Part shown: positions 1-64,000 of the stretch, piece by piece | How the letters are laid out: every line of letters starts with the position of its first letter | Numbering within the stretch: position 1 is the first letter of the stretch | NCBI RefSeq assembly: GCF_000308215.1 | Contig: NZ_CAJE01000021.1 | Coordinates: 1-64,000 of the forward strand | Origin: Methanomassiliicoccus luminyensis B10 | Lineage (GTDB): Archaea; Thermoplasmatota; Thermoplasmata; Methanomassiliicoccales; Methanomassiliicoccaceae | DNA length: 64,000 bases | Reading direction: 5' to 3' | The notes under the pieces: model-generated | Told to the model about the DNA's origin: nothing | Databases searched by the model: none | What the model saw: only the letters and a program-made list of their open reading frames with translations | Program-made: the position numbers and the translations under genes

Positions 1-8
1 CCCCCGCC

Positions 9-22
9 ACAAAGTTTAAAAG
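9..22 (+). promoter_or_regulatory. TATA box of the rpl1-rpl10-rpl12 operon
   Basis: The AT-rich run AAAGTTTAAAAGG stands out in GC-rich DNA. Transcription would start near base 45, giving a leader of about 50 bases before the L1 start. Ribosomal protein L1 is known to repress its own mRNA in other archaea, so the leader could carry a binding site, but I could not identify one. Confidence 0.5.
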
Positions 23-94
23 GACAGCTTTGTTAAGGGACTCCACACTGTAGGAGAGCTTCACCGCTCACTTGCACTACAGGAGGAATGTTAT

Positions 95-733
95 TTGGCA
101 GAGAAAACGACCTTAGCGGCCGTCAAGAAGTGTCTCGAGAGCTCCCCCCAGAGGAAGTTCGTAGAGACCGTTGACCTGGCCATAAACCTCAAGGATGTGG
201 ACCTGTCTGTTCCCAAGAACAGGATACAGGAAGACGTTGTTCTACCACATGGACGGGGTAAGGCGCTGAAGGTCTGCGTTATCGGAGGTGCCGAACTGGC
301 CGCCAAGGCCAAGGGCGTCGCCGACCTCATCATCACTCCCGATGAGCTCGGGAAGATCGCTGATGACAAGAAGCAGGCCAAGAAGATGGCTTCCCAGTGC
401 GACTATTTCATCGCCGAAGCCCCCTTGATGCCCCAGATCGGTAAGAGATTGGGTATCGTGCTCGCGCCTCGCGGCAAGATGCCCAAGCCCATACCGCCAG
501 GCGCCGACCCCAAGCCCATGATCGATAACCTGCGCAAGAGCGTGTCGGTCCGCAGCAAGGACCGCCGTACCTTCCAGGCCCCTGTCGGCACCGCGGACAT
601 GCCCGCGGAGGAGATAGCGGACAACGTTGATGCCATCCTCAAGAGGGTCACCGGCAAGCTTGAGAAAGGAAGGCACAACATCGACTCGGCCTACGTCAAG
701 ACGACCATGGGCCCGGCCGAGAGGCTTCTGTAA
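95..733 (+). CDS. rpl1: 50S ribosomal protein L1 (uL1)
   Basis: This 212-residue protein forms the L1 stalk of the large ribosomal subunit and helps release deacylated tRNA from the E site. The length and the conserved core with the APRGKMPKP segment near residues 126-134 match archaeal L1. The start is TTG at base 95, chosen because a strong AGGAGG lies at 81-86; an ATG at base 88 is in another frame. It is followed 12 bases later by L10 and then L12, the usual archaeal L11-L1-L10-L12 order; L11 is not in the 94 bases available upstream. L1 of methanogens represses translation of its own operon. Confidence 0.96.
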   Translation: MAEKTTLAAVKKCLESSPQRKFVETVDLAINLKDVDLSVPKNRIQEDVVLPHGRGKALKVCVIGGAELAAKAKGVADLIITPDELGKIADDKKQAKKMASQCDYFIAEAPLMPQIGKRLGIVLAPRGKMPKPIPPGADPKPMIDNLRKSVSVRSKDRRTFQAPVGTADMPAEEIADNVDAILKRVTGKLEKGRHNIDSAYVKTTMGPAERLL

Positions 734-745
734 GGAGGTTCTGAC

Positions 746-1747
746 ATGGCACACGTAGCATCCTGGAAAAAGGAGAAGGTGAAGGAGCTCACCGACCTCA
801 TGCTCAAGAACCCCGTCGTGGCCGTTGTCGACGTCCACGGCATACCGTCCCCCCAGCTTCAGAACATGAGGCAGGGGATGAGGAAGAACGCCGCCATAAT
901 GATGACCAGGAACAACCTGGTGCTCATAGCTCTGGACGAGGCGGCCAAGCAGAGGCCCGGACTGGAGAAGCTGAAGGAGCAGATCAGCGGCCAGTGCGCC
1001 ATCGTGGCCACCCCGATGAACCCCTTCAAGCTGTTCCAGAACATGGAGGATACCAAGTCCCCCGCGCCCGCCAAACCTGGCGACATAGCGCCCGAGGACA
1101 TCGTGATCAAGGCGGGAGACACTCCCTTCAAGCCCGGCCCCATCGTGGGCGAGCTGCAGAAGGCCGGCATCCCCGCCGCAATCGAAGGCGGAAAGATCGT
1201 CATACGCAAGGAAAAGGTACTTGTAGAGAAGGGGCACAAGGTGTCCGAGGAGCTCAGCAAGATCCTGCCCAAGCTGGAGATCTTCCCCATGATCGTGGGG
1301 ATGGACCTCAGGGCCGCCTTCGAGGATGGCGTGGTCTACAACAAGGCCGTGCTCGACGTGCCCGCGGACTACTACCCCAGCATGTTGGCCACCGCTTCCC
1401 GCAACGCCATCGCGTTGGGCGTCAGCATAGTGTACCCGACCAAGCAGACCATCAATCCGCTGCTGGCCAAGGCGTACCGCGGTGCTAACGCTCTCAGCAT
1501 CAAAGCGGCTATCCCCACAAAGGATAACATCAAGACTCTCCTGGCAAAGGCGAACGCGGAAATGCTCGCCGTTGCGTCTCGCGTCCCCGGGCTGGAGGAC
1601 GAGCGGCTGAAGAAGCAGCTGTCCGCAGCTGCCGCGCCCGCACCTACGCAGGAGAAGAAGGAAGACAAGAAGAAAGACGACGAAGATAAGAAGCCCGAGG
1701 TCAGCGAAGAAGAAGCCGCTGCAGGCCTTAGTGCTTTATTCGGATGA
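746..1747 (+). CDS. rpl10: 50S ribosomal protein L10 / P0 (uL10)
   Basis: This 333-residue archaeal-type L10 (P0) anchors L12 dimers to form the factor-binding stalk of the ribosome. The archaeal form is much longer than the bacterial one. Its C-terminus is alanine-rich, then highly charged with lysine and glutamate, and ends in [13 protein letters not shown], the same tail as L12; this tail recruits translation factors in archaea. An AAGGAGG site lies just upstream of the ATG at 746. It sits between rpl1 and rpl12 in one operon. Confidence 0.96.
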
Positions 1748-1769
1748 AACAATCAAAGGAGGTATAAAA

Positions 1770-2075
1770 ATGGAGTACATATACAGCGCCTTGGTCCTAC
1801 ACGCTGCTGGCAAGGCAGTTAGCGAGGAATCGATCGCGAACGTCCTGAAGAGCGCGGGTGTCGAGCCCGACGCCGCCAGGATCAAAGCCTTGACCGCTTC
1901 CCTCGAGGGCGTCAACATCGACGAGGCCATCGCCTCCGCCGCTGTCGCCCCCGTCGCCGCCGCAGCCCCCGTTGCTGCCGCGCCCGAGGCCAAGGTCGAG
2001 AAGAAGGAAGAAGAGAAGAAGCCGGAAGTCAGCGAGGAAGAGGCTGCTGCCGGTCTGTCCGCTCTGTTCGGCTGA
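1770..2075 (+). CDS. rpl12: 50S ribosomal protein L12 (P1-type stalk protein)
   Basis: This protein of 101 residues is the archaeal P1/L12 stalk protein. It has an N-terminal helical dimerisation domain ([15 protein letters not shown]), an alanine-proline hinge, a lysine-glutamate run and the SALFG tail that binds elongation factors. The start is placed at ATG 1770 behind AAAGGAGGT; the frame is open further upstream into the end of L10, but the N-terminus matches the family only from 1770. It is the last gene of the ribosomal operon. Confidence 0.96.
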
Positions 2076-2104
2076 ACAGGACCGGATAGGTCTTTCTTCG
2101 ACCA

Positions 2105-2147
2105 ATGGGGCTCCGGCCCCTCTTTCAACCCCTTTCCTCGTTTTTCA
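2105..2147 (+). terminator. Possible terminator after rpl12
   Basis: A short GC hairpin (GGGGC, loop TCCG, GCCCC) at about 2105-2118 is followed by pyrimidine-rich sequence and a TTTTT run. T-rich tracts end transcription in archaea. The gene on the other side is convergent, which supports a termination zone here. Confidence 0.35.
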
Positions 2148-2167
2148 TTATCCTGATGCGTTCTGGA

Positions 2168-2518
2168 TCAGTCCATCTTGTTGACCATGCCGGAGACCTC
2201 TTTCTCCAGAAGGTCGGCGAGGTCCCGGTCGATCTTGCTCTTCATGTCCTGGGGCACCAGGGAGATGCCGAGGTCCACCCCGTACTTGCCGAGCTTGACC
2301 ATGGCATAGCCCTCCCTGACCTTGGCCTCCATGAGCTCGCCGATGGCGGAGCGGATGTTGGCCTTGAGATCGGGGTCGTCGTCCAGCTTCTGGCGTATGT
2401 GCCGCTTGATCTCGTCCTTGATGAGGTCCCTGGCCGCCTCCATGACCAGGTCCTCGACGCGCATGGCGCCCATGGGGTTCTTCATCAGTGCGGTAAGATA
2501 GTCATTGCCCTCAGCCAT
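2168..2518 (-). CDS. Conserved hypothetical protein, 116 residues
   Basis: I do not recognise a family. The product is acidic and predicted helical throughout, with no signal peptide or membrane segment. It contains repeated amphipathic stretches such as DLIKDEIKRHIRQKL and a C-terminus rich in D, L and K. It is divergent from the NIF3-like gene, with about 85 bases between the start codons, and converges on rpl12. Codon use is like the neighbouring core genes, so it is probably a real conserved cytoplasmic protein. Confidence 0.75.
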   Translation of the reverse strand: MAEGNDYLTALMKNPMGAMRVEDLVMEAARDLIKDEIKRHIRQKLDDDPDLKANIRSAIGELMEAKVREGYAMVKLGKYGVDLGISLVPQDMKSKIDRDLADLLEKEVSGMVNKMD

Positions 2519-2561
2519 GAGGATGACAATGCAGGATGTTCTAGACGTACCTTTCCGTAAG

Positions 2562-2574
2562 GAGATATTTTTAA
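2562..2574 (+). promoter_or_regulatory. TATA box for the NIF3-like/orc1 operon
   Basis: The sequence GATATTTTTAAGC is about 30 bases upstream of ATG 2603, so the transcript would be leaderless or nearly so. Confidence 0.5.
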
Positions 2575-2602
2575 GCGGTGAGGGGGATTAGTTCTGGATA
2601 GC

Positions 2603-3556
2603 ATGCGCTTATTCGACGTCTATAAGCTGGCAGTGGAGGAGGGAAAGAAGGCGGACCCCCGGCGGGGCCAGGAGATGGACCGGCTCCTCAAGCGGACCGA
2701 GGAGGCGTATCAAAAGCTGGAGGGGAAAGAGAAGGACCGGTCCGACGCCGACGCGCTGTGGAACCCCTACGCCGACTCCCGCCTGCTGTGCGGGGACCGG
2801 GACGCCGAGGTCCAGGGCATGATGTGGGGCATCGACATCACCGTGGGCGAGGCGCTGCTGGCGGACCGCCTCAGGGATAAGGGAAAGCGCATCGACGCGG
2901 TGCTGGGCCATCACCCCCGGGGCCGGGCGCAGGCCTCGCTGTACAAGGTCATGAGCATACAGGAGCAGATGATGGAGTCGTGGGGCGTGCCGATCACCGC
3001 GGCGGAGTGGATCATGGGGCCCCGGATGAACGAGGTCAAGCAGGCGCTGCACTCCGCGAACCACGCCCAGGCCGTGGACGCCTTCCGGCTCCTGGACCTT
3101 CCGCTCATGTGCATCCACACCCCCGCGGACCTGCTGGGCCAGAGGTTCATGCAGGACCTGCTCGATGAGAAGGGCCCGGAGCGCATCAAGGACCTGCTGG
3201 ACGTGCTGGGCGATCTCCCGGAGTACGATGCGGCCATACGAGAGGCGGCGCCCCCGGAGGTGCTGGTCGGCGACAAGGAAAAGAGGGCCGGCAAGGTGGC
3301 CGTGAAGTTCGCCGGCGGGACGGCGGCGCCCAAGGAGATCTACGAGCAGCTGGGCCGCGCCGGGGTCGGGACGATCGTATGCATGCACGCGCCCGAGAGC
3401 CACATCGAGGAGGCGAGGAAGAACAAGGTGAACCTGATCGTGGCGAGCCACATGGCCTCCGACTCCCTGGGCCTGAACCTTTTGGCGGACATCTTCGAGG
3501 ACCGGGGGATAAGTATTATCCCTTGCTCCGGATACATACGTGCGAGGCGCAAGTGA
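2603..3556 (+). CDS. NIF3-like family protein
   Basis: The 317-residue protein resembles the NIF3 / GTP cyclohydrolase 1 type 2 homologue family, metal-binding proteins of uncertain role. The signature pieces are GHHPRGRAQ near residue 98, and near the C-terminus CMHAP followed by NLIVASHMASDSLGLN, giving the paired His and Asp or Glu metal ligands seen in the family. It is longer than most NIF3 proteins because of an N-terminal helical extension of about 90 residues. It overlaps orc1/cdc6 by the GTGA motif, so the two are translationally coupled. The molecular substrate is unknown. Confidence 0.8.
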   Translation: MRLFDVYKLAVEEGKKADPRRGQEMDRLLKRTEEAYQKLEGKEKDRSDADALWNPYADSRLLCGDRDAEVQGMMWGIDITVGEALLADRLRDKGKRIDAVLGHHPRGRAQASLYKVMSIQEQMMESWGVPITAAEWIMGPRMNEVKQALHSANHAQAVDAFRLLDLPLMCIHTPADLLGQRFMQDLLDEKGPERIKDLLDVLGDLPEYDAAIREAAPPEVLVGDKEKRAGKVAVKFAGGTAAPKEIYEQLGRAGVGTIVCMHAPESHIEEARKNKVNLIVASHMASDSLGLNLLADIFEDRGISIIPCSGYIRARRK

Positions 3557-4731
3557 CCAGCCAACGCTACGACCGGCCCGCGAAGGTCCTCAAGGACCCC
3601 GCCAAGCTCTCCTTCGACTACGTGCCCGAGCGCCTGGTCCATCGGGAGAAGCAGATGGAGCGCCTGTGGATGATCTTCCGCCCGGTGCTGGAGTCGGGGG
3701 TCTCCCAGACCGCCCTGCTCATCGGGAACGTCGGGACCGGGAAGACCGCCACCAGCAAGCGCTTCTGCCTGGACCTGGTCAAGAGGGGCAGCGAGACGGG
3801 CAAGCCCATGGACTTCGTGGTCGTCAACTGCCGCCAGAGGAGCACCGAGTCCAGCGTCCTGCTGCGCCTGGTGACGCACTTCGACGAAAGGTTCCCGGAC
3901 AGGGGCTTCTCCACCGCGGAGATGCTGCGCACGCTGCACAAGCACGTGGAGAAGCGGAAAATGCACCTGGTGGTGGTGCTGGACGAGGCCGACGTGCTTC
4001 TGCGCAAGGGCGCCGGGGACATCATCTACCACCTGTCCAGGTTCGACGAGGAGAAGATCGGGGCCAAGTCCTCCATGTCCCTCATCCTGATCTCGCAGAA
4101 GTACCTGCTGGACATGCTGGACCCCGCCTCGCTGTCGACCTTCCGGAGGGCCAACGTCATCACCTTCGACCGGTACGGCGGCGAGGAGCTGCGGGACATC
4201 GTGGCCGACCGCGTGGAGCTGGCCTTCTATCCCGACACCGTTCCCCCGGAGTCCGTCGACCTCATCGCCGACGCCTCCGCGGAGTGGGGGGACGCCCGCT
4301 TCGCCATCGAGATCCTGGAGAAGGCGGGCATGCTGGCCGAGGAGGAGGGACTGCCTCAGGTCGCCCCCGAGAACGTCAGGGCGGCCAAGGCGCTCACCTA
4401 TTCGGTGGTCACCTGGTCCAAGGTGGAGCAGCTGGACATCCAGAAGAAGTTCGTGCTTCTGGCGGTGGCCCGCTCCCTCAAGGACCATGCCTACGTGACC
4501 ACCAGGGACGTGGAGAAGAACTACCAGGTCGCCGCCGAGGAGTACGGGGAGAGGGCGAGGGGGCATACCCAGTTCTGGGCGTACCTGCAGTCCATCGCCA
4601 ACGAGGGCCTGGCGGAGACGAAGGTCTCCGGGGACCCCTCGGGCGGGCGGACCACCTACATCTCCGTTCCGGACATACCGGTCAAGGCCCTGCGGGAGAT
4701 GCTGGAGAACATGCTCGGCGAGAAGGAGTGA
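3553..4731 (+). CDS. cdc6: Orc1/Cdc6 replication initiator AAA+ ATPase
   Basis: This protein of 392 residues recognises replication origins and loads the MCM helicase. The Walker A motif is GNVGTGKT at residues 58-65, and Walker B is VVLDEAD at 141-147. A sensor region and a C-terminal winged-helix domain (from about residue 300) follow. I chose GTG 3553, which overlaps the stop of the NIF3-like gene as GTGA; the frame is open further upstream, but only inside that gene. I saw no origin-recognition repeats in the adjacent short gaps, so the origin need not be here. Confidence 0.9.
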   Translation: MTSQRYDRPAKVLKDPAKLSFDYVPERLVHREKQMERLWMIFRPVLESGVSQTALLIGNVGTGKTATSKRFCLDLVKRGSETGKPMDFVVVNCRQRSTESSVLLRLVTHFDERFPDRGFSTAEMLRTLHKHVEKRKMHLVVVLDEADVLLRKGAGDIIYHLSRFDEEKIGAKSSMSLILISQKYLLDMLDPASLSTFRRANVITFDRYGGEELRDIVADRVELAFYPDTVPPESVDLIADASAEWGDARFAIEILEKAGMLAEEEGLPQVAPENVRAAKALTYSVVTWSKVEQLDIQKKFVLLAVARSLKDHAYVTTRDVEKNYQVAAEEYGERARGHTQFWAYLQSIANEGLAETKVSGDPSGGRTTYISVPDIPVKALREMLENMLGEKE

Positions 4732-4873
4732 GCCGGGACCGCAATCATTGATGATGGACGGCGCAAAGGCCGTTCCGAGGCCGATGACAAGACCCTGGGG
4801 AGAGCGGCTCGGGGCCCTGACAGCGAGAGCGGCGGGCACGTACCCTTTTGTGCCATGGCCGCCCGCGGTTTGC

Positions 4874-4887
4874 ATTGGAGTGCCAAT
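4874..4887 (+). promoter_or_regulatory. Palindrome upstream of the coenzyme M promoter
   Basis: ATTGGAGTGCCAAT has perfect 5-base arms around a 4-base spacer. It lies 14 bases before the TATA region of the cysteate synthase gene, where archaeal activators or repressors usually bind. The regulator is unknown. Confidence 0.35.
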
Positions 4888-4900
4888 ATTTCCCCTTCGG

Positions 4901-4916
4901 AAAAATATAATTATAT
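4901..4916 (+). promoter_or_regulatory. TATA box of the cysteate synthase-comDE operon
   Basis: AAAAATATAATTATAT is strongly AT-rich in GC-rich surroundings. Transcription would start near 4933-4938, right at the chosen ATG 4940, so the mRNA is probably leaderless. This decides the start over the longer open frame that begins at 4748. Confidence 0.65.
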
Positions 4917-4939
4917 GGCGGCCCCCGTATGAGTGGCCG

Positions 4940-6202
4940 ATGGGCAAGTTCGTACTGCGCTGCGCTGGGTGCTCCAAGGAGCAGGGGCCGGAACGCCTGG
5001 GCTGCGCCATGGACCTGGGCCTCCTGAGGGCGGATTACGAGCGGAAGCGCCTGACCCCGGCGCCGCATCCGGGCATCTGGAAGTTCCTGGACTGGCTGCC
5101 GGTCAACGGGACCATCGAGCGGTTCACCGGCGGGCCGATAGCGTACCAGAGCGAGGGGCTGGCCGGCGAGCTGGGCCTGAAGGACCTCTGGATCGCCTTC
5201 AACGGTCACTGGCCGGAGAGGGGCGCGGACCTGCCAACCTGCAGCTTCAAGGACCTGGAGGCCCCGCCCACGGTGCGGCGGCTCATGGAGGGGGGAGGCA
5301 GGGACGTCCTGGTGGTCTCCTCGGCCGGCAACACCGGGCGCGCTTTCGCGCACATGTCCTGCCTGACCGGGTACCCTCTGGTGCTCGTCGTGCCCTCGTC
5401 GGCGGTGCCGAAGCTGTGGCTGCCTCCCGGCGATGACGATCCGAGCTCGATATTCGTGGTGTCGGTGGAGGGGGACTACACCGACGCCATCCAGCTGGGC
5501 GAGAGGATCGCGGCGAAGCGGGGCTTCGTTCCCGAGGGCGGCGCGCGGAACATCGCCCGGAGGGACGGCATGGGCACGGTGATGCTGGAGTCCGTCCTGG
5601 CCATGGGGGCGCTGCCGGACCGGTATTTCCAGGCCGTCGGCAGCGGAACAGGGGGCATCGCCGCCTGGGAGGCCTCCATGCGACTGATAGGGGACGGGAG
5701 GTTCGGCTCCCGCCTCCCGGTGCTGCACCTGGCCCAGAACCTGCCCTGCGCGCCCATTTACAGCGCCGTGCACGGCGGGGCCCCCGACCCCAAGTGCCCC
5801 AGCGGCATGTACGACGCGGTGCTGTTCAACCGCCGGGCCCCCTTCGACGTTCCCGGGGGCGTCGCCGACGCCCTCGCCGCCACGCACGGCTCGGTGGCCG
5901 GGATCACCAACCGGGAGGGGGAGGAGGCGTCCCGGATGTTCGAAGACAGGGAGGGGATCGACATCATGCCCGCCGCGGCGGTGGCGGTGGCCGCGCTGGT
6001 CAAGGCCGTCGCGGATGGCAGCGTAGGCAAGGACGAGAGGGTCCTGCTCAACATCACCGGAGGGGGCGAGGGGCGGCTCAAGAGGGGCTCGGCCCTGGAC
6101 CGGCTCGAAGCGGACATGAACGTGCCCAAAGGCGAGGGGACGGAGCTGATCGTGAACAAGGCCAACCACAAGCTCAGAAAGGCCAAGAGGGCGGGCGCGT
6201 GA
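4940..6202 (+). CDS. Cysteate synthase (coenzyme M biosynthesis)
   Basis: A PLP enzyme of the threonine synthase fold that converts O-phosphoserine and sulfite to L-cysteate, the first step of one of the two known coenzyme M routes. The 420-residue length matches known cysteate synthases. The PLP lysine is in SFKDLEA (Lys about 104), the phosphate-binding loop is SSAGNTGRA at 127-135, and a glycine-rich VGSGTGG lies near 235. CAGC at residues 8-11 resembles the N-terminal Cys pair of the family. Threonine synthase is the main alternative, but the coupling by GTGA to comD and then comE strongly favours cysteate synthase. An aminotransferase would make sulfopyruvate from cysteate; none is in the window. 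Confidence 0.88.
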   Translation: MGKFVLRCAGCSKEQGPERLGCAMDLGLLRADYERKRLTPAPHPGIWKFLDWLPVNGTIERFTGGPIAYQSEGLAGELGLKDLWIAFNGHWPERGADLPTCSFKDLEAPPTVRRLMEGGGRDVLVVSSAGNTGRAFAHMSCLTGYPLVLVVPSSAVPKLWLPPGDDDPSSIFVVSVEGDYTDAIQLGERIAAKRGFVPEGGARNIARRDGMGTVMLESVLAMGALPDRYFQAVGSGTGGIAAWEASMRLIGDGRFGSRLPVLHLAQNLPCAPIYSAVHGGAPDPKCPSGMYDAVLFNRRAPFDVPGGVADALAATHGSVAGITNREGEEASRMFEDREGIDIMPAAAVAVAALVKAVADGSVGKDERVLLNITGGGEGRLKRGSALDRLEADMNVPKGEGTELIVNKANHKLRKAKRAGA

Positions 6203-6699
6203 GCTCCTCTTCCGAGGTCTTCGAGGCCCTGAAGAGCTGCGGGGTGGATTTAGTCACCAGCGTGCCCTGCGTCAATCTCCGGGAGCTGCTGCTCATGATA
6301 CGCGATGACCCGAGCATGAGGCATATCCCGGTCACCAGGGAGGAAGAGGGGGTGGGCATCTGCGCCGGCGCGTACCTGGGAGGGATGCACCCCGTCCTGC
6401 TGATGCAGAACTCCGGGCTGGGGAACTCCATCAACGCGCTGGCGTCGCTGGACCTGCTGTACGGCATCCCGCTGCTGATGGTGATGAGCCACCGCGGGCT
6501 GGAGGGGGAGCAGATAGTGGGCCAGGTGCCGATGGGGCAGCTGACCGAACCGCTGCTGGAGGCCATGGGCATCCCCGCGCACGTCCTGGACCGCGGTGAC
6601 GACGCCGGGGCGGTCATCGAACGGGCCTGGGACGGTTCACTGAGGGAGCGAAAGCCGGCGGCGGTGCTGATAAAGCAGTCCTACTGGGGCCGGGCATGA
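6199..6699 (+). CDS. comD: Sulfopyruvate decarboxylase, alpha subunit
   Basis: ComD of 166 residues carries the pyrimidine-binding half of a thiamine-diphosphate decarboxylase that turns sulfopyruvate into sulfoacetaldehyde for coenzyme M. REEEGVGICAGAYLGG near residue 46 is the typical region with the catalytic glutamate. I chose GTG 6199, overlapping the cysteate synthase stop as GTGA; the frame is open upstream only as a shadow of that gene. It overlaps comE by ATGA, so the two subunits should be made in equal amounts. Confidence 0.9.
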   Translation: MSSSSEVFEALKSCGVDLVTSVPCVNLRELLLMIRDDPSMRHIPVTREEEGVGICAGAYLGGMHPVLLMQNSGLGNSINALASLDLLYGIPLLMVMSHRGLEGEQIVGQVPMGQLTEPLLEAMGIPAHVLDRGDDAGAVIERAWDGSLRERKPAAVLIKQSYWGRA

Positions 6700-7274
6700 A
6701 GCGGATGGAAGCGATCGAGCTCATCGCCAGGAGCGCCGGGGACGCCCTCATCGTCTCCAATATCGGCTATCCCAGCAGGGAGCTCGCCGCCGCGTGCGAT
6801 CGGGAGGAGAACTTCTACATGCTCGGCTCCATGGGGATGGCGTCATCCATAGGCTTGGGGCTGGCGCTGGCGAGGCCGGAGCGGAAGGTGATCGCCCTGG
6901 ACGGCGACGGCTCCATCCTCATGAACCTGGGGTCGCTGTCCACCATCGCCTGCCACGGGCCGGACAACTACCTCCTGGTGATCCTGGACAATGGGGTTTA
7001 TGGCTCCACCGGCGCTCAGCCCACGCCGATATGCGCGCGGAGCGACCTGGCTAGCATAGCACGCGCGGCCGGCGTGCCGTTGGTGGAGGAGGCACGCAGC
7101 CTTGTGGAGCTGGCGGAGCAGCTTGCAAAGATGAACATGGGAGTCCTCGTGGTAAAGACCGAGCTTGGCAACGCTAACGTGCCAATCATCGAATTCGCTC
7201 CCGCCGAGATTCTCGAGCGGTTCATGGCTGCGGTCCGACAATCGTCCGACGAATTTCACGATAGAGCCAGATGA
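6696..7274 (+). CDS. comE: Sulfopyruvate decarboxylase, beta subunit
   Basis: ComE of 192 residues carries the diphosphate-binding half of the enzyme. The thiamine-diphosphate motif runs from GDGS at residues 70-73 to the Asn in LDN at 99, with the usual spacing. It pairs with ComD and completes the three-gene coenzyme M operon. The last codons run into a 9-base-pair hairpin that may end the transcript. Confidence 0.92.
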   Translation: MKRMEAIELIARSAGDALIVSNIGYPSRELAAACDREENFYMLGSMGMASSIGLGLALARPERKVIALDGDGSILMNLGSLSTIACHGPDNYLLVILDNGVYGSTGAQPTPICARSDLASIARAAGVPLVEEARSLVELAEQLAKMNMGVLVVKTELGNANVPIIEFAPAEILERFMAAVRQSSDEFHDRAR

Positions 7275-7300
7275 AAATCGTTTTCCTACAGAACGATTTT
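7274..7300 (+). terminator. Inverted repeat just after comE, possible terminator
   Basis: AAAATCGTT and AACGATTTT form a perfect 9-base stem with a 9-base loop, and the 3' arm ends in TTTT. It begins on the last base of the comE stop codon. A termination or mRNA-stability role is likely. Confidence 0.45.
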
Positions 7301-7703
7301 ATGATGAAATCGTCCTATTGCAGAACAACATTCATATCAGGCTGAGATTGGGCAGGTAGATATCGTACTGAAGGGACAGTTCTGGAAAAGAGTGGACCCT
7401 GTAGTCAGAAAGGAGGAACATGGTCCTGGAGGCCATCTAGACCTGCCATGACCTGAAGGGCCCCAAGACCATGGCCAGAGAGGTCGGCGCGCTGAAGACA
7501 TGCCTGGACGAGGTGAAAGCTTCCAGAGGGCCGATAGTAACGGCCGCTCCCCGAATGGCCTCCCCGACCGACGAGAGGATAGCTATCGTCGACACCCTGA
7601 ATTGGGCCCCTAATGAATATGGGCGTTCTGACACCGTTCTGTATCGTGCCAATTACTGACGTTGCAAGAGAGTTACAATACTAGAGAACGAATCATGTAT
7701 CGC
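7301..7703. other. Spacer between comE and the accessory island
   Basis: No recognisable conserved gene lies here. The only coding candidate is the small amber-interrupted frame at 7420-7659. The stretch has the look of decayed or recently assembled DNA at the border of the island. I see no repeat, tRNA or clear promoter. Confidence 0.5.
7420..7659 (+). CDS. Small ORF with an in-frame TAG, doubtful
   Basis: A near-perfect Shine-Dalgarno (AAAGGAGG at 7410-7417) precedes ATG 7420, but codon 7 is TAG at 7438-7440. The frame then continues for 72 more codons to TGA. If TAG were read as pyrrolysine the product would have 79 residues; otherwise only an internal 62-residue frame from ATG 7471 remains. 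I recognise no family. It may be a gene remnant. The strong ribosome site followed at once by an amber codon is the reason to record it. Confidence 0.25.
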
Positions 7704-8288
7704 TCAGTCCCTCATCTTCATGAAGCCCCAGAACGCCGTCAGCGCGAACATGACCGATGGGACCACCACGACCACGCTGGGGACTGCGCCGTCGGTGAGC
7801 GAGATCGCCGCGACGCCGAGGACGAAGACCAGCACGAAGCCGATCGAGCCGTTGAGCACCATTTTCTTACCGATCTCGCGGTTGCTTGTCGTGATCTCAT
7901 GTTTGATCTCGGCCATGCGGCGGCCGCTCTCCGTTACCGCCACGCCCTCCACGGCGGACCAGCATTCTTCCAGCAGCAGGCCCCAGTTCAGTTTTGCTTC
8001 GGCCAGCATCATGGCCACGTCGGAGGAGTTGGCCATCGACGGCGTCGCTGTGACGGTGACCGTGACGCCACCGCTGGTCGGCGCGATAGCGAACTTAAGC
8101 TTCTTCCTGCCGTTGCGCTCCCACGACCTTATGCACTTCAGCGAGCCGTGGGACGCCTCGACGCTCGCCTTCCCATCACTGATGACCTTCTGCGCGTTCT
8201 CCTTTTGCAACCAGAGAACTATTCTATCTGTGATGTCCTCGGGCCTCATGCCCCTGAACTCATGTCGGTAGTTGAGATCCAGTGCCAT
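7704..8288 (-). CDS. Membrane protein with two C-terminal helices, 194 residues
   Basis: I do not recognise a family. Residues 1-140 are soluble, with a beta-rich centre (GVTVTVTATPS) and a helical stretch. Two hydrophobic helices near residues 145-185, separated by a short loop (LTDGAVPS), form a C-terminal hairpin anchor. It starts 19 bases after the stop of the other membrane protein, so the two are co-transcribed as the last genes of the RHS island. By position it could be an immunity or accessory protein of the RHS tail genes, but this is inference. Confidence 0.65.
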   Translation of the reverse strand: MALDLNYRHEFRGMRPEDITDRIVLWLQKENAQKVISDGKASVEASHGSLKCIRSWERNGRKKLKFAIAPTSGGVTVTVTATPSMANSSDVAMMLAEAKLNWGLLLEECWSAVEGVAVTESGRRMAEIKHEITTSNREIGKKMVLNGSIGFVLVFVLGVAAISLTDGAVPSVVVVVPSVMFALTAFWGFMKMRD

Positions 8289-8307
8289 TGTTACGCCTTC
8301 TCTTTCG

Positions 8308-8940
8308 TCAATTCACGTAGATGCGACAATAGTTGTACGCCGGGACCGAGAAAGAGTCCCTCGGGACCTTGCTCATCAAAAGCGCGCACAGCGGGTCGAA
8401 GTTGTCGGAGTCGAGCCTTACATTTATCGCCTGACCCGACCCGGCGATGGCGATGCCGGCGATCTGGTTCGAACCGCCGTAGTAGTCTACGCTGACGACG
8501 CTGTCCCACGGTATCTTGGCTTTTTCCTTGTACCCTCGCAGTCCCGGCCTGAGCTGTCTGATGCCCTCGTCGTTCGCCACGACGACGGAAAACCCAGATT
8601 CTAACGATTGCAATGGGGCCAACGTGACGACCACAATGGTAAAGCAGAGAGTAAACGTAGGCAAATCTCTCATCGTTCCATCGGTCCACGGATCTGTTCC
8701 TCCGAAAATTATGGAGAGTTCGAACAGAAGAATGAACACTATCCAGAAAAAATGTATGAAACCGAAGAAGTAGCCATGCATCTGCTTCCGCCACAGAACC
8801 ATGTTGCGAGGGTCTTCGGTTCTCAGCCTATCTTCCAGAGCCTTCATCCGGCTCGCCGAGCGTCTGAATACCCAGCGTGAAGCTGCATAGGAAACCAGCC
8901 AGCCTATGGCGAATGCGCCAAATGTGATAAGGCAGGCCAA
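8308..8940 (-). CDS. Membrane protein with N-terminal helices, 210 residues
   Basis: No family is recognised. A first membrane helix at about residues 3-23 (LITFGAFAIGWLVSYAA) is followed by basic residues, then two more hydrophobic helices near residues 55-75 and 90-110. The C-terminal half looks like a small beta-rich cytoplasmic domain resembling PH-like folds in its spacing (SVVSVDYYGG). The start is TTG 8940, because no ATG or GTG is available upstream in frame. It sits directly behind the orphan RHS tail, a common place for immunity genes. Confidence 0.6.
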   Translation of the reverse strand: MACLITFGAFAIGWLVSYAASRWVFRRSASRMKALEDRLRTEDPRNMVLWRKQMHGYFFGFIHFFWIVFILLFELSIIFGGTDPWTDGTMRDLPTFTLCFTIVVVTLAPLQSLESGFSVVVANDEGIRQLRPGLRGYKEKAKIPWDSVVSVDYYGGSNQIAGIAIAGSGQAINVRLDSDNFDPLCALLMSKVPRDSFSVPAYNYCRIYVN

Positions 8941-9020
8941 GAATATAGTTATTCACATGCCCCCAACAACCTCTCGCATCTAAAAAGCTCAATAATTGTG
9001 TATGTCACGTTTTATCCCTC

Positions 9021-9572
9021 CTACACCGCGGTGTTAGAAAAGGTACGCACGTCAATCACATCTAGAGGACGCGGACTGGCGACTGCTGTATAACTGGCTA
9101 TGCTAACATAATGCCTTTTCTGAGCCCATTCCATACCAGACTCAGCAATAGAGAGGCCAACGTCAATGGTTAACTGTACTGCCGCACGGTTTCCTCCTGC
9201 AAGATATTCTGGCGCACCAATCATATCCATATATCCCGGTAATCTAAACTCTTTTAAACCAATTTTTGTTGGATATGGGAGCATGGGTTTCAAGTCAACA
9301 AGCTTCACGTTTTTGGCACTGCTAATGAATTTAGTCAATGAACCTGTTTTCAAAGCCGGAGCGAACTCGCCCAGTCCACCAAATGCAGCCCCTATCGCCC
9401 CAGAAATTAGCACTGAGTTCATATCGATTTCCTTACCATCTAATCTCTGGCTAGCATATTCCCCTACCGCACCTGCGGCGAAGCCTCCTCCCATGCCAAT
9501 TGCCAACCCTAAGCCACATGTCGCCCCGGCGATTTCTGTTCTCAGTAAAGGGGCTTGGTTGAGAAAGCCCCC
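9021..9572 (-). pseudogene. Orphan RHS C-terminal module behind an in-frame TAG
   Basis: The frame from just after the TAG at 9573-9575 to the stop at 9021 encodes 183 residues; the first plausible start inside it is TTG 9506 (161 residues). It begins with a glycine- and alanine-rich segment (AIGMGGGFAAGAVGEYAS, ISGAIGAAFGGLG) like the linker that follows the conserved core in RHS proteins, here in the big gene next door. After that comes a unique tail of about 110 residues that I do not recognise. Orphan tails of this kind are left when RHS loci swap their C-termini. DNA is AT-richer than the neighbours. It is in frame with the 60-codon ORF upstream, so the amber codon may be read through. 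Confidence 0.55.
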
Positions 9573-9755
9573 CTATCCTTCTTCCGGTAGATGAGCCAGC
9601 GGGAAGATGCCCAGTTGTTTCAATTCGTTCTCCCTTTTGCTCTTACTATTCATTGTTGGAATTAGTTCCTCATCTAATGATTCAGCTAGGCTTATTTGTT
9701 CCCAGATTGGTTTCTTCACCCTGTTGATTATTATCTGTTCATCATCTTTCATCAA
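9573..9755 (-). CDS. Small charged ORF, 60 residues, ends in TAG
   Basis: It begins with TTG or ATG (9755 or 9752) and is rich in E, K, I and L, helical in appearance (IIINRVKKPIWEQISLAES), with the frame closed by TAG at 9573-9575. The next in-frame sequence is the orphan RHS tail, so the two could be one product of about 244 residues if TAG is decoded as pyrrolysine or is a recent mutation. The start is 37 bases after the stop of the immunity candidate. No family is recognised. Confidence 0.4.
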   Translation of the reverse strand: MMKDDEQIIINRVKKPIWEQISLAESLDEELIPTMNSKSKRENELKQLGIFPLAHLPEEG

Positions 9756-9791
9756 GGTTCACATTTCCTGGCTATAATATCAGCGGCCCAT

Positions 9792-10805
9792 TCATTCATC
9801 GCCTGGCAGAGGATGATCTGACATCCAGTTCTGAAGTGGCTCCCACCAATGCATATCTTTGTACCGGCGCTTGAGCCTCCGAATGACACGACGTCCCTTT
9901 GATGTCAGGCCGAACCGATCTCCATCAACTGCCAGCCATCCCCTCTCACGAAGACGCAGGAACGCCCAGGAGAGCTTATCAGGATCGGGAATATTGATGA
10001 AGAGGTCATCGGCCGATCTGATGACCTCCCATAATGGACGTATGCCGTCCAGGCGATAAAGAGCGTAAGCGACCCATGCCTCGCTGATCAGCCGTTGCGG
10101 TGGAAGGACCCCTCGTTCCCCCGCCAAAGCTGCTTGCAGGAACGGCAGGTATTCCTTTTCGAGCCTGCGGTACTCGGATTCGGCATTTTTGTCGAAGACC
10201 TTGGTCTCGGATTTCCAGATCTCGGCATTTTCATCGCCTGGCAGAGGATGTTCCGACATCCATCTCTCGATCAGTACATACCAGTACATATCATCGTCCT
10301 GGCTCAGGACGTCCCGAACGATATGACTTCCCTCGGGCGTCAGGCCGAACCGATCTCCATCAACTGCCAGCCATCCCCTCTCACGAAGACGCAGGAACGC
10401 CCAGGAGAGCTCGTCACAACTTGGGGAACTATGAAAGACGGCATCGGACCGATAGAGGACATTCCAAAGAGGGCGTATCTCATCGCGGTAATAAAGCGCG
10501 TAAGCCATCCACGCCTCGATGAACCGTCTTTGTGGTGGAGGGACCTCCCGTTCCCCTGCCAACGTCGCTTGCAAGAACGGCAGGTATTCCTTTTCGAGCC
10601 TGCGGTATGCAGATTCGGAATCTTCGACGTATGCTTCGATCCTGGCATTCATAAGCTCGTCCTTGTCGAATCCCATGGATGTCAGTATCTGGTCCAATTC
10701 GCGCCATGGCATCGGCTGGGGCGATCTCCAGTTCCCCTGCGGAGGGGTCACTTCCGCCACCCATAGATCGAGGTTCTCTCCATCAACGATTTTGATTTTC
10801 AGCAT
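9792..10805 (-). CDS. Immunity-candidate protein with internal duplication
   Basis: The 337-residue product starts 13 bases after the stop of the giant RHS gene behind an AGGAG site, the classic position for an immunity protein against the RHS tail. After an N-terminal domain of about 60 residues it has two copies of a 145-residue unit. Each unit begins with YRRLEKEYLPFLQA, contains LSWAFLRLRERGWLAVDGDRFGLT, shown here only as landmarks LSWAFLRLRERGW and VDGDRFGLT, and ends in HPLPGDE. The second part looks like a winged helix. I recognise no family, and the immunity role is inferred from position only. Confidence 0.65.
   Translation of the reverse strand: MLKIKIVDGENLDLWVAEVTPPQGNWRSPQPMPWRELDQILTSMGFDKDELMNARIEAYVEDSESAYRRLEKEYLPFLQATLAGEREVPPPQRRFIEAWMAYALYYRDEIRPLWNVLYRSDAVFHSSPSCDELSWAFLRLRERGWLAVDGDRFGLTPEGSHIVRDVLSQDDDMYWYVLIERWMSEHPLPGDENAEIWKSETKVFDKNAESEYRRLEKEYLPFLQAALAGERGVLPPQRLISEAWVAYALYRLDGIRPLWEVIRSADDLFINIPDPDKLSWAFLRLRERGWLAVDGDRFGLTSKGRRVIRRLKRRYKDMHWWEPLQNWMSDHPLPGDE
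9904..9976 (-). repeat. Direct repeat copy 1, inside the immunity-candidate gene
   Basis: This 73-base segment is identical to 10339-10411. The offset of 435 bases equals exactly 145 codons, so the duplication kept the frame. Identity at the DNA level shows that the duplication is recent or kept uniform by gene conversion. Confidence 0.9.
10339..10411 (-). repeat. Direct repeat copy 2, inside the immunity-candidate gene
   Basis: Identical over 73 bases to 9904-9976. It encodes the LRLRERGW to VDGDRFGLT part of the first protein repeat unit. Confidence 0.9.
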
Positions 10806-10818
10806 TGGTCCGACACTC

Positions 10819-13800
10819 CTAAGGCCAATTGATCTTTATCACATTTTCATATCCTCGTGCTGCTATCTCTTTTAGTTCCAACTGGTAGAATTTTTTAGTT
10901 TCCAAACCCATCTTCACAAACTCTGGATTTCGACCCAGATCTACAACGGGGTATCCCTTATCCATCATTTTGTTAATCCATTTGATATTTTTTACCTCCA
11001 TCTTCGCCTCTGGCATTGTGCTCGGCAGTTTCCGCATGGTCTCGCCGCCGTACTTGAGTTTGAACTCATTGACCCGAGTCATGGATTCCCCAATGACGGC
11101 GAAACGACCGTTTGAAGGAAGGCTCTTGGATATCGGTGATAGTTTTGACGTTATTGATCCGGCAGTAGCTGCCAGACCTTTGGCCGCGAGTTTGGTTATC
11201 GCGGCTCCCGCCCCGAAGCCTATCGCCCCGGTCCCGGCGCCTATTGCCGTGCTCGCCGCCAATCCTTCCCAGGAGAAGCTCGATCCCGCATTCAGACCGT
11301 AATCCAAAGCGCTCGTCCCCGCGCCGATGGCTACCGAAGCGGCAAGGGCGAGAGCGGGTGACGCGACACCCGCGGTCGCCACCGTAAGTACGACACAAAC
11401 AGCGACGACAGCAACTGTCTTCCAATTATTGCTGAACCAGTTGCCAATGTCTCCGAAGATGCTCATTCCGGTCGGGTCGATGAACATCAGCGGGCTGTTC
11501 ACGCAGTACACGTACCGGTTCAGGGTCTGCGGCATCGACAGCGAGCCAAGCTCTGGATCTAGGGCGAGGAACCGTCCCAGCTCCGGATCATAGTAGCGAG
11601 CGAACAGGTACACCAGGCCGGTACCGTCGATCATTTCCCCGGCGAACATAACTTGGTCGTAACCGGTCGGGGAGTAAACGGCGCCGAACGGCTTGTACGT
11701 CACCGCCGAGAACAGGATGTCCTGTGGACCGGCGTTCCCGTTCTTCAGCACCAGTCTCGTCGAACCGAGAGCGTCGGAGATGTAGCAGTCGTTCTCGGTC
11801 CCGTCGACGATCCTTACGGCCAGCCGCCCGTTGGCATACACGTACTTGTTGGTCGTACCGTCGGAGGAGACCTCGTACACGGGATCGTGGCCGGAGTAGA
11901 CGAAGCGGCTTGTGCCCGACGGATCGATCGTCATGGCCCTGGCCCCGTTGGCGTCGTAGCCATATTCGCCCATCACCGCTGAGACCCAGCTACCTGACTG
12001 CCACTGGTATTTGACAACGGAGCTCATCCGGCCGAGCGGGTCATACAGGTAGTTGTACTTCAGCGACGAGGTTTCCTTCCACGCCACGTTCCCGTCCTCA
12101 TCGTACCTGTATCCCCATGTTCCATCCGAGGAGAGCTGGTTGTACACGCCGTAGGAGTACGACACGTTGTTCCCGTTCTCGTTCTTCCATATTCGGTTCC
12201 CGACGGCATCGTAGCCGTACTGTATGCTGCCCCACGCCCCGGTCGCTTTGGTCAAACGACCGAGAGCGTCGTACGTATAGTCCTCCGTGCCCGCCGGACC
12301 GACGCTGTCCTGGATCCTGAGCACGTTGCCTGCCGCGTCGTAGTTGTACCGCAGTCCCAGGATATCGGCACCGTAGCGGTCCTCCGCCGATATGCCGCTG
12401 ACCCATCCTCGTCCGTTGTAAGAGTACGAAACGACGGAGTTGCCGCCGAGGTAGGTTTCCGTTGCTACGGAGCCGTCGAGGTTGTACGCGAGGTGCAGCA
12501 GGTTCGTCCCGCCGGATACTATGTCTACCAAACGGTCGAGGTCGTCGTAAACGTACGATACCCTGCCGGAATCAGGATAGTCGACGTGCAGCAGGTTCCC
12601 GACGTCGTCGTACTCGTACGAGAGAGTGAACGGAACGCCGTCCACGATCTCGATCATCTCGACGACCCGGTCCATGTCGTCATACTGGTAGGTTATCGTG
12701 CCTAGATCGTTGCTTTTCTCGACGACACGTCCTTTGAGATCATAGCCGGTGGTGATGGTATCATCCTCGCTCGCCACGCTCGTCAGGTAGCCGAAGCCGT
12801 CGTAGGAGGATGTGGTCACCAGTCCGCTCCTGGATGTGGATGTGAGCACCTTTCCGGCGTTGTCGTAGGTCCACGATTCGGAGAAGCCGTCCGGGTACAG
12901 GATGGAGGTCTGCCGGCCCAAGGCGTCGTAGTGCATGCGGGTGACTTCGCCGTTGGCCTGCCTCACGGTCTTGAGGTTGCCGGCGGCATCGTAGCTCATC
13001 AGCGTCTCGTAGTACTGCGTCGAGGAGTGGTACTCCCGGGAAGCGTTAAGGCGACCCAGCACGTCGTACTTCATCACTTTCTTGTTGCCGAGCTCGTCGA
13101 TGTACGTTACCAGGCGGTTCACGTCATCGTACTCGGTGTACGATGCGTACCTGCTGGTGACGCTGCCGGCGCATTCGACGGAGAGATCGTCGTAGTACAC
13201 GGTGAAGCGGTCCGCGTTGGAGCCGCCGATATCGACGAAGAATTCGAACCTCACATCGTCGCAGCGAGACCAGTCGATGTTCCAATCATCGGAGGGATGA
13301 AGAACGATATTCAGCCAGGTGTTCAGGGCCGGCTTGCCGTAGATGACCTTGGTGTTCGGGTCCGTTGTAGTTCGGCTGTCCGAACTTTGGGTCCAGCATG
13401 ACAGCCAGTACGTGTAGTTGGCATAATTGCTCCCGGAGGCGTCGTACAACCTCAGCTTGATGCCTGACTCAAGGCGGTCCCACTGCCAGCCGTTGTGAGA
13501 GTACTCGCTCACGAACATCTTCACCGAGAGATCCGATATCTCACTGGCGCTGAGGTCCTTGCTCATCGTCGTGGTGCCGTAATCCTGACCGTCGGCGCCT
13601 CCTCCGATAGAGGTGAGCTTCACGGACTGCCCGGCGGAATGGTATTGCTCGGTCGAGAACGAGGAGGTAAGCCAGGAGCGGTGCGAGTACGGCTGCCATC
13701 CCGCGGTCGAAGTGAAGTCATCATTGATGGTCGTGGCACCGGTCCCTTCATCGTAAACGGCGGCGGAGGTTTGGCGACCAAGATAATCATATGAGTACTC

Positions 13801-16800
13801 GGTCGCCCGGCCCATCTCGTCTACTACCCGGACAGGCAGGTCCTGCCAGTTATATTCATACGTGACTTGGGAGTGCGGCGTGCTCGACAACCCGTAGCTT
13901 TCCACCTTGACGAGGCGGCCGATGACGTCGTAGTAGCTCACGGTCTTGCGTCCCAGCTCGTCATAGTAAGCGGCCTTGTTGTTCTCGTCGTCGTACTCGA
14001 TGGAAACGCTGGTCCCGTCGGGGTTGGTCGTCCTAACGGTCCGGCCGAGCACATCGTACTGATAGCTGGTCGTAGCGTCGTAGGCGTCGGTGACTGAATT
14101 TAGCCGCCCGGTGGCAAGATCGTAAGAATATGATGTTCGCCCCCGCTCGTCCTGCGCCCGGCCATGTATGGATAGGTCGTCATAGTTTACCCTGAACTTG
14201 TCGGCGACGGTGCCGGAACCGTATACATGGAGCTCGATGCGCACCTTTGAGCAATCGCTCCAATCTATATCCCAGTCCTCAGAAGGATGCAGAACGACGT
14301 CAAGCCAGGCGTTCATCGGCGGCTTGCCGTAGATGACCTTAGTGTAGCTATCGGGAGCGGTGCGATTGTCCGTTGATTGTCTCCAGCATGCCAGCCAATA
14401 GGCGTAGGTGGCGTAATTGGTACCGGAGGCGTCGTACAATCTCATACGTATGGCAGAGTCCAGGGTGTCCCATTGGCGGCCGTCGTGAGAGTGCTCGCTC
14501 ACGTACATCTTCGTCGAGATCTCGTTTACCTCAGCGATGTTGTATTCCTTCCAGGCGGTGACGGAGCCGGTATCGTAGGTACTGGGAGCGCCGGTGGTGA
14601 AACCGAGCTCCACCGAGCTGGAGGGAGAGCAGTATCTGGACGTGCTGTATTGCCCTACCAGCCAAGCAACATTGCCGTTGCTTGAACCTTTAGACAGAGT
14701 CCAACCGCTCGGCGATCCGAAGTTTTCCAGTTCTTCGACCGCTTCGCCGATCGCAGCGCCCCATGTACGCTCCAGGTATGTTCTTCCGTCCCCATATTCG
14801 TAATACGTCCTCACGCCGGCGGCATCGGTGCTCGACACCAGATTGCCGCAGATGTCGTAGAACGACTCGGTGCAGGCCCATCCGGAGCCAAGCCTGGACT
14901 TCGACGCGATAGGATACCCGTCATAATTGTACTTGATGTAGCTATCCTGCGCTGTCGTTCCTTCGTCGTTCTGATAGGTCAGCGCGCCTGCCAGACTGCT
15001 GTGCAGATCGCTCTTGATGTTGTTCGCGTAGAAGTCGGTCCCCTCGTAGCTGAACTTGTCGTAGTTGTAGATCTCATCATAGACGGGGCTGGCGTAGACC
15101 AAGGTCCCGACGCTGTCGTAGATCTCGAAGGAAGCGGAGATGGGGAACGCCCGAACGCCCTGGGAGTACAGGTCCAGAGTTACAGAGCCGGAAGTGGCGG
15201 TCTTCGACACCGTGGTACCGTTCACCAGCGTCATCTTCACCGTCATGCCGGACGATAGGCCGTCCACCCTGACCCCGAGGCCATGGACGCCGGAGCTGTC
15301 CCACTTGGCCGTCCCGCCCCTGAGGCCGTAGATGATCCCATAGATGTTGCTGCCATCAGGTATCCCAAGGTCAGATGCCTTGACGGTAAGTTGTGCCCAT
15401 TGCCCCGTAATCTGCGGCACGTTCCCGATGCGATGAATGTGTTGTGATAGGGGTTCCAGTTCAGAGGGAACTAGAGTGGTGAATGCATCGTTTCCAGATG
15501 TGTCTCCGCCCCAGTATGCTCTCTTCCAGACACCGTTGACGAAGTACTGGAGCACGATCTCTTGAGGCATCTTCCCGTCCTCAAGCCATATATACTGAAC
15601 GATAGCGTCCGATGCGTTCACGCGCATGTAGGATGTGGTGGATTTGAAGCCGTGGCCGTGATTATATATGCTTATCGAGTACCCACTCTGCCGATACTTG
15701 TCGCTGGTGACGGCATAATCGGAATCCGTTATCCAACTGTACTCCATCATGAAGGAATAAGTGGTCGAGCCGGACGGCCAGGCATCGTCGGCGATGGAGC
15801 TCCGGGATTGAGCGTATCCGCTGGAGATCCCCTTCACACCTGCGATGAAAGTGCCGTCTACGACAGAGTACGCATCCCCGCCCCAGATGTCCATCATGGG
15901 GGTGGAGATCGAGGTGTCACCTACTTTGAGAAGCCTAATGTACGCAGGTAACGACAGCCGGGAGAACGGAGGGATGCTGAGCGTTCCGGACTTGCTGCGG
16001 TCCAGAAGCTCGCCCCTTGAGTTGTACAGCTCGACGATGTCGTCCGCTTCCAGCCCGCTGACGGTGACGGTGCTGCTCTTGTATATCCGGACGTCGTCGA
16101 ACCACAGGGCGGTCGCGGTTCCGCCATTTGAGTTTGCCTGGAACCTTATGGCGTTGAGCTGTCCCGACGCCAAGAGGGGAACGTTGCTCTTCACCAGCAC
16201 TCCGTCGATATAGATGTCGTATGCATTGCTGGAGTACTTGACGGCGAACCCGACATCGTACCATGTGTTAGGCGCACATGGTGCGACCGAGACCCATGCG
16301 CTTCCGGTATAATATTTGAAATAGCCGCCCTGCGACTCGAAATTGATCCGGGCCGTGCTGCCACTCATCGCCATGATGTAGTTTGGAAGCGTGTTCCGCG
16401 TCATGAAGGAGGTCTGGATGTTGAAGTTGCCGCTCTGCCCGGCGAACTGATGAGTTGCTGACAAGTCGCCGGACGTTGTTGTTCGAGTAAGCTTGAGGGA
16501 CGGCGCTCTTGTCGGGTCCGCAGATCCGTCCAGCTGCACGCTCCCCGCTCCGGCGTCCACGGTCCAATCCGAAAGGTCCCAGTCATCGAACGCGTCGTGG
16601 AATATTTTGCCAGTAGAGGTCCTTTCCAGTATGGTCCCGCCCTGGAACGAGTTCTGGGTATCGGTGTTGGCGTACGAATAGTATGAGTCGTGGCCGAGGG
16701 CGTCCCTGGTGAATATCACGTTGCCCCAGTCATCGTAGGCCATGTACTCCGAGTAGCTTACCTCAGCAGAGCTGCCGCTGTAGGTGTCCACTCTGCTTGG

Positions 16801-19668
16801 CTGTCCCCTGGCGTCGTACCACGTGGTGGTCTTCTGCATCTGCTCGCCCGCCGGGCCGAGCACGATCTCGCTGGAACTCTTCAGCGTGGACTGGAAGATG
16901 TAGATGTTGCTTCCCTGTATCGTCCCTGTTTCGTCGTAATTGACGAGCTTGCAGTAAGTCACCTTGCCGTTGACGATCTTGTAGTCGAAGGAGGTCTGGC
17001 GGATCAGAGCGTTGGTGGCCGCGTTCCTGATGGATTCCGAGATCACCAGTCGGGACGTTACTTCTGTCGCGGGAGTCTGATCCACACCGTAAGTGTACTG
17101 CACCTTTCCTCCGCTCGGATAGGTTATGCTGTTGAGCAGATAGTTGCTGCTCGGATCATAGGTGAACGTGGTGACCCTGTCATCGGCATCGGTCACTGAC
17201 GCAAGGAACTGCTGTCCATCGTGCTGAGCGTAGCCGTACTGGATCGTTTCCCCGTCCGGCCGCATTATGCTGCTCAGCAGCCCATTGGAGTTGTAGTAGA
17301 ACGTTATGGTCCGTCCCAGTGCCGAATCGGTTATGGATGTAAGGCGGCTGCCGCTATACTCGAGGGTCAGGCAGTTGTATGGTTCCGTGTATGAAGCGGC
17401 ACCGGGATCATAGTTCGCGAGATCAGATATCTTCTTGAGAGCGTAGCCGGAGTGATCGAACTGATATCTCAGTCCGGCCGACGTGATCAGCTCGTAATAT
17501 TTCGTCCCTTGCTTGTTCACGTCACGCAGGACGAAATGCACCCCGTCGTGATTGACGAACTCTTTGGCATCGCCTTCATTACCCCACTGAATGACGAAGC
17601 GCTGCCCGTTGGCCAGGTACACGTACCGATCATCCATCCACGGCAGGTCGAGCGACCAGAACCGGCCCATGTTGCAGGACGGGAACGCCTTGTAATCATA
17701 TGGCGTATTGTGCATGAAATATTTCGGTTGCTGGTATATCCTCGATACCCCGAGGTCCAGGCCTCCCCGGCCGGTGATGGAGACATCGTTCTGAACGAGG
17801 GTTAGCTGGCCTGACCCCGGGGAGATATACTGGCCGTTCATGGCGAAATATGTCCCATACGGGGACAGCCCGTCCCTGTCCCAGGGGTCCGATGAATAGC
17901 CGGAGGTGCCGAATGGAAGTGGGATACTGGCATAACTGATTGAGCATGAACCGTCAAAAAAGTAGTTGGTCCATGCCAGTGCCAATGAGTTAATGGGGCT
18001 AACCCATGAGGTTAGTTGATCAAGGAAGACCTCGAATAAGTCCCCACAAGAACAAAGAGTGCCACCTGACCAAGAGCCAGAGTTTGCATATTTTTGATAA
18101 TGTTGAACCAATGTTTCAGATGTTTCCTCATTAAAATAAGATATGTGCAGAAGGTTATTCGCATCAAGACTGATTGTAGGTGAATAACCACGCCCTATAT
18201 TGGAAATGGGGTGGGAACCATCAAGACCTATGGCAACGTATCGAACATATTTGTCGGTTCCTACATAGGCAATGTGGACCGCCCCATCCGATGATGCTAC
18301 AGCCGAAAACTGCCCCGCATTATAGATTGGGGAATAGCCGGAGAACATACCGATATCGTAAGGATATGGCCCTGCCCAACCATTTGTTTCAGGCAGATAA
18401 TAGCTTATCCGAATGTATTGATTTTGATGTCCTGAAGGACTATAACCTGTTTCAAGCAGAGCTACGGACCCTCTTGCGAGCGGAAGTAGAACGATGTTCC
18501 AGTGAGAATAGAGGTCATTCCATGGCGGCACAGTCCAGGACAAATGAAAGCTGTCTTCTTCACAAGTTGCCGATTTCCAGACACGCGTACAGTATGACAC
18601 CCCTCCGCCATCACAATAGTATGCTACCCAGTAGACGCCGTCCCCTATAGCCACCGATACTGGCGTTTTTAAGATATAGTAATTCGCATCATAGCACTTA
18701 TCGATCAGAGCCCTGTCAATCCACTGTATGGTAGTCCCTATTACGGTACCTTTTTTCACGTATACTGTCAGGGATGAATCGCACCATCCCACCATCAGAT
18801 TTCCATCTCTAAATGCAACATCGAATCCACATTCAGGATGAGGGGTAGTTCCCTGCGGCAGCGATACCTGGCCACTCCAAGTGATGCCATCCGCACTGTA
18901 CCGGTAGCAGATGGCCGTCCCACTGTTGTAGAACAGCCAGTAGATGCCGTCATACCAGAACATCTTCCGTTGGCAAGCGAATCCTGTCGCATTCACATTG
19001 GGGACATCCCCGACCACGGTCGGATCGATGACCTCTTCCCCTTCCCGGAACGAGATTACCAGCGACCGTCTCTCCTTCTCTGGGGTTCCTTCGCTCCTCG
19101 CATCGTGCCGAGCGACGCTCAGGTCCCCTTCCGCGGCATCGTTCCAGTCGATCGTCAGCTTCTCCGAGCCGACGTTCAACGTAATGCTGAGATCTGACGA
19201 GGACGGCCTCTTGCCGACAATATCATCAAGAGATGTTCCCGCCCATTGCGCGTCAGACTCATCCACTGTGGCGTCCTCTCCCGGGATGATGACCCAGGCG
19301 ATGTTCCAACCCTTCATATCGGCATCGGGCGCGACGACCGAGGCGGTGATCTTCGGTCTCTTCCCTTCCTCGAAGTCGTATACGACGGTCATGTCCCAAG
19401 CGGCCTTTGACAACGCGTCGTTGAGCGAGTAGCTTATCTCCAGGCGCTCATCGACGGCGGATAAGATCTTTCCGCCGAGGATATCGAACGACTCGCCTCC
19501 GGCATCGAGGGTAAAGAACGATTCCTCCACCAGCTTAGTGCCGTTCAGGGACGTCAAGGACATCTTTTCCGGCCGGGACTCGTTGAAAATATAAACGCCA
19601 TAGAGGGTCCAGTAGCAAATGCCATACGGTTCTTTGGTCATGTAGCTCTGGGGGATGATATCGTCCAA
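10819..19668 (-). CDS. Giant RHS/YD-repeat surface protein with toxin-like tail
   Basis: The open frame has 2949 codons. Residues about 190-600 look like a beta-propeller (repeats with WYDGIYWLFYN, SADGITWSG). GRGGLDLGVSRIYQQP near 625 is like the segment that opens RHS shells. Many YD repeats follow (YDALGR, YDDLDRL, YGYDAVGNR). Inserts include a LamG-like domain (about 1015-1195) and two similar jelly-roll-like domains (about 1650-1830 and 1985-2170). The core ends with LGRFLALDPELG, NRYVYCVNSPL and DPTGM near 2735. The last 214 residues are a hydrophobic linker plus a tail with NGRFAVIGESMTRV and KNIKWINKMMDKG, which resembles tails of bacterial RHS toxins; its activity is unknown. The signal peptide lies upstream in another frame (see 19638-19877). 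Confidence 0.85.
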   Translation of the reverse strand: MDDIIPQSYMTKEPYGICYWTLYGVYIFNESRPEKMSLTSLNGTKLVEESFFTLDAGGESFDILGGKILSAVDERLEISYSLNDALSKAAWDMTVVYDFEEGKRPKITASVVAPDADMKGWNIAWVIIPGEDATVDESDAQWAGTSLDDIVGKRPSSSDLSITLNVGSEKLTIDWNDAAEGDLSVARHDARSEGTPEKERRSLVISFREGEEVIDPTVVGDVPNVNATGFACQRKMFWYDGIYWLFYNSGTAICYRYSADGITWSGQVSLPQGTTPHPECGFDVAFRDGNLMVGWCDSSLTVYVKKGTVIGTTIQWIDRALIDKCYDANYYILKTPVSVAIGDGVYWVAYYCDGGGVSYCTRVWKSATCEEDSFHLSWTVPPWNDLYSHWNIVLLPLARGSVALLETGYSPSGHQNQYIRISYYLPETNGWAGPYPYDIGMFSGYSPIYNAGQFSAVASSDGAVHIAYVGTDKYVRYVAIGLDGSHPISNIGRGYSPTISLDANNLLHISYFNEETSETLVQHYQKYANSGSWSGGTLCSCGDLFEVFLDQLTSWVSPINSLALAWTNYFFDGSCSISYASIPLPFGTSGYSSDPWDRDGLSPYGTYFAMNGQYISPGSGQLTLVQNDVSITGRGGLDLGVSRIYQQPKYFMHNTPYDYKAFPSCNMGRFWSLDLPWMDDRYVYLANGQRFVIQWGNEGDAKEFVNHDGVHFVLRDVNKQGTKYYELITSAGLRYQFDHSGYALKKISDLANYDPGAASYTEPYNCLTLEYSGSRLTSITDSALGRTITFYYNSNGLLSSIMRPDGETIQYGYAQHDGQQFLASVTDADDRVTTFTYDPSSNYLLNSITYPSGGKVQYTYGVDQTPATEVTSRLVISESIRNAATNALIRQTSFDYKIVNGKVTYCKLVNYDETGTIQGSNIYIFQSTLKSSSEIVLGPAGEQMQKTTTWYDARGQPSRVDTYSGSSAEVSYSEYMAYDDWGNVIFTRDALGHDSYYSYANTDTQNSFQGGTILERTSTGKIFHDAFDDWDLSDWTVDAGAGSVQLDGSADPTRAPSLKLTRTTTSGDLSATHQFAGQSGNFNIQTSFMTRNTLPNYIMAMSGSTARINFESQGGYFKYYTGSAWVSVAPCAPNTWYDVGFAVKYSSNAYDIYIDGVLVKSNVPLLASGQLNAIRFQANSNGGTATALWFDDVRIYKSSTVTVSGLEADDIVELYNSRGELLDRSKSGTLSIPPFSRLSLPAYIRLLKVGDTSISTPMMDIWGGDAYSVVDGTFIAGVKGISSGYAQSRSSIADDAWPSGSTTYSFMMEYSWITDSDYAVTSDKYRQSGYSISIYNHGHGFKSTTSYMRVNASDAIVQYIWLEDGKMPQEIVLQYFVNGVWKRAYWGGDTSGNDAFTTLVPSELEPLSQHIHRIGNVPQITGQWAQLTVKASDLGIPDGSNIYGIIYGLRGGTAKWDSSGVHGLGVRVDGLSSGMTVKMTLVNGTTVSKTATSGSVTLDLYSQGVRAFPISASFEIYDSVGTLVYASPVYDEIYNYDKFSYEGTDFYANNIKSDLHSSLAGALTYQNDEGTTAQDSYIKYNYDGYPIASKSRLGSGWACTESFYDICGNLVSSTDAAGVRTYYEYGDGRTYLERTWGAAIGEAVEELENFGSPSGWTLSKGSSNGNVAWLVGQYSTSRYCSPSSSVELGFTTGAPSTYDTGSVTAWKEYNIAEVNEISTKMYVSEHSHDGRQWDTLDSAIRMRLYDASGTNYATYAYWLACWRQSTDNRTAPDSYTKVIYGKPPMNAWLDVVLHPSEDWDIDWSDCSKVRIELHVYGSGTVADKFRVNYDDLSIHGRAQDERGRTSYSYDLATGRLNSVTDAYDATTSYQYDVLGRTVRTTNPDGTSVSIEYDDENNKAAYYDELGRKTVSYYDVIGRLVKVESYGLSSTPHSQVTYEYNWQDLPVRVVDEMGRATEYSYDYLGRQTSAAVYDEGTGATTINDDFTSTAGWQPYSHRSWLTSSFSTEQYHSAGQSVKLTSIGGGADGQDYGTTTMSKDLSASEISDLSVKMFVSEYSHNGWQWDRLESGIKLRLYDASGSNYANYTYWLSCWTQSSDSRTTTDPNTKVIYGKPALNTWLNIVLHPSDDWNIDWSRCDDVRFEFFVDIGGSNADRFTVYYDDLSVECAGSVTSRYASYTEYDDVNRLVTYIDELGNKKVMKYDVLGRLNASREYHSSTQYYETLMSYDAAGNLKTVRQANGEVTRMHYDALGRQTSILYPDGFSESWTYDNAGKVLTSTSRSGLVTTSSYDGFGYLTSVASEDDTITTGYDLKGRVVEKSNDLGTITYQYDDMDRVVEMIEIVDGVPFTLSYEYDDVGNLLHVDYPDSGRVSYVYDDLDRLVDIVSGGTNLLHLAYNLDGSVATETYLGGNSVVSYSYNGRGWVSGISAEDRYGADILGLRYNYDAAGNVLRIQDSVGPAGTEDYTYDALGRLTKATGAWGSIQYGYDAVGNRIWKNENGNNVSYSYGVYNQLSSDGTWGYRYDEDGNVAWKETSSLKYNYLYDPLGRMSSVVKYQWQSGSWVSAVMGEYGYDANGARAMTIDPSGTSRFVYSGHDPVYEVSSDGTTNKYVYANGRLAVRIVDGTENDCYISDALGSTRLVLKNGNAGPQDILFSAVTYKPFGAVYSPTGYDQVMFAGEMIDGTGLVYLFARYYDPELGRFLALDPELGSLSMPQTLNRYVYCVNSPLMFIDPTGMSIFGDIGNWFSNNWKTVAVVAVCVVLTVATAGVASPALALAASVAIGAGTSALDYGLNAGSSFSWEGLAASTAIGAGTGAIGFGAGAAITKLAAKGLAATAGSITSKLSPISKSLPSNGRFAVIGESMTRVNEFKLKYGGETMRKLPSTMPEAKMEVKNIKWINKMMDKGYPVVDLGRNPEFVKMGLETKKFYQLELKEIAARGYENVIKINWP

Positions 19669-19862
19669 CGACGATACGGTCGGCTCGATCGGCGAGCTGA
19701 AGCGGTCCCGTTGCCGTTATCCGTCAGGTCGGCGCTGCCGCTCTTCTTCGGAACCGTTCCCTCTGCTCCGGTCATGCAACTGAACGAGACGGACACCACC
19801 AGCAAGGCCATGGCTATCGCGGAAGCGGCCTTGCGGTAATCGAACGATTTGTTCATTACCAT
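19638..19862 (-). pseudogene. Signal peptide of the RHS protein, frame broken
   Basis: The frame from ATG 19862 (or GTG/ATG neighbours at 19877 and 19856) encodes basic residues, a hydrophobic core AIAMALLVVSVSFSC and then TGAEGTVPKKSG, a clear secretion signal. A GGTGGGGGAG ribosome site lies just upstream. The frame ends at 19638, overlapping the start of the RHS frame, which lies one base away. The RHS frame reads FSSPIEPTVSSLDDIIPQ where this one reads ARRSSRPYRRW, so one missing base near 19695-19715 would join them. A sequencing slip, a genuine frameshift mutation or recoding are all possible. I see no classic slippery heptamer. Confidence 0.7.
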
Positions 19863-19923
19863 GTTCTCCCCCACCATTTCACGCGGCTCTACGATCCCCT
19901 GTCGAAGGCCACGCTGCTGAACG

Positions 19924-19956
19924 ATACATCCAACACAGAATCATCATTGGATGTAT
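19924..19956 (-). promoter_or_regulatory. Perfect 10-base inverted repeat at the RHS promoter
   Basis: ATACATCCAA and TTGGATGTAT are separated by 13 bases. The repeat lies about 25 bases downstream of the TATA box and so covers the likely transcription start of the RHS gene. It could be an operator or a 5' hairpin in the mRNA. Confidence 0.5.
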
Positions 19957-19978
19957 AGTCCGACTTGGTATTACGATT

Positions 19979-19993
19979 CTAAAATATAAAAGT
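19979..19993 (-). promoter_or_regulatory. TATA box of the RHS island
   Basis: On the minus strand the sequence reads ACTTTTATATTTTAG. It is the only strong AT-rich promoter-like site before the signal peptide start, about 115 bases upstream of it. The transcript leader would contain the inverted repeat at 19924-19956. Confidence 0.5.
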
Positions 19994-20141
19994 TATCATT
20001 TTGCATTCACGCGCCGGGGCTCGGCAACATCTGCATAAATTCGCCGGAGAATGAACTGAAAGATCGACGCTGCCAGAGGTGGGCGCAGTCACGAACTCTG
20101 GGAGTTGAAAGCGTGACCGCGCTCAAGCAGGACAGGCGTGT

Positions 20142-21521
20142 TCATCCCGGCCAGTGCTTCCTCGGCTCACATGACGCGTTAGAGACCACGGTCCTCTTCT
20201 TGGTGAACATCTGCAGCCGGGACATCGAGGAGGGTATACTGCTCTGCTTCCATCCTTGGAAGTACTCGCCGCACGGCAGCGTCCGAACGCACTCGTTGAT
20301 CCACACGTTCCCGGCCTCCATCCGCCTCGCCAGCGCACTCCCTTTATCCATGTCCCTGGTCCAGATGGTCGCCCCGAGCCCGTAGGGCGTGTCGTTGGCC
20401 AGCCTCACCGCCTCCTCCTCGTCGTGCACCACCTTGACCGGGCACACCGGTCCGAAGGTCTCCTTCCTAACCACTTCCAGGGAGTCGTCGCTGTAGCGCA
20501 GCACCGTCGGCTCGTAGAAGAAGCCCGGCCCATCGACGCTGCTCCCTCCGCAGAGAAGCTCCGCGCCCCCCTCCACCGCGCCCTGCACCACCCCGTTGAC
20601 GTTCTGCCTCGCTTCCTCCCGGATGAGCGGGCCGACGTCCTCCTCTGCGTCGAGCTTGGAGGCGATTCCCACCAGCCTCGACAGGAACTCCTCCGCGACG
20701 GCCTCGTGCGCGTAGACCCGCTTTACCCGCACGCACACCTGCCCGCCGCGGGAGAAGGAGCCGTAGGCAATGCCCCGGGCGGCCTGCTCGATGTCGGCGT
20801 CCTCGCACACGATGGCCGCGTCGTTGCCCGACAGCTCCAAGATCAGGGGCTTGATCCCGGCGTTCCTGGCGACGTCCCTGCCGGTCTCGATGTTCCCGGT
20901 GAACGCTACGGCGTCGCAGTCGGAGCGCACCATCTCCCTGCCCACCTCTGCGCCGCCGATCAAAGGTACGTACAGGTCCTTGGGGTACCCGGCCTCGTGC
21001 ACCAGGTCGGCGATCCTGAGCCCGGACATGGTGCACAGCTCCGACGGCTTGTACACCACGGAGTTGCCGGTCAGCAGCGCCGGCATCGCGGTGATCATGG
21101 TCTGCCAGAAGGGAAAGTTCCACACCCCGATGTGCGCCACGGCCCCGTGGGGCAGGAGCTGTATCTCCGCCCTGGTGTCGGGCCATCCCGCCGGGGGCAG
21201 CGGGTACTCCTTGTCTCCGGCGCGGAGGTATTCGGCGACGTAGCCGTCCACTCCTGAGAGGGCGCTGTTGTACGCCCCCACCAGCGCCTTCTTGGGTATG
21301 CCCACCTCCTCGAACATGGTCCCCACCACCTCGTCCATCCTCCTGCGGCACACCGCCTCGAGGTCCTTCAGGCGGGCGGCGCGGTCCTCCTTGGTGGTGC
21401 TGAGGCACCAGGCCTTCTGCGCCTTCCTAGCCTTCCCGAAGGCCTCGCGGACCTCGCTGGACGACGAGGAGCGGAATTCCTTGATCGGCTGTCCGGTGCG
21501 GGGATTTATGGAGCGGACCAT
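20142..21521 (-). CDS. NAD(P)-dependent aldehyde dehydrogenase
   Basis: An ALDH-superfamily enzyme of 459 residues, closest in appearance to succinate-semialdehyde dehydrogenases, that oxidises an aldehyde to the acid. The catalytic cysteine is in GGQVCVRV, the general-base glutamate in LELSGND, and the N-terminal NPRTGQPI is typical. The start is ATG 21521; the two codons before it begin with TTG. Its substrate is not shown by context: the gene stands alone, divergent from gcvT and convergent with nothing recognisable. Confidence 0.88.
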   Translation of the reverse strand: MVRSINPRTGQPIKEFRSSSSSEVREAFGKARKAQKAWCLSTTKEDRAARLKDLEAVCRRRMDEVVGTMFEEVGIPKKALVGAYNSALSGVDGYVAEYLRAGDKEYPLPPAGWPDTRAEIQLLPHGAVAHIGVWNFPFWQTMITAMPALLTGNSVVYKPSELCTMSGLRIADLVHEAGYPKDLYVPLIGGAEVGREMVRSDCDAVAFTGNIETGRDVARNAGIKPLILELSGNDAAIVCEDADIEQAARGIAYGSFSRGGQVCVRVKRVYAHEAVAEEFLSRLVGIASKLDAEEDVGPLIREEARQNVNGVVQGAVEGGAELLCGGSSVDGPGFFYEPTVLRYSDDSLEVVRKETFGPVCPVKVVHDEEEAVRLANDTPYGLGATIWTRDMDKGSALARRMEAGNVWINECVRTLPCGEYFQGWKQSSIPSSMSRLQMFTKKRTVVSNASCEPRKHWPG

Positions 21522-21632
21522 GCCCAACGGAACGCTCTAAGCAATAATTAGGCTTGCGCCCCGGCCCGTCCAGAAGCGGCGGGGCCGATGGAAATCATTT
21601 TAGCCATAAGGGGAGCTACTCGGGGGACGACC

Positions 21633-22790
21633 ATGATGCGAACCTCCCTGTACCCGGTCCACGCCGCCCTGGGCGCGCGCATGGTCGATTTTGCCGGGTG
21701 GGAGATGCCGGTCCAGTACACCACCGTGCTGGACGAGCACCGCGCGGTCCGGGAGCGGGCGGGCCTGTTCGACGTCTCCCACATGGGCGACATCGTCGTC
21801 CGGGGGGAGGGGGCCGAAGGCTCTTTGCGCCGGCTGCTCACTAATGACCTCGAGGGGTTGCCGGTGGGAAAGGGGATCTACTCGCACATTCTCGACGATC
21901 AGGGGAGGATCATGGACGACGTCATAGTATTCCACTTGTCCCCGGGCACCTACCTCATGGTGCCCAATGCCTCCCGCGCCGACGAGGTCTTCGAGTGGAC
22001 CGCCGTCCACATGGAGGGAGGGGAGGTCATCAACGTGTCCGACCGCCTGAGCTGCCTGGCCCTGCAGGGGCCGAGGTCCCGGGACATCCTGCAGCGCCTG
22101 GCGGCCTTCGACCTCAAGGGGCTGAAGCGCTTCCACGGCGAGTTCGCGGACCTGAGGGTCCGGAGCGCCGAGGGGGCACGGTTCCTGCCCGGCCTGCTGG
22201 ACCTCCCCGCGCCGGCCCAGGGAACGGTGCAGTGCTACGTCACCCGCACCGGCTACACCGGGGAGGACGGCTTCGAGATCCTCGTGGATAACGGGGCCGC
22301 CGCGGCGGTATGGAGCGCCCTGATGGGCGCCGGTAGGGATGCCGGCCTCCAGCCGGCCGGCCTGGGGGCCCGGGACGTGCTCCGCCTGGAGATGGGGTAC
22401 CTGCTCTCCGGCACCGACTTCGACGGGGCCCAGACCTCCCTGGAGACGGGCCCGGACTGGGTGGTCAAGTGGGACCATCAGTTCATCGGAAGAGGCGCGC
22501 TGCTGAAACAGAGGGAGGAGGGGGCGCCCCGCAAGCTGGTGGGCATCGAGCTGCAAGGGAGGGGGATCCCCCGGCACGGCTATCCCGTCGTTGCCGAGGG
22601 GAGGGAGGTGGGCGCGGTCACCTCGGGAACGCTGTCCCCCGCCCTCAGCAGGGGCATCGCCCTGGCCTACGTCGACCCGGGGCACGCCAGGACAGGGCAG
22701 GCGCTGGAAGTGAGGATAAGGGACGCCCATGTCCCCGCCGCGGTGGTGAAGGTACCGTTCCTGGTGAAGGGAGGGCAGCATGCGAAGTAA
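21633..22790 (+). CDS. gcvT: Aminomethyltransferase GcvT-like protein
   Basis: A 385-residue protein of the glycine cleavage T family, which transfers a one-carbon unit to a tetrahydropterin. The start region (LYPVHAALGARMVDFAGWEMPVQY, landmarks HAALGA and FAGWEMPVQY) and the middle segment TRTGYTGEDGFEI match true GcvT. I chose ATG 21633, behind a GGGGGA site, since GcvT proteins begin just before the LYxxH segment. The P and H partners are not in the window. Its stop overlaps the M20 peptidase start by 11 bases. Confidence 0.9.
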   Translation: MMRTSLYPVHAALGARMVDFAGWEMPVQYTTVLDEHRAVRERAGLFDVSHMGDIVVRGEGAEGSLRRLLTNDLEGLPVGKGIYSHILDDQGRIMDDVIVFHLSPGTYLMVPNASRADEVFEWTAVHMEGGEVINVSDRLSCLALQGPRSRDILQRLAAFDLKGLKRFHGEFADLRVRSAEGARFLPGLLDLPAPAQGTVQCYVTRTGYTGEDGFEILVDNGAAAAVWSALMGAGRDAGLQPAGLGARDVLRLEMGYLLSGTDFDGAQTSLETGPDWVVKWDHQFIGRGALLKQREEGAPRKLVGIELQGRGIPRHGYPVVAEGREVGAVTSGTLSPALSRGIALAYVDPGHARTGQALEVRIRDAHVPAAVVKVPFLVKGGQHAK

Positions 22791-23835
22791 CGTGGTCCCC
22801 ACGCTCCAGGAGCTGATCTCCTTTGAGAGCGACCTGCACTCCGACATGGGGCCGGTGCTCGGGTACGTGAGCGGCAGGCTGAAGGACGCGGGCATGAGGG
22901 TGCGCAGGGTAGGGAAGGAGGACTTCCCGGTCATCATCGCCACCTACGGCCGCGGCGGCATGCTCTTCTCCGGTCACCTGGACACCGTGCCCGTAGGCAC
23001 CGGGTGGAGCAGGGAGCAGGGCGAGATCGACGGCCCCCGCCTGTACGGGCGGGGCTCCACCGACATGAAGGGCTTCGGCGCCGCGGTCATCGAGGCGGCC
23101 GAGGACCTGGTGAAGGAGAAGGTGCCCTTCTCGGTATGCTTCACCACCGACGAGGAGGAGCAGATGGAGGGAGTGGATGCGGCGGTCCAGGAAAGCGTGG
23201 TCAAGAATGCCAAGGGCGTGCTGGTGGGCGAGCCCACCGGCCTCGCCCCCGCGTACCGGGAGAAGGGCTTGTTCCGCTTCCGGCTCACCACCAAGGGCAG
23301 GGCCGCCCACGCCTCCCAGCCGTGGCTGGGAGATGACGCCGTGCTCAAGATGCACTACCTGATCGACCGGCTGCTGGACCTGGCGGAGATATCCACGCAG
23401 AAGAGCACCGGCATGACCCTGTGCGTCACCACCATTCAGGGGGGAGACAAGAACAACGTGGTGGCGGACCACTGCACCGCCGAGGTGGACATGCGGTTCC
23501 CCCTGCCGCAGACCAGCCTGGACGTCCAGGACATCGTGGTGAACCGCCTGCGGGGCGAGGCGTTCCAGATGCAGGTGGAGTACACCATCGAGGCGTTCGA
23601 GTCGGACCCCCGCTCGGAGATCGGCGCCGAGCTGGCGAGGTTCCTGGGGACCGAGCCCACCGTGGTGCCGTACGCCACCGAGGCGCCCAAGTTCGCGGCC
23701 GTCAATCCCAACGTGTTCATCTGCGGCCCCGGCGACCCCAAGCTGGCGCACACCATCGACGAGCACGTGCTGATCCGCGAGCTGGAGGAGGCGTACGACA
23801 TGATCACGCACATCGCCCGCTACGTTCAGGGGTAG
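22780..23835 (+). CDS. M20-family zinc peptidase (ArgE/DapE-like)
   Basis: A 351-residue member of the ArgE/DapE/ACY1 family, which removes acyl groups from amino acids such as acetylornithine or succinyl-diaminopimelate. Metal ligands are visible in FSGHLDTVP (His), GRGSTDMKG (Asp), TDEEEQ (catalytic Glu and ligand Glu), GEPTG and the C-terminal KLAHTIDEH (His). The dimerisation domain occupies about residues 165-270. It overlaps gcvT and is probably co-transcribed. The exact substrate cannot be told from sequence. The stop codon is TAG, so TAG also works as a normal terminator in this genome. Confidence 0.87.
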   Translation: MRSNVVPTLQELISFESDLHSDMGPVLGYVSGRLKDAGMRVRRVGKEDFPVIIATYGRGGMLFSGHLDTVPVGTGWSREQGEIDGPRLYGRGSTDMKGFGAAVIEAAEDLVKEKVPFSVCFTTDEEEQMEGVDAAVQESVVKNAKGVLVGEPTGLAPAYREKGLFRFRLTTKGRAAHASQPWLGDDAVLKMHYLIDRLLDLAEISTQKSTGMTLCVTTIQGGDKNNVVADHCTAEVDMRFPLPQTSLDVQDIVVNRLRGEAFQMQVEYTIEAFESDPRSEIGAELARFLGTEPTVVPYATEAPKFAAVNPNVFICGPGDPKLAHTIDEHVLIRELEEAYDMITHIARYVQG

Positions 23836-25118
23836 ACCCGGGATACCGTGCGGGGGAACGGGACCGCGTCCCGAATGTGCTCGAGCCCGCACACGAACTT
23901 CACCACCCTCTCCACCCCCAGCCCGAAGCCGGAGTGGGGGACCGAACCATATCGCCGGAGGTCCAGGTACCATTCGTACGGTCCCATGGCGATGCCCTGC
24001 GCCTGCATCCGGGACACCAGCTTCCGCAGGTCCGTCTCCCTTTCGGAACCGCCTATGATCTCCCCGAAGCCGCCAGGGGCCAGCAGGTCGGCGCACGCGT
24101 ACGTCCTGGGGTCCTCGGGGTCCTCCTTCATGTAGAAGGCCTTGCACTCCCGAGGATAGTTGGTCACGAACAGCGGGACCGTCTCTTCCGCCGTGAGCGC
24201 CCTCTCCTCCGGCGCGCCGAGGTCGCAGCCCCAGGACATCTCGTGGCCCTGCGTTCTGAACCTGTCCACCGCCTGGGAGTAGGTCATCCGCTTGAACGGC
24301 GGGCGGATGTCCCTCAGCGGTTCGATGTCCTTGCGCAGGAGCAGCAGCTCCTCCTTCCTCTCGGAGAGGACGTTCTGCACCATCGCCGTGACCAGCTGTT
24401 CCTGGACCTCCATGTTCTTCCGGTTGTCCGCCCAGGCCGCCTCCGCCTCCAGGTGCCAGTATTCGGTGAGGTGCCGGGGCGTTCGTGACTTCTCCGCCCG
24501 GAACGACGGGGTGACGGAGTACACCCGGCCGAGGGAGAAGATCAGCGCCTCCAGGTACATCTGGGCGCTCTGGCTGAGGTACGCGTCCCGGTCGAAGTAC
24601 TTCAGCTTGAACAGGGTGGTCCCGCCCTCGCACGCGTTCGTCGTCAGTATCGGCGGCGTCACCTCGGTGAAGCCGCTCTCCTCCAGCCATTCCCTGGCCC
24701 CCCGCAGCGCCGCGGCCTTGACCTTCATCACCGCGTTCTGCTCCCTGGAGCGTATCCACAGGTGCCGGTGGTCCAGCAGCAATTCCTCGCTCTGGTGCTC
24801 CGTTATGGGGAAGGTCTGCGCCGGCCCCACCACCCGGAACGAGGCGGCGCGCAGCTCCTTGCCCCCGGGGGCGCGCTTGTCCTCGTGCATGGCGCCTCTG
24901 ACCTCCACGGACGACTCGATGCTGGCTGAACGGGCGGCCTCGAACTCGGCGTCGGGCAGGCCGCCCTTCTTCACGGTCACCTGGACTATTCCGGAGCCGT
25001 CGCGCAGCACCGCGAACACGATGGCCCCGCTGGAACGGGCCCGGTATATCCACCCCCGGACCGCGACCTCCTGTCCCGAGGGGGCGTCCAGGACCTGCTT
25101 GGCGGAGGAGAAGGTCAT
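23826..25118 (-). CDS. asnS: Asparaginyl-tRNA synthetase
   Basis: A class II synthetase of 430 residues charging tRNA-Asn. An N-terminal OB-fold anticodon-binding domain (about 15-105) precedes the catalytic domain. Motif 2 is FRAEKSRTPRHLTEYWHLE and motif 3 is GFGLGVERVVKFV. EGGTTLFKL in the active site follows the AsnRS pattern rather than AspRS. I chose ATG 25118; an upstream in-frame start adds only seven residues without a ribosome site. Its stop overlaps the convergent M20 gene by 10 bases. Confidence 0.92.
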   Translation of the reverse strand: MTFSSAKQVLDAPSGQEVAVRGWIYRARSSGAIVFAVLRDGSGIVQVTVKKGGLPDAEFEAARSASIESSVEVRGAMHEDKRAPGGKELRAASFRVVGPAQTFPITEHQSEELLLDHRHLWIRSREQNAVMKVKAAALRGAREWLEESGFTEVTPPILTTNACEGGTTLFKLKYFDRDAYLSQSAQMYLEALIFSLGRVYSVTPSFRAEKSRTPRHLTEYWHLEAEAAWADNRKNMEVQEQLVTAMVQNVLSERKEELLLLRKDIEPLRDIRPPFKRMTYSQAVDRFRTQGHEMSWGCDLGAPEERALTAEETVPLFVTNYPRECKAFYMKEDPEDPRTYACADLLAPGGFGEIIGGSERETDLRKLVSRMQAQGIAMGPYEWYLDLRRYGSVPHSGFGLGVERVVKFVCGLEHIRDAVPFPRTVSRVYP

Positions 25119-25210
25119 GCACCGAGCAAGTGCGCGCAAGCATATTGTTTCTTTGCCGGCGTGACCGCGCGGGGGAAAGAGAGTTATGGTCGGTCCGGCG
25201 TTCCAGGACC

Positions 25211-25642
25211 GTGAACATCAGGCCGGCGGGCATCAAGGACCTGGACCGCGTGTCGTACATCGAATCGTCCTGCTTCGAGGCAGAGCGCTATCCCCGGGAG
25301 ATGCTGGAAGAGATCCTGGCCCGGGAAGGCTTCCTCACCTTCATCGCCGAGGAGGGAGAGGTGCTGGGAGCGGTCACCGTCCACTACGCCGGGGAGGAGG
25401 CCCAGCTTGTATCCCTGGCGGTGCTGCCGGGGTTCCGGAACAGGGGCGTAGCCTCGGCCCTGCTCCGAACGGCCGAGGATGCCGCCCGGGACCTCGGGGC
25501 GAGGGAGATGGTCCTGCAGGTCAGGACGCTCAACGTCCCGGCGATGAACTTGTACCTGCATCGCGGCTACGTCCTGGCAGGGATCATCAGGAACTACTAT
25601 GGGTACCGGAAGGACGCGTTCTTCATGCGCCGGGCGCTTTGA
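25211..25642 (+). CDS. rimI: GNAT N-acetyltransferase, RimI-like
   Basis: A 143-residue GNAT enzyme resembling archaeal Ard1/RimI, which acetylates protein N-termini with acetyl-CoA. The acetyl-CoA loop is LPGFRNRGVASALL near residues 75-88, and the C-terminal RNYYGYRKDAFFMRR is typical of the RimI group. The start GTG 25211 is followed directly by the first strand NIRPAG; longer frames upstream have no family match. The gene is divergent from asnS. Confidence 0.88.
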   Translation: MNIRPAGIKDLDRVSYIESSCFEAERYPREMLEEILAREGFLTFIAEEGEVLGAVTVHYAGEEAQLVSLAVLPGFRNRGVASALLRTAEDAARDLGAREMVLQVRTLNVPAMNLYLHRGYVLAGIIRNYYGYRKDAFFMRRAL

Positions 25643-25708
25643 ATTTCGCATTTTCAAGGCCTGAAAAATGACCGTGCCCTCTACAGCCAGTACATCTAAA
25701 GGAAAACC

Positions 25709-25717
25709 AATATATAG
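25709..25717 (+). promoter_or_regulatory. TATA box of the 55-residue protein gene
   Basis: AATATATAG at about 65 bases before ATG 25777; the leader would carry the GAAGG ribosome site near 25771. Confidence 0.45.
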
Positions 25718-25776
25718 AGAAGGTGGTATTCGCCGTCCTGTCATCTCTCGCGGAGGTTGGCTCGAGGCGAAGGAAG

Positions 25777-25944
25777 ATGGAAGAGACCCTATGCAACGTT
25801 GAATTCATCAAGGACAACAACGACTACATAGCCAGGGTGCAGAGCGAGATAGGCGGTCTTCGCGAATACCGGAGCGCCTCCCTCGAGGAAGTGCTCGAGC
25901 AGGTCATTATCGACCTCCAAGAGGAGTTCGAGACCGCAGGCTGA
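25777..25944 (+). CDS. Small conserved archaeal protein, 55 residues
   Basis: An acidic protein with a short beta-rich start (VEFIKDNNDYIARVQSEIGG) and a helical C-terminus (LEEVLEQVIIDLQEEF). The start is ATG 25777 behind GAAGGAAG; a longer open frame from 25723 has no better signal. I do not know its function. It has its own TATA box and is followed by a RAM-domain gene. Confidence 0.7.
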   Translation: MEETLCNVEFIKDNNDYIARVQSEIGGLREYRSASLEEVLEQVIIDLQEEFETAG

Positions 25945-26026
25945 ACCATTCTCTGGAAGCTGGCCGCGTTTGCGCTAGCCTCATAGGCCACATCTTCCCA
26001 ATAATCTAGAGGCGCGAGGTCTTACC

Positions 26027-26386
26027 ATGACGAACCACGAGAAGTCCGATTATGACAAGGTCATGTCCTCCTACTTCGGGGACGAGCAGGTCACTGCTAT
26101 GATCAGCCTGAAGGTGGAGACCAAGGAGGCGGACGTCATCGCCGAGGCCATAGCCGAGAACGACGCCGTGGACTACGTCTACCTGGTAACGGGGGACACC
26201 GACATAGTCGCCATGGCGAAGTTCCAGACCTATGGGCAGCTCAAGAGGTTCCTGATGGAGACCGTGACCAGCATACCCGGGATCAAGGAGACCAAGACCT
26301 CCATGGTGGTCACCACGTTCAAGGAGGGCGGCGAGCTCAAATACGAGAAGGGCGAACCTCTCGACCACGTGGGCGCTGAGAAGTGA
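26027..26386 (+). CDS. Stand-alone RAM (Lrp/AsnC effector) domain protein
   Basis: The 119-residue protein contains the Lrp/AsnC ligand-binding RAM fold (about residues 20-100), with VDYVYLVTGDTDIVAMAKF and a following VTSIPGIKETKTSMVV, but no helix-turn-helix. Such proteins bind amino acids or partner with full-length regulators. It overlaps the open frame of the UPF0147 gene and is probably co-transcribed with it. Confidence 0.82.
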   Translation: MTNHEKSDYDKVMSSYFGDEQVTAMISLKVETKEADVIAEAIAENDAVDYVYLVTGDTDIVAMAKFQTYGQLKRFLMETVTSIPGIKETKTSMVVTTFKEGGELKYEKGEPLDHVGAEK

Positions 26387-26418
26387 CCCAAACCTTTCCC
26401 GCAAGGGGGGTACATTCA

Positions 26419-26673
26419 ATGGTAGACAACACCAAACTCAAGCAGGTAATAGACGTATTAGACCAATTGGCGGAGGACACCTCGGTGCCCAGGAACATCA
26501 GGCGCGGAGCCACCGACGCTAAGGACCGCCTGCTGCAGCCCAACGAGGCCATGGACGTTAAGGCGGCCAGCGCGATATTCATACTTGACGAGCTGGCTAA
26601 CGACCCCAACATCCCGCTGCACGGCAGGACCCTTATCTGGAACATCATCAGCCAGCTAGAGACGGTGAAGTGA
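26419..26673 (+). CDS. UPF0147 family protein
   Basis: An 84-residue all-helical protein of the archaeal UPF0147 family. VLDQLAEDTSVPRNIRR and AIFILDELANDPNIP are the family signature repeats. The start is ATG 26419 behind AAGGGGGG. Function is unknown; the family is widespread in Euryarchaeota. A tRNA-Gly gene with its own promoter follows. Confidence 0.9.
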   Translation: MVDNTKLKQVIDVLDQLAEDTSVPRNIRRGATDAKDRLLQPNEAMDVKAASAIFILDELANDPNIPLHGRTLIWNIISQLETVK

Positions 26674-26688
26674 GCCTTCGCCTGCAAA

Positions 26689-26697
26689 CTTTTAAAA
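26689..26697 (+). promoter_or_regulatory. TATA box of the tRNA-Gly gene
   Basis: CTTTTAAAAC lies about 33 bases before the first base of the mature tRNA, the usual distance for archaeal tRNA promoters with a short leader. Confidence 0.6.
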
Positions 26698-26725
26698 CAT
26701 AATCAGCAATCAAGTGGGAGCACAA

Positions 26726-26797
26726 GCGGGCGTAGTCTAGCGGTTAGGACTTAAGCTTCCCAAGCTTGAAGCCCGGGTTCGAATCCCGGCGCCCGCA
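26726..26797 (+). tRNA. tRNA-Gly (CCC anticodon)
   Basis: A complete cloverleaf: acceptor stem GCGGGCG with CGCCCGC and discriminator A, D-arm GTCTAGCGGTTAGGAC, anticodon arm TAAGC-TTCCCAA-GCTTG with CCC at positions 34-36, and T-arm CCGGG-TTCGAAT-CCCGG. No intron is present and CCA is not encoded. It reads GGG codons, which suits this GC-rich genome. Confidence 0.96.
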
Positions 26798-26907
26798 CCT
26801 CTTCCGATCTTTTCTCCTGTCACTGCACACTATCATAGCGATCGCCGTCCCGGCGAAAGTGATGAGTACGCGCCGCTCCGATGTGGTCCCGAGGAGAACG
26901 TGAGCGC

Positions 26908-27288
26908 ATGAATCACACCATAGTGCATTTCGACATCCCCGCCAACGATGTGGAGAAGGTCAGGAAGTTCTACGCCGGCGTGTTCGGCTGGAAGACCGTG
27001 GACATCCCCCAGATGAACTACATAATGTTCCAGACCGTGCCCACCGACGAGAAGGGCATGATCCTGGAGCCCGGCCTCAACGGGGGGCTGTACAAGAAGG
27101 ATTCCGAGAACCAGAAGCCGGTCAACTATATCCAGGTCGAGTCGGTCGACGAGTACGTCAACAAGGCCGTGAAGGCCGGCGGCAGGGTGGTGCAGCCGAA
27201 GGAGCACATCCCCGCGGTGGGGGACGTCGCAATCATCGCCGACCCCGAGGGGAACGCGGTGGGCCTGATACGGCCGGACGAAATGTGA
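26908..27288 (+). CDS. VOC (glyoxalase-fold) family protein
   Basis: A 126-residue vicinal-oxygen-chelate fold protein. The first strand HTIVHFDIPANDVEKVRKFY and the last DVAIIADPEGNAVGLI are typical of the glyoxalase/dioxygenase superfamily, with metal ligands probably at His 5 and a C-terminal Glu. The start is ATG 26908 after GAGGAG. The substrate is unknown; metal-free binding proteins of this fold also exist. Confidence 0.82.
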   Translation: MNHTIVHFDIPANDVEKVRKFYAGVFGWKTVDIPQMNYIMFQTVPTDEKGMILEPGLNGGLYKKDSENQKPVNYIQVESVDEYVNKAVKAGGRVVQPKEHIPAVGDVAIIADPEGNAVGLIRPDEM

Positions 27289-27455
27289 GCCGGGCAAACG
27301 GCCTCCGATCAGACCGCGTTGCCAGGTTCTTGCTAAAAAAAAGTATGGAAAGTATACAAGAGTAGGGACTTTTCATATATACATGCGAAAGGAAACTGCC
27401 AGCACACCGATCGTGGCGCAAGCTGGATAAGTGACGGCCGCGTTCACCGTTAGAT

Positions 27456-28490
27456 ATGCTGGAGATCGACGGCTCGTACGGCGAGGGAGGGGGGCAGATC
27501 CTCCGCAGCGCGGTGGCGCTGTCCGCGCTGACGGGCCAGGAGCTGAGGATATCCAATATAAGGGCCAAGCGCGACAGGCCGGGCCTGGCGGCGCAGCATC
27601 TTGCCGCGGTGCGCGGTGTCGCTTCTCTTTGCGACGCCGAGCTCTCCCGCGCCGAGGTCGGTTCTACAGAGATCACGTTCAGCCCCGGAAAGGTGAAAGG
27701 GGGCGAGCACCGCATCGACGTCGGCACGGCCGGCAGCGTGACATTAGTGCTGCAGGCCTGCCTGCTGGCCTCCGTGAACGCGGAGAAGGCCACCGAGCTC
27801 GAGGTGATCGGCGGCACCAATGTGAGGATGTCCCCGCCGGCGGACTATTACTCCAATGTACTGCTGCCGCTGCTGTCCAGGATGGGGATGGACATCAAGC
27901 TCGAGATCGTGCAGAGAGGATTCTACCCCCGCGGCGGGGGCAGGGTGAGAGCGGCGATGGCGCCGTCGGCGCCGGGGCCGCTGGTCCTGGAGGAGCGCGG
28001 CGATCTCGTGGAGATGGGCGGGACCAGCTTCACCCAGGACCTCCCCGACCATGTGGCGGAACGGATGTCCCACGCCGTCCGCAAGAGGCTCCTGGGAGAA
28101 GAGCTGAGGATCCGCACCGAGCGCGCCTCCGGCGCCTCTCCCGGCGCCGGGATCGCGCTGTACGCAAAGTTCCGGAACACCGTGCTGGGCGCTGATGCCC
28201 TGGGGGAGAGGGGCGTGCCGTCGGAGAAGGTGGGAGAGAGCGCGGCCCGGCGCCTCTGGGAGGAGCTGGACGGCCCCGGCACCCTGGACGTCCACGCCGC
28301 CGACCAGCTGGTGGCGTACATGGCCCTGGCCGGCGGCCCCTCCTCGTTCGTGGTCCGCGAGGTCACCGAGCACCTGCGCACCCAGATGTGGTTGGTGCAG
28401 CAGTTCCTGGATGTAAAGTTCGAGGTAAGTAAGGCCGGCCGAGGGCACCGGGTGGAGGTCGTGCCTACCCGTACATCCCCGGGACGGTGA
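27456..28490 (+). CDS. rtcA: RNA 3'-terminal phosphate cyclase
   Basis: A 344-residue RtcA, converting RNA 3'-phosphate ends to 2',3'-cyclic phosphate with ATP. The N-terminus IDGSYGEGGGQILR is diagnostic. The nucleotidylated histidine is in DVHAADQLVAYMALAGG (landmark HAADQLV), near residue 279. The gene overlaps the convergent PAC2 gene by 26 bases at the 3' end. Confidence 0.95.
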   Translation: MLEIDGSYGEGGGQILRSAVALSALTGQELRISNIRAKRDRPGLAAQHLAAVRGVASLCDAELSRAEVGSTEITFSPGKVKGGEHRIDVGTAGSVTLVLQACLLASVNAEKATELEVIGGTNVRMSPPADYYSNVLLPLLSRMGMDIKLEIVQRGFYPRGGGRVRAAMAPSAPGPLVLEERGDLVEMGGTSFTQDLPDHVAERMSHAVRKRLLGEELRIRTERASGASPGAGIALYAKFRNTVLGADALGERGVPSEKVGESAARRLWEELDGPGTLDVHAADQLVAYMALAGGPSSFVVREVTEHLRTQMWLVQQFLDVKFEVSKAGRGHRVEVVPTRTSPGR

Positions 28491-29271
28491 CCTTCCTCAG
28501 CTCGTCCTGCTTCCCGGCCTTGTCGTACATCTCCTTGAGGCCCTTCTCGATCAGCTCGGCCTCCTGCAGCAGGGGCTTGATGTCCAGGCTGCCGTCCAAA
28601 ATGAGCTTGTTGATCGCGGCGGTGACCGCCGCGGCGGCCCGGGCGTCAGGGAAGTCCGGACTGGCCTCCGAAAGCAAGGTGATGACGTCGAAGTGGCGGT
28701 TGACCCCTTCGTTGAGCAGTATCCCCGACAGGCCGACGATGACGCCGCCCTCGAAGATGGCGATGTCGTTCTTCTTCAGCATCTCCCGCGCTTCAGGGGT
28801 CGACGCCACCCCCAGCACGCTGTTGGACGCCGCCTCCTTCTCTTCCTCCCTTTCCTCCGGCTCGGCCTCCGGGACATCCGGAGAAGGCCCGGCCTGCTTG
28901 GTGCCGATGCCCTCGGGAGATATGAGCAGGCGACAGCGGTGGTCCTCCACCCAGTTCATTACGGTGACGCCCAGCTCCTTGAGTATGTGCGGAGGGGGCT
29001 GGAACTCCGACACGAACACCACCATCCTGTCCCCTTCCTGATTGACCTCCCCGGCGTGGATGCGGACGGGGCTGCTGGGGATGCCGTTCTTGATCATGGA
29101 CACGGTGGGGAAGTGCACGGAGTCCACCACCGCGATCTGCCGGAGGTTCAGCGCGGTGACGAGGTAATTGGCGACGATGGAGCCGACCAGGCCGATAGAG
29201 GGAAAGCCGTCGATGACGTACGCGCCCCGCAAGTTCATCTCCTCGATCTCCACGACCCTGATGCTGTTCAT
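28465..29271 (-). CDS. PAC2-family proteasome assembly chaperone-like protein
   Basis: A 268-residue protein of the archaeal PAC2 family, relatives of eukaryotic proteasome assembly chaperones. The N-terminal IDGFPSIGLVGSIVANYL is the family hallmark; IFEGGVIVGLSGILLNEG is in the second half. A glutamate- and proline-rich linker (about 140-160) splits the two. I chose ATG 29271, followed by NSIRVVEIEEM; the frame upstream is not conserved. It is divergent from the riboflavin reductase gene. Confidence 0.88.
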   Translation of the reverse strand: MNSIRVVEIEEMNLRGAYVIDGFPSIGLVGSIVANYLVTALNLRQIAVVDSVHFPTVSMIKNGIPSSPVRIHAGEVNQEGDRMVVFVSEFQPPPHILKELGVTVMNWVEDHRCRLLISPEGIGTKQAGPSPDVPEAEPEEREEEKEAASNSVLGVASTPEAREMLKKNDIAIFEGGVIVGLSGILLNEGVNRHFDVITLLSEASPDFPDARAAAAVTAAINKLILDGSLDIKPLLQEAELIEKGLKEMYDKAGKQDELRKVTVPGMYG

Positions 29272-29349
29272 CGACGTTCCATTCCCATCCGTGACTATTA
29301 GAACGTTTCCGGTAGCAAATATTATGCATGGTGCCAGAGATGTTGGGGC

Positions 29350-29982
29350 ATGCGGCCGCATGTCACCGTGAACTGCGCCATGACCGCGGACGGGAAGATC
29401 GCTTCGAAGGCGAGGAAGCAGCTCCGCATCTCCTCCCCCGAGGACCTCGAGAGGGTCAAGGCCATGAGGGCGTCCTCCGACGCCATCCTGGTCGGCGTCG
29501 GCACTGTCCTGGCGGACGATCCGCACCTCACAGTGAAGGGGCTGCCCCCGGAGAAGAACCCCCTGAGGGTGGTCCTGGACTCGAACGGGCGCACACCGCA
29601 GGGCGCGAGGGTGCTGGATGCCAGGGCGAGGACGGTCATCGCCACCTCTGAGGAGTGCCCCGCGACGTGGCCGGGGGCCGAGGTGATCAGGGTCGGCAAG
29701 GGGAAAGTGGACCTCGCGGCCCTGCTGGACCGCCTCTACGCCATGGGCGTCCGCACCCTGATGGTGGAGGGGGGAGGGGAGACCATCTTCTCCTTCTTCG
29801 AGCGGGGCCTGGTGGACCGCTACAGCGTGTTCGTCGGCCCGCTGGTGGTGGGCGGACGGGGCTCCCCCACCCCCGCGGACGGGGAGGGGTTCGCCGAGGA
29901 CCGCATCAGGCGGCTCCGCCTGGTGGACCACGCCGTTCTGGGCGGGGGGGTCCTGCTGACCTACGAGGTCATCGATGGCTGA
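29350..29982 (+). CDS. Archaeal riboflavin pathway reductase (RibD C-terminal type)
   Basis: A 210-residue dihydrofolate-reductase-fold enzyme. In archaea it reduces 2,5-diamino-6-ribosylamino-pyrimidinone 5'-phosphate to the ribitylamino compound in riboflavin and F420 precursor synthesis. The N-terminus VTVNCAMTADGKIAS and the middle LVGVGTVLADDP match RibD-C; EGGGETIFSFF near 135-145 binds NADPH. No deaminase domain is present, as usual for archaea. It overlaps the Mut7-C gene by 8 bases. Confidence 0.9.
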   Translation: MRPHVTVNCAMTADGKIASKARKQLRISSPEDLERVKAMRASSDAILVGVGTVLADDPHLTVKGLPPEKNPLRVVLDSNGRTPQGARVLDARARTVIATSEECPATWPGAEVIRVGKGKVDLAALLDRLYAMGVRTLMVEGGGETIFSFFERGLVDRYSVFVGPLVVGGRGSPTPADGEGFAEDRIRRLRLVDHAVLGGGVLLTYEVIDG

Positions 29983-30451
29983 GCGCCCCCGCTTCCTGGC
30001 GGACGAGATGCTCGGCTCGCTGGCGCGGTGGCTGCGCATCATGGGCTATGACACCGGGTACGCCAAGGGCCGCGACGATACCGCAATACTGAGGGAGGCG
30101 AGGGCGGAGCGTCGGGTGCTATTGACCAGGGACCGCCAGCTGGCCGAGAGGGCCGGGGACGGCGGCCTGCTGATCGAGAGCGACGAGCTGGAGGAGCAGC
30201 TGGCCCAGGTGACCGGACGCTACGGGCTGAAGTTCGACGAGCCCATGACCAGGTGCGCGCTGTGCAACGGCGAGCTTGTTCTTGTCCCGCGATCGGAGGT
30301 CGCGGGTAAGGTCCCGCCCCGGGTGCTGGAGGCTAACGAGGAGTTCTTGGTGTGCCGGAGCTGCGGCCAGGTGTACTGGAAAGGGAGCCACTGGGACCGC
30401 ATCGTGAAGCAGCTGGACCGAGCGCTCAGAGGCGGCAGCGGTCCTCGGTGA
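29975..30451 (+). CDS. Mut7-C RNase domain protein
   Basis: A 158-residue protein with a PIN-like Mut7-C nuclease domain (residues 5-85, landmarks FLADEMLGSLARWLR and LLTRDRQLA supplying acidic active-site residues) and a C-terminal zinc ribbon (CALC near residue 91 and CRSC near 126, followed by VYWKGSHW). These proteins are thought to be RNases. The C-terminal 26 bases overlap the convergent gene downstream. Confidence 0.88.
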   Translation: MAERPRFLADEMLGSLARWLRIMGYDTGYAKGRDDTAILREARAERRVLLTRDRQLAERAGDGGLLIESDELEEQLAQVTGRYGLKFDEPMTRCALCNGELVLVPRSEVAGKVPPRVLEANEEFLVCRSCGQVYWKGSHWDRIVKQLDRALRGGSGPR

Positions 30452-31358
30452 CGATCTCGCCGGTGCCGGCGTTGATGATCATGATGCCGTGGGCCCCCTC
30501 CACGCACCAGATCGGTATGTAGTAGGTGCCGCGGTCCTCCAGCGCGATCTCCTTCTCCCGCGGCGACACCGTGGTCCTCTCGGTTATGGTGATGCTTTCG
30601 TCCTCGTGCACGCGCTCCCTCTGGAACGAGTGCACCCGGACCAGCTCCTTCTTGGCCAGGTCCTCGGCCTCCTGTGCCAGAATGGACGGCTCCAGCCTCC
30701 TGTGGACGTCCTCCAGCGCGTACACCACGTCGGTCCGCTCGTTCCACTTCTCCACCCTCCCGGTGAGGCCGTTCACCGAGAGCGTGCCCCTCTCCACGCT
30801 CACCTTCCTTCCTCCTGAGTACAGGGGGCAGACGTAGGAGTACACGAAGTGCGGGACCAGCTCCAGGCGGTAGTTGAATGCCTCCACCGCCCGCTCGGAG
30901 ATCTCCCTGACGTCCTCCACCCCGAGCACCGGGCGAACGATGCGCTCGCCCACCGCGGCCTCGCCGACGCTGTCGAGCGCCTCCGGCGACGCCATCCGGG
31001 GGAAGTCGTCGGCCACCAGCTCGTCCACCATGCCGTGGTCCTTGTCCCCTACCACCTTCTCGATCCTGGTCCTCCCGATCTCATGCTCCAGCACCTCGCG
31101 GTCCCACACCACCACGGAGCGGTCCATGGCCTCGAGCATAGAGGACGGGACCGGCTCCAGCACGGCGAGCACCCTCTTCCCGGGATGGTCCCGGTACCTG
31201 GTCATGAAATCCTCGACCGCTTCATCGTCCAGGGATTCCAGCACGCAGAACACCACCTCGCTGTTCCCCTTGCTGGCGTGAAGGTAGCCGTCTTTCTCTG
31301 ACACCCTGAAATCTCTTGATTGAAGTATCTCGCAGACCACTGTGGACAAGGAGGACAA
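30426..31358 (-). CDS. Conserved hypothetical protein, 310 residues
   Basis: I do not recognise the family. The N-terminal 110 residues look like an alpha/beta domain with the pattern of restriction-endonuclease-like folds (VVFCVLESL, RVLAVLEPVPSS, SVVVWDREVLEHEIG), found in archaeal proteins of unknown role. The C-terminal half is beta-rich (PHFVYSYVCPLYSGGRK; YYIPIWCVEG) and ends in TGEIVTEDR. No membrane segments. The start is TTG 31358, about 37 bases from a minus-strand TATA-like site. Confidence 0.7.
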   Translation of the reverse strand: MSSLSTVVCEILQSRDFRVSEKDGYLHASKGNSEVVFCVLESLDDEAVEDFMTRYRDHPGKRVLAVLEPVPSSMLEAMDRSVVVWDREVLEHEIGRTRIEKVVGDKDHGMVDELVADDFPRMASPEALDSVGEAAVGERIVRPVLGVEDVREISERAVEAFNYRLELVPHFVYSYVCPLYSGGRKVSVERGTLSVNGLTGRVEKWNERTDVVYALEDVHRRLEPSILAQEAEDLAKKELVRVHSFQRERVHEDESITITERTTVSPREKEIALEDRGTYYIPIWCVEGAHGIMIINAGTGEIVTEDRCRL

Positions 31359-31700
31359 AGCGAACCCATGGCCTCATCAGGATTGGGTGATAAAAATATT
31401 TGGAGATGGGGATTGAAGGAGCACTTGCTCATCCCCAGGCATATCGGACCACGCGCCCCAGTTATGTAGTACCGATCATGAAGCCCTGTCGAGGCTTCGG
31501 CTCGGGTTCGAATCCCGACCAGCCACGCCACTTAGCTATTCTTACCGCATCGGCGTGAGCGCTGGGCTCTGCTGTACAGCACTACATCCCCTGTCGGGAT
31601 ATCGATCGCTTTCCAGCCAGGCATCTCATGGAAAAGGCTAATTGACATAGCCGCCGTTAACGGTGGAGGAAGTGAGCGGCATGACAGCGGGGTGTACCGT
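31359..31700. other. Spacer with a TATA-like site and a tRNA-Asp fragment
   Basis: Near 31389-31403 an AT-rich box (TAAAAATATTTGG on plus) can serve the minus-strand gene starting at 31358. A tRNA-like sequence lies at 31459-31529. The rest, 31530-31690, holds nothing I can identify apart from a weak Shine-Dalgarno (GGTGGAGGAAGTG) near 31660. Confidence 0.6.
31459..31529 (+). pseudogene. Broken tRNA-Asp (GTC) gene
   Basis: The anticodon arm GAAGCC-CTGTCGA-GGCTTC has GTC at 31488-31490, and the T-arm TCGGG-TTCGAAT-CCCGA is perfect. The 3' acceptor CCAGCCA plus CGCC follows. The expected 5' acceptor partner is missing: the bases at 31453-31462 do not pair with it, and the D-arm is short. The 3' half is therefore intact while the 5' half is scrambled. 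That is the usual footprint of an integration event or of a decayed duplicate. Confidence 0.6.
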
Positions 31701-32180
31701 ATGCGCGCCTTGACCGGGGCGGGACTGGCCATGATAGCCCTGGGCGTCGCGGCCATAGTGGTCGGGGTCATCCAGGGAGAAGTGAGCTTCGCCCTGCTGG
31801 TCATAATTCCGGTGATCTACGGCTCCGGCCTGTGGGCGCTGGCGGGCGGCGTCCTGATCTTCCTCGGCTTCGCCGTCACGTTCTTCTCCATGATGGGGAC
31901 CCCGGTGTGGCGGCACTACGGGGATGACTTCTCCAGGGAGAGCTACCCGGGGCAGGACGACTATTCGAGGTACCCGGGCGAGCCGTGGCAGCGGACCGGG
32001 ACCGAGGGCACCGGGGATCAGCGCAGGAAGAGCGAGTTCGGCGGAGTGATCTTTCTCGGCCCCATACCCATACTGTTCGGTTCGGGAAGATCGCTCAGGG
32101 GCTCCAAGCTCCTGACGGCGATGATGATCATCTCCGCCATCCTGGCGGTCCTGTTCATCCTCGGTCTTCTTTTGCGATGA
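31701..32180 (+). CDS. DUF131 family membrane protein
   Basis: A 159-residue membrane protein matching the archaeal DUF131/TIGR00304 pattern. Two helices at about 5-22 and 30-58 are followed by a polar loop of about 50 residues rich in R, Y, G and P, then GGVIFLGPIPILFGSG, the family signature, and a final helix (MMIISAILAVLFILGLLL). The start is ATG 31701; a GTG three codons earlier is possible. Function unknown. Its end overlaps the convergent small gene by 26 bases. Confidence 0.82.
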   Translation: MRALTGAGLAMIALGVAAIVVGVIQGEVSFALLVIIPVIYGSGLWALAGGVLIFLGFAVTFFSMMGTPVWRHYGDDFSRESYPGQDDYSRYPGEPWQRTGTEGTGDQRRKSEFGGVIFLGPIPILFGSGRSLRGSKLLTAMMIISAILAVLFILGLLLR

Positions 32181-32379
32181 GGCGGGCGGCGTCCTCCAGT
32201 GAGGTCTTGTCCTTGCGGGCCCGCTCCCTGATCTCGCTCATGATGCCAACATACCGGTCGAAGTCCAGGCCCCGGCGCCTCAGTATGCGGCCGAGCGCCT
32301 TCTCGAACGGCTCCTTGCGGAGCTGGGCGTCGAGGGCCTCGACCACCGCCGCGCGCTCTTCCGGGCTCAGTGGCGCCAC
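32155..32379 (-). CDS. Small basic conserved protein, 74 residues
   Basis: An alpha-helical, arginine- and glutamate-rich protein with no membrane segment (LSPEERAAVVEALDAQL, ILRRRGLDFDRYVGIMSEI). It overlaps the 3' end of the GMP synthase glutaminase gene by 13 bases, so it is translated from the same message. I do not recognise the family. Its association with guaA could be conserved in relatives. Confidence 0.6.
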   Translation of the reverse strand: MAPLSPEERAAVVEALDAQLRKEPFEKALGRILRRRGLDFDRYVGIMSEIRERARKDKTSLEDAARLIAKEDRG

Positions 32380-32939
32380 TCTTCGACCACCTTGAGGAAG
32401 TTGCGGAAGATGTCGTAGCCGTGCTCGGTGTTCTCCACCTCAGGGTGGAACTGCACGCCATAGAGAGGACGGTCTGCCTTTCTCACCGCTTCCACCGGGC
32501 AGTTCTCCGAGTGCGCCAGGACCTTGAAGCCCTCCGGGACCGCGGTGACCTCGTCGTTGTGGCTCTCCCACACCACGAACTCTTTCGGAAGCCCCCTGAA
32601 GAGGTCGTCCTCGTCGTCCACCACCAGGGTGGCCTTGCCGAACTCGGGCCTCTGGGCCGGGGTGATGGCGCCGCCGAAGTGGGCGCACATGAACTGGAAC
32701 CCCGCACAGATGCCGAGTATGGGGAACTCGGCCTTGTCCAGGTAAGTGCCGTTCTCTCCCATCCTCGACCCCTCCACGGCCACGTGGGGGGATCCGCCTG
32801 ACAGGACTAGCGCGTCCACTTCCAGCGTCTCCAGGGGGGTGGTGTTCGGTATGATCTTGGTCTCCACGTCCAAATACTTCAGGACCCTCCACTCGCGGTG
32901 GGTCCATTGGCCCCCGTTGTCCACCACGTAGACGCGCAT
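32367..32939 (-). CDS. guaAA: GMP synthase, glutaminase subunit A
   Basis: A 190-residue class I glutamine amidotransferase that supplies ammonia for GMP synthesis. The nucleophile cysteine is in GICAGFQ near residue 78, and His and Glu are in FHPEVE near 167. It is a separate gene from the ATP-pyrophosphatase subunit at 35111-36058, as usual in archaea. A TATA-like TTTTTATAAAG at 32961-32971 lies about 25 bases upstream of ATG 32939, indicating a leaderless message. Confidence 0.95.
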   Translation of the reverse strand: MRVYVVDNGGQWTHREWRVLKYLDVETKIIPNTTPLETLEVDALVLSGGSPHVAVEGSRMGENGTYLDKAEFPILGICAGFQFMCAHFGGAITPAQRPEFGKATLVVDDEDDLFRGLPKEFVVWESHNDEVTAVPEGFKVLAHSENCPVEAVRKADRPLYGVQFHPEVENTEHGYDIFRNFLKVVEEWRH

Positions 32940-33271
32940 GAGCGGAACAAGCGATTTGCTTTATAAAAAGCATCGTCGGAAAACCCACCTTTTCAATCGT
33001 GGATTGCACGTGATCAACAAATTAGACCAGCAGAACAGTAGTGCACTGGACACGCGGGACCCTCGGATGCCTCGAAAGAGGAAAGGCACTCTCTGATAGC
33101 AAGACGGCTGAAGTTCCGAAGCGGCTCCCGTAACAACGCTTACAGGGGCATGATGCCAGCGACGGCATTCGGGAAATGCATTGGAATGCTCCCTGCGAGC
33201 AGGCCGCCTAACGGCATCGCACGGTGCCCATTGCCCGTTGCGGGCGGGAGCCGGCCGTCCGGGGGGGCGGT

Positions 33272-33322
33272 GAGGCCGAGCTCAACTGCAAGCTCACGGA
33301 TTCATACGTGAGCGGCTGACTT
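33272..33322 (+). repeat. 51-base element end, copy 1
   Basis: Matches the reverse complement of 49028-49078 at 48 of 51 bases; the three differences are all A/G changes. It contains the 7-base palindrome arms GCTCACG and CGTGAGC around an 8-base loop. Similarity stops sharply after GCTGACTT. Read as protein both copies give EAEL(S/N)CKLT(N/D)SYVS and then stop, like the end of a transposase gene. Confidence 0.7.
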
Positions 33323-33374
33323 AAAATGTCAGGGAGAGGTACTGGCGTGCCGCGACGTAGCAAAAAATGTAAGG

Positions 33375-33383
33375 TTTATATTT
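33375..33383 (+). promoter_or_regulatory. TATA box of the HAD hydrolase gene
   Basis: TTTATATTT centred 26 bases before ATG 33405. This spacing makes a leaderless transcript and favours ATG 33405 over the GTG at 33393. Confidence 0.55.
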
Positions 33384-33404
33384 CGCTCCGGCGTGCCCTA
33401 TGTC

Positions 33405-34127
33405 ATGAAGGCCGTCCTGTTCGACCTCGGGCACACGCTCATCGATTACTACTGCGACTGGAAGGGTCCGGAAGCAAGAGGGGTCGGCAAGATGTACGAG
33501 CTGGTGAGCAAGAGCTCGCCCGGCGAGGTGGACAGGCGGGAGTTCTCCGCGTACCTCGGCGATCTGCTGGTGGAGACCAGGGAACGGAAGCTGAAGGAAA
33601 TGGTGGAGGTCCCGTTGGTCGACGTCCTGGGGCGATGCCTGGAGCGCTACGACGTCCTGGACGAGGACAACCTGCAGGAGGGCCTGGAGATATTCTACGG
33701 GGTGCTGCTGGAGGACCGCAAGCTCGTCCCCGGGGCCGAGGAGATGCTCTCCCGGGTGAAGGAGAAGGGTCTGAAGATCGGCCTCATCTCCGACGTGGCG
33801 TGGGGCCTGCCGTCGGAGTTCCCCCTGCGGGACATCGAGCACTACGGCCTCACGGACTTCTTCGATGACATGGTCTTCTCCACCGATGTCGGCCTGAGGA
33901 AGCCGCATCCCAAGATATTCAAGATCGCCCTGTCCAACCTCAGCGTGGCCGCGGCCGACTCCATGTACGTCGGCAATTCCCTGAAGCAGGACATCAAGGG
34001 AGCGAAAGGCGTGGGCATGAAGGCGGTGCTGAAGAGATCGCAGTTCTGCCCCTACGAGGAAGGGGTCATGCCGGACCACACCGTTTCGGAGCTGCAAGAA
34101 GTGGACGCGATCCTCGACGCCAAGTGA
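33405..34127 (+). CDS. HAD-superfamily hydrolase
   Basis: A 240-residue haloacid-dehalogenase-fold phosphatase. Motif I is FDLGHTL at residues 5-11: the nucleophile Asp is present, but the second Asp of the usual DxDxT is replaced by Gly, as in many DxGxT members. Motif II is LISDVAWG, motif III the Lys in GLRKPHPKIF, and motif IV YVGNSLKQDIKGAK. A helical cap (about 15-90) suggests a small phosphorylated substrate. It is convergent with the UbiA-family gene, 4 bases apart. Confidence 0.87.
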   Translation: MKAVLFDLGHTLIDYYCDWKGPEARGVGKMYELVSKSSPGEVDRREFSAYLGDLLVETRERKLKEMVEVPLVDVLGRCLERYDVLDEDNLQEGLEIFYGVLLEDRKLVPGAEEMLSRVKEKGLKIGLISDVAWGLPSEFPLRDIEHYGLTDFFDDMVFSTDVGLRKPHPKIFKIALSNLSVAAADSMYVGNSLKQDIKGAKGVGMKAVLKRSQFCPYEEGVMPDHTVSELQEVDAILDAK

Positions 34128-34131
34128 GCGC

Positions 34132-35082
34132 TTAGAGCCCTGCCCACCATCCCAGGGAGGCGAGCGCGGCGTACAGCAGCGTTCCTATGCTGGTGAGCTT
34201 GAGCGAGCGCACCAGGTCCTTGGGAGAGCGGGGCCGGAAGGCCGCGCGGACCGCCAGTGCGGCCAGGGGCAGGGAGGCGAGGGCCAGCAAGCTCCCTAGC
34301 TCCATGTACGCCATTGGGATCAGCAGGAAGTATGGGATGAGGACGAAGAGCAGGTACACCGCGCGGGCCCGGGGGGCCCCGAGGCGCACCGCCAATGTCC
34401 TTTTGCCGGAAGCTTGGTCCGAGGCGATGTCCCTGATGTTGTTGATCATCAGGACGCCGCAGGCGTAGGACCCCGAGGCCACCGCGGCCCCGGCCGACAG
34501 CAAGGTGATGGCCCCCAGCTGCACGTAGGTGGTGCCGAGGGTGGCCACCAGCCCGAAGAAGAGGAATACCGAGGCCTCGCCCAGGCCCGCGTAGCCGTAG
34601 GGGCACTTGCCCCCGGTGTAGAACCACGCCGCCGCGATGGCCGCCGCCCCGACCGCCAGCAGCCACCAGGTCCCGCTGATGGCGACCAGAGCAAAGCCCG
34701 AGACCGCGGCCAGAGCGAAGAAGCCCATGGCGACCTTCAGCACCGTGCCCGGACGCGCCAGCCCGCCTCCGGTGAGCCGGGCCGGGCCCACCCGGTGGCG
34801 GTCGGTGCCCCGTATGCCGTCGGAGTAGTCGTTGGCGAAGTTGACGCCTATCTGGATGGAGAGGGCTAGCAGGAGGGCGAGAATGGCGAGAAGCATGTCG
34901 GCCCCATTCGCGGCGGCGGCCGCGCCGGCGCCGAGCAGCACCGAAGCGATGCCTAGGGGCAGGGTGCGAAGGCGGGCGCCCTCGATCCAGTCGTGGACGG
35001 TGGCCCTGCGCGTTGCGGAGGGAGCTGCTCCCTCCGCCCCCTGAGCGGCACGCTCCTCGCCTCGGCCCTGTGATGCGGTCAT
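34132..35082 (-). CDS. MenA-like UbiA-family prenyltransferase
   Basis: A 316-residue membrane protein matching 1,4-dihydroxy-2-naphthoate prenyltransferase (MenA). The prenyl-diphosphate motif is NFANDYSDGIRG near residues 85-96, the second Asp-rich motif is NNIRDIASDQASGKRTLAVRLG near 210, and the MenA segment YTGGKCPYGYAGLGE lies between them. About eight membrane helices are visible. No other menaquinone gene is in the window, so a different aromatic acceptor is possible. It is the third gene of the purE-guaAb operon, 28 bases after the stop of guaAb. Confidence 0.82.
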   Translation of the reverse strand: MTASQGRGEERAAQGAEGAAPSATRRATVHDWIEGARLRTLPLGIASVLLGAGAAAAANGADMLLAILALLLALSIQIGVNFANDYSDGIRGTDRHRVGPARLTGGGLARPGTVLKVAMGFFALAAVSGFALVAISGTWWLLAVGAAAIAAAWFYTGGKCPYGYAGLGEASVFLFFGLVATLGTTYVQLGAITLLSAGAAVASGSYACGVLMINNIRDIASDQASGKRTLAVRLGAPRARAVYLLFVLIPYFLLIPMAYMELGSLLALASLPLAALAVRAAFRPRSPKDLVRSLKLTSIGTLLYAALASLGWWAGL

Positions 35083-35110
35083 GTTCGCGCCGGCATCCCG
35101 CTCCCCGCGC

Positions 35111-36058
35111 TTACTCCCACTCCACCGTTGCCGGCGGCTTGTTGGTGATGTCGTAGACCACCCGGTTCACGTCCCTCTTCATCTCGTTGGTGACGCGAAC
35201 GGATATCTTCTCCAGCACGTCGTGGGGTATCTTGGAGTAGGCGGCGCTCATGCCGTCGATGGACTGCACCGCCCGGACGGCGATGGTCTTCCCGTAAGCG
35301 CGGTTGTCGCCCTGCACGCCCACCGATTGGCAGGGGAGAAGGACGGCGAAGTACTGCCACGGCAGCTCCATGCGCCCGGCCGCGGCGGCCTTCTCGATCT
35401 CCTCCTCCACTATGGCGCAGGCCTCGCGCACGATCTCCACCGACGCGGGGGTCGCCTCCCCGATGACGCGAATGGCCAGCGCGGGACCGGGGAAGGGCTG
35501 CCTCTCCGCGACCTTGACGTCAAGGTACCTCGCCACCGCCCTGACCTCGTCCTTGTAGAGGTCACGCAGCGGCTCGACGAGCTTGAGGTTCATGTCCTTG
35601 GGCAACCCGCCGACATTGTGGTGGCTCTTGATGGTGTCCCTGACCCCGTCCCCGCTCTCGATCCAGTCGGGGGCGATGGTCCCCTGCACCAGGTACTCGG
35701 CGTGGTACTCTTTGGCGGCCCTCTCGAAGACCCGTATGAAGCGCTCGCCGATGATCTTGCGCTTCATCTCCGGCTCGGAGACGCCCTTCATGGCGGCGAA
35801 GAACTCGTCGGTGGCGTCGATCAGCCGGAAGTTCACGCCGAGCTCGGTGAGCATCTTTCCGACCGCCTCATCCTCGCCCTTCCTCATGAAGCCGTTATTG
35901 ACGTACACCACCAGCAGGCGGTCCCCGATGGCCTTCGAGACGATGACGGCGGCGACGGTGCTGTCCACCCCGCCGGAGCAGGCGATGACCGCTTTCCCTT
36001 TGATCCCGGCCCTGAGCTCCTCGATCTTCTCCTCCACGAACTTCTCAGGCCTGAACAT
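35111..36058 (-). CDS. guaAB: GMP synthase, ATP-pyrophosphatase subunit B
   Basis: A 315-residue subunit that adenylates XMP and joins it to ammonia from the GuaAa subunit. The PP-loop is CSGGVDSTVAA near residue 29, and the C-terminal dimerisation domain (about 200-315) ends in KPPATVEWE, where the XMP-binding residues lie. It overlaps purE by 14 bases. Its partner subunit is encoded about 3 kb away, not in this operon. Confidence 0.96.
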   Translation of the reverse strand: MFRPEKFVEEKIEELRAGIKGKAVIACSGGVDSTVAAVIVSKAIGDRLLVVYVNNGFMRKGEDEAVGKMLTELGVNFRLIDATDEFFAAMKGVSEPEMKRKIIGERFIRVFERAAKEYHAEYLVQGTIAPDWIESGDGVRDTIKSHHNVGGLPKDMNLKLVEPLRDLYKDEVRAVARYLDVKVAERQPFPGPALAIRVIGEATPASVEIVREACAIVEEEIEKAAAAGRMELPWQYFAVLLPCQSVGVQGDNRAYGKTIAVRAVQSIDGMSAAYSKIPHDVLEKISVRVTNEMKRDVNRVVYDITNKPPATVEWE

Positions 36059-36524
36059 CCTTGGCCACCTCCTCGGAGTCCCTGAGCACCGCGTCGGCCA
36101 TGGCCTGGCGGTGCTTCAGCAGCTTCCCCGATACGGCGCTGTCGTGGAGGGCGATGATCTGCGCCGCCAGCAGCGCGGCGTTGTCCCCGCGGTCCAGCCC
36201 CACCGCCGCCACGGGGATGCCGCCGGGCATCTGCACGACGGAGAGGACCGCGTCCAAATTCACCTTTCCGCTGACGGGAACGCCGATGACCGGCCGGACG
36301 GTGGCGGCGGCCACCGCTCCGGGCAATGCCGCGGACAGGCCGGCGATGGCGATGAACACTTCGGCGTCGCTTCCGGCAACTAGCTCCTTGACCCGGTCGG
36401 GGGTGCGGTGGGCGGAGGCGACCACGGTGCCGGAGCTGATGCCCAGCTCCTTCAGCACGCCGACGGCCTTCTTGGCCACCGGCGCGTCGCTCTTGCTGCC
36501 CAGGATGATAAGGACTTGGGGCAT
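36045..36524 (-). CDS. purE: N5-carboxyaminoimidazole ribonucleotide mutase
   Basis: A 159-residue PurE of purine synthesis, moving the carboxyl group of N5-CAIR to carbon 4. The start is ATG 36524 giving MPQVLIILGSKSD; an upstream in-frame start adds four residues. SAHRTPDRV near 40 and the GLSAALPG segment near 69 are diagnostic. The first gene of an operon with guaAb and the MenA-like gene; the purine genes suggest a shared nucleotide theme. Confidence 0.94.
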   Translation of the reverse strand: MPQVLIILGSKSDAPVAKKAVGVLKELGISSGTVVASAHRTPDRVKELVAGSDAEVFIAIAGLSAALPGAVAAATVRPVIGVPVSGKVNLDAVLSVVQMPGGIPVAAVGLDRGDNAALLAAQIIALHDSAVSGKLLKHRQAMADAVLRDSEEVAKDVQA

Positions 36525-36592
36525 GATGGCAAGCAAAACATGACAAGCTAAAAAAGGTTTGGATAGGAAAGGGTTTGCCGGTCGGTCCCGCT

Positions 36593-36889
36593 TCAGGACT
36601 TCATGATGGCCAGCAGGAAGGCGCCGATGGCAATGAGGGCGCCGATGAGCGCGGCCAGGATGTACACGAAAGCGGTCCAGATGGTATCAAGGATCCCGAC
36701 TGTGAACAGGCCAGGGTCGGCGTAGCTGAAGGCGACCCAAAGGATTCCGACCAACAGGCCCACTACCAGGAGCACCACTCCAATGGTCCTGCTCTTCCCG
36801 CTGCCGAAGTAGGCAGTGAAGATGCCGGCCAGCACGAGGAATAGGCCTAGTGTCATCAGAAGTACCGTCAGAAATTCTATTGCTTCCAT
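36593..36889 (-). CDS. Small membrane protein, 98 residues
   Basis: Three hydrophobic helices are visible: about 4-27, 37-53 and 66-96, the last long one perhaps two. The start is ATG 36889 behind AGGTGA; the open frame begins three codons earlier at GTG. No family is recognised. It lies 23 bases after the RAM-domain gene, probably in one message. Confidence 0.7.
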   Translation of the reverse strand: MEAIEFLTVLLMTLGLFLVLAGIFTAYFGSGKSRTIGVVLLVVGLLVGILWVAFSYADPGLFTVGILDTIWTAFVYILAALIGALIAIGAFLLAIMKS

Positions 36890-36912
36890 TTTTTTCACCT
36901 GTTTTTTGATCC

Positions 36913-37146
36913 CTAGAACTTGATGCCCGTGAGGGTCTTGGTGTCTATCACGCCGGGTATCGACCTCATCTTGTCCACGACCACCTGTCCCAGGAGGTTA
37001 AAGTCCTCAGCTTCGATCTTGGCTATTAGATCATATTCGCCGAAGAGAGGATGGAGTTCTACGACCTCCTTTACCTTCAGGAGCTCATTGTAGACCTCGT
37101 GCTCCTTGGCCGGTGCCGTGCTTATCAGGACGAACCCCACCGCCAA
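36913..37146 (-). CDS. Stand-alone RAM (Lrp/AsnC effector) domain protein
   Basis: A 77-residue single-domain protein: AVGFVLISTAPAKEHEVYNEL, VVELHPLFGEYDLIAKI and a final RSIPGVIDTKTLTGI, the exact pattern of archaeal RAM-only proteins that bind amino acids. The start is TTG 37146 behind AAGGTGAG. It differs from the longer RAM protein at 26027-26386. Confidence 0.85.
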   Translation of the reverse strand: MAVGFVLISTAPAKEHEVYNELLKVKEVVELHPLFGEYDLIAKIEAEDFNLLGQVVVDKMRSIPGVIDTKTLTGIKF

Positions 37147-37239
37147 ACTCTCACCTTTTGCCCCCCATTAGATTATGTATACTCTTAAATGTTTCGACCT
37201 TGGAAATATCCCTGGCCTGGCCGACGTGGGCGCGCCGGG

Positions 37240-38166
37240 TCACCTCTCCAGCGCCGCTAGGACGCTCTCCGCCCTCCTCTCCACCATCTCCCAGGTGGGT
37301 ATGTTGGTCTGCGGGCCCTTCGATTCTAGGACGAACGAGGCGGCGGCGTTGCCGTACGCCAGCGACTCGACCGCATCGTGCCCGTAGTACTGCCCGGCGT
37401 AGAACCCCGCCCGGAAGGCGTCCCCCGCCCCGGTGGGGTCCACTATCTTCTCCGGCTTGGCCGGGGGAGCGCGCCTCGACCCCTTGCCGGTGCACAGCAG
37501 GGACCCTTCCCCGCCCCGGGTGTTGATGAGCGCATCGACGTAGGAGAGAAGGTCCTCCGGCCGCGACGCGCCCATGTACTCGAGCGCGGCCCTGAGCTCG
37601 TTCTTGTTGCAGAAGAACGTGTCGGCGAGCGGCAGCGCCTCGCGGAAGGTGGCCCGATCCCATATGCGGTAGATCTCCTGGGCCGGGTCGAAGGAGATTC
37701 TCTTGCCCAGCGCCTTGAGCTCGCGCATCAGGGGGATGTAGTATTCCGGCCGCCCGGTGGAGATGTGCACGCGCTTCGCTTTCTTGGCCCCTTCCATGCT
37801 CCGCTCGAACTTGCCCATATCCCGCATCGGACCTTGATATACGTACGCTATCTGGTCCTGGTCCTTGTTGGTCACAATGAGCACGGTGGAGGTCTCGTAC
37901 CCCTCCACCGCCACCACCTCGCTCAGGTCGACCCCTTTCGAGACCAGGAACTCCCGGAAGTCCTGGGGGAAGTCCGGGCCGACGAAGGAGCACAGCGCCG
38001 TGGGCACGCCCAGCGAGGCGGCCACGGCCGCGATGTTCGCCCCCGTGCCTCCGTAGTAGCGGTGCTTCTCCAGCAGATCGACCGACGTGTTGGGATCAGG
38101 GAACTTGTCCAAGGTCAATATCTGGTCCAGGCACACGTGCCCGTATACGCACAGGAACGGGTTCAT
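37240..38166 (-). CDS. PfkB-family kinase, probable nucleoside kinase
   Basis: A 308-residue ribokinase-fold kinase. GGTGANIAAVAASLG near residues 40-53 binds substrate and DPTGAGDAFRAGFYAG near 251 carries the catalytic Asp and anion hole. ATG 38166 overlaps the adenosylhomocysteinase stop as ATGA, so the two are coupled. Adenosylhomocysteinase releases adenosine (or inosine in some methanogens), and archaeal PfkB nucleoside kinases phosphorylate it; this partnership is inferred from context. A sugar kinase is the alternative. Confidence 0.85.
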   Translation of the reverse strand: MNPFLCVYGHVCLDQILTLDKFPDPNTSVDLLEKHRYYGGTGANIAAVAASLGVPTALCSFVGPDFPQDFREFLVSKGVDLSEVVAVEGYETSTVLIVTNKDQDQIAYVYQGPMRDMGKFERSMEGAKKAKRVHISTGRPEYYIPLMRELKALGKRISFDPAQEIYRIWDRATFREALPLADTFFCNKNELRAALEYMGASRPEDLLSYVDALINTRGGEGSLLCTGKGSRRAPPAKPEKIVDPTGAGDAFRAGFYAGQYYGHDAVESLAYGNAAASFVLESKGPQTNIPTWEMVERRAESVLAALER

Positions 38167-39404
38167 GTGCCTTCCTGCCACCCTTCGAGGTACTTCCTCT
38201 GCTCGCCGGTAAGGGAGTCTATCTTCACGCCCATGACCTTCAGCTTGGTGCGCGCCACCTCCTGGTCCAGCTCCTCGGGCACGTTGTACACCTGCGGCTT
38301 CAGTTGGGAGTGGTTCTTGGCGAGGTGCTCCAGGGCGAGCGCCTGAATGGAGAAGCTCATGTCCATGATCTCCACCGGATGCCCTTGGCCCGCCGCCAGG
38401 TTCATCAGGCGGCCCTCGGCGATCAGGTAGGCCTTCCTGCCGTCGGCGAAGGTGTACTGGTCCACCGCCTCGCGAACGCGCTGGGGCCTCCCGGCCATCT
38501 TCTCCAGCGCGGGCTTGGCGACCTCGTTGTCGAAGTGCCCGGAGTTGCCCATGACCGCGCCGTCCTTGAGCACCTTGAGGTGCTCCTCCCTCACGATGTC
38601 CTTGTTGCCGGTAGCGGTGATGATGATGTCGGCGACCTTGGCCGCGTCGAGCATGGGCATGACCTCGAACCCGTCCATCTTGGCCTCGATCGCTCTGACC
38701 GGGTCGACCTCGGTGACGATGACGTTGGCGCCGAAGCCCTTGGCCCGCATGGCGATGCCGCGCCCGCACCAGCCGTAGCCTGCCACCACGAACCTCTTCC
38801 CCGCGATCAGCAGGTTGGTCGCGTTCATGAAGCCGTCGAAGGTCGACTGCCCCGTCCCGTAGCGGTTGTCGAACATGAACTTCATGTGGGCGTCGTTGAC
38901 GCTGATGACCGGGAACTCCAGCTTGCCTTCCCTGGCCATGGAGCGCAGGCGGACCACCCCGGTGGTCGTTTCCTCGTTCCCTCCCTTCACGTTCTTCAGC
39001 AGGTCCCTCCGCGTGGTGTGCAGGATGGTGATGAGGTCCGCGCCGTCATCGATCACGAAGTCCGGGCGCATGTCCAGGACCGAGTTGAGGTTGGCGTAGT
39101 ACTCCTCGTTGTTCTCGCCCTTCTTGGCGAAGACCTCCAGGCCGTAATGCTCCCGGAGCGCCAGCGATACCGAGTCGTCGGTGGACAGGGGGTTGCAGCT
39201 GGCCAGGCGGACCTTCGCTCCCGCCTCCGCCAGCGTGAGGGCGAGGATGCCGGTCTTGGCCTCCACGTGCAGCGCCATTCCCACCTTCAGGCCTTCCAGG
39301 GTGCGCTCCTTGACCAGCCGCTCGCGGATGTCCTTGAGGACACCCATATGGTCCCGCGCCCACTCCAGCCTCCTGACTCCTTTCTCTAATAGTTCGTCCA
39401 CCAA
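38163..39404 (-). CDS. ahcY: Adenosylhomocysteinase (S-inosylhomocysteine hydrolase type possible)
   Basis: A 413-residue NAD-dependent enzyme splitting S-adenosylhomocysteine, the product of methyl transfer, into homocysteine and nucleoside. The NAD loop is GYGWCGRG near residues 211-218, and substrate residues are in MALHVEAKTGILA and DDGADLI. The length agrees with archaeal enzymes. In Methanocaldococcus a similar protein hydrolyses S-inosylhomocysteine; sequence alone does not decide. It is coupled to a PfkB kinase by ATGA. Confidence 0.93.
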   Translation of the reverse strand: MVDELLEKGVRRLEWARDHMGVLKDIRERLVKERTLEGLKVGMALHVEAKTGILALTLAEAGAKVRLASCNPLSTDDSVSLALREHYGLEVFAKKGENNEEYYANLNSVLDMRPDFVIDDGADLITILHTTRRDLLKNVKGGNEETTTGVVRLRSMAREGKLEFPVISVNDAHMKFMFDNRYGTGQSTFDGFMNATNLLIAGKRFVVAGYGWCGRGIAMRAKGFGANVIVTEVDPVRAIEAKMDGFEVMPMLDAAKVADIIITATGNKDIVREEHLKVLKDGAVMGNSGHFDNEVAKPALEKMAGRPQRVREAVDQYTFADGRKAYLIAEGRLMNLAAGQGHPVEIMDMSFSIQALALEHLAKNHSQLKPQVYNVPEELDQEVARTKLKVMGVKIDSLTGEQRKYLEGWQEGT

Positions 39405-39439
39405 CGGAACACCTTCTCAGGGATTGAATAAAGCTGTCC

Positions 39440-40189
39440 TTATGTTTTTCCCATGCCTTGGAGCACCGAGCGCATGGTCTCCCTGGCCTCGCGGAGGGTG
39501 TGCTGGTTGTCGTAGCTCTCGATGACACGCCTTCGTTCCTCGGGGGCGTCCTTCAGCTCGCGCACGAACCTCTCGATGTTGGGCACGGCCCTGGTGAGCT
39601 CGTCCACCGCGGTGACGTTCGATACGACGGAGGTGCGCGAGAGAGGGTTGAGGTCGATGGCGAGGACAATCTTTCCGGCCTTCACCAGCGCGCCGGCGCG
39701 GTCCCCGTCCTCCAGGGGGATGAGCACCACGTCGGCGGAGGCGATGCCTTCGGCAGCGCAGAGGGCCCGGTCGGAGGCTATGCCTTCCAGCACCGATTCC
39801 TGCTGGCGTCCCAGGATGTCCTTCCCTCCGACGCTCTCCAGGAAGCTGACCACCTTCTCCACCCGCTCGGGGGTGCGGTGGAACAGGTTCACCTCGACCT
39901 TGGCGGGGACCGCTCTTGCTAATGACAGCAGGCCCTCGGCGCACAGCCCGGCGGCGTTGCCGTTGACGGTGATCACCGGCCTCTTCGCTTCCAGAAGGTA
40001 GGCGGCGGCGGCCCTCTCGGCCTCCAGTGCGCTGGGCGATGTTCGCTCGCCCAGGAGGTAGTCGAACGCCTCGCCCCGGCCGTGGGCGATGAGGCCGGTA
40101 GGAGCGACCACGCCCTCCCTGACCAGCTCGGACATCCTTTCCCGGACCACCAGGGAGCGGTAGCGGGGATGGTCCTCGGATACTTTCAT
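39440..40189 (-). CDS. 4-phosphopantoate-beta-alanine ligase
   Basis: A 249-residue archaeal phosphopantothenate synthetase, which with pantoate kinase replaces the bacterial route to coenzyme A. DHPRYRSLVVRERM at the start, LIAHGRGEAFDYLLGE near residues 33-48 and VITVNGNAAGL near 73 are the family signature. The start is ATG 40189; the open frame continues upstream without conservation. The gene stands alone between ahcY and the divergent gar1. Confidence 0.9.
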   Translation of the reverse strand: MKVSEDHPRYRSLVVRERMSELVREGVVAPTGLIAHGRGEAFDYLLGERTSPSALEAERAAAAYLLEAKRPVITVNGNAAGLCAEGLLSLARAVPAKVEVNLFHRTPERVEKVVSFLESVGGKDILGRQQESVLEGIASDRALCAAEGIASADVVLIPLEDGDRAGALVKAGKIVLAIDLNPLSRTSVVSNVTAVDELTRAVPNIERFVRELKDAPEERRRVIESYDNQHTLREARETMRSVLQGMGKT

Positions 40190-40375
40190 GGCGCGGCCAT
40201 GGGGCAGGGCATTGAAATTTGTTGCCCTCGCCGCGCGGCGGGCATCGGGATGTGTGTGCCGTGCCATCCCCCGGCACGCTGGCCTTTATATAGCAGGGGT
40301 CAGTTATTTACATATCGCTCTTCTTGCGAGGTCCAAAAGCAGACAGCACAAAACTAAAAAGCCTATCGTAACATT

Positions 40376-40388
40376 CTTATAGTATATT
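40376..40388 (+). promoter_or_regulatory. TATA box of the gar1-tfb operon
   Basis: TTATAGTATATTT is about 45 bases before the Gar1 start, so the message has a short leader that contains the GGAGAT ribosome site. Confidence 0.5.
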
Positions 40389-40428
40389 TCCTTTCTACTT
40401 GAACATACCGGTCAGTGTTACTGGAGAT

Positions 40429-40701
40429 ATGATGAAGCTTTTAGGGATCATACAAGAAGTAGGTTTTGACGGAAAGCTCATCGTCAGGGGAACGTTCGCT
40501 CCCGGATTCCGGGAAAGGGTAGTAGACAATCGGAGCAAGCCTCTGGGCTATGTTAGGAGGGTCTTCGGCCCGGTGGAGTCGCCCTATGTCATAGTAGAGC
40601 CGACCGGCAACAGTAGCCTGCTCGCAGCAGTGGGGAGGCAGGTCTACATAGAGGAGGTCACGCACCATGCCAAAGGTAAGAGAAGGGACCGAAGAGATTG
40701 A
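40429..40701 (+). CDS. gar1: H/ACA ribonucleoprotein component Gar1
   Basis: A 90-residue protein of the H/ACA guide RNP, which helps Cbf5 turn over rRNA substrate during pseudouridylation. The beta-barrel core [33 protein letters not shown] fits Gar1 (landmarks [14 protein letters not shown]). The start ATG 40429 follows GGAGAT; the frame is open from a TTG ten codons earlier. It overlaps tfb by 35 bases, a gene pair kept across Euryarchaeota. Confidence 0.92.
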
Positions 40702-41599
40702 GAAGTGCCCTGAATGCGGGGGCAAGCACCTGGTGAGGGACTACGAGCGCGGCGAGCTGATCTGCGAGGATTGCGGACTGGTGCTCGACGACCAGTTCAT
40801 CGACCAGGGACCCGAGTGGAGGGCGTTCGACGTAGAGCAGGGCGAGAAGAGGGCCAGGACCGGGGCCCCCATGACCTATACCATTCACGACAAGGGACTT
40901 TCCACCGAGATCTCTTGGAAGAACAAGGACAGCTACGGGAAGAGCATCCCCACCAGGAACCGCGCCCAGCTGTACCGCTTGAGGAAGTGGCAGCGGAGGA
41001 TCAGGGTATCCAACGCCACCGAGAGGAACCTGGCGTTCGCGCTGAGCGAGCTGGACAGGATGGCATCGGCGATGGGGCTGCCCAGGAACGTGAGGGAGAC
41101 CGCCGCCATGATATACAGGAAGGCGGTCAACAAGAACCTCATTCGCGGCCGGAGCATCGAGGGAGTGGTGGCCGCATCGCTGTACGCGGCGTGCCGCCAG
41201 TGCAACGTGCCCAGGACCCTGGACGAGGTCGCCAACTCTTCGCGTGTCGGCAGGAAGGAGATCGGGCGTACCTACCGGTTCATGACCCGCGAGCTGAAGC
41301 TGAAGCTGATGCCCACCCGGCCCCAGGACTACGTGCAGAGGTTCTGCTCCGAGCTTAAGCTGAGCGGGGAGGTGCAGTCCAAGGCCGCGGAGATCCTGAA
41401 GGACGCCGCCAAGAAGGAGCTGACCTCCGGGCGCGGCCCGACGGGAGTTGCGGCGGCGGCCATCTACATCGCTTCCATCCTGTGCAACGAGCGCAGGACC
41501 CAGAGGGAGGTGGCGGACATCGCCGGCGTCACTGAGGTCACCATCAGGAACCGCTACAAGGAGCTCACCGAGAAGCTGGGGATCGAGATCCAGCTCTGA
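40667..41599 (+). CDS. tfb: Transcription initiation factor TFB
   Basis: A 310-residue TFB that bridges TBP on the TATA box to RNA polymerase. A zinc ribbon at residues 14-37 (CPEC and CEDCG), the B-reader and B-linker segment (WRAFD to [17 protein letters not shown], about 50-105), and two cyclin folds (about 115-200 and 210-305) are present. The C-terminal helix-turn-helix that reads the BRE is near [19 protein letters not shown]. Full length and intact. It is coupled to gar1. Confidence 0.97.
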
Positions 41600-41708
41600 G
41601 CCTGCGGTCCCAAACCACTTTCTTTTCTACTTTTCTGCTGCGATGGTTTCGGACATTCCGTCTACCCCGTGCTCCAGACGCTCACCATCTCCGGGCTGGG
41701 TTCCTCCA

Positions 41709-42428
41709 ATGTTCGATAAAAGGTGCTGGGCGACGATATTTATCTGGCATAATACCCTGACCCTCAAAGAGGCCCATGACCTGCTTGAATACGGCACGGT
41801 GCCGAGATCGAAGCCGCTCCGAGAGATCAATGAGGTCCAGAACTTCAAGAACGTCATTCAGTACCATAACAAGTACAAGGGCAAGGTCACCCTGGACTTC
41901 ATCAGGACCCTTCATTCGCTTATCATGAACAACATCGATGCCGAGTCCGCCGGCACGTTCCGCCGCATCGACGATATCGGCATAGCGGGATGCGACCTCA
42001 GGCTGGCCCCCTCTGAGCTTATCACGGAGGAGCTGCAGGCTGCGATAAATGAATACTATGACCAGCTGGAATCTGGGGTCCACCCTTTCGAAGCAGCCGT
42101 ATTGTTCCACTACAAGTTCGAGATCGCCCACCCCTTCACGGACGGGAACGGCAGGGTGAGAAGGGAGGTCTTCAACTATCTGCTGATGCGCGAGAAGTTC
42201 CCCCGCCTTCTTTTCCTGGGAAAGGACCGGGAAGAATACCTGACCGCACTGAAGGGCGGCAACATTGACGATTATGCGGACATGGTCTCCACCTTCTGTG
42301 ACCCTATCATGGGCCAGAGGATGCAGATACTGATCGATAACCTGCAGAAGGTCGCCGTTCCGATGGAGACGACCAGGCGGGCGAAGGGCGGACAGATGCT
42401 AATAGAGGATTTCCTGCAGATCATCTGA
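41709..42428 (+). CDS. Fic-domain protein with unusual N-terminus
   Basis: A 239-residue protein whose motif HPFTDGNGRVRR at 141-152 is a perfect Fic motif, so it probably transfers AMP or another nucleotide to a protein hydroxyl. Class II Fic proteins usually have SxxxEGN before NTLT to inhibit themselves; here residues 8-16 read ATIFIWHNT, so the inhibitory glutamate is missing. Family members commonly have about 80-100 further residues before this point. An AT-rich run at 41733-41743 lies in the codons for this part and looks like a TATA box. The gene may be truncated, or start later at a GTG near 41803. Start confidence is low. Confidence 0.75.
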   Translation: MFDKRCWATIFIWHNTLTLKEAHDLLEYGTVPRSKPLREINEVQNFKNVIQYHNKYKGKVTLDFIRTLHSLIMNNIDAESAGTFRRIDDIGIAGCDLRLAPSELITEELQAAINEYYDQLESGVHPFEAAVLFHYKFEIAHPFTDGNGRVRREVFNYLLMREKFPRLLFLGKDREEYLTALKGGNIDDYADMVSTFCDPIMGQRMQILIDNLQKVAVPMETTRRAKGGQMLIEDFLQII

Positions 42429-42461
42429 ACCGACGCGGTCCCTCGACAGCGTAAGGCGACA

Positions 42462-43517
42462 TCACGGCCTCACGCGCGAGAGCCGCATGTACTCGGTGCC
42501 GTCGTCCTTGACCCTGGCGAACAGGATCTCCTTCTTGACCCCGTGGGCCAGGCGGACCGCCCGGGACATCTCCGGCCAGGTGGTCTCGTAGTCGGCGGGT
42601 ACGGCGTGGACGAGCCAGCTGGCATGGGCCTTGTCCGGGTCGTTGTCGTACACCCGGAAGTGGGAGCCGTACTTGAAGCCGGTCTTGACGACCAGGCCGC
42701 GGGAGCGGAGATCGTTGTACGCCTTCAGCCGGAGGTCGAAGTCGGGCTGGAACTTCACCGCCCGCTTCTTGAACCTCTCCGCATTGATGCGGCGGCCGGA
42801 GCCGATGGTGACGACGTCGATCCGCCCTATGTCCATGAGATGGGCCGCCTCTATGAGCGAGAGCTGCATCACCCTGCCGATCTTCTTCCCGTAGAAGCCG
42901 CTGTTGTGAAGCCTGTCGGCCCCCTGCTCGTCGAACACCAGGACCCGGTCCTCCAGCAGGGAGGCCTTCACCGCCCCCCCGTTCCATGGCAGCTCGGGAG
43001 CGCCCTTGGGCAGGCTCCGCTCCGGCCGGTAGTAGGTGATGTCGCCCTCCTCGTCGACGACGGCCACCAGCAGCTCCTTCCTGGTCCGGTCCGAACGATC
43101 CAGCTCCTCCATGAACGGGGCGATGCTGAACGTCGACCTCTCAGTGATGGCGCTGACCCAGCTCTTGGTCTGCGCGCTTGCCGGCGTCCCTCCGCGGGGG
43201 AACACCCTGAAATCGAACTCCTCTCCCCCGTCCTTCACCACGAAGCCCCTCTGGCGGAGGTCGCGGTACACCGTGTACCTGATCTCGAAATCCCGGCGAA
43301 CGGACGAGGCGGTGCTTATCAGCCGCTCCAGGCCGAGGACCTCGCCGCCCTCCACCACTTCCAGCCGGGAGGCCTCCACCAGGTACACGGCCTCCAGGAG
43401 GTCCAGCTCAAGGGCCCCTCCGGAGCGGGGATAGCCGTAGCAGCCCTTGTTGTAGATCTGGCTGGCCTCGGTTTGGTCCCTGACCATGACGCTGTCCTCG
43501 ACCAGTTCTCCGGGCAT
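42462..43517 (-). CDS. endA: tRNA-splicing endonuclease, two-domain type
   Basis: A 351-residue archaeal EndA in which two copies of the endonuclease fold are fused, removing introns from tRNAs. The catalytic triad lies in the C-terminal half: Tyr in GFKYGSHF, His in KAHASWLVHAV and Lys in GVKKEI. The N-terminal half (about 1-165) is the degenerate copy. Its length is exactly that of the two-repeat form found in some Euryarchaeota. Its start near 43517 is divergent from the ArsR-like gene. Confidence 0.93.
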   Translation of the reverse strand: MPGELVEDSVMVRDQTEASQIYNKGCYGYPRSGGALELDLLEAVYLVEASRLEVVEGGEVLGLERLISTASSVRRDFEIRYTVYRDLRQRGFVVKDGGEEFDFRVFPRGGTPASAQTKSWVSAITERSTFSIAPFMEELDRSDRTRKELLVAVVDEEGDITYYRPERSLPKGAPELPWNGGAVKASLLEDRVLVFDEQGADRLHNSGFYGKKIGRVMQLSLIEAAHLMDIGRIDVVTIGSGRRINAERFKKRAVKFQPDFDLRLKAYNDLRSRGLVVKTGFKYGSHFRVYDNDPDKAHASWLVHAVPADYETTWPEMSRAVRLAHGVKKEILFARVKDDGTEYMRLSRVRP

Positions 43518-43663
43518 ACCCGGTGCAACAACCCCCTGGGCTATTTAGCTTTTTCATGGAACGGCCCCTGTTCGCCCCGGCTCGTTCGCGGACGGCAATG
43601 TTTATATGCCGGGGCGCCCTAATAGCATGTTGTCAACTTAAGGTTAATAAGTACGTGGTCCAC

Positions 43664-44278
43664 ATGGTAGAACTCGACGAGCTCCTTTCCGTTATCGAGA
43701 ACCCCGCCCGAAGGCAGATCCTGGAGACCCTGACGCGGGAACCGCACTATCCCCTGCAGCTGTCCAAGGAGCTGGGCATGAGCCAGCAAGCGGTCATGAA
43801 GCACCTCAAGGTCCTGGAGAAGTACGGGCTGGTGGAGAGCTTCGAGGAGGAGAGCGATCTGGGGGGACCCATGCGCAAGAAGTACTACCCCACCGTCAAC
43901 TTCACCATCGTGGTGGACGTGGGGCCGAACCTCTTCAACGCCGAGCTGGTGAAGAGGGAGATGCCGGGGTTCGAGGAGGCTGGCGGCGAGGGGGCGGAGA
44001 CCAAGGACCTCAGGGTCAAGGAGCTCAGGCAGAGGATGGCCGATATCGACGGCAAGCTGGAGGAGCTGCACCGGCAGAGGGAGGACCTCATCGAGGAGAA
44101 GGAGAGGATACTGGACGAGGTCACCAGGCTGACCTCCGGAATGAATGACTACCAGGTCCGCAAGGTCATGTACCAGTTCATCAGCCGCCCCGACCTGGGC
44201 CCCCAGGACATCGCCAAGATGCTCGCCATCAGGGACGAGGTGGTGCTGCGCTATCTAAATGACTGGCTGAAGAGCTGA
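43664..44278 (+). CDS. ArsR-type winged-helix transcription regulator
   Basis: A 204-residue DNA-binding protein. Residues 1-75 form a winged helix (LLSVIENPARRQILETL; LSKELGMSQQAVMKHLKVLEKYGLV), followed by a beta segment YYPTVNFTIVVDVGPNLF as in Thermoplasmata regulators, then a long coiled coil (about 105-150). A C-terminal stretch DLGPQDIAKMLAIRDEVVLRYL looks like a second small DNA-binding or dimer domain. The start is ATG 43664, downstream of a TATA-like ATGTTTATATGC at 43597-43608. Confidence 0.85.
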   Translation: MVELDELLSVIENPARRQILETLTREPHYPLQLSKELGMSQQAVMKHLKVLEKYGLVESFEEESDLGGPMRKKYYPTVNFTIVVDVGPNLFNAELVKREMPGFEEAGGEGAETKDLRVKELRQRMADIDGKLEELHRQREDLIEEKERILDEVTRLTSGMNDYQVRKVMYQFISRPDLGPQDIAKMLAIRDEVVLRYLNDWLKS

Positions 44279-44396
44279 ACAGAGCCTGGTCGTTCCGTTC
44301 CGCACATCATATTTAGCAAGCATTATATAGAAGGGCAAGCTATAGCGGTAAGAGAGTTTACAACTATCGGTTGTATACTCATTGAACGGAGAAATC

Positions 44397-44564
44397 ATGA
44401 ACCCGGACATACCTGAGAAGGAGCGTAGCCCTACGCCCAAGAGGCGCTGGAAGCCGCTCGGAGAGTCAGAGAAGAGGAGTATGCCTGGACCGTCCCAGGG
44501 GCATTTCGATGTGCCCTCGGGGCCGGGACTGGAGCCGTCGAACGCGTGGGACGGGCTTATATAA
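44397..44564 (+). CDS. Possible small proline-rich ORF, 55 residues
   Basis: It begins at ATG 44397 behind GGAG, about 70 bases after a TATA-like site, and ends inside the TATA box of cdc48. The product is proline-, serine- and arginine-rich ([18 protein letters not shown]) and likely disordered. It has no recognised relatives, so it may be chance or a leader peptide. Confidence 0.3.
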
Positions 44565-44568
44565 GCCC
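44553..44568 (+). promoter_or_regulatory. Palindromic TATA box of cdc48
   Basis: GGGCTTATATAAGCCC is a perfect 16-base palindrome including the TATA core, about 30 bases before the GTG start at 44593. The symmetric GC arms could also bind a regulator or direct transcription both ways. Confidence 0.6.
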
Positions 44569-44592
44569 TTCACTCGTAATACGAACTGGAGC

Positions 44593-46785
44593 GTGAAGCA
44601 GTTGGACTCATCGGAAAAGGTATTGAAGGTCGCCGAGGCAAAGTCCAAGGACGTGGAGCGGGGCATCGCCAGAGTGGACCCCGCCGTCATGGAGGTCCTG
44701 GGCATCACCGCCGGGGACGTCATTCAGATCGAGGGCAAGAAGCGGACGGTGGCCATAGTATGGCCGGGGTATCCCGAGGACGCCAATAGAGGCGTGATCC
44801 GCATCGACGGGACCATCCGCAGGAACGCCCAGACCAGCATCGACGAGAAGGTCGCTATCCGCAAGATCGCGGTCAAGGAGGCCAGGAAGATCTCCTTCGC
44901 TCCCACCGAGACGCTGCGCATCATGGGCGGGGAGGAATACCTCAGCCAGATACTGGAAGGGAGGGCCATCACCCGCGGCGACGTCATCCAGATCAACGTT
45001 ATGGGGCGCAAGATAGACCTGGTGGTGGTCTCGTACACCCCCACCTCCGACGCGGTCCTGGTCCACCGCACCACCGAGGTCAAGATCAGCGAGAAGCCGG
45101 TCAAGGAAGCGGCAAGCAACATCCCGAAGGTAACGTACGAGGACATCGGCGGCCTGGAGGACGAGGTCAAGAAGGTGCGCGAGATGATCGAGCTGCCGCT
45201 CCGCCACCCCGAACTGTTCGAGAGGCTGGGGGTGGAGGCGCCGAAAGGCGTGCTGCTGCACGGCCCTCCCGGAACCGGGAAGACGCTGCTGGCCAAGGCC
45301 GTCGCCGGCGAGACCAATGCCAACTTCGTGACCATCGGAGGACCGGAGATCATGTCCAAGTTCTACGGTGAGAGCGAAGAGAGGCTGAGGGAGATATTCA
45401 AGCAGGCCCAGGAGAACGCTCCCAGCATCATCTTCATCGACGAGATCGACTCCATCGCGCCCAAGAGGGAGGAAGTGACCGGGGAAACGGAGCGCCGCGT
45501 GGTAGCGCAACTGCTGTCCCTGATGGACGGCCTGGAGTCCCGCGGGAAAGTGGTGGTCATAGGCGCGACCAACAGGCCGAACGCGCTGGACCCCGCCATA
45601 CGCCGTCCCGGCCGGTTCGACCGGGAGATCGAGATCAACCCGCCCAACCGCTCGGGCCGCCTGCACATCCTGCAGATCCACACCCGCGGCATGCCGCTGG
45701 AGAAGGACGTGGACCTGGAGAAGCTGTCCGACCTGACCCACGGGTACGTGGGAGCGGACCTCTCCGCGCTCACCAAGGAGGCGGCCATGCACTCGCTGCG
45801 CCGCATCCTCCCGGAGCTGGACCTGGACATGGAGTCCATCCCCATGGACGTGCTGAGCAAGATCACCGTCACCAGGGACGACTTCTTCGCCGCGCTGAGG
45901 GACATGCAGCCCTCCAGCCTGAGGGAGGTGTTCGTCGAAACGCCCAACGTCCACTGGGAGGAGATCGGCGGGCTGAGCGATGCCAAGCGGGAGCTCCAGG
46001 AGGCCGTGGAATGGCCCCTGAAGTACGGCCAGGTGTTCAGCTACATGAACGCGGTGCCGCCCAAGGGGGTGCTGCTGTACGGTCCCCCGGGCACGGGAAA
46101 GACCCTGCTCGCCAAGGCCGTGGCCACCGAGTCGCAGGCCAACTTCATCAACGTCAAGGGACCGGAGTTCCTGAGCAAGTGGGTCGGCGAGTCGGAGAAG
46201 GCCGTCCGCGAGACCTTCAGGAAAGCGAGGCAGGCCGCTCCGTGCATCATCTTCATGGACGAGATCGACTCGATAGCGCCGACCAGGGGAGGCGAGTCCG
46301 ACAGCCACGTGACCGAGAGGGTCATATCTCAGATGCTCACCGAGATCGATGGGCTGCAGAGCCTGTACAACGTGGTGGTGATAGCCGCGACCAACCGGCC
46401 GGACATGCTGGACCCCGCCCTGCTGAGGCCGGGACGCTTCGACCGCCTGGTCAAGATAGCCTCCCCAGACCTGGAGGCGAGGAAGCAGATCCTCAAGATC
46501 CACACCGCCAAGAAGCCCCTGGCCGACGACGTGGACATCGATGAACTGGCCAGGAAGACCGATGGCTACACCGGCGCGGACCTCGCGGCGGTCGCCAACG
46601 AGGCGGTCATGCTGGCCATCAGGGCCCTGGTGTCCAAGAAGAAGGACCTGAGCCAGGAAGAGCTGAAGAAGCAGAAGATCGGCATGAGCTCCTTCACCCG
46701 GGCGCTGGAGAAGGTAAAGCCGGTCACGAGGACCGACCTGGGCCAGTACCCCAAGGTCGCGAACGACTACATATACGTGAGGTGA
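44593..46785 (+). CDS. CDC48/VAT AAA+ ATPase
   Basis: A 730-residue VAT, the archaeal p97 relative, a hexameric unfoldase that prepares proteins for the proteasome. The N domain (about 1-185, double-psi barrel with [10 protein letters not shown]) precedes two AAA modules with Walker A GPPGTGKT near 223 and 496 and Walker B IDEID near 283 and MDEID near 556. Archaeal VAT ends with a hydrophobic-tyrosine tail; here it is NDYIYVR. I chose GTG 44593 because the TATA box lies about 30 bases before it and the product then has the usual length. hsp20 follows after 7 bases. Confidence 0.95.
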
Positions 46786-46792
46786 ACAGACA

Positions 46793-47323
46793 ATGGCAGA
46801 AGGCAACAGAAGGAGGCGCAGGACCTCCTGGGATGACCTGTTCGGCAGCTTCGACGAGGAGTTCGAGGACATGCGCAGGCGCATGGACGAGCTGCTCGAG
46901 CAGTACACCAGCGGGAAGCTGGACCCCGGAATGGGGCAGCCGATGATCTATGGCTTCTCCATGCGCATGGGTCCCGACGGAAAGCCCCGCATCCAGGAGT
47001 TCGGGAACGCCGCCCCCGAGACCATGGAGGAGGGCAGCATAAGGGAGCCCCTCACCGACATAATCGAGGAGAAAGGGCAGATCCGCGTCATCGTGGAGCT
47101 TCCCGGGGTCGAGCACCAGGATATCCAGCTCAACGCCGAGGACGGCATGCTGGACATCGAGGTGAACAGGGAGGACCGCAAGTTCTCCAAGAAGGTCGAC
47201 CTCCCCGCCGCGGTGGACCCCGATTCCGCCAAGGCGTCGTACAAGAACGGCGTTCTCGAGGTCACGCTCAAGAAGGTCGCTCCCAAGAAGCGCGGGAAGC
47301 CGGTGGCCATCGAGCCGCAATGA
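46793..47323 (+). CDS. Hsp20 / alpha-crystallin family small heat shock protein
   Basis: A 176-residue sHSP, an oligomeric ATP-independent chaperone. The N-terminal region (RRRRRTSWDDLFGSFDEEFEDM) is charged. The alpha-crystallin domain covers about 85-165 with LPGVEHQDIQL and the signature YKNGVLEVTLKK. No C-terminal IxI motif is obvious beyond KPVAIEP. The gene is directly behind cdc48, which is shared by many archaea and fits a combined stress and unfolding role. Confidence 0.93.
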   Translation: MAEGNRRRRRTSWDDLFGSFDEEFEDMRRRMDELLEQYTSGKLDPGMGQPMIYGFSMRMGPDGKPRIQEFGNAAPETMEEGSIREPLTDIIEEKGQIRVIVELPGVEHQDIQLNAEDGMLDIEVNREDRKFSKKVDLPAAVDPDSAKASYKNGVLEVTLKKVAPKKRGKPVAIEPQ

Positions 47324-47430
47324 GGTCCCAAACCTTTTACATCCACTCCCTTTTTTACGGCCGGGATCTCTCGGCCATTTAGTTTTCTCTCTTGATAGCT
47401 TGATATAGAAGTACTCTTGTATACGGGTCC

Positions 47431-48414
47431 GTGCATAGGGACGATCTTATCGAGGCGGTACGGTCGGTACTGGGGATGTCAGGCTTCTACGTCTCCCGGC
47501 CCCTGGCCATGAGAGGCATCAGCTTCGACATCGTGGCCAGGAGGGACGACGTCCTTCTCATCATCAAGATCCTCAGCAACGTGGACGCCTTCTCCAAGGA
47601 GAACGCCGACGAGCTGACGACCCTCGGCGAGGCTCTGGGCGCCTCTCCCATCCTGATAGGCGAGAGGTCCGGCTCGGGGGACATCGACGAGAGCATCGTG
47701 TACTCCAGGTTCGGCGTTCCCATCATATCCCTGCGCACCCTGAAGGACCACCTGCTGGAGGGCGTCCCGCCGTTCATCTTCGCCGCCCCCGGGGGCCTGT
47801 ACGTGAAGCTGGACAGCGACCTCCTGAAGAAGGTGAGGGAGGAGAGGAACATCTCCCTTGGCACGCTGGCCGAGATCGCCGGCGTATCGAGGCGCACCAT
47901 CCAGATGTACGAGAGCGGGATGGGGGCCATGATCGATGTGGCCATCCGCCTGGAGGAGTTCCTGGACCGGCCCATAGTCACGCCGGTGAACCCGTTCCAT
48001 CCCATCGGCCAGAGGCCCAAGGAAAAGGAAGCTCCCGCCAAAGAGCGGCAGGGGTCCGCGTCGCAGGACATCTTCGGCCAGGAGGTCTTCATGAAGCTGC
48101 GGGGCCTGGGGTTCTCCATCGTTCCCATCGCCCGCAGCCCCTTCGAGGCGCTCACCAGGGACGAGCACATCCTCATCCTGACCGGGCTCGGAAAGGACGA
48201 GAGCAGGCTCATGGAGAAGGCTACGGTGGTGGCGGACATATCGCGCATCACCGAGCGGCGCTCGGTCATATTCATCGAGAAGGAGAGGACCCGGCAGAAC
48301 ATCGGCGGCACGCCATTGGTATGCAAGGACGAGTTGAAGCGCATCAGCGAGTCGTACGTCCTTTACGAGCTTGTCAACGCCCGGAGCGAGGACGATGAGA
48401 AGAGCAAGGGTTGA
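47431..48414 (+). CDS. COG1395-type HTH transcription regulator
   Basis: A 327-residue archaeal regulator: an N-terminal nuclease-like domain (about 1-120, GFYVSRPL, FDIVARRDDVLLIIKIL), a Cro/C1-type helix-turn-helix at about 130-175 (VREERNISLGTLAEIAGVSRRTIQMYESG) and a second nuclease-like domain (210-320). This arrangement matches the COG1395 family. Start is GTG 47431, with a TATA-like TATAGAAG at about 47403-47410. It overlaps the following gene by 20 bases. Confidence 0.88.
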   Translation: MHRDDLIEAVRSVLGMSGFYVSRPLAMRGISFDIVARRDDVLLIIKILSNVDAFSKENADELTTLGEALGASPILIGERSGSGDIDESIVYSRFGVPIISLRTLKDHLLEGVPPFIFAAPGGLYVKLDSDLLKKVREERNISLGTLAEIAGVSRRTIQMYESGMGAMIDVAIRLEEFLDRPIVTPVNPFHPIGQRPKEKEAPAKERQGSASQDIFGQEVFMKLRGLGFSIVPIARSPFEALTRDEHILILTGLGKDESRLMEKATVVADISRITERRSVIFIEKERTRQNIGGTPLVCKDELKRISESYVLYELVNARSEDDEKSKG

Positions 48415-49048
48415 CGGCTCCGAGATCGCCATCCTCCCGGTGGTGAAGGGGCTTGTTTCTGAAGAGGAGGCCGTGGCCAGGGCCATCGCGGAAGTCCGCC
48501 CGGACCTGGTGGCCGTGTCCATCTCCAAGGAGGAGCTGGCGGCGCTCCGAGACAAGGACCAGTACGACCGCTACGAGCTGAGCGACCTCGAGGACACCTA
48601 CGCCGCGTTCTTGGAGGCGTTCGGCGAGGTCAAGGTCCCCCCGCCGTGCTTCGTGCGCTCCCTGGACATATGCACCGAGAACGGGATCGCGATCCTCCCG
48701 CTGGACATGAACGACGAGGTGTTCACCGAGGCGTACTGCGAGAACGTCCGCACCGGCGACATGATCAAGGAGTCGCTGTTCTCCTCCCGCGCCGGGAAGA
48801 AGAAGTACGACCTCAGCAGCGCACAGGCCTTCGCCAGGTCCTGGGACCAGAGGGTCAACCGCAAGGGGTTCAGGAAGCTGGAGACGGCCAGGGAGAGGCA
48901 TATGGCCTCGGTGCTGCGGACCCTGGCCACCAAGTACCACAACATCCTCGCCGTGGTGGAGTGCGAGCGCGCCGACGGGGTGGAGGCGTTCCTGGTGTCC
49001 CCGCCCGATGTCCAGGGCGCTGAGATCAAGTCAGCTGCTCACGTATGA
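48395..49048 (+). CDS. Conserved protein, 217 residues; C-terminus inside a repeat
   Basis: The N-terminus IAILPVVKGLVSEEEAVARAI and RPDLVAVSISKEELAALRD resemble the start of TraB-like proteins, but the similarity is too weak for a name. The rest is helical with conserved-looking CFVRSLDICTENGIAILPLDM. The start is ATG 48395 inside the end of the COG1395 gene. The last seven codons (ending SAAHV) come from the 51-base repeat at 49028-49078, so the original C-terminus may have been replaced by an element insertion. Confidence 0.65.
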   Translation: MRRARVDGSEIAILPVVKGLVSEEEAVARAIAEVRPDLVAVSISKEELAALRDKDQYDRYELSDLEDTYAAFLEAFGEVKVPPPCFVRSLDICTENGIAILPLDMNDEVFTEAYCENVRTGDMIKESLFSSRAGKKKYDLSSAQAFARSWDQRVNRKGFRKLETARERHMASVLRTLATKYHNILAVVECERADGVEAFLVSPPDVQGAEIKSAAHV

Positions 49049-49078
49049 ATTCGTGAGCTTGCAGCTGAGCTCGGCCTC
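49028..49078 (-). repeat. 51-base element end, copy 2
   Basis: The reverse complement matches 33272-33322 at 48 of 51 bases. Read on the minus strand the frame continues from about 49150 as LARSAVNLLKQGHWAIEAEL and ends SYVSS then stop, which looks like the C-terminus of a transposase-like protein. Nothing upstream (49150-49430 minus) is open for long, so only the tail of the element remains. Confidence 0.7.
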
Positions 49079-49192
49079 GATGGCCCAATGACCTTGTTTG
49101 AGGAGATTGACGGCACTTCGAGCCAGCCTGTCTTGCTGTATTGTTTTTGCATGCAATCCTATCTTCGAAAAGATGGATTCTCTGACGATGCT

Positions 49193-49200
49193 TTTTATAA
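49193..49200 (+). promoter_or_regulatory. TATA box of the UbiA-like gene
   Basis: TTTTATAA about 25 bases before ATG 49222, so the message is probably leaderless. It lies 115 bases from the element end at 49078. Confidence 0.55.
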
Positions 49201-49221
49201 GCACCGGACGATGCCAGCGAC

Positions 49222-50922
49222 ATGGGGGACGATGTTGCTCTTGCCGGCCGGTTCGATGCGACCAGCAGGGTCAGTGACAGCGTGGACCGGTTCGTGGCCT
49301 TCCTGGAAAAGGACCGCCTTCCCATTCTGGGCATTTTCCTGTACGTGCTCGCGGTAGCCCTCTTCAGGGACATATCTGAGTATTTCCTCCTGGACCAGGC
49401 GTTCGTGACCGGCTCACATCCCTGGATATACAGCATCGCCCACCACGTGGCCTTTTACATCCTCACCTTCCTCGGCTTGGTATTTCTGCTGTCCGCGTTT
49501 TCCCAGAGGGATACCCGGAAGTGCATGAACTTCGTGGCCTCATTCTTCTGGGTGATCATCCTCCCGCCTTACCTGGACCATTTCCTCTTCGGCTTGAACG
49601 AGAACTACGCTTACTTCTCCCCGACCGATTTCTTGAACTACCTTCTGCATTTCAGCGGGAGCAGTTTTCACCCCGGCCAGGCGGCGGAGATTATCGCTGT
49701 CGTGCTCGCTCTGTTCGGCTACACCATATGGACCCAGAGGGAGCACCTGGGGACGGTGGGGGAGCGTCTGGTGGCGCTCCTGAGGATCGCTCTTCTGGGC
49801 GTTTCCGCCCTCATGGCCCTGTTCTTCATGGCCACCCCCGGCGCGTACCTCCCGGTGGGCAGCACCGGCGGCGTCCCGGACTTCCCCAACTTCGATGCTC
49901 TTCGCTACTACCAGTACCATCTCTTCATTTTCGCCTACTATGTCGTCCTGGGCCTGGTCCTGGGCTTCGCCCTGCTGTTCTTCTCACGTAGAGAGGCGTT
50001 CCGACGAATAGCCTCCAGCATGAGACCTGCGCAGACCGTCTTCTTCCTTGGGGTGGTGACGGCGGGCATAGCCATGGGATGGATGGCCTCCGGCGGGACC
50101 AGGTACGTCACCAACATCCTCCAGGAGCCATACTGGGTTAACGCGGAGTTCGTAGTGCTGGCCCTGTGCTCCGCATTCATGGCATGGCAGGTCAGCACCA
50201 TGTGGAACGATCTGTCCGACCGCGCCACTGATTCCCCGCACAAGCCTGGCAGGGTGCTCGCCGCCGGCGTGTTCAACAGCGGCACATATGCGCAGGCGTC
50301 GATCGTCCTGGCCATCTCGGCGGTCCTCATCGCCGGCCTCCTGTCGATCTATCACGCCCTGATGCTCCTGGTGATCCTGGCCCTCTCCTATATCTACTCC
50401 ATGCGGCCGTTCCGGTTCAAGGAGCACCTCCTGAGCCCGGCGCTCATCGGGCTGGGGACCTCCCTGGCATTCATCTTCGGGTTCCTGACACCATACACGG
50501 TGATGGTCGAGCTACCGTACACCATAGGCATCGACGTGCTGCCGTCCGCGGAGGTCGCCTTCCCCGCGTTGACCATAAGCGGACTACTGGCCGCCATCTA
50601 TGCATTCCTTGGTCTTGTCGTCGGCTCGATGGTGACCGATGTGGACGGATACGCGGAGGATGTGAGGGGCGGGGTCAAGACCATCTACACGGCGCTCGGC
50701 CTGGACCGCGGCGTCATGGTGGTTAGTACGCTGATCTTCGTCGCGTCCCTCACGACCCTGTTCATGTTCAACGGCCAATGGGACCTCGTCGTCTTTCCCG
50801 TTCTGGGTGTCGCGGCCACGGCAGCATTCTACAAGTATCGATCCTCGAGACCTGTGCTCATCATAGCGATGATCGGTTTTGCTTACGCTGCTGTTCGGTT
50901 CATGCAGATCCTGCCGCACTAA
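49222..50922 (+). CDS. UbiA-like prenyltransferase with large N-terminal membrane domain
   Basis: A 566-residue polytopic membrane protein. The C-terminal 260 residues carry both Asp-rich motifs of the UbiA family: WNDLSDRATDSPHKPGR near 327 and VTDVDGYAEDVRGGVKT near 470, which bind a prenyl diphosphate through Mg ions. The N-terminal 300 residues add about seven helices (FLLDQAF, HHVAFYILTFLGLVFLLSA, YHLFIFAYYVVLGLVLGF) that UbiA proteins do not have. The acceptor is unknown. It is convergent with the geranylgeranyl-reductase-like gene, overlapping by 4 bases. Confidence 0.78.
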   Translation: MGDDVALAGRFDATSRVSDSVDRFVAFLEKDRLPILGIFLYVLAVALFRDISEYFLLDQAFVTGSHPWIYSIAHHVAFYILTFLGLVFLLSAFSQRDTRKCMNFVASFFWVIILPPYLDHFLFGLNENYAYFSPTDFLNYLLHFSGSSFHPGQAAEIIAVVLALFGYTIWTQREHLGTVGERLVALLRIALLGVSALMALFFMATPGAYLPVGSTGGVPDFPNFDALRYYQYHLFIFAYYVVLGLVLGFALLFFSRREAFRRIASSMRPAQTVFFLGVVTAGIAMGWMASGGTRYVTNILQEPYWVNAEFVVLALCSAFMAWQVSTMWNDLSDRATDSPHKPGRVLAAGVFNSGTYAQASIVLAISAVLIAGLLSIYHALMLLVILALSYIYSMRPFRFKEHLLSPALIGLGTSLAFIFGFLTPYTVMVELPYTIGIDVLPSAEVAFPALTISGLLAAIYAFLGLVVGSMVTDVDGYAEDVRGGVKTIYTALGLDRGVMVVSTLIFVASLTTLFMFNGQWDLVVFPVLGVAATAAFYKYRSSRPVLIIAMIGFAYAAVRFMQILPH

Positions 50923-52118
50923 CCTACCGAGGAGAAGAATTGGACCGGGAACCGTACCATAGCTCTCCGGAGAAGGAACGTCCAGTCCTTCTCCGCCCTG
51001 CTCATGGCGATACTGGCCCCTACTATGCTCTTGTCATTCTGCATGTTGCGCAAGAATCTGTCCAGATCTATGATGTTGGTCATGTGCTGGAACCATATGC
51101 TTGCCCATTTGGCCGCACGCAGCACCGGCAGGACCTCCGATCGTATGGAACGATCATAGCTGAGCAGGATTCCGTCGCGATGTCCTTTGGCCATCGCACT
51201 TTGGACCGCTTCCGCGGCCAGCACCCCGCTGGTCAATGAGTATGATATCCCTTCGCCGCTCAGAGCGCTGGCAAGTCCAGCGGCATCCCCTGCCACCAGG
51301 CATCGCCCGGAGCTGAACTGTTCCCTTGGCCGGACAGGTATGGGGTGCGCACTTATCCCGCCTTTTATCTCAGCTCCGCCATATGTCCTCCCCGCCTCCT
51401 GTACCATGCGGTCCATCTGCCGCCTAATGTCCGTGGTGCCGGCTTTGTAAGCCCCCACTCCCACGTTGCCACCTTGCGCGTGTGGGAATAGCCAGCCATC
51501 CATCCCTCCCGGGGTGACGAAGGGCATCTTGAAGCCTCCTTCCTTGAAAAGGTAGAACTCAATCAGATCTCCCGGTGCTGTGCCGAAATCACACTCCGCA
51601 GCCAATCCGACGGCTAGTCCGTTCGGAGAGTATGGCCCGAGCACTTGCCGGGCACTGCGGCTGTTGGCCCCCTCTGCGATGATCAGGTATCTGGCCTGGA
51701 GCGATTTTCCTTCCTCGCTCTCCACTGTCAGCTTGTCCCCCTCATCCCGGACCCGCTCGGTCCTGAATTTGGTTATGAGCTCGGCGCCAGTCTTCTCTGC
51801 GCCACGTGCCAAGAACTCGTCGAATCTGTCCCTTCTTACGGTGACGCCCAAGCGGGATGGGGAGCGGTACTCGTGACGGATGTCACCGTGGACCAGGGCT
51901 GCCCCGAAGATCTCCCTCTCGATGAGGGAGTCCGGCAGAGGTGTTCCTAGCTGGCGCAAGGATCTCTCCAGGACGCCCCCTGCGCAACATTTCTGCCGAG
52001 GGACCTCCCATCGCTCGACCAGGGCCGTCCGCAGGCCAGCGCGGGCGCATCGGCTCGCTGCCATCGCCCCCGCCGGACCGGCCCCGGACACTATGACATC
52101 GTACCTGTCAGGCCCCAA
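50919..52118 (-). CDS. Geranylgeranyl reductase-family flavoprotein
   Basis: A 399-residue FAD enzyme related to archaeal geranylgeranyl reductases, which saturate the isoprenoid chains of lipids or quinone-like molecules. The FAD motif GAGPAGAMAA is near residues 12-21, and GDAAGLASALSGEGISYSL near 275 is the second FAD motif. The C-terminal region with RFLRNMQND is typical of the group. Start is TTG 52118, abutting the stop of the upstream gene (TGATTG), behind GGAGGAG at 52131-52137. Being next to the UbiA-like gene suggests a shared prenylated product. Confidence 0.87.
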   Translation of the reverse strand: MGPDRYDVIVSGAGPAGAMAASRCARAGLRTALVERWEVPRQKCCAGGVLERSLRQLGTPLPDSLIEREIFGAALVHGDIRHEYRSPSRLGVTVRRDRFDEFLARGAEKTGAELITKFRTERVRDEGDKLTVESEEGKSLQARYLIIAEGANSRSARQVLGPYSPNGLAVGLAAECDFGTAPGDLIEFYLFKEGGFKMPFVTPGGMDGWLFPHAQGGNVGVGAYKAGTTDIRRQMDRMVQEAGRTYGGAEIKGGISAHPIPVRPREQFSSGRCLVAGDAAGLASALSGEGISYSLTSGVLAAEAVQSAMAKGHRDGILLSYDRSIRSEVLPVLRAAKWASIWFQHMTNIIDLDRFLRNMQNDKSIVGASIAMSRAEKDWTFLLRRAMVRFPVQFFSSVG

Positions 52119-55100
52119 TCAGATCTTTCTCCTCCGAGACATCCTTTCCACCGTTGCGCTGGCGGCTACGATGCCCACCACGCCCACCAGAGGCAAGAAG
52201 ATGGTCAAATCGATGTTGCCTAGGGCGATGTTGATGGCCGAGTCCTCACCGAGCTCGCTCACTGGCTCCTCATAGAACGTCCACAACTGGTTGGCGTCGC
52301 TCAATTGATTGTTATAGTATACCCAGAGGGTTGGAGCGTTTCCACCGGTCTTCCCATATGTGAATCCGACCACCAATACGATGTCTAGATCCCCATCGCC
52401 GTCCAGGTCGCCCAGTTGGACAGCCCGAGTATCATATGTACCATCGATGCATTTTGTAGCTAGCCCCGTGGTCACTACTGCCCTAATGTCAAACTCTTTT
52501 TTCGAATACTGGGTTGCAATGTACAGTGCCCCATTATCGGTCGTTTTGACGGTCGAGAACACAATATCGTTCAGATTGGCTGCATTCTTTGTTATGTCTC
52601 CTACGGTCAGGGCAGTTATGGCAGGACTTGATGAAGTGAAGCCAGTCACTTGGGCCGGGGTGCCAAACACTACGGTCTGAGTGTAGTGGTTTATCACCAG
52701 CATGTTGATAGACAGTGTATCTTTTACATTATCCGTGCCATTGTTTGTATCTGTCACTTTGATGTAATACTTACTGTTTGGTGTATATGGCAACAGTTTA
52801 TGATGTGTGGTTTCCGTTTTCGAGCTCACCATGAAGGCATCGAACCACGTCTCATTGTCAACTGAATACTGGACACGAAATGATTCTGAGCCAGAGACGT
52901 TAGCCACCATGATCAGATCATGGAAGGCTCGAGCCACGTTCGGTATCTCCCACTGCCATCCCAGTTCACAGGTCTTGACAAATTGAACGTCAAGTCCAAT
53001 GTGATCGAACGCTACTGAACCCTCTGACCCCGAAGGATTATTGAAACTGATGCGCAGGTATTTCAGCTCATCCCAAGTATCCACCCCGAGAGCCCATAGG
53101 TCAATCTCCGCAGTGTTAACGCCAGTACCACTGGGAGTTGGCTTAGCAAGTACATTAGCCAATGTGCTACCATTGTGATACTCCAGCAGTATATCTTGGC
53201 CAGCATAGCTACCGCTCGCCGTCCAAGAAATATGCAATGTCGCATTGGAAACTAGCTTGCTAGCGTAAATCTGAGGGGGGGCGAAACCATTGATAGTCAT
53301 TGTCTCCCCTGCGCTTACGACGTAACATTTGCCGTCGTTGTTGTAAGTGTTAGATAATACCTGGCCTGGATTTATACTAGCATCATTGGTGGCATGCAGG
53401 GTCTGGTTCGCATAGTATACATATGTCTCGGTCAAGTGCTCATACATGTTGTCAACGGCTGCTAGATTGGCCTTGGACCCAGTTATTGTTGCCGCTTTAT
53501 TGCTGTCGATGTTGAACTCAAGGGTAGGAGATTTCGAATCAGGAGTACCGCTAGTGGGCGTGGTGTAGAATATATAAATATTGTTATCCAATGTGCTAGT
53601 CCTGATTATGTCGGGATAGCCGTTTCCATCCATGTCCGCCATCTCTACCAGTGGTTGGTATTGACTGGCAGTGGTGTGTTCCCATGGTGTATGTCCCCCA
53701 ACACTCTGGCTAGTTGTGCTATCAAGGACCATGGGGGCAGTGGAGTTAAAGGCGCCCTCCTCCCGAGCTGCAGTGTCCCCAGTCTTTACGGACCACTGAT
53801 TTAGCCAAACCTTTGTCGTACCATCCTGATAGACAGCGACCACGTCGGGGAACCCGTCCTGGTTGATGTCCCCTACGGCAATATCGCCGGCTGCGGGATT
53901 TTTATCCCCATTAGCGACATTCTCAGAATTAGCGGCATTGTTGTTTTTCCAATCACCGGTCCCATATAATAGGGTCTTAGTCCATTTTCCATCATTCCAG
54001 AAGACGTAAATACCGCGATTGAAGAACATGGCCCAGCTGTTTGAGGCAGATGCTTCCTCCTCACTACCTGCGGTAGTGTAGATTACAACGTGGATAAAAC
54101 TGGCGACAATGTCCCCATCCCCATCCCCATCCAAGTCTCCTATTGATATTTGACCGACTAGCTCATTTTGACAAACATATGTTTTACCATCATATGATGT
54201 AACAAACGAATCAATATCTGCTACCTTAATCGGTCCCGTATATCTTTCATAGTCGACCCAAAGGGTCGCATCCTCGTTCGCATTGCCCTTGTCGCCATTA
54301 CCAGTCCAGCGTTCCCCATTGGACTCAGTGTGAGATTTGGTTGAGGCTTGATTTCCGGTATTGGCATCGAACGCAGAAGATATTACTCTAGCTGATGACC
54401 ATGAACTCCCATCGATTGCCTCATTCTCATACCATACAATATTAGCAGACGTGCTGGACTGGCTCCCTACTACGACATCGTCCTTGCCATCGCCATTTAT
54501 ATCATATAGTACAAGCGCCAGCGGCCCTGAGGCGGGGTTCCCATCGATCAATGTATAATCCCATTGGTCGCCGCCCTGATACCAGACGATCTTGCTGTTG
54601 GCCCATGTAGCACCGGAGGCAGACCAAGTGAACGTCCCTGAGCCAAGGCTTGCCAGAATGTCAGTGGTCGTCCGAGGCGCGGTCACCTCGAACTGGCAAC
54701 TAATGGAGCTGTATTTTTCACCGATGCTGCTCCCCTCGTCCCCAGTGTCTGCTAGTGAATTAATCTTGAGAGTGTATGTATTTGTTCCAGGCAGCCACCA
54801 GCTCTGATACACATCGTATAGGACAAGATATAGCGAGTATGTTCCACCGCTGCCGATGATCGGTGTCTTAGAGGCCCCGTCCGTCTTGAACAGGGAGCTC
54901 ATCGGCTTGTTATATGTTGGTGTGTCGGTGTAGGCTGCTGCCGACTTCTGGACTATGTAAGTACCAGTGAAATCCCTGATCTGCAGATCGCTAAGGAGGA
55001 CGGTCTTAGCAGACTTGTCCACATCCCGGGTGTTGATAAGCACATACATGGTGTCGGTATGATTGAACTTAGTGGTCTTGATCAGGTTGCCGGTGGCAAC

Positions 55101-56411
55101 GTCCAACTTATAAGTTGTTATGCTTGGATAATCTCTGCCCCCGACGTTAATTGTGTCGGCTATGTTTGCCGACTTACCAGTATTATCCTTTAGCTTGATC
55201 TCCAAGGTATATGTATAGCTCTGCGACGGGGCGTCGAAGCTATACGTGTACTTGTAGAAATTACCGAAGCCTTCCTGGGATGTGAAAGCGGAGGTAGACG
55301 ACTGAGGGCTCATGGCTTGTCCAGTCAGGGGAAAGATCAGGTTGACGATGTTGTCATAGGCCATGTTCCTAATGGTATCGCTCCATAGTTCTATGGTGAC
55401 CCGGTCGCCGGGGGAGAAGTCCCTAGTGATTTCACCCTGAGCATTCTTGATGTAGTAGAAGGTCGTCCCGAGGGTCCCGCCCGAGTTTCCGCCGCTAGAA
55501 TTGGGGGGATATGTGCCGTTCACCCATGACCCGGGGTAGTCGTCGTAGGGGGTGGAACCGCCGCCTCCAGAGGGCGATATCAGCACAATTAGGACCAGCC
55601 TAGCCGGCGTCAGGGCCTTCCCATCAGAATCCTGCGCGTTCACGTAAACCGCGGCCCTATTCCACGAGATATCAGCATCATATTTGCTAACCGATGTGAA
55701 TACGTTGTCACCGTCTAGGTCAGTGAGAGGAATAGTTCCCTGTCCGATCGAGGTGGCATTGAGGGTAACGCTGTTCCTGTCCAGTTTTCCATCTGGATCG
55801 AAGATCGACGCGTAGAACGTGACCTTGTTCCCGGCATAGGTCGGGCTAGGGTCCATTCCCCTGTCCCCGATAATAGGCTGAGACATGGCCGCCTGGCTGC
55901 CGCCCAGGAGCGAGGCCTGATACACAACGGTGTTGGCCTCTGGATCAACGATCATCACACTGATGACCGTGCTCAAGGACACACCAGTAAGCTTGTAAGA
56001 CCAGGTCGTCCCGGTCGACCATTGTCCAGAGTATATCCCGCCATCCGACAGGTGCAGAGGTATGGGATTGTTATTGACGAAGAGGTAGATGTTGGTCCTG
56101 TAATCTTCTAATGTGTTCCCGCCTTTATGCGTCAGGTTCGCGTAGGCGATCCCGGAGGTGGGATCGAACTGCAACTTGGGAGTGAAATCGGTGTAGACCT
56201 TCTCTGCCGGGCCGGGCATCGAAGAGACGAACCACATGATTGTGGAGAACAATGTGACGGTGATCGCCAGTATCAGCAGGTTGCCTATGATCTCGGACAC
56301 GCCTTGTCTGGTCCAGGCCTTCTTCTTGAGAACTGTTCGCCTGGCGCTCATGCTTGGGCTGGATCGTTCGGCCCGACGACCGGTCGCCCTATCCTGGATT
56401 ATCCTACTCAT
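52119..56411 (-). CDS. Surface protein with pilin-like N-terminus and FG-GAP repeats
   Basis: A 1430-residue exported protein. The N-terminal QGVSEIIGNLLILAITVTLF matches the archaeal type IV pilin motif, preceded by a basic leader ending TRQG, the class III cleavage type. Acidic calcium-binding FG-GAP/VCBS motifs occur at about residues 637 (DINGDGKDD), 763 (DLDGDGDGD), 850 (DINQDGFPD), 927 (DMDGNGYPD) and 1335 (DLDGDGDLD). A C-terminal helix (IFLPLVGVVGIVAASA) with RRRK anchors it to the membrane. The leader fits better from ATG 56351 (17 residues), the frame from 56411. It is transcribed together with the reductase gene downstream. Confidence 0.8.
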   Translation of the reverse strand: MSRIIQDRATGRRAERSSPSMSARRTVLKKKAWTRQGVSEIIGNLLILAITVTLFSTIMWFVSSMPGPAEKVYTDFTPKLQFDPTSGIAYANLTHKGGNTLEDYRTNIYLFVNNNPIPLHLSDGGIYSGQWSTGTTWSYKLTGVSLSTVISVMIVDPEANTVVYQASLLGGSQAAMSQPIIGDRGMDPSPTYAGNKVTFYASIFDPDGKLDRNSVTLNATSIGQGTIPLTDLDGDNVFTSVSKYDADISWNRAAVYVNAQDSDGKALTPARLVLIVLISPSGGGGSTPYDDYPGSWVNGTYPPNSSGGNSGGTLGTTFYYIKNAQGEITRDFSPGDRVTIELWSDTIRNMAYDNIVNLIFPLTGQAMSPQSSTSAFTSQEGFGNFYKYTYSFDAPSQSYTYTLEIKLKDNTGKSANIADTINVGGRDYPSITTYKLDVATGNLIKTTKFNHTDTMYVLINTRDVDKSAKTVLLSDLQIRDFTGTYIVQKSAAAYTDTPTYNKPMSSLFKTDGASKTPIIGSGGTYSLYLVLYDVYQSWWLPGTNTYTLKINSLADTGDEGSSIGEKYSSISCQFEVTAPRTTTDILASLGSGTFTWSASGATWANSKIVWYQGGDQWDYTLIDGNPASGPLALVLYDINGDGKDDVVVGSQSSTSANIVWYENEAIDGSSWSSARVISSAFDANTGNQASTKSHTESNGERWTGNGDKGNANEDATLWVDYERYTGPIKVADIDSFVTSYDGKTYVCQNELVGQISIGDLDGDGDGDIVASFIHVVIYTTAGSEEEASASNSWAMFFNRGIYVFWNDGKWTKTLLYGTGDWKNNNAANSENVANGDKNPAAGDIAVGDINQDGFPDVVAVYQDGTTKVWLNQWSVKTGDTAAREEGAFNSTAPMVLDSTTSQSVGGHTPWEHTTASQYQPLVEMADMDGNGYPDIIRTSTLDNNIYIFYTTPTSGTPDSKSPTLEFNIDSNKAATITGSKANLAAVDNMYEHLTETYVYYANQTLHATNDASINPGQVLSNTYNNDGKCYVVSAGETMTINGFAPPQIYASKLVSNATLHISWTASGSYAGQDILLEYHNGSTLANVLAKPTPSGTGVNTAEIDLWALGVDTWDELKYLRISFNNPSGSEGSVAFDHIGLDVQFVKTCELGWQWEIPNVARAFHDLIMVANVSGSESFRVQYSVDNETWFDAFMVSSKTETTHHKLLPYTPNSKYYIKVTDTNNGTDNVKDTLSINMLVINHYTQTVVFGTPAQVTGFTSSSPAITALTVGDITKNAANLNDIVFSTVKTTDNGALYIATQYSKKEFDIRAVVTTGLATKCIDGTYDTRAVQLGDLDGDGDLDIVLVVGFTYGKTGGNAPTLWVYYNNQLSDANQLWTFYEEPVSELGEDSAINIALGNIDLTIFLPLVGVVGIVAASATVERMSRRRKI

Positions 56412-56460
56412 CACTGATCACCGCTCCTATCGATTTGAGCGGGTAAAATCCGGCATGAGC

Positions 56461-56471
56461 GTATAAATATC
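56461..56471 (-). promoter_or_regulatory. TATA box of the pilin-like surface protein gene
   Basis: Minus-strand GATATTTATAC, about 50 bases before ATG 56411. The adjacent AT-rich sequence at 56505-56542 serves the opposite gene. Confidence 0.5.
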
Positions 56472-56532
56472 TATACTTGTGAATTGCAATAACAGGGAAT
56501 ATAATTTCGCTATGAATAGAAATGTTGCTGGA

Positions 56533-56542
56533 TTATATATTT
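56533..56542 (+). promoter_or_regulatory. TATA box of the CYTH protein gene
   Basis: TTATATATTT about 27 bases before ATG 56565, giving a leaderless mRNA. Confidence 0.55.
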
Positions 56543-56564
56543 AGCTCACCATATACGCACTATT

Positions 56565-57083
56565 ATGCTCGAGATCGAGGTGAAGGCGCCGTGCGACGAT
56601 CTGGGGAAGATGGAGCGAACGCTCGCGGACCTCGGCGCCCGCTTCATGAAGGAGGTAGTGCAGTCAGATGTATACCTTTCCCATCCCAGCCGCGATTTCG
56701 GCGCGACCGACGAGGCCCTCCGCCTCAGGAGAGAGGGGGACCGCTACACCCTCTACTACAAGGGGCCAAAGCTCGACAGGGAGACCAAGACCAGGGAGGA
56801 GCTAGCTAGCCCTGTGCCGGAGCCGGAGTCATTGAAGCTCATCCTGAAGAGGCTGGGGTTCGGGACCGTGGCCGAGGTGGAGAAGCGCCGCCGGATCTAC
56901 ATGCTCCGCGACGTGGAGGTCTCCCTCGACCAGGTTAAGGGGCTGGGCGGGTTCGTCGAGCTAGAAGTGCAGGACCGCGAGATCGAAGAGGGCAAGGCCA
57001 TGATCCGCGCTCTGATGAAAGAGCTGGGACTGGAAAAGACGGAAAGGAGCTCGTACCTGGAGCTCATCCTGGACAAAGGTTGA
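56565..57083 (+). CDS. CYTH-domain protein (CyaB-like)
   Basis: A 172-residue protein of the CYTH superfamily, whose members are class IV adenylate cyclases or triphosphate hydrolases. EIEVK at residues 3-7 is the EXEXK motif, and LRLRREGDRYTLYYKGP near 50 plus LDQVKGLGGFVELEV near 127 supply the basic and acidic residues that hold a triphosphate and two metals. The substrate is uncertain; in archaea cyclic AMP is not established for this group. Confidence 0.88.
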   Translation: MLEIEVKAPCDDLGKMERTLADLGARFMKEVVQSDVYLSHPSRDFGATDEALRLRREGDRYTLYYKGPKLDRETKTREELASPVPEPESLKLILKRLGFGTVAEVEKRRRIYMLRDVEVSLDQVKGLGGFVELEVQDREIEEGKAMIRALMKELGLEKTERSSYLELILDKG

Positions 57084-57084
57084 T

Positions 57085-57339
57085 TCAGATCTTGCCGAGC
57101 TGCTCGATGATGAAGTCCTTGATGTCCTGGTCGTCGGGGATCGTCAGCGACTTCTTGTAGCGCTCCGAGCCGTCCCTGAGCGTGTAGCCCCTGGACAGGG
57201 ATATGAACTCGGTGGCGCCGTCCTTGGACACCGCCCGCTTCCGGGCCACCTCGATGAAATTGGTCTTTCCGAAAGTGATCTTCTCCGAGCTGACGGTCTC
57301 GAACTCTACCTTGCGACCGGGGCCGCTTTCCTCATCCAT
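57085..57339 (-). CDS. Small conserved archaeal protein, 84 residues
   Basis: A beta-rich acidic start (KVEFETVSSEKITFGKTNFIEVA) and a helical C-terminus (DQDIKDFIIEQLGKI). The ATG is preceded by a strong AAAGGAGG. No function is known. The gene converges with the CYTH gene after a 1-base gap, and its promoter would lie in 57340-57430. Confidence 0.72.
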   Translation of the reverse strand: MDEESGPGRKVEFETVSSEKITFGKTNFIEVARKRAVSKDGATEFISLSRGYTLRDGSERYKKSLTIPDDQDIKDFIIEQLGKI

Positions 57340-57467
57340 TGTACGTAACCTCCTTTAATTGGCGATATGCTCGAAGTCCACGGAGAGGGGATAAACGTTT
57401 TGGTTACGGGGATGCTTCCGAGACCCCGGAACCCGCTGGGCGATTTCCCGGGACTAAGATAGTTAGC

Positions 57468-57476
57468 TAGATATAG
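57468..57476 (+). promoter_or_regulatory. TATA-like box of the CPBP protease gene
   Basis: TAGATATAG about 20 bases before ATG 57492, the short spacing suggesting a leaderless transcript. Confidence 0.4.
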
Positions 57477-57491
57477 CACCCAACAGATTGA

Positions 57492-58898
57492 ATGAGCATG
57501 TGTCCAGAGGCAGGTGAGGATGTCCCCTCCGGCCGGAAGCGGTTCTGCAAGAGCTGCGGCAGGGAGCTCTCCCCGGACTCCAGGTTCTGCCCGCGATGCG
57601 GCCAGGACCAGAACGGCCCCATGACGCCGCCTCCCGCTCCGAGCGCTCCCGCCTACTACGCGCCGTACGTCCCTCCGAAGACGTTCGGCATCCGCGACCT
57701 GGGGCGGGGGATAGGGAGCTGGAGCGCGCTAGCCCTTCTCATCCTCACCGCCGTCAACGTCGTCATCCTGCTGTGGGGCATGGGTCTGGTCTACCCGCAC
57801 CTGGACATGCACGTGACCCTCTACGTCATCGTCCCCTTCATCGTCCCCATCTACGAGCTGGGGGGCGGCATCTCCTTCTTCCTCTACTATGCCTTCCTGG
57901 CCGTGGCCATAACCGCCTCGTTCCTGTGGATGATGAAAAAGAGCGTCCGCCCCGCGGCCGACGAGCTCGCGTTCAAGGAGCCCAAGGGCGGCCACAGCCC
58001 CCTGTACGTCATCGCCACCGTGTTCATGGCGGTGATCTCCTTCAACATAATATTCAACCTGATGGTGACAACGGGAGGCGCCACCCCCTCCACCCCGGAC
58101 TTTAATTCCCGAGAAGTGTGGACGCTCCTGTACAGCTTCGCCCACGCTTCAGTATGGGAGGAACTGATCTCCCGCGTCCTGCTCATCGGAATACCCCTGC
58201 TGATCGTCGACTACGTCATCAGCTCCGGGAAGGCCGACAGGGGCATGAAGAAGTGGCACCGGTACTTCCTGGGAGGAGGGTTCTCCATCGGCCGGAAGGA
58301 GGCGTTCTTCCTGGCGTTCTCGTCCACCATGTTCGGCCTGGCCCACGTGTTCTCCTGGGATTTCTACAAGGTCATCCCCGCCATAGTGGGCGGCTTGGCG
58401 TTCGGCTATCTCTTCCTGAAGCTGGGCCTGTACGCCTCCATCATGCTGCACTTCATGCTCGACTACCTGAGCATACCGCTCAGCGTCTTCCCCGACAGCA
58501 CCGGCCTGACCCTGACCATTGGCCTTCTCATGATCGCCTGGATCTTCATCGGCATCCCCTACCTGATCAGGTACGCCGCCAGGGGGATAGGGTGGATCAT
58601 CGGGAGGAAGGTGTGGCCGGACGCCCCCATGCAGGCGCCCCAGCCGGTCCAGGCGTATCCGCCGCAGCAGTACCCGCCGTACCAGCAGGCACCCCCATAC
58701 CAGCCCCAGGCGCCGTCACATCCACAGGGATATCAGCAGTGGCAGCCCCCCGCAGCGCAGGCGCCGCCGGTCCCCCCGCAGCAGCCCCAACGGCCCCGCG
58801 ACCCCACCGCCATAGGGTACATCTGCCCCCACTGCGGCAACACCGAGGCCACCTACGAGAACGGGGAGCTGAAGTGCACTAAGTGCGGCAAGAGTTAG
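57492..58898 (+). CDS. CPBP intramembrane protease flanked by zinc ribbons
   Basis: A 468-residue membrane protein of the CAAX-protease/bacteriocin-processing family. A zinc ribbon (CKSCG and CPRCG, residues 17-37), then about eight helices, with the protease motifs EELISRVLL near 222, HVFSW near 284 and HFMLDY near 319. A proline- and glutamine-rich linker (about 378-438) connects to a second zinc ribbon, CPHCG and CTKCG, at the C-terminus. The zinc ribbons at both ends are unusual and could bind a partner protein or RNA in the cytoplasm. Stop codon is TAG. Confidence 0.85.
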   Translation: MSMCPEAGEDVPSGRKRFCKSCGRELSPDSRFCPRCGQDQNGPMTPPPAPSAPAYYAPYVPPKTFGIRDLGRGIGSWSALALLILTAVNVVILLWGMGLVYPHLDMHVTLYVIVPFIVPIYELGGGISFFLYYAFLAVAITASFLWMMKKSVRPAADELAFKEPKGGHSPLYVIATVFMAVISFNIIFNLMVTTGGATPSTPDFNSREVWTLLYSFAHASVWEELISRVLLIGIPLLIVDYVISSGKADRGMKKWHRYFLGGGFSIGRKEAFFLAFSSTMFGLAHVFSWDFYKVIPAIVGGLAFGYLFLKLGLYASIMLHFMLDYLSIPLSVFPDSTGLTLTIGLLMIAWIFIGIPYLIRYAARGIGWIIGRKVWPDAPMQAPQPVQAYPPQQYPPYQQAPPYQPQAPSHPQGYQQWQPPAAQAPPVPPQQPQRPRDPTAIGYICPHCGNTEATYENGELKCTKCGKS

Positions 58899-59647
58899 AG
58901 AAGCGCTTCGAGCCTCTCCTTGCCGAGCACCCCGTCCTCGAAGCCGCGCGACTCCACCACGTACCGCCCGCGGTAGTTGCGCAGCCCCTTGAGCACCTTG
59001 GGGAAGTCCACGGTGCCGCTGCCGACCGGGAGGTGCTCGTCCCACTGCCCCATGTTGTCGTGGACGTGCATGTTGATGAAGCGGTCCTGCAGCTCCAGGA
59101 ACTCCTCCACCAGGCCCATGGTGTTGGCGTGCCCGATGTCCCAGCAGATGCCGAGGTCGGTGCCTTCGATGAACCACGCCAGGTCCTGGGGCGTGGAGGC
59201 CAGGCAGGTCGGCGCCTTCGGCATGTTCTCGAACGCTATCCTCACCCCCAGCTCGCGTGACAACTTGTCCAGCTGCTCGAGGGAAGAGCGGGTGGTCTCC
59301 CTGACCTTCTGTTGCGCCACGAAGCCCAGCGGAGTGAGGAACCCGGGGTGGACGGTGAAGAGGTCGAGGCCCATGCGGCGGCCGGCCTCCATGCTCCCCC
59401 TGAGCTCCGTCATCGACGCCTCCCTCATCTTGACGCTCAGCGAGCCGATGTTGATGTCGCTCATGGGGGCGTGGACCGAGAACTCCAGATCGTACGATGG
59501 GGTCAGCTCGAGGAACTGCCTCTCTATGTCCGGGAGGCGGTGGAGGCCCTCGGCCACGATCTCCCAGGCCCGGAACTTAGACGCCACCTTCTCCAGGGCC
59601 TCGGGGAAGGGGATCATGGAAAAGTACGGCGATGACGCGGCGATCAT
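58895..59647 (-). CDS. Sugar isomerase/AP endonuclease-fold TIM-barrel protein
   Basis: A 250-residue protein of the xylose isomerase-like superfamily (AP_endonuc_2). Metal ligands are visible in FSVHAPM (His), FTVHPGF (His), IAFENMP (Glu), CWDIGHAN (Asp and His) and NMHVHDN (His), and the final VVESRGFEDG. The reaction (endonuclease IV or sugar isomerase or epimerase) cannot be decided. The four-base overlap with the UPF0201 gene at 59644-59647 suggests coupling. Confidence 0.82.
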   Translation of the reverse strand: MIAASSPYFSMIPFPEALEKVASKFRAWEIVAEGLHRLPDIERQFLELTPSYDLEFSVHAPMSDINIGSLSVKMREASMTELRGSMEAGRRMGLDLFTVHPGFLTPLGFVAQQKVRETTRSSLEQLDKLSRELGVRIAFENMPKAPTCLASTPQDLAWFIEGTDLGICWDIGHANTMGLVEEFLELQDRFINMHVHDNMGQWDEHLPVGSGTVDFPKVLKGLRNYRGRYVVESRGFEDGVLGKERLEALL

Positions 59648-60048
59648 TCCTCGTCCTCCGATCCTCTCCCGTCCAAGGTGCTCTCGGCCAGGAAGTCGAT
59701 GGCCCCGTCAATGTCGTCATCCTCCACGGTGACGTCGATGCCGCCCAGGGCGGCGCCGCCCTCCAGGAACGACACTTTGCCCATGAGCGCGGCCTGCTTG
59801 TTCAGGCGGAACTTGGTGGAGCTGCCGTCCCTGCCGCGCAGCATGACGGACCGGGCGGAATCGCGGATGTGAGTGTCAAGTATGATCTGCCGGAGCTTGT
59901 CCCCCGACATGGTGATGGCCGTCAGCCCCTTCTCGGTCTCCTCGACCTCGCTGCCGGGGAATATGGCCAGCAGGGACTGGCGCACCTTCTCCCGGTCCTC
60001 GGTGGGGTACGATCTGGCCTGGGCGGTTATCTTGGGCATGGCTGGCAT
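59644..60048 (-). CDS. UPF0201 family protein
   Basis: A 134-residue protein of the archaeal UPF0201 group: SYPTEDREKVRQSLLAIFPG at the start, and IRDSARSVMLRG, FRLNKQAALMGKVSFLEGG near residues 70-105. The fold resembles RNA-binding ribosomal proteins such as L5. The acidic tail (DDDIDGAIDFLAES and EDEE) is usual. Function unknown. Co-transcribed with the TIM-barrel gene. Confidence 0.87.
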   Translation of the reverse strand: MPAMPKITAQARSYPTEDREKVRQSLLAIFPGSEVEETEKGLTAITMSGDKLRQIILDTHIRDSARSVMLRGRDGSSTKFRLNKQAALMGKVSFLEGGAALGGIDVTVEDDDIDGAIDFLAESTLDGRGSEDEE

Positions 60049-60389
60049 CTATGGCGCTGCCACGTCTTTAACTGTTTCGAGCGGGGATTTTTGCTCTGGA
60101 ATGATGAGAGATGCCGGGGGGTCGAGTGCCGGGACCGCGCTCGACTGTCGGAGATTGGATCGTCTTAGATGGCCAGCCCACTGGGGCTACCGTGTTATTT
60201 AAAAATTTGAACTGCTGGTCATTGAATGGCCTGTTGATCTTTTTAGCTAAGTGAGCGAGTTTATAGCTAATTAGCTTGTGACATGTTGGCCCGACTTAGC
60301 TATAGTTCAGCAGGCGGCCGAGGGTGCAGTTTTAGGTTGACAGAAATTTGCTAATACCTATTTAGGCGTGAATGAGTTAAGGTAGCGGG
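60049..60389. other. AT-rich divergent promoter region upstream of polB
   Basis: Bases 60180-60370 are the most AT-rich non-coding stretch of the right half. TAGCTA or its longer forms occur three times (60242, 60263 and 60296), one inside the 12-base palindrome AGCTAATTAGCT. A TATA-like AATACCTATTTAGG at 60353-60366 serves polB. I see no gene. Confidence 0.5.
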
Positions 60390-61841
60390 ATGAGGGACCG
60401 GATTCTTGATGAGCTTGCCAACGAGGGCATTTTACTGGAGCCCGAGGCCGCGGAGCTGGTCCTAGCCACCGATGACCCCTTGGGCTTCACCCGATCAGTG
60501 CTGGCCTCGATGACCCAGCAGCCTCTGGTCCTGACGGCGGAGCACATCCACGGGTTCCGCCCCTCGCCGTCCGTGCCGGCGCCGGTGGTCCCCGAGGCGC
60601 TGCACGAGCTGAGGAACGGCCCCACGGTCCCGACGCGCATCACCTGCTCGGAGATCAAGGTCCTCAAGGACATCACCGGGAACTCCACTTGCGAGGGCAA
60701 CATCATCGATTTCGCACGGTGCTTCAACGACCGCTTCAAGAAGATCAAGAGGATGCTGGCCAGGCGGCACGAGCTGGCCGGGTGCGTGTCCGTGGCCAAG
60801 GCCACCAAGTTCGACCGCGAGGTCCGCATGATCGGGATGGTCAACGAGGTCCGCACCACCAAGAACGGGCACAAGCTCATCGAGGTGGAGGACGAGGAGG
60901 GCCGCTGCCCCGTCCTGATACTCAAGGACAACCCCTTCGCCCAGGACAGCATCGTGTCCGACGAGGTCATCGGCATCGTGGGGAAGTCGGCCAAGAAGGG
61001 GGACATGGTCGTCCTCAACGAGCTGATACGCCCCGACGTGCCGCTGCGGGGGGGCGGGATGCAGCCGAGCGATTCGTCCGCGTCCATCGCCTTCATGTCC
61101 GACGTGCACGTCGGCTCCAACACCTTCCTCAAGACGCCGTGGGACAACATGATGCACTGGCTCAAGACCGAGGGCAAGGACGAGATCCAGTACCTGGTAG
61201 TGCCGGGCGACGTGGTCGACGGCATCGGCATATTCCCCGGCCAGGAGGAGGAACTGGAGATCGATGACATCTTCATGCAGTACCAGGCCCTGGCCGAGCT
61301 GCTGAAGGAGGTGCCCGACGGCATCAAGCTGATGGTGCAGCCGGGCAACCACGACGCCGTCCGGCCGGCCGAGCCGCAGCCCACCTTCCCCAAGGAACTG
61401 GTCAATATGTTCGATTCCTCCATCCTCTTCGTCGGCAACCCCTGCTACTTCGAGGTGGAGGACCGCAAGATACTGTCGTACCACGGCCGCAGCCTGGATG
61501 ATTGGGTCGGCGCGGTCCAGGGGCTCAACTACAACAACCCCCTGGAGGGGATGAAGGAGATGCTGAAGCGCAGGCACCTCGCCCCCCTGTACGGCGGGAG
61601 GACGGCGATGGCCCCGGAGAAGGAGGATTACCTCGTGATCGACGAGGTGCCGGACATCTTCGTGGCCGGCCATGTGCACGGGGCCGGCATCACCGACTAC
61701 CGCGGGGTGAAGCTCATATGCGCGTCCACCTGGCAGGCCCAGACGCCGTTCCAGAGGATGCACAACTTCAATCCCGATCCCGGGAAGCTGCCGATAGTGC
61801 ACCTCGGCACCGGCAGGGCCAAGATGCTCGACTTCAGCTGA
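60390..61841 (+). CDS. polB: DNA polymerase D small subunit (DP1)
   Basis: A 483-residue DP1, the exonuclease subunit of the archaeal replicative polymerase D. The OB-fold (about 130-220) is followed by a calcineurin-like phosphoesterase domain. Its metal residues are FMSDVHVGS (Asp, His), VPGDVVDG (Asp), QPGNHDAVR (Asn, His) and AGHVHGAG (His). All are intact, so 3'-5' exonuclease activity is expected. The large subunit is not in the window. The gene ends 10 bases before the stop of the convergent small membrane protein. Confidence 0.95.
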   Translation: MRDRILDELANEGILLEPEAAELVLATDDPLGFTRSVLASMTQQPLVLTAEHIHGFRPSPSVPAPVVPEALHELRNGPTVPTRITCSEIKVLKDITGNSTCEGNIIDFARCFNDRFKKIKRMLARRHELAGCVSVAKATKFDREVRMIGMVNEVRTTKNGHKLIEVEDEEGRCPVLILKDNPFAQDSIVSDEVIGIVGKSAKKGDMVVLNELIRPDVPLRGGGMQPSDSSASIAFMSDVHVGSNTFLKTPWDNMMHWLKTEGKDEIQYLVVPGDVVDGIGIFPGQEEELEIDDIFMQYQALAELLKEVPDGIKLMVQPGNHDAVRPAEPQPTFPKELVNMFDSSILFVGNPCYFEVEDRKILSYHGRSLDDWVGAVQGLNYNNPLEGMKEMLKRRHLAPLYGGRTAMAPEKEDYLVIDEVPDIFVAGHVHGAGITDYRGVKLICASTWQAQTPFQRMHNFNPDPGKLPIVHLGTGRAKMLDFS

Positions 61842-61850
61842 TGCGGCGCA

Positions 61851-61985
61851 TCATCTGAACAGCAGGTAGACTATTATCAGGTACCCCAGAACGACCATGA
61901 AAAGGGATATTATCCAGAAGGCCTTGAGCAGCCGCCCCCGGCCCGCTGGATCGTTCCAGTCAAAATATTTACGAAGAGATTTCAC
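61851..61985 (-). CDS. Small membrane protein, 44 residues, behind atpD
   Basis: This frame begins with GTG 61985 behind AAAGG, overlapping the last codons of the ATPase D subunit gene, and ends at TGA 61851. Residues 1-20 are basic and polar ([17 protein letters not shown]), and a single helix follows (FWIISLFMVVLGYLIIVYLLF). It is conserved-looking in layout: start in the stop region of atpD, no gap, and a membrane anchor. Small membrane proteins next to ATPase operons exist, but I cannot assign a role. Confidence 0.65.
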   Translation of the reverse strand: MKSLRKYFDWNDPAGRGRLLKAFWIISLFMVVLGYLIIVYLLFR

Positions 61986-62622
61986 CTTTCGCCTCGGCCT
62001 TGTCCTTGATGCGCTTCAGTCTGAAGATGTTCTCCCTCTCCATCTCCTCGAGGCGGAGCTCGATGAAACCCTCGGCCTCCTGGAGCTCAGGGATGACCTT
62101 GTACTCCAGAGCGTTGACGCGCCTCTTGGTCTTCTCGATCTCGTCCAGGAGCTTCTTCATGGTGGTCTCGACCTCGGCCGCCTGCACCAGCGTCTCCACC
62201 AGGTTCTCGAATGCCGTGGTCGCTTCGTCGATGTAGGTGGAGGTGCCGATCACACCGTAGCCGCGCTGGTCCACGGTGCTCTTGATGCTGTTGGTCTCGA
62301 TCTCCGGCACCACCAGCCCCATGACGTTCTTGGAGCGCAGGGAGATCTCGGGATGCGCGCGATGAGCGAAGGCCGCCGACTTGACGGCGATGGCGCCGTC
62401 CACGGACTGGGCCACGGCGATGCGGTCCATGGCCGCGGCGTGGTCCTTCGTCACCTTCTCGCGTATCTGCTTGGCCTGCTCCAGGATCTTGAAGAACTCG
62501 AGGATCAGGCCATCCCTCTTCATCTTGAGGATCTTGTAGCCTGACTTGGTCAGCTTTATCTTGCGCTTGACCTCGAGCAGCTCAGACCGGGTTGGCTTGA
62601 CCTCGTTCACCGGCATTTTCAC
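61969..62622 (-). CDS. atpD: A-type ATP synthase subunit D
   Basis: The 217-residue subunit D forms the central rotor shaft with F. Long helices at both ends ([19 protein letters not shown] and the C-terminal [19 protein letters not shown]) form the coiled coil, with the short [14 protein letters not shown] beta region between. The start is GTG 62622 overlapping the atpB stop as GTGA, or ATG 62616. The preceding gene is subunit B, as in the archaeal H-I-K-E-C-F-A-B-D order. Confidence 0.94.
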
Positions 62623-64000
62623 TCACTCTTTCTGTGGGCGGGGTGGTACTTCTCGATGTACTTCCTGTCGATCCTGGACAGCTGGTTCTCCGGCAGGATG
62701 GCGATGAGCTCCCACGCGATCTCAAGGGTGGTCTCGATATCCCTGTCCTCGTCCTTGCCCTGCCTCACGAACTTGTTCTCGAAGGCATCGGCGAAGTCCA
62801 GGAACTTCCGGTCCCTCTCCGAGAGAGCGTCCTTCCCGACGATGGCGACGAGACCCCTGAGGTCACGGCCTTCGGCGTAGGCGGCGTAGCACTGGTCCGA
62901 GACGGCCTTGTGGTCCTCGCGGGTCAGCCCGGGACCGATACCGGCGTTCATCAGCCTGGACAGGGAAGCGCCCACGTTGATGGGCGGGTAGATGCCGGCG
63001 CGGAGGAGGTCCCTCGACGCCACTATCTGTCCCTCGGTGATGTAGCCTGTGAGGTCGGGAATGGGGTGAGTGATATCGTCGCCCGGCATGGTCAGGATGG
63101 GGATCTGGGTGATGGAGCCCTTCTTTCCCTTGATACGGCCGGCCCTCTCGTACAGGTTGGCCAGGTCGGTGTACATGTACCCCGGATAGCCACGGCGGCC
63201 GGGCACTTCCTCACGAGCGGCGCCGATCTGCCTCAGAGCCTCGCAGTAGTTGGTGATGTCGGTCAGGATGACCAGCACGTGCATGTCCAGCTCGAAGGCG
63301 AGGTACTCGGCGGTGGTGAGCGCCAGTCTCGGAGTGACGATCCTCTCGATGGCGGGGTCGTCGGCTAGGTTCATGAAGACCACCGCGCGCTTCAGGGCGC
63401 CGGTCCTCTCGAAGTCGGCCATGAAGTACTGCGCCTCTTCGGCGGTGATGCCCATGGCGGCGAAGACCACGGCGAACTCCTCATCGGAGCCGCGCACCTT
63501 GGCCTGACGAGCGATCTGCAGGGCCACGTCGTTGTGCGGCAGGCCGGACCCGGAGAAGATGGGCAGCTTCTGCCCACGCACCAGGGTGTTCATCCCGTCA
63601 ATGGAGGATATACCGGTCTGGATGAACTCCTTCGGCTCCGCGCGGGCCCACGGGTTGATGGCCGCGCCGTTGATGTCAAGGCGCTGCTCGGGAGTGATGG
63701 CGGGACCGCCGTCGATGGGGTCGCCGGCACCGTTCAGGATCCTGCCCAGCATGTCCTTGGACACCGGCATCTTCATGGTCTCGCCGAGGAACTTGACCCC
63801 GGCGGCCCTCTCGATGCCCGAGGTGCCCTCGAACACCTGGATGACCACGGCGGTCTCGGAGGTGTCAAGCACCTGGCCCCTCTTCTGGGACCCGTCGGGC
63901 ATGGTCACGGTGGCCAGCTCCTGGTAGCCGATGGGCTCGGTCTTCTCGACGAACACCAGCGGTCCGGCGATCTGCGAAATGGTGCGGTACTCCTTGGAAA
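62619..64000 (-). CDS. atpB: A-type ATP synthase subunit B (5' end outside window)
   Basis: The regulatory nucleotide-binding subunit B of the A1Ao ATP synthase; 460 codons lie in the window and the frame runs past base 64000. The visible N-terminal part is [17 protein letters not shown], which matches the start of the family, so only one to three codons are missing. The region with [21 protein letters not shown] shows a degenerate P-loop, as expected for [22 protein letters not shown] is typical. It is followed directly by atpD with a GTGA overlap. Confidence 0.96.

Follow-up and report, generated by a model that had tools for sequence, protein, structure and literature searches.

Whether a methanogen carries a polymorphic toxin of the bacterial RHS kind is the question raised by a locus in the window, the whole stretch of 64,000 nucleotides analysed here. 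Bacteria have RHS polymorphic toxins in abundance, but very few archaea have been reported to have any. Bacterial RHS/WapA proteins have a Sec signal peptide, a YD-repeat shaft, a core that ends in DPxG and a variable C-terminal tail, with a small gene downstream. The original prediction recognized such a layout in the window; the features that we assign to it are collected in Table 1.

Table 1 Features of the locus, in order of transcription, with positions in the window
Feature	Position	Strand	Remarks
Secretion signal peptide ORF (MNKSFDYRKAASAIAMALLVVSVSFSCMTGAEG...)	19638..19877	-	Other frame than RHS ORF; hydrophobic residues 16-39
Apparent frame break interval	19638..19719	-	Main-frame stop TAA 19719-19717; signal-frame stop TGA 19640-19638
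RHS/YD-repeat giant protein	10819..19668	-	2,949 codons from internal TTG; Pfam and NCBIfam matches
RHS-associated core domain	11464..11697	-	Residues 2658-2735, last letters DPTGM; TIGR03696
Hydrophobic linker	11104..11463	-	Residues 2736-2855; predicted membrane segment about 2748-2784
Tail A, variable 94-residue C-terminal domain, putative toxin	10819..11103	-	Residues 2856-2949; GC 0.44
337-aa winged-helix protein with internal duplication, putative cognate immunity protein	9792..10805	-	Homologue after tail A in G022
60-aa ORF between immunity gene and possible orphan tail	9573..9755	-	No match above curated cut-off
Possible orphan tail	9021..9560	-	Gly/Ala-rich linker-like start and unique C-terminus; no ATG
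Membrane protein with soluble C-terminal domain, possible orphan-tail immunity protein	8308..8940	-	About 3 predicted helices
Second membrane protein, probably an ordinary flanking gene	7704..8288	-	About 2 predicted helices; GC3 0.84

A giant RHS/YD-repeat gene in an archaeal genome

The giant ORF does encode the YD-repeat protein of nearly 3,000 residues that had been described: its 2,949 codons matched Pfam RHS_repeat in 11 stretches (E 3.8e-58). The proposed end of the core at DPTGM was confirmed by NCBIfam Rhs_assc_core (TIGR03696), which scored 65.8 bits there against a cut-off of 32.5 bits; the protein has two DP motifs, LDPELG and IDPTGM. The window gene thus combines RHS/YD repeats with an RHS-associated core that has a DPxG end, and its core is the only one found in the 2.62-Mb draft genome. 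Within the gene, two 291-nt segments (13270-13560 and 14260-14550) are 73% identical and constitute a repeated insert (D1). A domain related to this insert occurs in a separate secreted protein encoded upstream of the RHS gene of G126, another genome of the same order (L024, 16573-17295).

The surroundings of the gene are archaeal. The window genome has mcrA, and the contig encodes an archaeal TFB and an A-type ATPase, as well as PALP and TPP-enzyme genes that are likely to serve coenzyme M synthesis; mcrA and the archaeal contig genes identify the host as a methanogen or a close relative, probably of the Methanomassiliicoccales. Also on the window, within a low-GC stretch, a gene at 52119-56414 encodes a protein of 1,431 aa that begins like an archaeal type IV pilin and contains FG-GAP repeats, possibly a giant pilin-like adhesin.

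The expectation that such genes are rare in archaea was supported, as the RHS core was found in 7 of 147 genomes of the order, two of which (G027 and G028) resemble bacterial contamination. The matches concerned, L008 in G027 and L007 and L010 in G028, look like Bacteroidales sequence and were set aside as likely assembly contamination. We considered whether the window gene might likewise be bacterial contamination or a misassembly within an archaeal bin, to which those two genomes and the 4.29% contamination for the window genome (G000) lend some colour. This is very improbable, because the gene sits on a 126,785-base contig together with archaeal genes for TFB, an A-type ATPase and, probably, coenzyme M synthesis, and because its shaft or core is common to three further genomes of the same order.

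The secretion signal lies out of frame

The start of the RHS ORF (10819-19668) has no signal peptide in its own frame; a secretion signal is encoded upstream in another frame. In the G126 homologue, which is 38% identical to the giant protein over residues 1-2805, the signal peptide and the RHS protein lie within one frame, and main-frame homology to G126 picks up again at TVSSLDD. An N-terminal export signal is therefore present out of frame in the window and in frame in G126. No further break interrupts the window gene, so the frame would have been broken by a recent mutation or else by an error of assembly, the latter being possible in a draft genome of 26 contigs. With its signal peptide out of frame, the window copy may be mis-assembled; if the assembly is right, it may be inactive and silent.

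The break between 19638 and 19719 is also what would be seen in a decaying remnant, that is, a once-functional RHS toxin gene that lost its secretion signal by frameshift and is now accompanied by leftover tails and immunity genes. Such a history is compatible with the identity of the locus as a toxin locus and differs from it on whether the window copy still works. We regard decay as a real possibility, if not the expectation: no other break interrupts the 2,949 codons that remain, the ORFs of tail and neighbour are whole, and the 26-contig assembly could itself account for the break.

Related genes have similar cores and different tails

The shaft or core of the window gene also occurs in G002, G126 and G019, all of the same order. 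G126 has two cores, one in its main RHS gene and one in an orphan core-tail fragment downstream of it. Core identity to the window is 69/132 for G126 main, 59/101 for G126 orphan, 75/132 for G019 and 86/133 for G002, whose contig stops just past the core. With cores 52-65% identical to that of the window, G126 main, G126 orphan and G019 have tails that, beyond the linker, resemble the window tail only at background level. A search for the same core with different tails, proposed as a check in the original prediction, has thus found them, and the tail is not fixed across relatives; its fixation would have counted against the prediction.

The distinct tail had been put at 214 residues. Residues 2856-2949 are indeed distinct, and we call them tail A, but residues 2736-2855 are a linker that is common to G126 (44 of 117 residues are the same in the linker of its orphan fragment). 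The DNA for tail A has a GC content of 0.44 compared with a gene mean of 0.56; residues 283-564 of the same gene have third positions that are as AT-rich, so base composition is weak evidence for tail A.

Within G126, main gene and orphan have 88 of 102 core residues in common, and their DNA is 85% identical over 302 nt, up to the core boundary, beyond which the tails are unrelated. That the similarity ends where the tails begin is direct evidence of tail exchange. An orphan cassette with core homology is therefore found in G126, where a pentapeptide-repeat gene follows the main tail and a membrane protein follows the orphan tail. A different shaft family is represented in the same order by a 1,815-aa RHS protein of G047 (L025, 1143-6590), with a hydrophobic linker and a tail of its own.

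Tail A resembles the tail of a Leptospira RHS protein

No named family matched tail A above cut-off in Pfam, NCBIfam or PADLOC, and scans with it of a genome-contig collection and of IMG/VR returned no match. The sole other match of a phylum-wide profile search, in G344, was rejected as spurious because the ORF is unrelated and the match is N-terminal in it. Elsewhere in the order, tail A was found in one genome only among the 147, G022 (E 8.7e-10).

The tails of the window and of G022 each independently matched, weakly, the same RHS protein from a Leptospira noguchii plasmid (WP_243820825.1), at its extreme C-terminus. Tail A and this protein have the motifs VIGExMT, KW[IL]NxxMxxGYxxxD[IL]GRNP and FY in common, and profile comparison gave an hhalign E value of 9.3e-9, with shuffle z-scores of 9.0 and 10.5. 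The suggestion that the tail resembles bacterial RHS tails was thereby substantiated, and the alignments indicate that tail A is homologous to the C-terminal domain of WP_243820825.1. In the Leptospira protein this domain occupies the same position as tail A and a small gene lies directly downstream; its 161-aa product has no similarity that we could find to the archaeal winged-helix protein described below.

The Leptospira tail had no match in IMG/VR, PDB sequence searches with either tail returned nothing credible, and an AlphaFold model of tail A (pLDDT 47.6) was unusable. With low confidence, we guess that tail A is a small enzyme.

A winged-helix neighbour travels with tail A

The small adjoining gene that the prediction had pointed out is present, its 337-aa ORF starting 13 bases past the RHS stop codon. 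In G022 a homologue of the 337-aa gene again comes directly after tail A, overlapping it in the letters TAATG; no RHS core match was found in that genome, and its tail A looks truncated upstream. The anticipated pairing of tail type with neighbour type was therefore observed, at two loci (window and G022), and at both tail A has a specific downstream gene, a candidate immunity partner. The neighbour family was found in 3 of the order's 147 genomes, and across a sample of 390 genomes from the phylum it matched only the window's own genome.

G022 also has several further copies of the winged-helix partner, standing alone or broken and with no detected tail (L020, 5675-6133; L021, 8174-8743; L027), as expected of orphan immunity genes. 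Of the 337-aa homologues, one is broken in G022 and one is degraded in G019, which would suit a decaying system.

Family searches of the 337-aa protein (Pfam, NCBIfam and PADLOC) gave weak winged-helix matches only, a PDB sequence search gave nothing credible and an IMG/VR scan gave no match. AlphaFold modelled the first half of the protein at pLDDT 82.4, and Foldseek found weak matches to this half in the PDB, mostly winged-helix regulators (best E 0.012). That an immunity protein next to a polymorphic toxin can have a wHTH fold is known from Imm-NMB0513/DUF596 (PMC3482391), which has no sequence match to the 337-aa protein and is like it in fold type only. The 337-aa protein is likely to be an immunity protein; it could also be a DNA-binding regulator.

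A regulator would fit a surface adhesin or structural shaft, in which the variable end serves recognition rather than killing. The winged-helix fold of the neighbour, the duplicated D1 inserts inside the giant protein, the related insert-type domain that G126 secretes separately, and a similarity of the giant protein to carbohydrate-binding domains that stays below threshold (E 0.2) can all be cited for it. We nevertheless think an adhesin improbable, as toxin/immunity modules typically show both orphan core-tail fragments and a tail accompanied by its specific neighbour, and an adhesive tip needs no cytoplasmic partner that overlaps its reading frame.

Genes further downstream

The second, orphan tail of the prediction is no more than a candidate. 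The ORF at 9021-9560 has a linker-like start; it lacks an ATG, a core remnant upstream and a convincing relative, homologue searches having given weak matches to its Gly/Ala-rich part only. Thus the window's possible orphan is without the core homology seen in the G126 cassette, and a tail with neither start nor core is a further point in favour of a decaying locus.

Both of the membrane proteins foreseen further downstream have predicted helices, and neither matched a named family above cut-off in Pfam, NCBIfam or PADLOC. In its C-terminal domain, the first (8308-8940) is like the membrane protein that comes after the orphan tail of G126 (shuffle z 5.7). It may therefore confer immunity, a reading weakened by similar proteins in genomes without an RHS core. 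Membrane proteins in which a unit resembling it occurs twice are encoded in G017 (L037, 1018-2199) and G018 (L038, 1012-2109), where no RHS core match was found. A proposed link to membrane proteins of G019 and G022 was not significant and was dropped. The second gene (7704-8288) is probably outside the island: its GC3 of 0.84 compares with 0.42-0.68 in the possible orphan tail, the 337-aa gene and the first membrane protein gene, and such flank-like codon usage suggests that it may not belong.

Discussion

An RHS core, tail exchange, an orphan cassette in a relative, a recurrent tail/partner pair and homology to a bacterial tail are hallmarks of polymorphic toxins, and we consider it probable that the locus is an archaeal RHS polymorphic toxin/immunity system. 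Within this interpretation, the variation of tails, the recurring pairing and the bacterial homology have stood up to scrutiny, while the export signal is out of frame and the second orphan tail is unproven. Like bacterial RHS/WapA proteins, the window gene has a YD shaft, a DPxG core end, a variable tail and a downstream gene; it differs from them in its archaeal host, in the extra inserts of its shaft and in having its signal out of frame.

Few genomes of the order have the RHS core, but the class itself has been on record in archaea since 2012, when Zhang et al. (PMC3482391) described RHS polymorphic toxins of Methanosarcina acetivorans, together with their toxin and immunity cassettes. The RHS core model also matched the M. 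acetivorans control genome. Those systems likewise combine an RHS-repeat protein with exchangeable toxin/immunity cassettes in a methanogen. They belong to another archaeal order, the window locus having what appears to be a shaft family of its own, and tail A and its winged-helix partner matched no library family. The window locus is thus of the same class as the archaeal RHS toxins of 2012, from another lineage and with an undescribed tail and partner.

By analogy with bacterial systems, we infer a course of action that would run from autocleavage and translocation to toxicity in a target and immunity in the producer. The giant protein appears built for Sec export and would present its YD-repeat shaft. 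As in bacterial RHS proteins, the tail may be cut off at the core end DPTGM, and the hydrophobic linker may help tail A across the target membrane. Tail A would then act inside a cell nearby, most likely that of a related archaeon and perhaps as a small enzyme, and in the producer the 337-aa winged-helix protein would bind and neutralise it. Recombination at the core's 3′ end would swap the tails, with orphan core-tail fragments as donors. That the locus is at present a working archaeon-on-archaeon RHS weapon, comprising a toxin family without a described activity and a new winged-helix immunity family that is internally duplicated and confined to a few species, is a proposal that we put forward tentatively.

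Through tail A, an uncharacterised family of bacterial RHS tails is connected with a second partner gene that looks unrelated to the first. That a single archaeal order has at least three types of tail on one shaft family, and an orphan cassette beside its parent gene, supports tail exchange within archaea, and the locus offers compact putative toxin/immunity pairs for the study of archaeal competition.
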